IMG/VR virus record: IMGVR_UViG_3300044641_003146 | Span: 1 to 20,837 of that record | Source of the DNA: a virus | Strand: one strand, 5' to 3' | Length of the DNA stretch: 20,837 bases | Shown: positions 1-20,837 of the stretch, in pieces | How positions within the stretch are numbered: the stretch's first letter is position 1 | How the letters are laid out: the number at the start of each line of letters is the position of its first letter | Made by a program: the position numbers and the translations under genes | Notes under the pieces: model-generated | The model's database searches: none | What the model was told of the DNA's origin: nothing | Seen by the model: the letters and a program-made list of their open reading frames with translations, nothing else

Positions 1-852
1 CGGAGTAACGCCAACGTTATCTTTCCATCCGTAGGTGGCTGGATTCGTCAGAAAGATCGACCAGTCGGCAAGCGACCTATAGAACGGCTTTAATGCGTGC
101 GGCTTGAGTTCCCATCTGTTTTGCGTTTCGCCGCGATTGATGAAGTAAGTGGCGAGAAACTCATTAACGGTTTTCGCACGATCCAACAACACAGCATGAT
201 TTGCGAACTCGATTCGATCGTTCGGGGCTGGCGTTCCAGTCGCACACAGTTTCCAGTCGAGTCCACGGCCTAACTCAATCAGCCGCGTACCCCATGCACC
301 GTAATGGCTTTTCAGCATGGATGATTCATCGAGAATCAATCCTGACAGTCTTCCGGGCTCCAGCCCTTCGCGGATCGCTTCATAGTTTGTGATTCCGATT
401 TGTGGCCCATTCGTGGAGGTCAGCCATTCCTGTAAATCAGCGGCTTTCACTCGACCGATCGGGAATGATTCGCCGTACCATTTCAAAGCCTCGTCAACCG
501 TTTGACGGCAGACCATCAAAGGCGAAACGATCAACACTTTGCCTTTTGTCTGCTCAGCACAATGGCGGGCGAACTCAAGAAGCATCAGAGTTTTGCCGAG
601 TCCGCAGTCAGCAAAAATCGCATACTTGCGACGTTCAACAGCGATCCGAACAATGTCTGCCTGGTAGTCGAACAGGTTAACGGCCGGAGTGTATTTCTTG
701 CCCGTCTTTCGCTTTGCTTTAACGCCGACCATCGATGCGTATTCGTCTGGAACAATTGCGGCCGATCCTTTGAACTGATAGATCGGGCATCGTCTGACCG
801 CAAGGAATCGGGCGTAGTCTTCCGCTGATCTGGTATCAAAGTCGATTCTCAC
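1..852 (-). CDS. SNF2/DEAD-like phage helicase, 5' part only (runs off left edge)
   Basis: The frame is open for 284 codons from a GTG at 852 and leaves the window at base 1 without a stop, so only the N-terminal part is seen. A Q-motif-like LFDYQ stands at about residues 60-64. Walker A ADCGLGKT is at 81-88, a DESS form of the DExx box (LILDESSMLKS) at 172-182, and motif III ATGTPAPN at 204-211. DESS plus TGTP is typical of the superfamily 2, SNF2-like helicases often found in phage replication regions. The C-terminal RecA-like lobe should lie beyond the left edge. The GTG overlaps the stop of the upstream ribbon-helix-helix gene (GTGA), which suggests coupled translation and supports this start. 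Family assignment is firm. The exact job (replication, recombination or remodelling) is not visible. Confidence 0.88.
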   Translation of the reverse strand, partial: MRIDFDTRSAEDYARFLAVRRCPIYQFKGSAAIVPDEYASMVGVKAKRKTGKKYTPAVNLFDYQADIVRIAVERRKYAIFADCGLGKTLMLLEFARHCAEQTKGKVLIVSPLMVCRQTVDEALKWYGESFPIGRVKAADLQEWLTSTNGPQIGITNYEAIREGLEPGRLSGLILDESSMLKSHYGAWGTRLIELGRGLDWKLCATGTPAPNDRIEFANHAVLLDRAKTVNEFLATYFINRGETQNRWELKPHALKPFYRSLADWSIFLTNPATYGWKDNVGVTP

Positions 853-1004
853 GTCTTCCGCCCCTTGAAATACTTCGCCGCAATCCGCCACAACACGCCC
901 TGCCGACTTTCGCCGGTCTTCGCTGATTCATCCGCCAAAGGCTTTTGCAGTTCCGGCGGAACACGCAGCAGCAATTGAGGATTGCCTTTTATCTTTTTTG
1001 TCAC
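849..1004 (-). CDS. Small ribbon-helix-helix (Arc/CopG-like) DNA-binding protein
   Basis: A 51-residue protein read from a GTG at 1004. It begins MTKKIKGNPQLLLRVPPELQ, with a short beta strand (QLLLRVP, about residues 10-16), then helix PPELQKPLADESAKTG and a second helix (SRQGVLWRIAAKYF, about 33-46) ending in a basic tail. Strand-helix-helix in about 45 residues is the ribbon-helix-helix layout; such proteins bind DNA as dimers through the strand. Its start overlaps the stop of the 38-residue gene and its stop overlaps the helicase start, both as GTGA. It lies in the operon driven by the promoter at 1335-1362, so autoregulation through the palindromes there is plausible. That target is inference. 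A helicase partner protein is the alternative. Confidence 0.72.
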   Translation of the reverse strand: MTKKIKGNPQLLLRVPPELQKPLADESAKTGESRQGVLWRIAAKYFKGRKT

Positions 1005-1117
1005 TTCACTTTCTCCAGTTCCTTTTTTAGCCGCAGGACTTCGGCGTGGTTGTCGTCGTGCTGGGCGTAAATGATGCGGGCTTGCAGGTTGCGGATTGTT
1101 GGCAGTGTGTCGGTCAC
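1001..1117 (-). CDS. 38-residue hypothetical protein
   Basis: A short frame from a GTG at 1117, starting MTDTLPTIRNLQARIIYAQH and ending in a charged, probably helical LRLKKELEKVK. It is not recognised. Support is positional: its GTG overlaps the stop of the 59-residue gene and its TGA overlaps the GTG of the ribbon-helix-helix gene. That gives an unbroken chain of one-base-staggered GTGA junctions. Heptad-like leucines suggest one helix that could pair with a partner. The frame is very short, so it might serve mainly to carry ribosomes to the next gene. Confidence 0.5.
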   Translation of the reverse strand: MTDTLPTIRNLQARIIYAQHDDNHAEVLRLKKELEKVK

Positions 1118-1293
1118 GCTGTCACCACTGAGTGAGAAATGTAGCACAACAAAGCCCCATATTTGCGGCCCATCTGATTAAGAATTTGCTGGCACTTAGC
1201 GCGAGTTGGAAGTCCAGTTGATGTCCCGTCGTTAACCACAATTGTCATTTCGTTTCCGGTTAATTCGTCATTAGCAATAATTGTGATTTTCAT
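1114..1293 (-). CDS. 59-residue hypothetical protein, first gene of the second operon
   Basis: Starts with an ATG at 1293 preceded by AAGGA about 9-10 bases upstream, the clearest ribosome binding site of this cluster. The protein begins MKITIIANDELTGNEMTIVV, probably two beta strands, followed by a helical QQILNQMGRKYGALL and two cysteines. No family is recognised. It is the first gene after the promoter at 1335-1362, about 35 bases from the expected transcription start. Its stop overlaps the next gene as GTGA. An internal ATG 15 codons later is possible, but the upstream ATG has the better ribosome site. Confidence 0.6.
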   Translation of the reverse strand: MKITIIANDELTGNEMTIVVNDGTSTGLPTRAKCQQILNQMGRKYGALLCYISHSVVTA

Positions 1294-1334
1294 TTTTTCT
1301 TTTCCTTACCAGTGTTTTGCGTCTCGGTGCGGGG

Positions 1335-1344
1335 ATGATATCAC
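1335..1344. promoter_or_regulatory. Operator-like palindrome, -10 proximal copy
   Basis: ATGATATCAC contains the perfect 8-base palindrome TGATATCA (1336-1343) and overlaps the -10 box. It is the inverted partner of 1369-1378. The two centres are 34 bases apart, about three helical turns, which would place bound dimers on the same DNA face. The ribbon-helix-helix protein of the same operon is a candidate ligand; this is inference. Confidence 0.6.
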
Positions 1345-1362
1345 TATCGGCAAAGGCGTCAA
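1335..1362 (-). promoter_or_regulatory. Sigma70-like promoter of the helicase operon
   Basis: On the minus strand a TTGACG box (1362-1357, five of six matches to TTGACA) is followed after 16 bases by TATCAT (1340-1335, five of six to TATAAT). The expected start is near 1327-1329, leaving an untranslated leader of about 35 bases before the AAGGA site and the ATG at 1293. An A/T-rich stretch upstream (about 1379-1415) could act as an UP element. The -10 box sits inside one palindrome and the -35 is close to the other, so binding there would block polymerase. Confidence 0.65.
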
Positions 1363-1368
1363 TGGACG

Positions 1369-1378
1369 GTGATATCAT
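1369..1378. promoter_or_regulatory. Operator-like palindrome, upstream of the -35
   Basis: GTGATATCAT holds the same 8-base palindrome TGATATCA (1370-1377) and is the exact inverse of 1335-1344 over ten bases. On the minus strand it lies six bases upstream of the TTGACG box. The pair brackets the promoter, the usual layout for cooperative repression. Confidence 0.6.
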
Positions 1379-1465
1379 TTTGTAAAAATGCAAAAGGTTT
1401 TTATTTTGCCCGTGTTTTACTGGGTCTTTTGATCAGCATGACTGCCGAACGTCTTGCGGCGGGGT

Positions 1466-1516
1466 AAAACGCAGCAGGCCACCCCGATCGAGGTGGCCTG
1501 TCCCAGTCTGCGTTTT
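1466..1516. terminator. Nested hairpin, probable bidirectional terminator of the late operon
   Basis: An inner stem CAGGCCACC (1475-1483) pairs perfectly with GGTGGCCTG (1492-1500) around an 8-base loop. An outer pair AAAACGCAG (1466-1474) and CTGCGTTTT (1508-1516) also matches perfectly, with a 7-base bulge at 1501-1507. Minus-strand transcripts end the structure in CTGCGTTTT, giving the strong stem plus U run of an intrinsic terminator. The A run on the other side makes it symmetric. It lies just past the methyltransferase-like gene and before the next operon's promoter. Confidence 0.65.
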
Positions 1517-1518
1517 GT

Positions 1519-1543
1519 GCAGCCCCTATTTATCCGGGGCTGC
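1519..1543 (-). terminator. Hairpin across the stop codon of the last late gene
   Basis: GCAGCCCC (1519-1526) pairs perfectly with GGGGCTGC (1536-1543) around a 9-base loop that contains most of the TAG stop (1528-1526). It has no good U run of its own on the minus strand. It probably works together with the adjacent nested hairpin, as a pause site or as a shield of the mRNA 3' end. Confidence 0.45.
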
Positions 1544-2023
1544 GGGCCGTAACATGACATCCGTTGTTTTCTTCCGTCGAATCACCCGCGTGTGCGTTCG
1601 ATGCGTCGTGTCCTCGTCGATAACGTCGATCTCTGCCATCAATCGCGAATAGCCATACTGATCATCTTCCGTGTCGTGGATCACGATCACTCCAGCGACC
1701 GGCAGCAGCTTTTGCACCTGAATCCATCTTGGATGTGTCGGCGGGTCGGCATGGTCCACAAATGCCAGCCCATAGGATTCTGGCTGGAAATCATCCCACG
1801 ACGCCAGCAAGTCCAAGGCGTGCCCGTCCCACTCAAATATCTTGAACCTGTTAAGCCAGTCCGGGTTATTGTCGACCGTCGTCAGATGCCTGCCCTGCGC
1901 CGCTGCAATCTCGTGCAGGATCGGTGTGGAATAGTTGCCTGCTCCCAACTCAATGACCGGCCCAGTGGTTTCCAGCATGTGTTTGACAAGCAACCGCTGG
2001 TGTGTTGAGTAGGGATCAATCAT
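1526..2023 (-). CDS. Class I SAM-dependent methyltransferase-like protein
   Basis: 165 residues from the ATG at 2023, which overlaps the stop of the glycosyltransferase gene as ATGA; the weak GGGGCGGAA upstream fits a ribosome site. Motif I, VIELGAGNYST, is at about residues 23-33, an acidic residue ends strand 2 (TTVDNN, D51), FVDHADP lies near 88-94 and GVIVIHDTED near 111-120. This is the Rossmann-like order of class I methyltransferases, in a shortened form. The frame stays open upstream to 2248, but that stretch lies inside the glycosyltransferase gene and is not methyltransferase-like. Coupling to the glycosyltransferase suggests it methylates a sugar or the same acceptor. The substrate cannot be read from the sequence. 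Confidence 0.72.
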   Translation of the reverse strand: MIDPYSTHQRLLVKHMLETTGPVIELGAGNYSTPILHEIAAAQGRHLTTVDNNPDWLNRFKIFEWDGHALDLLASWDDFQPESYGLAFVDHADPPTHPRWIQVQKLLPVAGVIVIHDTEDDQYGYSRLMAEIDVIDEDTTHRTHTRVIRRKKTTDVMLRPAAPDK

Positions 2024-4698
2024 GATTCCGCCCCGAGGTAAATGCGATTGATTTCGCTCGACGCCAGTTTTTCCTCGTGAGTAAACACTGACGCATTCGA
2101 AGCAATCACAAGCAAGTCTTTGGAGTTTGGAACGTCCAGATACACTCCCGGCTTTCCGAACTTGACCGCCGCTCGCTGGTAGTATTCGGAATGCTCCCGG
2201 CCCCATTTGCCCGGCATGACATTGTAAAGGCCGGTTTCTTTTGCACACTCACGCGACACGACAACGCAGCAGCCGCATGTGTGACCGGATGCCATCAATT
2301 CGCCGTCTGGTTCTGCTGCCGCTCCTGTGTACGCTGGATCGTGCCACGACAAGATGCCGACCCCGTTTCTTTCCATCGCCGTCGTGTAGGTCGACTCAAA
2401 TTCATCTGACAGAACCTTCACGTCATCATCGAGCATGATTAGGTATTCATAACGACGGTCCTCCAGAAATTCGCTCAAGCACAGATTCTTGGCGTGAGAG
2501 ATTCCACCGTTGTTCCAAATTCCGACGAATCGAAAGCCTCTGCGTTTACACAAGTCCCGCACGTAGTCCTGATATTCGATCGGAGAGCCATCATCGACAA
2601 CCAGCACATCAGACGCACAATGTTCAGCGATTGAATCGAGCGTCACCACAATGTCGTTCCTGATCTCCTCCGACCCGTGCAGATTGCAGGTTGTGACGGC
2701 AATCAGTTTTCGATGGCAATGCCTCCGTGCGTTTCGTGCTGCCAATTCCCTGACCGCACCTTCGACGACTCCGCTACACATTTCCTGCGCGTCGTAGTGA
2801 GACATAATCGCTCGATTGTCACCGAACTCGCACCATGCTTCATTCGCTGGAAAGTTGTTCCCCGGCCAGGCTTCCACGCCACCGTAACCTGATTTGACAG
2901 GCTTTGTATGGGCCATGTGCTTCGATCGAACCGCAAAGAACGTGCCCGCATAGTGCCAACTAAATGCGGGAGACAATGGAGCTTTTCCGAACGCTCGCAA
3001 TGATCCAAATGTCTTGTATCCCTGAGCTATTCGCCGGACGATCTCGCCGTGATTAAAGATCACAGTCGAGTACATCACCTGAATCCACGTTTTGACCGCT
3101 GCCGATACTCGCGTCGCTGGCTTCATCCCTTTGCCGTGAGCGTAAAGGAATATATCGTTCTCGCCCTTCGGCATTCGCCTGACGAGTTCTGTAAACGTGG
3201 GATTCTCGCCCTCTTTCGTATTTGGGACCGTGAAGACTTCGAACCTGTGCGACAGTCGTGCAATTACCTCAGACGTTGGCGATGTTCCGCAATCGTTGCA
3301 CTCCGCAATGCCTACAATGCACCGGCCTGTAATCTGGCTGGCTAATTTATTCCACTCATCAACGTGGGCTTCCCAGCATCCTACGATCGGCCAGAGATGT
3401 GCCCCAAAATGAAAAACTGGCTCGCTCCTGAATGGATCTCGTGCGGGCTTTGGTGCGGCCAGCATCTCGTTGTAGAGTTGTTGATTGCTTTTGCGTGTTG
3501 AGGCTGTTCGTCGTACCGGCTTTGGCGTCTCGCACTTCGTTGTCGCAGCCGCCAGAACACCTGAAACGATTTCCCCAATCCGCTTTCGCTGCCCCTCTTT
3601 ATCGCCGTTAGCGGCTCGCCACGACTGAGGCCATGAGATTTCCGCGTAGAGTTTCTGCACGATCGCCGCATGGTCGTGGCTCGACATTCGATTGAGCGAC
3701 AGAAGATAAGTCTTACAGCTTCCGCAAGAAACAGGCTGTCCGGTGTCAGTCTGGATCGCAGCCAACATGAGCGTGCCAGCGTTGGAGCAGTTGCTACATT
3801 TGCCGCGATTCTTTGTGCTGCATGATTTCCGTTGTGGGCCTGCTGTGGCTTTCGGCTGTGTCCATGTTTGGCCCGCCAAGATTGCGTCGAGGCGTGGCTT
3901 GTTCTCACGGCACAGCATCTGGAATGTCGGTCTCAGTGCGATCCCTCTCGCTTCACAGAAGCCAGTCAGTTCGCACTTGCAGGACTCGGCAACAATGACA
4001 GGTTCAGTCGAGATATTTTTGTCGAGACTTCGACGAAACTCATTGGACCCATAACCTAAAACAACGCCATACTTTTCGAGGATATAATCAGCCCCTTGTT
4101 GCCATTCTTCCCACGACCATCCAAGTTCGTGAGACTCGTGGAAAAACAGGGGCCTGCGAATCCAATTGAACTTGACGCCGAGGCTTCGGAAGTGCTGTGG
4201 AATCCAGTAATCCCAAACCGGCTTGCCGATGCCGAATGGTGCGTCGGGAAGAGTTGCCGCGAGTTCAGGAGTCATCAGGAAAACATCAAGGCCTGAAGTC
4301 TCAAGATGCGCTTTTTTCTTCTCGCCCGGGCGATGGTTGTATCGAATTCCAATTGTCAATTCCTGCGGGGTCTTGAGTGCTTCATCAAGCAACGTCAAGT
4401 CGCCACTGATCTCAATGTCTGAATTGATCAGCATGAACGTGCCGCCGGTCTCGATCCCTGCGCGAACCAGCGAAGAGACCAGTTGCGTTTTGCGATCGTA
4501 GAGCGTCGAGAGATCATCGCAAGCAGCAGTCTCAACTCCATCCGGTAAACTCATTGCGGAGAGTTCTTCAGTGGTGTTTACGACGATTACACGAAGCCCT
4601 GCGTTCAGCCAAGACTGGATGCACAACAACTGGCGTTCGGCTCGTAACGGGCTCGGGTTCATCGACGTGATTGCCGAACAGTTTCTGCGATCACTCAC
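2020..4698 (-). CDS. Large multi-domain glycosyltransferase
   Basis: 892 residues from a GTG at 4698, which overlaps the end of the small membrane-protein gene by 8 bases; an in-frame ATG at 4662 is an alternative. Residues 12-215 look like one GT-A-type domain (MLINSDIEI at 89-97). A cysteine cluster follows (C293, C301, C304, C325, C328), resembling a zinc ribbon. A second domain at about 427-650 carries a conserved-looking LYAHGKG (518-524) and a WHYAGTF stretch. Residues 664-875 form a clear family-2-like transferase with VVDDGS (700-705), the metal-binding MLDDDV (755-760) and KWGREHSEYYQRA (831-843), like the WGxED acceptor motif of galactosyl- or GalNAc-transferases. Placement at the end of the tail operon suggests modification of a virion protein or the host surface. 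Donor and acceptor are unknown. Confidence 0.8.
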   Translation of the reverse strand: MSDRRNCSAITSMNPSPLRAERQLLCIQSWLNAGLRVIVVNTTEELSAMSLPDGVETAACDDLSTLYDRKTQLVSSLVRAGIETGGTFMLINSDIEISGDLTLLDEALKTPQELTIGIRYNHRPGEKKKAHLETSGLDVFLMTPELAATLPDAPFGIGKPVWDYWIPQHFRSLGVKFNWIRRPLFFHESHELGWSWEEWQQGADYILEKYGVVLGYGSNEFRRSLDKNISTEPVIVAESCKCELTGFCEARGIALRPTFQMLCRENKPRLDAILAGQTWTQPKATAGPQRKSCSTKNRGKCSNCSNAGTLMLAAIQTDTGQPVSCGSCKTYLLSLNRMSSHDHAAIVQKLYAEISWPQSWRAANGDKEGQRKRIGEIVSGVLAAATTKCETPKPVRRTASTRKSNQQLYNEMLAAPKPARDPFRSEPVFHFGAHLWPIVGCWEAHVDEWNKLASQITGRCIVGIAECNDCGTSPTSEVIARLSHRFEVFTVPNTKEGENPTFTELVRRMPKGENDIFLYAHGKGMKPATRVSAAVKTWIQVMYSTVIFNHGEIVRRIAQGYKTFGSLRAFGKAPLSPAFSWHYAGTFFAVRSKHMAHTKPVKSGYGGVEAWPGNNFPANEAWCEFGDNRAIMSHYDAQEMCSGVVEGAVRELAARNARRHCHRKLIAVTTCNLHGSEEIRNDIVVTLDSIAEHCASDVLVVDDGSPIEYQDYVRDLCKRRGFRFVGIWNNGGISHAKNLCLSEFLEDRRYEYLIMLDDDVKVLSDEFESTYTTAMERNGVGILSWHDPAYTGAAAEPDGELMASGHTCGCCVVVSRECAKETGLYNVMPGKWGREHSEYYQRAAVKFGKPGVYLDVPNSKDLLVIASNASVFTHEEKLASSEINRIYLGAES

Positions 4699-4846
4699 GA
4701 GGGAAGTCCTTCTCGATGTTTTGCTTCATCGTATACTCCCAGTGCTGCACTGAAGCATCGCCAATCACCTTGGCGAACATGCGAAAAAAGTGGACTCCGA
4801 ATTGCGCCACAACAGGAATCAGCAGGACAAGTATGAGTCGTTTCAT
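4691..4846 (-). CDS. 51-residue protein with one N-terminal membrane segment
   Basis: Read from the ATG at 4846, whose A is the last base of the preceding stop (TAATG). The start MKRLILVLLIPVVAQFGVHF is a basic dipeptide followed by about 17 hydrophobic residues: a membrane anchor or signal peptide. The rest is a short amphipathic, charged tail ending NIEKDFPRE. The stop at 4691 overlaps the glycosyltransferase GTG by 8 bases, so it fits tightly between two real genes. A holin-like or spanin-like role is conceivable, but only one membrane segment is present and no lysis enzyme is near. It could instead be a membrane partner of the glycosyltransferase. Function not assigned. Confidence 0.62.
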   Translation of the reverse strand: MKRLILVLLIPVVAQFGVHFFRMFAKVIGDASVQHWEYTMKQNIEKDFPRE

Positions 4847-6087
4847 TAGCAGTTGCTTTCAAGTTCGTAGACTAAAACATCCAACACTTGATGCCCCCAC
4901 CCATCGTACAACTCCATCCCTTCGACTTGATCGAGAACCGCCGGGCACTCACACGTCAGTACCACATAGCTACTTTGCACCCAGAAATCCGGACGCTCAC
5001 CCCCGAGCCACCGATAATATATACAATACTGACAACCGATACACTCGCAGACAAGAATTACTTCAAGAGCATTCTCTCGGGTTCCCCCCATTGGCAGGGG
5101 GAACGTCCCGGACACGCTTCCTCGATAGCCGGGGAACGGTCCCGGAGACCACGGAGCGCAGGTGATTGTCGGCTCGTCCTGCATTCCATAAGTCAGATCG
5201 AAAGTTCGCGACGCGCTGCCGTGTGTCCCGTTGCCAGAAGCCCAGACGAGTCGAAGTATTTCGCCCATTGGTCGACCGCAGATGCAATTGCCGATCACGG
5301 TTGGGCAGTTGTCACAATCCTTGCAGCGGAACGTGAAGGAAGAACCATCATAGAGTTCAACGGTCCCGGACATGTCATCGCATCCCGTGACAAGTGCAGT
5401 CGTCTCTTCGCCGTTCGCTGTCGCCCTGACAATGCAGTTCCCGTAGTCGTCTCGATCTAGTGCGAGCCGGATTGTGAAGTTCCCAATTGTGCCTGACCAG
5501 ACTGGTCCTTCGCAGTCACTGTAAGCCGTATCACCCAGTTCGCCAGAGTAGGTGTCGACCGCGTACATTATTCCGCCGTAGGAAAGAACCTCGCGAACTT
5601 CAACACACAATGCCCTGCAAGAGCACCTGCAATCCCCGCAAAAGAAATCATTGCACCCTGTGTCAGGATCGACAACTAACGGAAGTGGTCGGGGGTCTCG
5701 CTTGGTCCACGTTAGTGTTCCGCTGTCATATCCGACCGTCACGCCGACCGATCCGCCGGGATACCGACATGACGCACCTTGGTAACAGGTCTCCCGATAG
5801 ACTTCTTCACCGTCAAGCAAAACAACATACTCGCACTCGTCGTACTGGCTGCGTTCCCAATACGACAGAAATGAAAGCCCCCCAACGGGACCCTCCCACG
5901 TTGAGCCGGTAAACGCCGCCGAGCCATATGCGGTGGCTTCGCCGTACACTTCCCATTCTAGACATAGAGTGCAGGGCAGCACCCCGCAGCACTGGTCAGC
6001 AGGAGCAGCGTCACACGCTTCCACCATAAACTCTGAGCAAGGCTTGAGCGGTGTTGAGGATGCTTTCCGTAAGTACCTCGGGGGCAT
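4846..6087 (-). CDS. Cysteine-rich modular protein, probable tail-tip or adhesion component
   Basis: 413 residues from the ATG at 6087, joined to the preceding stop as TAATG; a GTG three codons earlier is possible. It has 31 cysteines, about 7.5 percent. They cluster at residues 33-42, 145-161, 255-270 and 347-381. Each of the first three clusters is followed by about 90-100 beta-rich residues, and EGPV recurs at 65-68 and 193-196, so three diverged modules are likely. There is no signal peptide or membrane segment. The CxxC and CxC pairs could bind zinc, or form disulfides once the virion is outside the cell. Position after tape measure and tail-tip genes suggests a fibre or receptor-binding role. 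No named family is recognised. Confidence 0.7.
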   Translation of the reverse strand: MPPRYLRKASSTPLKPCSEFMVEACDAAPADQCCGVLPCTLCLEWEVYGEATAYGSAAFTGSTWEGPVGGLSFLSYWERSQYDECEYVVLLDGEEVYRETCYQGASCRYPGGSVGVTVGYDSGTLTWTKRDPRPLPLVVDPDTGCNDFFCGDCRCSCRALCVEVREVLSYGGIMYAVDTYSGELGDTAYSDCEGPVWSGTIGNFTIRLALDRDDYGNCIVRATANGEETTALVTGCDDMSGTVELYDGSSFTFRCKDCDNCPTVIGNCICGRPMGEILRLVWASGNGTHGSASRTFDLTYGMQDEPTITCAPWSPGPFPGYRGSVSGTFPLPMGGTRENALEVILVCECIGCQYCIYYRWLGGERPDFWVQSSYVVLTCECPAVLDQVEGMELYDGWGHQVLDVLVYELESNC

Positions 6088-6890
6088 TATATGCACTCCG
6101 GCTGTGCGCAGAGGTCATCAATGATCCATCGGGGATCACACGCCCCAGTCAGCGGGTACATGTATGTGGCTCGACCCGTCGTGCCGACCAAATCACCCGG
6201 AGTCAGTCCGTATAGGTAATTGCAGATGTCGTACACATTGTACGTGCCTTCGTAGTTAGCTCCCGGTGGTGTCCCTGTGCAGCTTAGATTGTACCAAGTT
6301 GCCGTTGCGACTAGCGTCGTTTCGGAAACGTAGTCGGTATCGGGGCAAAGAACATCTTCGATCGTGAACCATATCGTGTGACCGCCGCCTGAACCGCCAC
6401 CAGCAAATGCCCCGATAATCGCGGCAGTGGTTGACTCTGGCGTGATTGCATAATCACCATAAACAACAAACGGCCCTGCCCCCTCTTCGACTTCCCACGA
6501 GGATACAATCGGCAAATACTGCGCCCCAGCTTCACTCGGTGGACTTCCAAGCATCACGACAACGCCGAAGCGATACGCCCATCCAGCCGCATCAACTGCG
6601 ATCTCATAGGGAGAATTGAATAAATAAACACCATCGGTTGTCGTTGGCTTCGTGACATTAACAACAGTTCGTTCGCCGTAGACTGCAGTCCCCGTGATCT
6701 GCATACAAGCAAAGGCAGGGATAGCTTCTGCAGTGGTATTCTTTACAAAAACGCGATGCGGTGACGGCTCGTCAAGCGGTCTGCGCTGCGGGTAGTTCTT
6801 CGTCAATTGCGATTGCAATTGCTGGCGGGAAAGATAATCCTGCCAAACCAGTCGCATTTGCTCCGGAGATAAAACGCCGATCGCGTCCAT
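6087..6890 (-). CDS. Virion-associated protein, probable tail-tip component
   Basis: 267 residues from the ATG at 6890, two bases after the stop of the previous gene. The first 45 residues are charged and helical (QMRLVWQDYLSRQQLQSQL). A beta-rich body follows, then a glycine hinge (GAFAGGGSGGG, about 162-172) and a C-terminal part of about 85 residues carrying six of the seven cysteines. Helix, beta body, flexible hinge and compact cysteine-rich end is a layout seen in many fibre or adhesin proteins, but no family is recognised. The stop overlaps the next start as TAATG. Tail function is inferred from position only. Confidence 0.65.
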   Translation of the reverse strand: MDAIGVLSPEQMRLVWQDYLSRQQLQSQLTKNYPQRRPLDEPSPHRVFVKNTTAEAIPAFACMQITGTAVYGERTVVNVTKPTTTDGVYLFNSPYEIAVDAAGWAYRFGVVVMLGSPPSEAGAQYLPIVSSWEVEEGAGPFVVYGDYAITPESTTAAIIGAFAGGGSGGGHTIWFTIEDVLCPDTDYVSETTLVATATWYNLSCTGTPPGANYEGTYNVYDICNYLYGLTPGDLVGTTGRATYMYPLTGACDPRWIIDDLCAQPECI

Positions 6891-6892
6891 GA

Positions 6893-7519
6893 CTAACCTT
6901 TGATGTCACAGAGTAAGTCGATCCCCGCGATCGTTGGCTTGACCACTGTTCCGGTCGCGGCGTCGTTACACGCAATTGTCAGACGTACGTCTAGGACATC
7001 ACCAGCGGTCAGGCCGGAAGGCGTAATCGTGAAAGACTTGGCAGCAAACACGAGCGAGTTGATAGTCGTGGCAGACGTTGTACAGAGGTCCGAGCCGATG
7101 CCAGTAATCTTGTCAATCTTGTAGCACTCAACATCGACAGTACAGGAAACTGAAGCAACTGTCGTCACCATGCCTGCAGACAATGACAGCGTGACGGTTT
7201 CGCCTGCTTCATAGCACTCTGGAAGCTCAACCATAAAGCGAGCGTAGCGGCTTGTGGCTCCCAATGCTTTACAGTCGCCCGCCGTTACCACCGGAGCTGT
7301 CGTGCCGAATGTCGTGCCAATCAATGCGAGATCGTCGGCTGCAGCAGTGCCGGGCAAGTTAGTGTGAATTGCATCCCATACCCGCAGGTCCATCATGTTG
7401 ACGGGAAAGATTGCCAGTGCATCCTGCTTGAGAATCGACGCTCGCGTTTGAGCAGAGACTCCGGTTTCTTTAATCGCCAGCGTTCCGGAAATCCGCACGT
7501 CGTCAAATTGCGATGCCAT
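6893..7519 (-). CDS. Beta-rich virion protein of unknown family
   Basis: 208 residues from the ATG at 7519, with AAGGAAT about 8 bases upstream. Thr, Ser, Val and Ala are abundant and alternate in beta-strand patterns; about eight cysteines are spread over the C-terminal two thirds (PECYEA, SCTVDVECYK, LLCDIKG). It has no signal peptide and no membrane segment. It looks like a jelly-roll or Ig-like structural protein. It lies between two other tail-tip candidates. Sequence alone gives no specific function. Confidence 0.65.
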   Translation of the reverse strand: MASQFDDVRISGTLAIKETGVSAQTRASILKQDALAIFPVNMMDLRVWDAIHTNLPGTAAADDLALIGTTFGTTAPVVTAGDCKALGATSRYARFMVELPECYEAGETVTLSLSAGMVTTVASVSCTVDVECYKIDKITGIGSDLCTTSATTINSLVFAAKSFTITPSGLTAGDVLDVRLTIACNDAATGTVVKPTIAGIDLLCDIKG

Positions 7520-7539
7520 GTTTTCAATTCCTTAATGTT

Positions 7540-8400
7540 TTATGTTAGCCCAAGGGCTGAGTAAGGCAGAGTGCCGTAAAGTTGCGTGTAATTGAACAGC
7601 GCGGCAGACGGATTAAGTTCTTGCGTGCCGTTCGCTTTCAGCAGGACCGGCTTTGTGACTTCCTGCCCCAACTGGTCTCTTGCTCGCACAGGTATCACAG
7701 TCGAGGCTGGCGTGGCGGATGCGTTGACGTAAAGCCCTTCGTGCCGCCATCGCTTGTACCACGCCTGAGCGTCTGTCGCGCCCATGTATGGAATCCGAAA
7801 CTGAATGCGTGCGGTCACGTCCCATTGTTCCAGCGGCTGACCAAACTTGAATTGATTCTTTGCAGAGTATCCAACTAGCCGAGCCGTGCCTGGTGGCCAG
7901 CCAAGAAACGTGTCGGAGTTTGTCGCGTGTCGATACTGCCCTGCAATGTAGGCATCGAACAGAAAGAACTTCCTCCGAATAATGCACACTGAATCCGACA
8001 GATCGTAAGTCAGCCCTTCGACCTGCTCATAGTTTGCGGTCGTGATTGCTCGCCCGTTGTAGTCCCTATCGATCGGCTCTGATGATGTCGTGTCGCTCCA
8101 TTCTACATCTACGTTTCCGTCAAATCTCTGGCCTTCATAGGAAACCGTCACCATCCAAAAAATTGGCCCCATAGGCTCCGCCGTCTTGGTAATGACGAAC
8201 GAATCGGCCCCGGAACGATGCCTAGCCCCATAGGCCGGAATTCCAGTTGCGGCCAACACATCCTCGGCACTATCGCCCGATTCCGCAAGAACCTGATATC
8301 CTTCAGTGTGCGAGAACTTCGTGGCAAAACTGTCGTACTTTTCGGAAGTGCCTGAGCCGCCTTCCTTGCTCCACATTTGCGTCACGTTGATGGCTGCCAT
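7540..8400 (-). CDS. Probable minor tail / distal tail protein
   Basis: 286 residues from the ATG at 8400, overlapping the tape-measure stop as TAATG. The sequence is rich in aromatic residues and beta patterns (GPIFWMVTVSYEGQRF near 78-93; WDVTARIQFRIPYMG near 194-208) with no membrane segment. The gene right after the tape measure in siphoviruses usually encodes the distal tail protein that caps the tube, or a tail-tip hub part. This supports the call, but no motif proves it. The C-terminus is proline-poor and compact (LYGTLPYSALGLT). Confidence 0.6.
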   Translation of the reverse strand: MAAINVTQMWSKEGGSGTSEKYDSFATKFSHTEGYQVLAESGDSAEDVLAATGIPAYGARHRSGADSFVITKTAEPMGPIFWMVTVSYEGQRFDGNVDVEWSDTTSSEPIDRDYNGRAITTANYEQVEGLTYDLSDSVCIIRRKFFLFDAYIAGQYRHATNSDTFLGWPPGTARLVGYSAKNQFKFGQPLEQWDVTARIQFRIPYMGATDAQAWYKRWRHEGLYVNASATPASTVIPVRARDQLGQEVTKPVLLKANGTQELNPSAALFNYTQLYGTLPYSALGLT

Positions 8401-10037
8401 TACGCAATCGCCTCCATCTGCAACTTATTAGCGGTATTGACTGCAACCGCTTGCAGTGCTCGATTTTGATCATCATCGAGACGCACAAGGATTCTGGCTC
8501 GCGGCGGCTTCGGCGGCGGTGGATCTTTTAGCAGCCGAATGATTTCCTGCATTTGATCGGGAAGTCTTGTTCCCGGTCCTCGTGTCAGCAATCGCCCCTC
8601 GGTCGCTGGAATTCCCCCCATGATTACAGACGGCCGCATCTTCAGATCTATGCTGCTTGCCGCGTTCTTGACCTCACTGGAAAGCGTCGACCCGACGCCC
8701 AACATTCTTTCTTGCATCTTGCTGGAAAACTCTTCTCCGAGCCTACCGCCAACAGCACCAATCTTTTCGGCAAGATCCTTTTCACGTTCCGTTAACTGGC
8801 GGGCCGCGATCTCCGGCAGCGATGTCAGTTGCGATTTAAAACCATCAAGCAGGCTAATACTAGCCGCTTCTCCCAGTCCTGCCATTAGCCCTTCAATTCC
8901 GCCTTCACCGCCTGACGCAATAAACGCGAAAATCTGATAGACCGCCTCACCGATGATTCGCCCAGCGTTTGTGATTATCGTGATCACGCCATTAAATGCG
9001 TCTTGGATCAGGTTGATAAAGTTTTCACCAAACCACATGACATACGCAGGAATTGTTTCCGTTAGCGTGTGCATGATTGTTTCGGAAATCGTTATCATGG
9101 CCAGTTCAGCCGCTGCCTTTGCGATCTCCCAAACGCTGCCAAGATTTGTGACGACTACCTCCAGAAACGTGAACGCACCGATCACAATATTGATAGCCTG
9201 AATGACCTTTTCTTTGACGTAATCCATAATTGGCCCGATGTTTTCAAGCACCTGTGTCGCATATTCGACAGCGGGCACAAGCAACGCATCAAAGGACGTC
9301 GCCAACTGTTGTAGCCCTGCATTGATCAACACGCGAATCGGGGCAATGATTTTGCCGATCGATTCCATCAGCGATGACATTGCGGAGTCAGCACGACGCC
9401 CAGAACCAGCCACAGTCGTCATGTCGGTCGCTTGTGCCGCCAGTCCCTGATTGGCAATCGCCATCACGGCGGCGAGCTTCTCTTGATTCGTCCGCATGTA
9501 CATAATCTGCGGATTGACGGCCACGAATGCGTCAAAGTTGCCTTCAAGGGCCGCTTTTAGATCGCCCATTGATGCCGCTGCATCTTTGCCCATCGCGTTA
9601 CCGAGGCCGATAGCGGCCTTGGCAGCGTCGTCCATCTTGCCCGTGGCAAAACCCATTCCGGATGCCTGCTGCATCAATGCGAGGGCTGCATTGTCAGAAA
9701 CGCCCGTCATCTTCTCAATTGACTTGGCGACGTCCTGCATTTGCGACGATGCGGCCGATGCTCCGCGAATCTGTAACGCTGAGTTTAGCCTGCGAACAGA
9801 TTCTGTCTGTGCGTCAAAAGCCGCATTGATGCGATTGATTCCGCCTAGTGCCGCCATCGCGGTCTTGACTGCTGCGTAGACTGCCGTGAGTGTTCCCGTA
9901 ATAGCCGCCAGTCGTTGCGTAGACTTGCTGACCGACTCCGTCTTTTGCTCAAGACGCTGAAGCGATTTTTCCACAGCGGACATCGCAGGCTTTGCCTGGT
10001 CTTTTCCGCCGATGACAAAATCAATGCCGTTGCTCAC
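8400..10037 (-). CDS. Tail tape measure protein
   Basis: 545 residues from a GTG at 10037 whose TG is shared with the stop of the chaperone extension (GTGA). The N-terminal 45 residues are helical and charged, followed by a hydrophobic stretch (about 45-70). The middle holds long Ala/Met/Ile-rich helices and hydrophobic segments (about 225-380). A proline-rich break (DPPPPKPPR, about 508-516) precedes a short tail. Alpha-helical composition, hydrophobic patches and position after the chaperone pair are the signature of tape measures. At the usual 0.15 nm per residue a tail of roughly 80 nm is expected, short for a siphovirus. No lysozyme or peptidase domain is visible inside it. Confidence 0.85.
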   Translation of the reverse strand: MSNGIDFVIGGKDQAKPAMSAVEKSLQRLEQKTESVSKSTQRLAAITGTLTAVYAAVKTAMAALGGINRINAAFDAQTESVRRLNSALQIRGASAASSQMQDVAKSIEKMTGVSDNAALALMQQASGMGFATGKMDDAAKAAIGLGNAMGKDAAASMGDLKAALEGNFDAFVAVNPQIMYMRTNQEKLAAVMAIANQGLAAQATDMTTVAGSGRRADSAMSSLMESIGKIIAPIRVLINAGLQQLATSFDALLVPAVEYATQVLENIGPIMDYVKEKVIQAINIVIGAFTFLEVVVTNLGSVWEIAKAAAELAMITISETIMHTLTETIPAYVMWFGENFINLIQDAFNGVITIITNAGRIIGEAVYQIFAFIASGGEGGIEGLMAGLGEAASISLLDGFKSQLTSLPEIAARQLTEREKDLAEKIGAVGGRLGEEFSSKMQERMLGVGSTLSSEVKNAASSIDLKMRPSVIMGGIPATEGRLLTRGPGTRLPDQMQEIIRLLKDPPPPKPPRARILVRLDDDQNRALQAVAVNTANKLQMEAIA

Positions 10038-10381
10038 AGGTTCCGCCTTTTATCTCGTTCGCTTTCAATCCGATGCTCTTCACTTCGCAGAATGCTTCTC
10101 AGTTCAAACCACCACGCTGACTGATCAAGGATTCCACCGATGACGGGCAAATGATGTTCGCTCGCAGTTATAATTTGAATATCACTGTTCAATTCTGGCC
10201 CAATAAACCTCATTGGGCATTTAGTGACTTCGAACCACCCATCTCGGCAATGTTCACATCCATCTCCGCTGCATTCCGGACACTCAATCTCCGCTGGCTG
10301 TTCCGGTGTTACAATGTCGCGACAACGCCCAACGCAGGACTTGCAAAGCTCACCGCATCGCACGAGGGCTGCAACTCGGAT
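10034..10381 (-). CDS. Tail chaperone extension (gpT-like) in the -1 frame, zinc-finger-like
   Basis: This frame is open from the slippery run at 10381 to the TGA at 10034, giving 115 codons. It is exactly the -1 frame relative to the preceding chaperone. Slippage would produce a fusion of about 226 residues (111 plus 115), compared with lambda gpGT. A separate start at a GTG (10363) is possible but has no clear ribosome site. The extension carries nine cysteines in its first half, including CGELCKSC, CVGRC and CPECSGDGCEHC, the last like the CxxCxGxG repeat of DnaJ zinc fingers. The second half is helical and ends in a strongly charged ESERDKRRNL. In lambda the T part recruits the tail tube protein. 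Binding of metal here is inferred. Confidence 0.75.
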   Translation of the reverse strand: MRVAALVRCGELCKSCVGRCRDIVTPEQPAEIECPECSGDGCEHCRDGWFEVTKCPMRFIGPELNSDIQIITASEHHLPVIGGILDQSAWWFELRSILRSEEHRIESERDKRRNL

Positions 10382-10713
10382 TTTTTTTTATCTTCTGGAG
10401 TCGCTGACGTTGATGCCGCTAAGAACGTGAATACTTCAACCAACTCATCCAGCGTCAATACATCGCCAATTGCCTCACGACTAAAATCAACGGGAATGTT
10501 TTCCCATCCGGTCAGGCACATGGCCGCCGCATCAAGCAGTGCGTCCATACTGGCTGCGATGTCGCCACCGCCCAGACCTTGCAGCAATGCAACCAATCGC
10601 CGCTGCTGATTCAGCGTGGGCGTTTTCGCAAAGATCCTTGGCTGCGGAGTCTTGTCGACGTCGCACGCCAAAACCATTGTCAGCTTAGATGAAGGATCGA
10701 GACTTCGAGGCAT
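10309..10713 (-). CDS. Tail assembly chaperone (gpG-like)
   Basis: 134 residues from the ATG at 10713, seven bases after the tail-tube stop; longer starts reach back into the tube gene and were not chosen. The protein begins MPRSLDPSSKLTMVLACDVD, followed by helices rich in Leu and acidic residues (NQQRRLVALLQGLG, DALLDAAAMCLTGW, LDELVEVFTFLA). The run EDKKKSE at residues 107-113 spans the A9 slippery sequence; past it the zero frame goes on only 23 codons. Size, fold-like composition, location between tail tube and tape measure, and the slippery site all match the gpG/gpGT arrangement of siphoviruses. Confidence 0.78.
   Translation of the reverse strand: MPRSLDPSSKLTMVLACDVDKTPQPRIFAKTPTLNQQRRLVALLQGLGGGDIAASMDALLDAAAMCLTGWENIPVDFSREAIGDVLTLDELVEVFTFLAASTSATPEDKKKSELQPSCDAVSFASPALGVVATL
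10381..10389 (-). promoter_or_regulatory. Probable -1 ribosomal frameshift site (A9 run)
   Basis: On the minus strand nine A residues follow GAT and precede TCC. In the zero frame they read AAA AAA AAA, containing the heptamer A AAA AAA. A -1 shift gives ATC CGA GTT and enters the 115-codon extension with no stop. Position near the end of the gpG-like gene is the standard place. Slippage by RNA polymerase on the same run is a second way to the same product. No strong downstream pseudoknot was recognised by eye. Confidence 0.78.
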
Positions 10714-10720
10714 AAACCAA

Positions 10721-11656
10721 TCAATCAAAAGCAATTGTGAGTTCGGTATCAACAGCACTTCCGGCCGTACAAAGCCACGTCAGGTCGTCTGTCATGATAT
10801 CATTTCGGCCGCCCTGTTGTTTATTCTCCAATTGAGCTTTAGGGGCTGCAATTGTGATCGATGACGCGACGGCTCCAACTCGGAACGAGAACGCCTGCGG
10901 GGAACTTGTTAGCCAAAGAGCGTCACGGTCCTGCGTTGCGACGAGCAGCGATTCTGGATCAGCCGTGATTACCGGGGCGCGATTTGTGACAATCGCGGAA
11001 ATGTATCCACTGCGATCAGTCGCATTGACGCATTCACGCATCACAACAGAGTTGCCCGCGTCAACTTCGACTGAGCTTGTGCAGAGTGCAACCGAGTTCC
11101 ATGTCAACGCACCGGCCGCAACTCTCAACGGAAGGACAGTCGGGTACGTCGGAGCGATCAGTGCTGTGTCGGTTTCGTTGCTGGAGTACTTGCCCGTGAA
11201 AGTGAATTCGATGAATCCAGTCTTGCCGGTTTCTAGCATGAACTTGAACGTGCCCATTGCTCCAGAAAGCAGCGACCGCTTGCCGTCTTTGTAGTGGCCG
11301 ATCGTCAGCGTCTTGACACCTCCAGCTTGCCCCGGACCTTGCGTGACTGGCGAGAATGTTCCGGAGGTGTCGACCCATCCGCAGGCAGGAAGCAACACGG
11401 CCGCCCAGTTTGGAATATTTGTTCCGTCATAGGTCAAAGCGTGTTTGATAACGCATGTCCCTTGCATTCCTTCCGGAATGCCCGGCAGGTAATTGAAGCC
11501 ACCCTGACCTTTGCGTCGCGTGATTGCAACGTTCGGCTGAATGCTAAATTCCTCGGCGTTGTAGACCGCTTCGGCAGTCGTCAGCGATTCCGCCGTTCCA
11601 ACCGTCGTTTCGACCTTGGCTGCAAATACTGCTCTGCGACGAAGTAAACCAGACAT
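10721..11656 (-). CDS. Major tail tube protein
   Basis: 311 residues from the ATG at 11656, with an AGGAT ribosome site about 8 bases upstream. It starts MSGLLRRRAVFAAKVETTVG, a common opening of tube proteins, and continues as alternating beta strands with many Thr, Val and Gly (TLTIGHYKDGKRSLLSGAMG, then FIEFTFTGKYSS). A C-terminal extra domain of about 100 residues is likely (RAPVITADPESLLV onward). It stands directly upstream of the chaperone pair, as expected, since the chaperone acts on the tube protein and the tape measure. Confidence is from composition and order; no single diagnostic motif exists. Confidence 0.78.
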   Translation of the reverse strand: MSGLLRRRAVFAAKVETTVGTAESLTTAEAVYNAEEFSIQPNVAITRRKGQGGFNYLPGIPEGMQGTCVIKHALTYDGTNIPNWAAVLLPACGWVDTSGTFSPVTQGPGQAGGVKTLTIGHYKDGKRSLLSGAMGTFKFMLETGKTGFIEFTFTGKYSSNETDTALIAPTYPTVLPLRVAAGALTWNSVALCTSSVEVDAGNSVVMRECVNATDRSGYISAIVTNRAPVITADPESLLVATQDRDALWLTSSPQAFSFRVGAVASSITIAAPKAQLENKQQGGRNDIMTDDLTWLCTAGSAVDTELTIAFD

Positions 11657-11664
11657 GTTTTATC

Positions 11665-12249
11665 CTATCGTTTGACAAGCCCATTGGCTCGAAGAATGTT
11701 AAGGTTGATTCGTCGTTCCATCTGCTTTCGCAGCTCGTCGTTGATTCGTTTAATTTGCGGCTTGCCGAAATTGCGTTTTAGGTATGCACCCCAGACAGAA
11801 ACGCCGAGCACATAAAAAATTGGCGTTTTTGCTTTTCCTGTTCGTTGCAAAACCAAGCCCTTCCAGCTTGGCTTGATTTGGCCTGGTCGTGGCCCTTGAA
11901 ACGCACTGTTGATGCGTTGCCGCCCACCCTGTTTGTCGATCTTGTACGAAACGCCTCGCTGGTCCTGACGTGCTCCAAAATGCTGTAATCCGAGGCGAGG
12001 CGTTTTCTGAATTCGAACTGTGTTTCGTGGGTTTTCGGCTGTCGCTTTTGAAAGGACTTTTGTGGATTCTTCTGATTTCGTTTTCTTGATGGCGATGACG
12101 CTTCGAACGTCTCGCCCAATGTCCAGTTTTGTTTTCTTCGCAGTCGAATTAATGGCTGCTGCCAGTTCTCGCCCAAATTTTGCTTTTGCTTTGCCGACTG
12201 ACTCACGCAAACGCTTTAGCTGCTTGACGTCTATTTCAATGGCTATCAT
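11665..12249 (-). CDS. Minor tail protein gpZ-like (tail completion)
   Basis: 194 residues from the ATG at 12249, joined to the previous stop as ATGA. It is very basic: the N-terminal helix has KQLKRLRESVGKAKAKFGRE, followed by AAAINSTAKKTKLDIGRDVR. The middle is a loop-rich RIQKTPRLGLQHFGARQ. The C-terminus shows PIFYVLGVSVWGAYLKR followed by a basic helix. This matches the prophage minor tail protein Z family, which finishes the tail end that joins the head. Basic charge suits contact with DNA or the portal ring. Order between tail terminator and tube protein supports it. Confidence 0.75.
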   Translation of the reverse strand: MIAIEIDVKQLKRLRESVGKAKAKFGRELAAAINSTAKKTKLDIGRDVRSVIAIKKTKSEESTKVLSKATAENPRNTVRIQKTPRLGLQHFGARQDQRGVSYKIDKQGGRQRINSAFQGPRPGQIKPSWKGLVLQRTGKAKTPIFYVLGVSVWGAYLKRNFGKPQIKRINDELRKQMERRINLNILRANGLVKR

Positions 12250-12746
12250 GCTCGCACCGTGTATAAATCGCCCTCACTGACTCGAAACATTACCGTCAAT
12301 GGAATGGCGATTCCGTCGTACCCTCCGTCTGATGTTGCCGTCTGCTGTGCTCCAAGATCCGCATTGATTGCCAGATCTCCGAACATGTGCCACGTTGCCG
12401 GATCGTTCACAATTGCCTTGTGAATCTCCGACTCCATAACATCCTCATACACCTCAACTGGCGTCGTGTCCTTTTCGCTTGGAGCGATGTGAACACGAAT
12501 CAGAAACGTCTGCTGATACCCGACTGCCGGTGGATTTCCCGGACAATCGATTTCCGTCAGTCGCGAAACTTCCCCACGAGTCAAAACGATTAGTCCGTGT
12601 TGCGGGGTGTATGTCGCCAGCTTTGTCGGCCTGACGACATCCGTGAACGCATACGCCCCAGCACTGCCGGAAACCAACGCCTGCAGCCGCGCAAAAATCT
12701 CATCCGAAATTCGTGAGACAACAGGCGTTTGAAACGTTACCGACAT
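12246..12746 (-). CDS. Probable tail terminator protein
   Basis: 166 residues from the ATG at 12746, overlapping the previous gene by 10 bases. The N-terminal helix (SRISDEIFARLQALVSG) leads into beta strands (TYTPQHGLIVLTRGEV, QQTFLIRVHIAPSE) and a helix with acidic residues (VYEDVMESEIHKAIV). A last strand (GIAIPLTVMFRV) ends it. This helix-strand order and length resemble lambda gpU-like tail terminators, which stop tube growth and bind the head joiner. Position between head-joining gene and gpZ-like gene agrees. No motif is conclusive. Confidence 0.6.
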   Translation of the reverse strand: MSVTFQTPVVSRISDEIFARLQALVSGSAGAYAFTDVVRPTKLATYTPQHGLIVLTRGEVSRLTEIDCPGNPPAVGYQQTFLIRVHIAPSEKDTTPVEVYEDVMESEIHKAIVNDPATWHMFGDLAINADLGAQQTATSDGGYDGIAIPLTVMFRVSEGDLYTVRA

Positions 12747-13093
12747 ATTAAGACCAGCATTCCGGAATCATGCTCAGACAATAACTGCACTGACCGCTTC
12801 GTCGGTGTTTCTCCGACTCGCACGGCCAGTTTGATCATGTCGCCACCCGTGTTGAGTTCTTCGCTGCTGATTCCAGTCGCGGAATTGTTTGCAACTCTGA
12901 CCTCAAACTCTGGCACGATCTGTTCATCCGGCCCAAACGTTGACACCTGATTGCGAATCACGATGGCCTTGATTGTTCTTGGCGTCGCTGGCGTCCCGAA
13001 CCGATGCGGGTGGTACGTGACTGCTTCAGCGAAATGATCGCTGTTGAGAAACACACCCACCGCATCGGTCACGATCCGTTCCGCCAGGCTCAT
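12737..13093 (-). CDS. Head-tail joining protein (gpFII-like)
   Basis: 118 residues from the ATG at 13093, overlapping the previous stop as ATGA. A short N-terminal helix (SLAERIVTDAVGVFL) precedes beta strands. The end reads GGDMIKLAVRVGETPTKRSV, then a strand and MLVLICR. This GD-strand, variable loop, strand pattern is the usual ending of FII-type joiners, where the protein describes a beta barrel sitting under the portal. It follows the capsid cluster and precedes tail completion genes, the normal site for this function. Confidence 0.65.
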   Translation of the reverse strand: MSLAERIVTDAVGVFLNSDHFAEAVTYHPHRFGTPATPRTIKAIVIRNQVSTFGPDEQIVPEFEVRVANNSATGISSEELNTGGDMIKLAVRVGETPTKRSVQLLSEHDSGMLVLICR

Positions 13094-13749
13094 GTTCGTT
13101 TAGCCACGATTTTGACATAGTCAACAGTCACTGCGTCAGTGTTGGCTGACGACGTCTTCTGAATCTGGATGAACGGCTGAAGCCCGCTCGTGTATCCAGC
13201 CATTGTGAAGGTCGTTGACCGAGCAACTCGATTGCCATCAATGTAAAACTTAATGTCGGACTTGTTGCTGAAGTCGATCACAAATCGCTTAAACGTTGTG
13301 GCCAGTGACGTAGCGGAAGACACCGGAGCCGTGTCTGTAACGTTGTCGTCAGTTTCAACCGTGACATCAGTCGTGCTGGTGGCTCCGACCATCTGAAACA
13401 ATGCTAGGGCCGTCATTGACGCAGGGGTGTCGTTTCGAGCCGACGCCATGCCCCAACTGATCGTTGTTCCTGTCGTACAACCAGTCACTTTGACGCGAAA
13501 CTCTGCCGACAGGAGATCATCAATGTCGAAGCTCAGGGCATCGCCGTGGTGCAAGCTAACATTTTGCACTTCCGACGTAGAAGTGAGCGTCAACACTGCG
13601 GATGATGCGTTACGAACATATGTCGGCGTTCCTGCGGCTGAAGTATCAGCCACCAACCACGGTGTGGCTGGATCTGCTGATGTTGGAAATGTGGCTGACG
13701 TCCCGAAGAAGTCGTCAACGTATTCCTGAAAGTCCTGAATACCTGCCAT
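13090..13749 (-). CDS. Beta-rich virion protein, possible head decoration or fibre
   Basis: 219 residues from the ATG at 13749, with AAAGGT about 9 bases upstream. It is Thr/Ser/Ala-rich with strand patterns throughout. The C-terminal half reads like a lectin-type (concanavalin-like) jelly roll: FKRFVIDFSNKSDIKFYIDG, then RSTTFTM and LQPFIQIQKTS. It has one cysteine. Just after the capsid gene many phages encode a decoration protein, which fits. Carbohydrate binding on the capsid would also fit the fold guess. There is no named family match by eye. Confidence 0.6.
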   Translation of the reverse strand: MAGIQDFQEYVDDFFGTSATFPTSADPATPWLVADTSAAGTPTYVRNASSAVLTLTSTSEVQNVSLHHGDALSFDIDDLLSAEFRVKVTGCTTGTTISWGMASARNDTPASMTALALFQMVGATSTTDVTVETDDNVTDTAPVSSATSLATTFKRFVIDFSNKSDIKFYIDGNRVARSTTFTMAGYTSGLQPFIQIQKTSSANTDAVTVDYVKIVAKRT

Positions 13750-13807
13750 CTCAATTACCTTTCAAAACGGATCATCGCATTCCGCTACCGTTGGAAATGC
13801 TCAAAGG

Positions 13808-13831
13808 ACGGCGGACCACGCGGCCCGCCGT
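13808..13831 (-). terminator. Hairpin between capsid and next gene
   Basis: Ten bases (13808-13817) pair with 13822-13831 around a four-base loop, with one G-T wobble on the minus strand. The sequence after the stem on the transcript is CCTTTGAGC, with no U run. A full terminator is therefore unlikely. A partial attenuator or an RNA-stabilising end for the highly expressed capsid message is more likely. It lies in the 100-base gap 13750-13849, which shows no gene. Confidence 0.4.
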
Positions 13832-13849
13832 GTTTCATCAGTCAGGCAA

Positions 13850-16045
13850 TTACGCCCCGTTGTGCTTGTACAGGCCACGGAAGTCGATTGGAGCGACTCC
13901 AAATGTCTGACGCACCTTATACTTGTAAACGTCCTTGTCAAAGTCCCATTCGTTTTCAAGCACTGGAGACTGCTCGCCTTCGAGGAAAGTTACTTCGACA
14001 GTGTCGACCTGACTGTTGCTGGCAGCCAAGTACCACGCTGTGGAACTGTTGGCATCCAACAGCGGCTCGACGATGACCTTCAATGGTCGATCGCCGTTTG
14101 GTCCGTAGATGTTTTTCGTGTTGCTGTTACCAGCAGCAGAGCCACCGACGGAAGGATCTGCAATAGACCCGAGCAACTGCAGGGCGGTCGCAGAGATTGC
14201 CGCAGGAACAATCAAGAATGACGGCTGAATGTTTAGGATCACATCCGACCGCAGGCCCTTCTTGGTCATCATGGAAATGAATGCCGTGTTGAGCGTCGTC
14301 ACCGATGGAGCACCCGCACCAGTCGCAAGGTTTGCATGGCCGCCAGCAGTTGTCTGGGCAGTTGCATTAAACAATGCGCCCGTGTCGCCCATTGTCGGAT
14401 TGCTCGTCAAGACGCTGTAGACGGCCTGGTTCTGCAAACGTCGGCATGCTGCACCCTGCATTGCAGGAATGCGGCTGATTGCGTCAAGATCATCATTGAC
14501 GACGGTTTCCCATGTCACGGTGAACATGTTGCCGTACTTGTTAATCTTGTACGTTTCCTTCGTGTCGGACATTCCCGCGTCTTTGTACTCCTTGCCTTCT
14601 GGCACCATTTCGGGAGTACCCATTTCACTAAATCGAATGCGGTTGATGTTCTTGAAGTCCGCAGTCGTTCCGGCATCGCGCGCCCACATGTTCCAGGTGA
14701 ACGGAGCTTCCTCGTATCCTGCCAGAAGCGTCTTGTTGGCCGCGTCGAGCAGAAGATTCGAAAAGCTTCCAGTGGTGTGGTACGCATCACGTTGAATTCG
14801 GAATCGATTCATTGTTCCCGGATGGCCCATCGCAACCAGTGCGATGTCTTTTGCTGCCATGCGTCGAACATCGCAGCCCATCTTTTCCGCGTACATTTCG
14901 GCAACGCGGCCCAACTTCATGCTGACGAAGTCCTGATGTCCGGCCGCTGGATTTGCCAGAGTCTGGTTTCGCATTCCGCTGGCTCGCAGCGTTCTCATGA
15001 TCAGGCCATCACGGGCCGCTGCAAACAGCTTGTCATCGGCTGATTCTGTGACGCTGACACGTTCGGTCGACTGACCGGCAGGTTTATTGGCCATTCGCTC
15101 CAGTATCCTTGTTCTGGCAGTGTTGAGGTCAACGCCGTCGTCACACAGACTGTCGGCAACTGATCGCTCGATTTTGTGAACAGTGCAAAGAGCCTGAATC
15201 TCCTTGCGTCGTTTCGCATCAGTCCGCAACGCACGGCTAATAGCTTCCTCAACTTTCTTCTTGTCTTCTTCTGGATCAGTCACACCGTCCATGTTTTCGA
15301 CTTTCTTTTCTTCCTCTAGTGGCTTCATGTCGCCGTCCATGTTCTCAACTGGTTCCGCTGGCTCTGCCATTGCGGATGTGCCGAGCTTTCCGACGACCCA
15401 CGCCAAGATCTGATTTGGGTCCGTCATGCCTTCAGGGAGCCCCATTGCTGCCAGTTGCGTCAATAGTGCCTCGTCCATTCGCGTTACCTTTCTTTCGAGG
15501 TCTGTATATGACCTACGGACAGTAGAGTGCTCGTCTGCACCAGTGGCACAAATCGAAGCGTTATGTGGCTGCCATCGCACATGGATGACTGCCGGACCAT
15601 CGATCACCGCACCGCGTTTCGTCGTGTAGCTTTGGCCGTGTGGCACAAAGAGCGATTCCATCGGAACGGCTGTGATTGAAAAATCTGTTATGTGTCCCTC
15701 ATCCATTCGCGTGCGAATGACCTGCGATTCTGGATCGCTGGCGAATGCAGGAACGCCGTGAAGTTCACCGTCGATGACTTTCATCTGGCGGATAGAACCA
15801 AAAATGTTTCTGACGCTTCTGTCGTCGTGTGAATCAACGATTGGAATCTGTGACTGGTTGGCGCGAAGTACCACGCCATCCATCAACAGGACTTCATTGA
15901 TAACGTATCCACGTTCTTCGTCGTATCGTCGCACTGGTGTTTCTGTGGCAATGACAACGTCCGTGACACCAGACGAAATGCCGACAGATCGCATGACGAC
16001 CGATGGAGCTTTTAATGGTGGCAGCTTGCCTTTTTTACTTGGCAT
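13850..16045 (-). CDS. Fused prohead protease, scaffold and HK97-fold major capsid protein
   Basis: 731 residues from the ATG at 16045, which has GGAG 7 bases upstream and overlaps the portal gene by 11 bases; a longer start at 16099 would overlap by 65. Residues 1-165 are an HK97-type prohead protease with the catalytic-looking His73 (VDSHDD) and Ser123 (ITDFSITAVP). Residues 185-330 are charged and helical, with VENMDG occurring twice (233-238 and 249-254), as in a scaffold or delta domain. From about 335 to 731 the sequence is a major capsid protein of the HK97 fold (GYEEAPFTWNMWARDAG at 443-459; VTWETVVNDDLDAISRIP). In many phages protease and capsid are separate genes. The third catalytic residue was not identified. 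Confidence 0.85.
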   Translation of the reverse strand: MPSKKGKLPPLKAPSVVMRSVGISSGVTDVVIATETPVRRYDEERGYVINEVLLMDGVVLRANQSQIPIVDSHDDRSVRNIFGSIRQMKVIDGELHGVPAFASDPESQVIRTRMDEGHITDFSITAVPMESLFVPHGQSYTTKRGAVIDGPAVIHVRWQPHNASICATGADEHSTVRRSYTDLERKVTRMDEALLTQLAAMGLPEGMTDPNQILAWVVGKLGTSAMAEPAEPVENMDGDMKPLEEEKKVENMDGVTDPEEDKKKVEEAISRALRTDAKRRKEIQALCTVHKIERSVADSLCDDGVDLNTARTRILERMANKPAGQSTERVSVTESADDKLFAAARDGLIMRTLRASGMRNQTLANPAAGHQDFVSMKLGRVAEMYAEKMGCDVRRMAAKDIALVAMGHPGTMNRFRIQRDAYHTTGSFSNLLLDAANKTLLAGYEEAPFTWNMWARDAGTTADFKNINRIRFSEMGTPEMVPEGKEYKDAGMSDTKETYKINKYGNMFTVTWETVVNDDLDAISRIPAMQGAACRRLQNQAVYSVLTSNPTMGDTGALFNATAQTTAGGHANLATGAGAPSVTTLNTAFISMMTKKGLRSDVILNIQPSFLIVPAAISATALQLLGSIADPSVGGSAAGNSNTKNIYGPNGDRPLKVIVEPLLDANSSTAWYLAASNSQVDTVEVTFLEGEQSPVLENEWDFDKDVYKYKVRQTFGVAPIDFRGLYKHNGA

Positions 16046-17849
16046 TTTCTGTCTCCGGAACCTGATCCAAATCCGTGTCAACAGTTCCGTCTGACGCATC
16101 CGCCAAAAGCATCTGTGCTGTCGCTTCAGTCAATCCGAGCGACTGCAGAAACACCTTTGATTTTGTTTCGCTAGCAGTGCCTGCAATGTACTCCGCAAGA
16201 ATGTCTTCAATCGCCTTGCGATTGCGGCCCCATTGCAGCCGAGACATGTCAGACATCTCACCGGCTGGCGGTGCTGGTTGTCCCGGTTGCGAAACGGCAG
16301 ACGCCGCTGCCATTTGCTGCCCTTCAGCCTGCGTTGCGTCGACGTTGGCCATGTCGGCTGTGACGAGACCGAGTTGACGTTTCAGCTTTTCTTCTTTGGC
16401 TCGCTGGTAGAAGACATTTTTCCAGTGTTTGCCACGCTGTCCAAGCTCGTCCTGGTATGTGCTTTGAAACGAGTTCAACGCAGAATCTGACGCGGCCTGT
16501 TCGCTTTGTGGGTCTACCCATTCCCATGCGGGAGTTTGCCACTCGACCGCAGTCGCGGAACGACGGTCGGCAAGTATTTCGGACATCGACGGGAAGCCGT
16601 CGACGCCAGCAGTTGCCGCCTGATCACAGAACCTATCCCAAATCGGCTGGCACATGTGCTGTACGTCATAGCGTTGCCACCTGCGGAAACGACGACGATC
16701 TTCAAGCATACTCGTACGGCTGCTGCTGTAGCTCGTGCCGCTGTAGTTCCGGCTGACGACTTCGTAAGACAGGCCCGTACCGACCGAAATGCCCCGCAGC
16801 ATTAAATTGATCCACGGTTCAGACGCTGAGTTCGGACGCCCCGGATTGATCGACTCAACTGATTCCCCTGGCTGCAACCGTACGACCATCGCCGGCTCAA
16901 GATACTCGAACTGGTTGCCGTTGATGTCGCTCGACTCATCGTCGGTCGATGGCATTAAACCAGTGCCGCCGCGTCCGTTAGTCGTGATCGCGACGCCAAA
17001 ACATGAGGCAACTGCTGACGCCTGTATTTCGTTGTCGACGTATACGCCGAGATCTCGCAGCCATGAAAGCACTGGAGCAAACCACGACACGCCGCGAGTT
17101 TGCCCAATCCGGTCGACTCGGTACAAATGCAGGATCTCTTTCGCGTCGATCCGTACCGGAAGAACACGGGTGGCGTATGGTCCGTTTGGATGCTCTGGAT
17201 AAATCCAGTAGGCGAGCGGCTTTCCGAGATCGTCGAGTTCAACGCCTCGGATGACTTTGTTGCCGTCCTTGCTGTGAATCTTGTAGGTGTCTTTGTCGGT
17301 AGCCAGTCGGTCGGCTTCGATCAGTTCCAAGGCAAGCGGCACAGGGCGATAGATGCCACGATACTTGTTCGATGGAGTGTTGACGAGGTGAATCAGCACC
17401 TCCCCAGCCTCGACCATTTCACGCTGTGCAAGCTGTTGGATTTCCGCAAAGTTCAAACGTCCGTTGACGTCACAAACCTCGCACCACTCCTGCCAAACCT
17501 TGTCGCGGACTTCGTTGACGTCTTCGACGTCCGTGCCTTCTGGTGTTTCAACCTGAGACTGTGCGGTTATGCCCGTTCCGATGACAGAACTGACAATTGT
17601 GTCGACGACGCCCCAAGCATAGGCGTTATCACGAACCAACGCGCGGGACCATGCTCGAAGCGAATCCGCTCCAAACGGCCCAAGCAGTTCACTGTCTGCT
17701 GACTGGTTTTTCGGTTTCTTGTTGTTCGTCAACCGGCTGGCTTCTGCCCCGGCGTACATTCGCTCAAGCGTTTTGCGTTGCTGCGTTCGTCGCACTGCAG
17801 CCGCAGGACTAAACACGCCGATAACTTTGTCTAGGGCTGTGCCAATCAT
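16035..17849 (-). CDS. Portal protein, lambda family
   Basis: 604 residues from the ATG at 17849, sharing ATGA with the end of the gpW-like gene. Lambda-type portal features are the RDNAYAWGVVDTIVSSVIGTG stretch at 73-93, split here as RDNAYAWGVVDT and SSVIGTG, then ELIEADRLAT (175-184), RVDRIGQTRGVSWFAPVL (244-261) and the stem region DNEIQASAVASCFGVAITT (272-290). NYSGTSYSSSRTSMLEDRR at 368-386 is the conserved Ser/Arg segment of this family. The C-terminus is acidic and variable. Twelve copies would form the DNA gate of the head and bind the terminase. Length is normal, slightly above lambda gpB. Confidence 0.92.
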   Translation of the reverse strand: MIGTALDKVIGVFSPAAAVRRTQQRKTLERMYAGAEASRLTNNKKPKNQSADSELLGPFGADSLRAWSRALVRDNAYAWGVVDTIVSSVIGTGITAQSQVETPEGTDVEDVNEVRDKVWQEWCEVCDVNGRLNFAEIQQLAQREMVEAGEVLIHLVNTPSNKYRGIYRPVPLALELIEADRLATDKDTYKIHSKDGNKVIRGVELDDLGKPLAYWIYPEHPNGPYATRVLPVRIDAKEILHLYRVDRIGQTRGVSWFAPVLSWLRDLGVYVDNEIQASAVASCFGVAITTNGRGGTGLMPSTDDESSDINGNQFEYLEPAMVVRLQPGESVESINPGRPNSASEPWINLMLRGISVGTGLSYEVVSRNYSGTSYSSSRTSMLEDRRRFRRWQRYDVQHMCQPIWDRFCDQAATAGVDGFPSMSEILADRRSATAVEWQTPAWEWVDPQSEQAASDSALNSFQSTYQDELGQRGKHWKNVFYQRAKEEKLKRQLGLVTADMANVDATQAEGQQMAAASAVSQPGQPAPPAGEMSDMSRLQWGRNRKAIEDILAEYIAGTASETKSKVFLQSLGLTEATAQMLLADASDGTVDTDLDQVPETENAK

Positions 17850-18064
17850 TGGCGAGCCCTCTGCATTTTGGCAACTCGGAACATGCTGCCGGAACCTGAC
17901 TCACGGTCAGCTTCCATCTGCAGCATCCGGCGTTGCTCGAACAGAGTCGGCAAGTCAAGCGACGTCACCGAACGTGATCCGATCGAGTACGAGGAAGCTC
18001 CTCCGGTCAGGAGTGCTTCAATCGCTGCGTCGATCTGTGCGAGTAGTGAAGTCGCTGTTGCCAT
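17846..18064 (-). CDS. gpW-like head-tail joining protein
   Basis: 72 residues from the ATG at 18064. A helix (LLAQIDAAIEALLTGG, 7-22) is followed by two short strands (SSYSIGSRSVTS) and a second helix (DLPTLFEQRRMLQMEADRE). Helix, beta hairpin, helix within 65 residues and the LTGG to SxxDL spacing match the lambda gpW family, which plugs the portal and keeps DNA inside before the tail joins. The gene directly precedes the portal, as lambda W precedes B. A ribosome site is not obvious. Confidence 0.72.
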   Translation of the reverse strand: MATATSLLAQIDAAIEALLTGGASSYSIGSRSVTSLDLPTLFEQRRMLQMEADRESGSGSMFRVAKMQRARQ

Positions 18065-18137
18065 GCCCGCATGATTGCGGTGTCAGGCGGCGATGCGATA
18101 GGGCAAGCATGGGTGCGGTTTATATGCCGTGTAAATC
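18065..18137. other. Short gap between the zinc-ribbon and gpW-like genes
   Basis: 73 bases with no gene and no clear promoter or hairpin terminator. It may hold the leader of the gpW-like gene. Confidence 0.4.
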
Positions 18138-18413
18138 CTATTCCTTCCACGTCGCTCCGCAATATCCGCACTTGCAGTACCTTGTCCGCCCCTGCGTGCT
18201 GACGACTCTAGAAAACGACTTTCCCGCAGTTTCCTCATTAGCCGCCCGCAAGGCAGGGCATGACGCGCAGTCCTTTGGCACAAACGTGGTTACTCGTGGC
18301 TTCGGCTTAACGTCTTCTGAGACTGTTGACCCATCCGCCTGCTCGTTTCTTTGGGGCTCCATGACGTTGGCCTGCAGGCTTTCCGGCTGGCGGTTTTTGT
18401 TGTGCTTGCTCAT
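18138..18413 (-). CDS. Small zinc-ribbon protein overlapping the terminase end
   Basis: 91 residues if read from the ATG at 18413; ATGs at 18449 and 18362 are alternatives. Any of them lies inside the 3' end of the large terminase gene, an unusual overlap of 56-143 bases. The first 45 residues are polar and probably disordered. The C-terminal part holds CASC (49-52) and CKCGYC (80-85), a C2-C3 zinc-ribbon-like layout, with TRYC before it. Small Com-like zinc fingers occur in other phages as translation regulators, but this one is not clearly of that family. The zinc part alone could start at a GTG after the terminase stop, giving about 47 residues. Confidence 0.55.
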   Translation of the reverse strand: MSKHNKNRQPESLQANVMEPQRNEQADGSTVSEDVKPKPRVTTFVPKDCASCPALRAANEETAGKSFSRVVSTQGRTRYCKCGYCGATWKE

Positions 18414-20415
18414 TTGGGGCTTTCGGTCTTGGAGTAACTGACTGGCCATTCGGAGTCTCTGGGGTCGGGGAAAGAAGATAAATGCCGCGAGCACTTGCCG
18501 CAGCCGCAGCGTTGTATGTGGCATCGAGCCAGTGGTTGTTATCGCTTACCACGTTCCAGTATGTTTTGAGGCCCTTGCCTTCCTTAAACTCGCTGACCAG
18601 TTCTTCGGCAACGATGTGTTGAGCGTACGACGTGTGTTTTTTGTCGCCCGGCTGATTGAACAGCGACAGCGCTCCGCGCCGCAGAAAGTTCTGTTCGTCA
18701 AACGTCGGGGTCAAAAACCGTTCGTGAATGAACTGTTTCCAGTAGTCTGTATTAAGTTCGTACAGCCAAAGGCCCTGCGTTTCCTGATAGGCTGCATGGA
18801 AATGATTTCCGGGCTTTATCTTGTCAGTTTCCGTCGTCTTATCGCGATAGTTGCCGATACCCTTGGACACGTAAAACGGAGTCCCGCCTACGTCTCTCAC
18901 GAACTGGTACGCCGCATCTGTAAACGTTCCCGAGTCGACAAACACCGCATCGACCTTGCGAGCCGATCCGGCCGCGTCGACATACTTTTTGTTTAAGATC
19001 TCATCACGCCAGTTCAGCAACGATTTGTAAATCTGTGGTTCGCTGGCTTGGTTGTCCATACCTTTGTCAGTGCCGACGACTTCAGCCCGACCGTAATCAA
19101 TCACGCACCCGCCAGCACCCTTCCACCATGCGATCACGACCCAATGGCAGAGATACTTTCCAAGGTCAATCGCTGCTGTGACGCAAGAGGCATTGGCAGG
19201 CAACTGGCCGCGATCCAATCCACTCAATCGACCTGCCACCATTTGCCACGATAGCCCGCTGCCCTGTGGCCCAACTTCGTCCGGAGGATCATTGTCGATT
19301 TCCGTCGCAACCGCTTCCTCGCCCCAGTCCGCGACCTTGTTAAAATACGACTGAATCGCGGAAAGCTCAAGCGGTTCACTGTCTTCGTGAATCGTGCCGT
19401 CAAACGATGACGCATTGCTGACGATGCAATCACGCTCAATCTCTGCTCGATTGTCACGCCAGAACCGAAAAGCTTCTCGTGCGTCAGGGTCATCGTCTGC
19501 CCGCTCGATTCGTTTGGTCATGTATTCCTGAACCAAGTCCATGCGGTCGGGCCGCTTAATCATTTTCCGATATCGCTTGCCCTTCCAAGACGGTTTTTTC
19601 TTTGGGTCGGTAAACTTAAACGCTATGCACTTGCGGTTCTGAATCGTGCAAAGAAACACACGAGCAACGCGACGTGCCGACGATGCAAGCCCGGCAATAT
19701 CCTTTTCGATGATGTCTTCGTTCTTTTCGATAACAGCGTCCGACTCGGCTGCCTGACGGTCCTCGATGTCGTCAATGATTGCGATATCGGGCCGTATGTC
19801 ACGATAGTTGGTTCCGCGAATGCCGCCATCAATTCCGATTGATGCAAGAATCTGGCCCCGGCTGACTGGTTCGATATCCTCCGGCCAATCGTCAGGCAGT
19901 TGATGGCGGCCAATAATCGGATAGATAAGGTGATCGGCCGCCAGTTCTAAACGACTGAACTCACCGGCAACCGTTTGCATCCGCGCCCGGCTTGACCATC
20001 CGCCGACAGCTTTGAATGGCTGGCAAATTTCCGGGAAGTCCTGCAGCAGCAATTCCGATTGCTGAAGCTTTTCGCGAACCGTCCGCAGCTCAGATTCGCT
20101 CTTTCGTTGGTTCTTACCAATAACGATTGGAAACACCGCAAGGCCGGTCAGCGTCAAATACAGTGCCGTGTAAATGGCAAGCTTTGTTTTGCCCTCTCCG
20201 CGAGTCCCCGCAATGGCTTGGTCGCCGCCGTACATCGCAGCCCTGACGATTGAGTCGTGCATATCGCGACGGTCAGCCGTGAATGGCTCAAAGAACACTT
20301 CCGGAAAGTACGTCGTCAAAAACAGTTCTCCATCCTGAAGTGCGTCGCGCCTGCGTATTGGGTCTTTGGGAATCGGTATTTTGATGTCGCGATCCGAGGC
20401 CCGCTTTTTGGCCAT
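18307..20415 (-). CDS. terL: Terminase large subunit (GpA-like ATPase and nuclease)
   Basis: 702 residues from the ATG at 20415, 25 bases after the small-subunit stop. Longer starts (ATG 20541, TTG 20544) would overlap that gene by about 100 bases, out of keeping with the other junctions here. Walker A GTRGEGKT is at 70-77 and Walker B IAIIDDIED at 211-219, completing the DNA-translocating ATPase. The nuclease part shows acidic residues at D417 (AAIDLGK), D494 (VFVDSG) and D631 (HWLDATYNAAAA), the metal-ion triad expected of the RNase-H-like fold. The C-terminus is proline-rich and basic (PKKRAGGWVNSLRRR), likely binding DNA or portal. The gene powers genome packaging and cuts the concatemer. 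Confidence 0.93.
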   Translation of the reverse strand: MAKKRASDRDIKIPIPKDPIRRRDALQDGELFLTTYFPEVFFEPFTADRRDMHDSIVRAAMYGGDQAIAGTRGEGKTKLAIYTALYLTLTGLAVFPIVIGKNQRKSESELRTVREKLQQSELLLQDFPEICQPFKAVGGWSSRARMQTVAGEFSRLELAADHLIYPIIGRHQLPDDWPEDIEPVSRGQILASIGIDGGIRGTNYRDIRPDIAIIDDIEDRQAAESDAVIEKNEDIIEKDIAGLASSARRVARVFLCTIQNRKCIAFKFTDPKKKPSWKGKRYRKMIKRPDRMDLVQEYMTKRIERADDDPDAREAFRFWRDNRAEIERDCIVSNASSFDGTIHEDSEPLELSAIQSYFNKVADWGEEAVATEIDNDPPDEVGPQGSGLSWQMVAGRLSGLDRGQLPANASCVTAAIDLGKYLCHWVVIAWWKGAGGCVIDYGRAEVVGTDKGMDNQASEPQIYKSLLNWRDEILNKKYVDAAGSARKVDAVFVDSGTFTDAAYQFVRDVGGTPFYVSKGIGNYRDKTTETDKIKPGNHFHAAYQETQGLWLYELNTDYWKQFIHERFLTPTFDEQNFLRRGALSLFNQPGDKKHTSYAQHIVAEELVSEFKEGKGLKTYWNVVSDNNHWLDATYNAAAAASARGIYLLSPTPETPNGQSVTPRPKAPNEQAQQKPPAGKPAGQRHGAPKKRAGGWVNSLRRR

Positions 20416-20440
20416 TCGGTCGCTTTGCTTCGACCGCTCA

Positions 20441-20767
20441 TCATTCTGCAGCAGTGGCTTTGTGATCGGATGCGATCTTAGCCAGCTCTCCAGTTGGGAG
20501 GTGCTTAATGATTGCAAGTAATTGTAATCGTCGCTGATCATCAAGAGCCTGTTTTTTCAGGGCGAGTTCTTCACGTTTCACGTCGGCCTTATCTGCCCGC
20601 ACAAGTGCATCAAACGCCTTCACCTTCATTTCATCATCAGCAGAGTTTTCGATCACGTCGAACAGATCGTGAACGGCTTGACTCTTGCGGGCATCGCATT
20701 TGTCCAGCCATCCGCTCACGAGTGCTCTCCCAGTCAATTTTACGTCTGCGATTGTTTTCAGTGGCAT
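20441..20767 (-). CDS. terS: Probable terminase small subunit
   Basis: 108 residues from the ATG at 20767, with GGGGGCGGA directly upstream. It opens MPLKTIADVKLTGRALVSGW, helix-turn-helix-like, followed by a long charged helix (KADVKREELALKKQALDDQRR, about 60-80, heptad-like and suitable for an oligomeric core) and a short C-terminal helix. Position immediately before the large subunit, size and helical makeup are those of DNA-recognising small terminases. Family membership is not proven by a motif. A Nu1-type HTH-plus-coiled-coil protein is the likeliest equivalent. Confidence 0.6.
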   Translation of the reverse strand: MPLKTIADVKLTGRALVSGWLDKCDARKSQAVHDLFDVIENSADDEMKVKAFDALVRADKADVKREELALKKQALDDQRRLQLLAIIKHLPTGELAKIASDHKATAAE

Positions 20768-20837
20768 TCCGCCCCCTACCCCGAAACGACCGGCAGGAAC
20801 GCACTAACTTTCTGTTGAGAATCCGGGGCTTTTTTCA
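20768..20837. other. Right edge upstream of the packaging genes
   Basis: 70 bases with no gene. No good -35/-10 pair is seen for the late operon, so its promoter probably lies beyond the window. The plus strand ends ATCCGGGGCT followed by six T, like the 3' half of a terminator whose other arm is not present in the visible bases. Confidence 0.35.

Follow-up and report, generated by a model that had tools for sequence, protein, structure and literature searches.

The window analysed here, which spans all 20,837 bases of an IMG/VR virus record, carries two overlapping reading frames, G and T, between its tail tube and tape measure genes, which we interpret as a lambda-type G/GT locus where T would be reached by -1 programmed ribosomal frameshifting near the end of G (probability about 0.93). 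This interpretation, already advanced by a sequence-only reading of the same DNA, is supported by the gene order, by the -1 relation of T to G shared by all distinct loci compared, by a synonymous constraint that appears limited to the slippery heptamer, and by the fact that no start for T is conserved. A -1 frameshift at the tail-chaperone gene is a known device of tailed phages; the frameshift type is therefore not new, and what is new here is an example with an unusual add-on domain. The features of the locus are as follows:

8400..10037, minus strand: tape measure protein (weak PHROG 2335 match; Pfam TMP_2 below cut-off)
10034..10381, minus strand: T, the -1 frame extension, 115 codons (ATC to CTG) plus TGA 10036-10034, from translation and homologues
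10309..10380, minus strand: zero-frame tail of G overlapping T, dual coding, from frame comparison with relatives
10309..10713, minus strand: G, likely tail assembly chaperone, 134 aa, most likely from ATG 10713 to TAA 10311-10309
10361..10363, minus strand: GTG in the T frame, proposed alternative start, not conserved
10381-10389, minus strand: A9, the slippery run, GAT AA[A AAA AAA] TCC, with A_AAA_AAA in phase with the zero frame
10390-10388, minus strand: TAA at the 5' border of A9, closing the -1 frame, from translation of the -1 frame
10721..11656, minus strand: tail tube protein, upstream neighbour, from position and tblastn matches to annotated tail tubes of Rhodobacter and Agrobacterium phages

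All the genes concerned (tail tube, G, T and tape measure) are encoded on the minus strand, so that the T9 seen on the plus strand at 10381-10389 is an A9 on the coding strand, and it is the only homopolymer of at least 7 bases in the 20.8-kb window. As first noticed from the letters alone, the run lies near the 3' end of G and holds A AAA AAA in the zero frame, which reads GAT AAA AAA AAA TCC and terminates 24 codons further on, stop counted. The -1 frame reads a TAA covering the T of GAT, followed by AAA AAA ATC CGA GTT, and stays open for 115 sense codons from ATC 10381 to TGA 10036-10034, which agrees with the length originally given. Because the TAA closes the frame directly upstream, the -1 frame of the window can be entered only inside the run; a -1-frame TAA overlapping the first As of the run is likewise present in all GAT-type relatives (i.e., those with GAT before the run).

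The minus-strand genes are ordered as terminase, portal, fused protease/major capsid, neck, tail tube, G, T and tape measure. The fused head gene (13850-16099, minus strand) encodes one 749-aa product, whose match is to PHROG 4523, a head protease fused to the major capsid protein. Two further minus-strand products are of separate interest: a very cysteine-rich 416-aa protein of the tail module (4846-6096), with many CxxC motifs and no Pfam or PHROG match, and an 892-aa protein (2020-4698) that carries a family 2 glycosyltransferase domain at its C-terminus, present on a small phage contig. At the end of T, the tape measure start codon GTG (10037-10035) is preceded by AGGCGG and overlaps the T stop as GTGA (10034-10037), an overlap that many GAT-group relatives have as ATGA or TAATG; judging from this arrangement, translation of the tape measure may be coupled to the frameshifted ribosomes.

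Regarding G, the mechanical open reading frame begins at GTG 10758, a start that we rejected, as several relatives stop in frame just before a conserved ATG; these in-frame stops, located few codons upstream, make ATG 10713 the most likely start, and therefore G would be 134 aa long and the GT fusion 226 aa. Relatives differ in where the zero frame stops, between 10 and 79 nt beyond the T reference point. Weak matches to PHROG 313 (tail assembly chaperone) were obtained for 12 of 30 G members, with a best E of 0.00037; searches with the G of the window yielded no match in Pfam and no credible sequence match in the PDB. The G model, with a pLDDT of 80-90 over residues 11-100, ranked the HK97 chaperone gp13 (2ob9) first in a Foldseek search of the PDB, although not significantly (E 0.85), and in VIA-align 2 the same structure took rank two (Z 4.8, rmsd 5.0, 90 residues aligned). 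Several BFVD neighbours, at E 0.004-0.1, are named tail assembly chaperone. Weak PHROG and fold matches together with gene position thus indicate that G is likely, not proven, to be the tail assembly chaperone.

Three scans of IMG/VR recovered approximately 170 loci, of which about 120 carried T and 56 were distinct around the site. The 56 distinct loci come from many assemblies, and each of them has T in -1 relative to G, with T homology starting at the A-run. Since the most divergent T is approximately 39% identical to that of the window, these loci are not a sample of near-copies. An in-phase X_XXY_YYZ heptamer near the end of G, either A_AAA_AAA or A_AAA_AAG, was found in every one of the 56. 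The site types were GAT-A9-T (22 loci), GA-A9-G (25), GAT-A8-G (8) and GAC-A8-G (1), so the suggestion that a pure A9 is unusual does not hold within the family: A9 is the rule, and the nine A8G loci carry the dnaX-type A_AAA_AAG. No relative was found when genome contigs were searched with a T profile, and the portal protein found only a 28% match there, in a Limnohabitans contig.

Codon choice follows the heptamer closely. The two Lys codons required by it are AAA in all 56 loci; among 33 representatives these codons are likewise all AAA, whereas both AAA and AAG occur in each of the 16 other conserved Lys columns (9 in the tail tube, 1 in G and 6 in the tape measure). The heptamer places no demand on the final base of the third Lys codon, and among GAT/GAC-type loci this codon is AAA 22 times and AAG 9 times. 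In GAA-type loci the first A of the heptamer comes from the Glu codon, which is GAA in all 25, against 307 GAA and 164 GAG at other positions of those genes; on its own this constitutes modest evidence. As read from these alignments, the synonymous constraint is confined to the codons that the heptamer needs. The T protein is conserved up to the run, with K1, K2, R4, A6, A7 and R10 invariant and their codons varying synonymously. In GAT-type loci, the conservation of the first two T codons is unexplained by T itself, since under the slip model they would go unread in the T frame. In a tree of T, the A8G members, including the distant L157, surround the A9 of the GAT group, which needs about three changes, an approximate count from a tree where L042 was mislabelled (it is actually A8G) and where one alignment column mirroring the trait (column 3) was kept in. 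From this topology, the pure A9 in the group of the window looks like a synonymous derivative of A8G.

The arrangement corresponds to that of lambda (NC_001416), where the order is also tail tube V, G, T and tape measure H, the -1 shift also occurs near the end of G, and the T stop also overlaps or abuts the tape measure start; the slip sites differ, being G_GGA_AAG in lambda and A_AAA_AAA in the window. The gpG:gpGT ratio in lambda is about 30:1 (PMC5009743), and PMC3711429 gives 6-7% frameshifting for HK97-like tail chaperones. In HK97, the record annotates gp13/gp14 as a -1 frameshift fusion, like that proposed here, with a different slip region (GGGAAAA). Related T domains, also in -1 to the preceding gene, are present in Rhodobacter phage RcZahn (gp27-28), Rhizobium phages RHph_TM16, RHph_I4 and L338C, and Agrobacterium phage JP1, which were reached through their tail tube neighbours; a direct tblastn of T against named phages gave no match. 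This distant family aligns to T with an hhalign probability of 95.8% (E 7e-9, 60 columns), and its slip sites are A_AAA_AAC or G_GGA_AAC. In the record stretches examined, the annotation treats these T domains as hypothetical genes of their own or as a free-standing tail assembly chaperone, and the set (L174 5398-5817, L180, L177, L181 and L182) likely represents unannotated -1 frameshifts. Separately, Synechococcus phage S-CBS1 (L175, near 5044) and Alteromonas phage P24 (L176, near 4999) display A_AAA_AAC with a zero-frame stop directly after it and, ahead of the tape measure gene, a -1 frame that stays open, and the P24 extension contains CxxC-type cysteines.

By the lambda-type frameshift model, the majority of ribosomes would complete the 134-aa G, and a fraction, with P- and A-site Lys-tRNAs on AAA AAA, would slip by -1 on A_AAA_AAA into T, producing the 226-aa GT with the junction ...EDKKK-IRVAAL...; we infer both the slippage and its level. 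By analogy with lambda, G would coat the tape measure protein, and GT, through its T domain, would recruit tail tube subunits. With regard to possible stimulators, RNAalifold applied to three subgroups found no downstream hairpin or pseudoknot common to the family, no obvious Shine-Dalgarno-like element was seen upstream of the run, and a tRNA and Rfam scan of the window gave no match. A stable hairpin (CCGCAY...RTGCGG) is located 9-10 nt after the run in L043, L093, L118, L151 and L157; it shows paired changes among some A8G members and in L157, and it is absent as such from the A9 clade. For the dnaX gene of E. coli, unrelated to G of the window, PMC3711429 describes Shine-Dalgarno-like and hairpin stimulators, neither of which was found conserved here.

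RNA polymerase slippage on the A9/T9 tract, alone or together with ribosomal slippage, would insert one A and yield the same GT; the equivalence of both routes, with a product reading ...EDKKK-IRV..., was rightly pointed out from the sequence at the outset. Polymerase slippage in vivo is efficient at nine A or T and is used by the dnaX gene of Thermus thermophilus (PMC5009743), and single-base insertions climb steeply with run length (PMC5574713), so this mechanism may contribute at the A9 of the window. Every family member keeps A8 or A9, and in the consulted section of PMC3711429, reporter cassettes from another gene family with 7, 9 and 11 A gave 10, 40 and 63% frameshifting, with the two mechanisms not separated for the 9-A cassette. 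Family members thus carry either the run type of E. coli dnaX (A_AAA_AAG, ribosomal) or that of T. thermophilus dnaX (A9, polymerase). However, the constraint at the site has a codon period, as AAG has arisen at the third Lys codon several times without loss of the in-phase heptamer; polymerase slippage is unlikely at the A_AAA_AAC (A6-A7) and G_GGA_AAC sites of the distant homologous T domains, which we count in favour of a ribosomal slip; and polymerase slippage at a high level would push GT beyond the low ratio known to be important in lambda. We therefore regard polymerase slippage as an unlikely account of the locus.

Translation of T as an independent protein from GTG 10363 had been named at the outset as a finding that would count against a fusion, and another internal start can be considered alongside it. 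Such a GTG does exist in the T frame, and the annotators of RcZahn placed the start of the homologous gene at an internal ATG. Nevertheless, no start position in the T frame is conserved: one relative (L035) has no start in its first 60 T codons, and three others (L088, L044 and L043) have none before residues 60, 38 and 34, so that their first T-frame starts fall inside or beyond the cysteine clusters. Furthermore, the residues upstream of the GTG are invariant as protein with varied codons, R4, A6 and A7, located between A9 and GTG 10363, each being encoded by two to four codons, and by eye no Shine-Dalgarno-like sequence precedes GTG 10363. Separate translation of T is accordingly very improbable. 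A sequencing or assembly error in the run, or a decayed gene, was the other doubt raised initially, homopolymers being prone to error, and it is practically negligible considering that 56 distinct loci, taken from numerous assemblies, share one frame relation, including A8G loci whose run is broken by a G.

The least ordinary part of the locus is the cysteine-rich T. The alignment of relatives displays eight invariant cysteines (15, 18, 22, 36, 39, 44, 47 and 57) and a GGxLDQS motif; neither lambda T nor the HK97 extension after the slip has any cysteine, the latter showing no detected sequence similarity to T, and the distant family of named phages shares a CxxC...GC...CPR pattern and a Gly/Gln motif with fewer conserved cysteines. 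The eight cysteines suggest a zinc-knuckle domain with two putative zinc sites, and binding of zinc by this cysteine-rich domain is probable. Searches with T retrieved no Pfam family near its cut-off (an Anti-TRAP match scored 12.8 bits, below the cut-off of 32) and no PHROG of known function. The CxxCxGxG-like spacing bears a resemblance to the DnaJ-type zinc finger and is a resemblance only, as the Pfam model of that family gave no match. The T model reached a pLDDT of 70, and the fold search with it returned no useful match. A PDB sequence search aligned 33 columns of T in the region of the cysteines with Phe-tRNA ligase (E 0.0003); homology was rejected, and the match was taken as a common CxxC-like stretch. 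The literature located on tail assembly chaperones in combination with zinc, frameshift and cysteine offered passing mentions only, as gauged by word counts. A bolder proposal, which we consider rather unlikely, is that the T half of GT is a previously unnamed zinc-knuckle through which GT would recruit tail tube in a zinc-dependent manner, with co-slippage of polymerase and ribosome in the pure-A9 clade lifting GT well above the few percent of lambda.

Taken together, the G/GT site described here is well conserved and belongs to an environmental siphovirus-like lineage without an annotated close relative. RcZahn and the Rhizobium phages are examples of named phages in which gene callers overlook half of the GT fusion. 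The natural A9 and A8G forms, one synonymous base apart, constitute a ready comparison between ribosomal and polymerase slippage, and metal binding by the cysteine-rich T would provide a handle on the function of T, which is so far mostly known from lambda.
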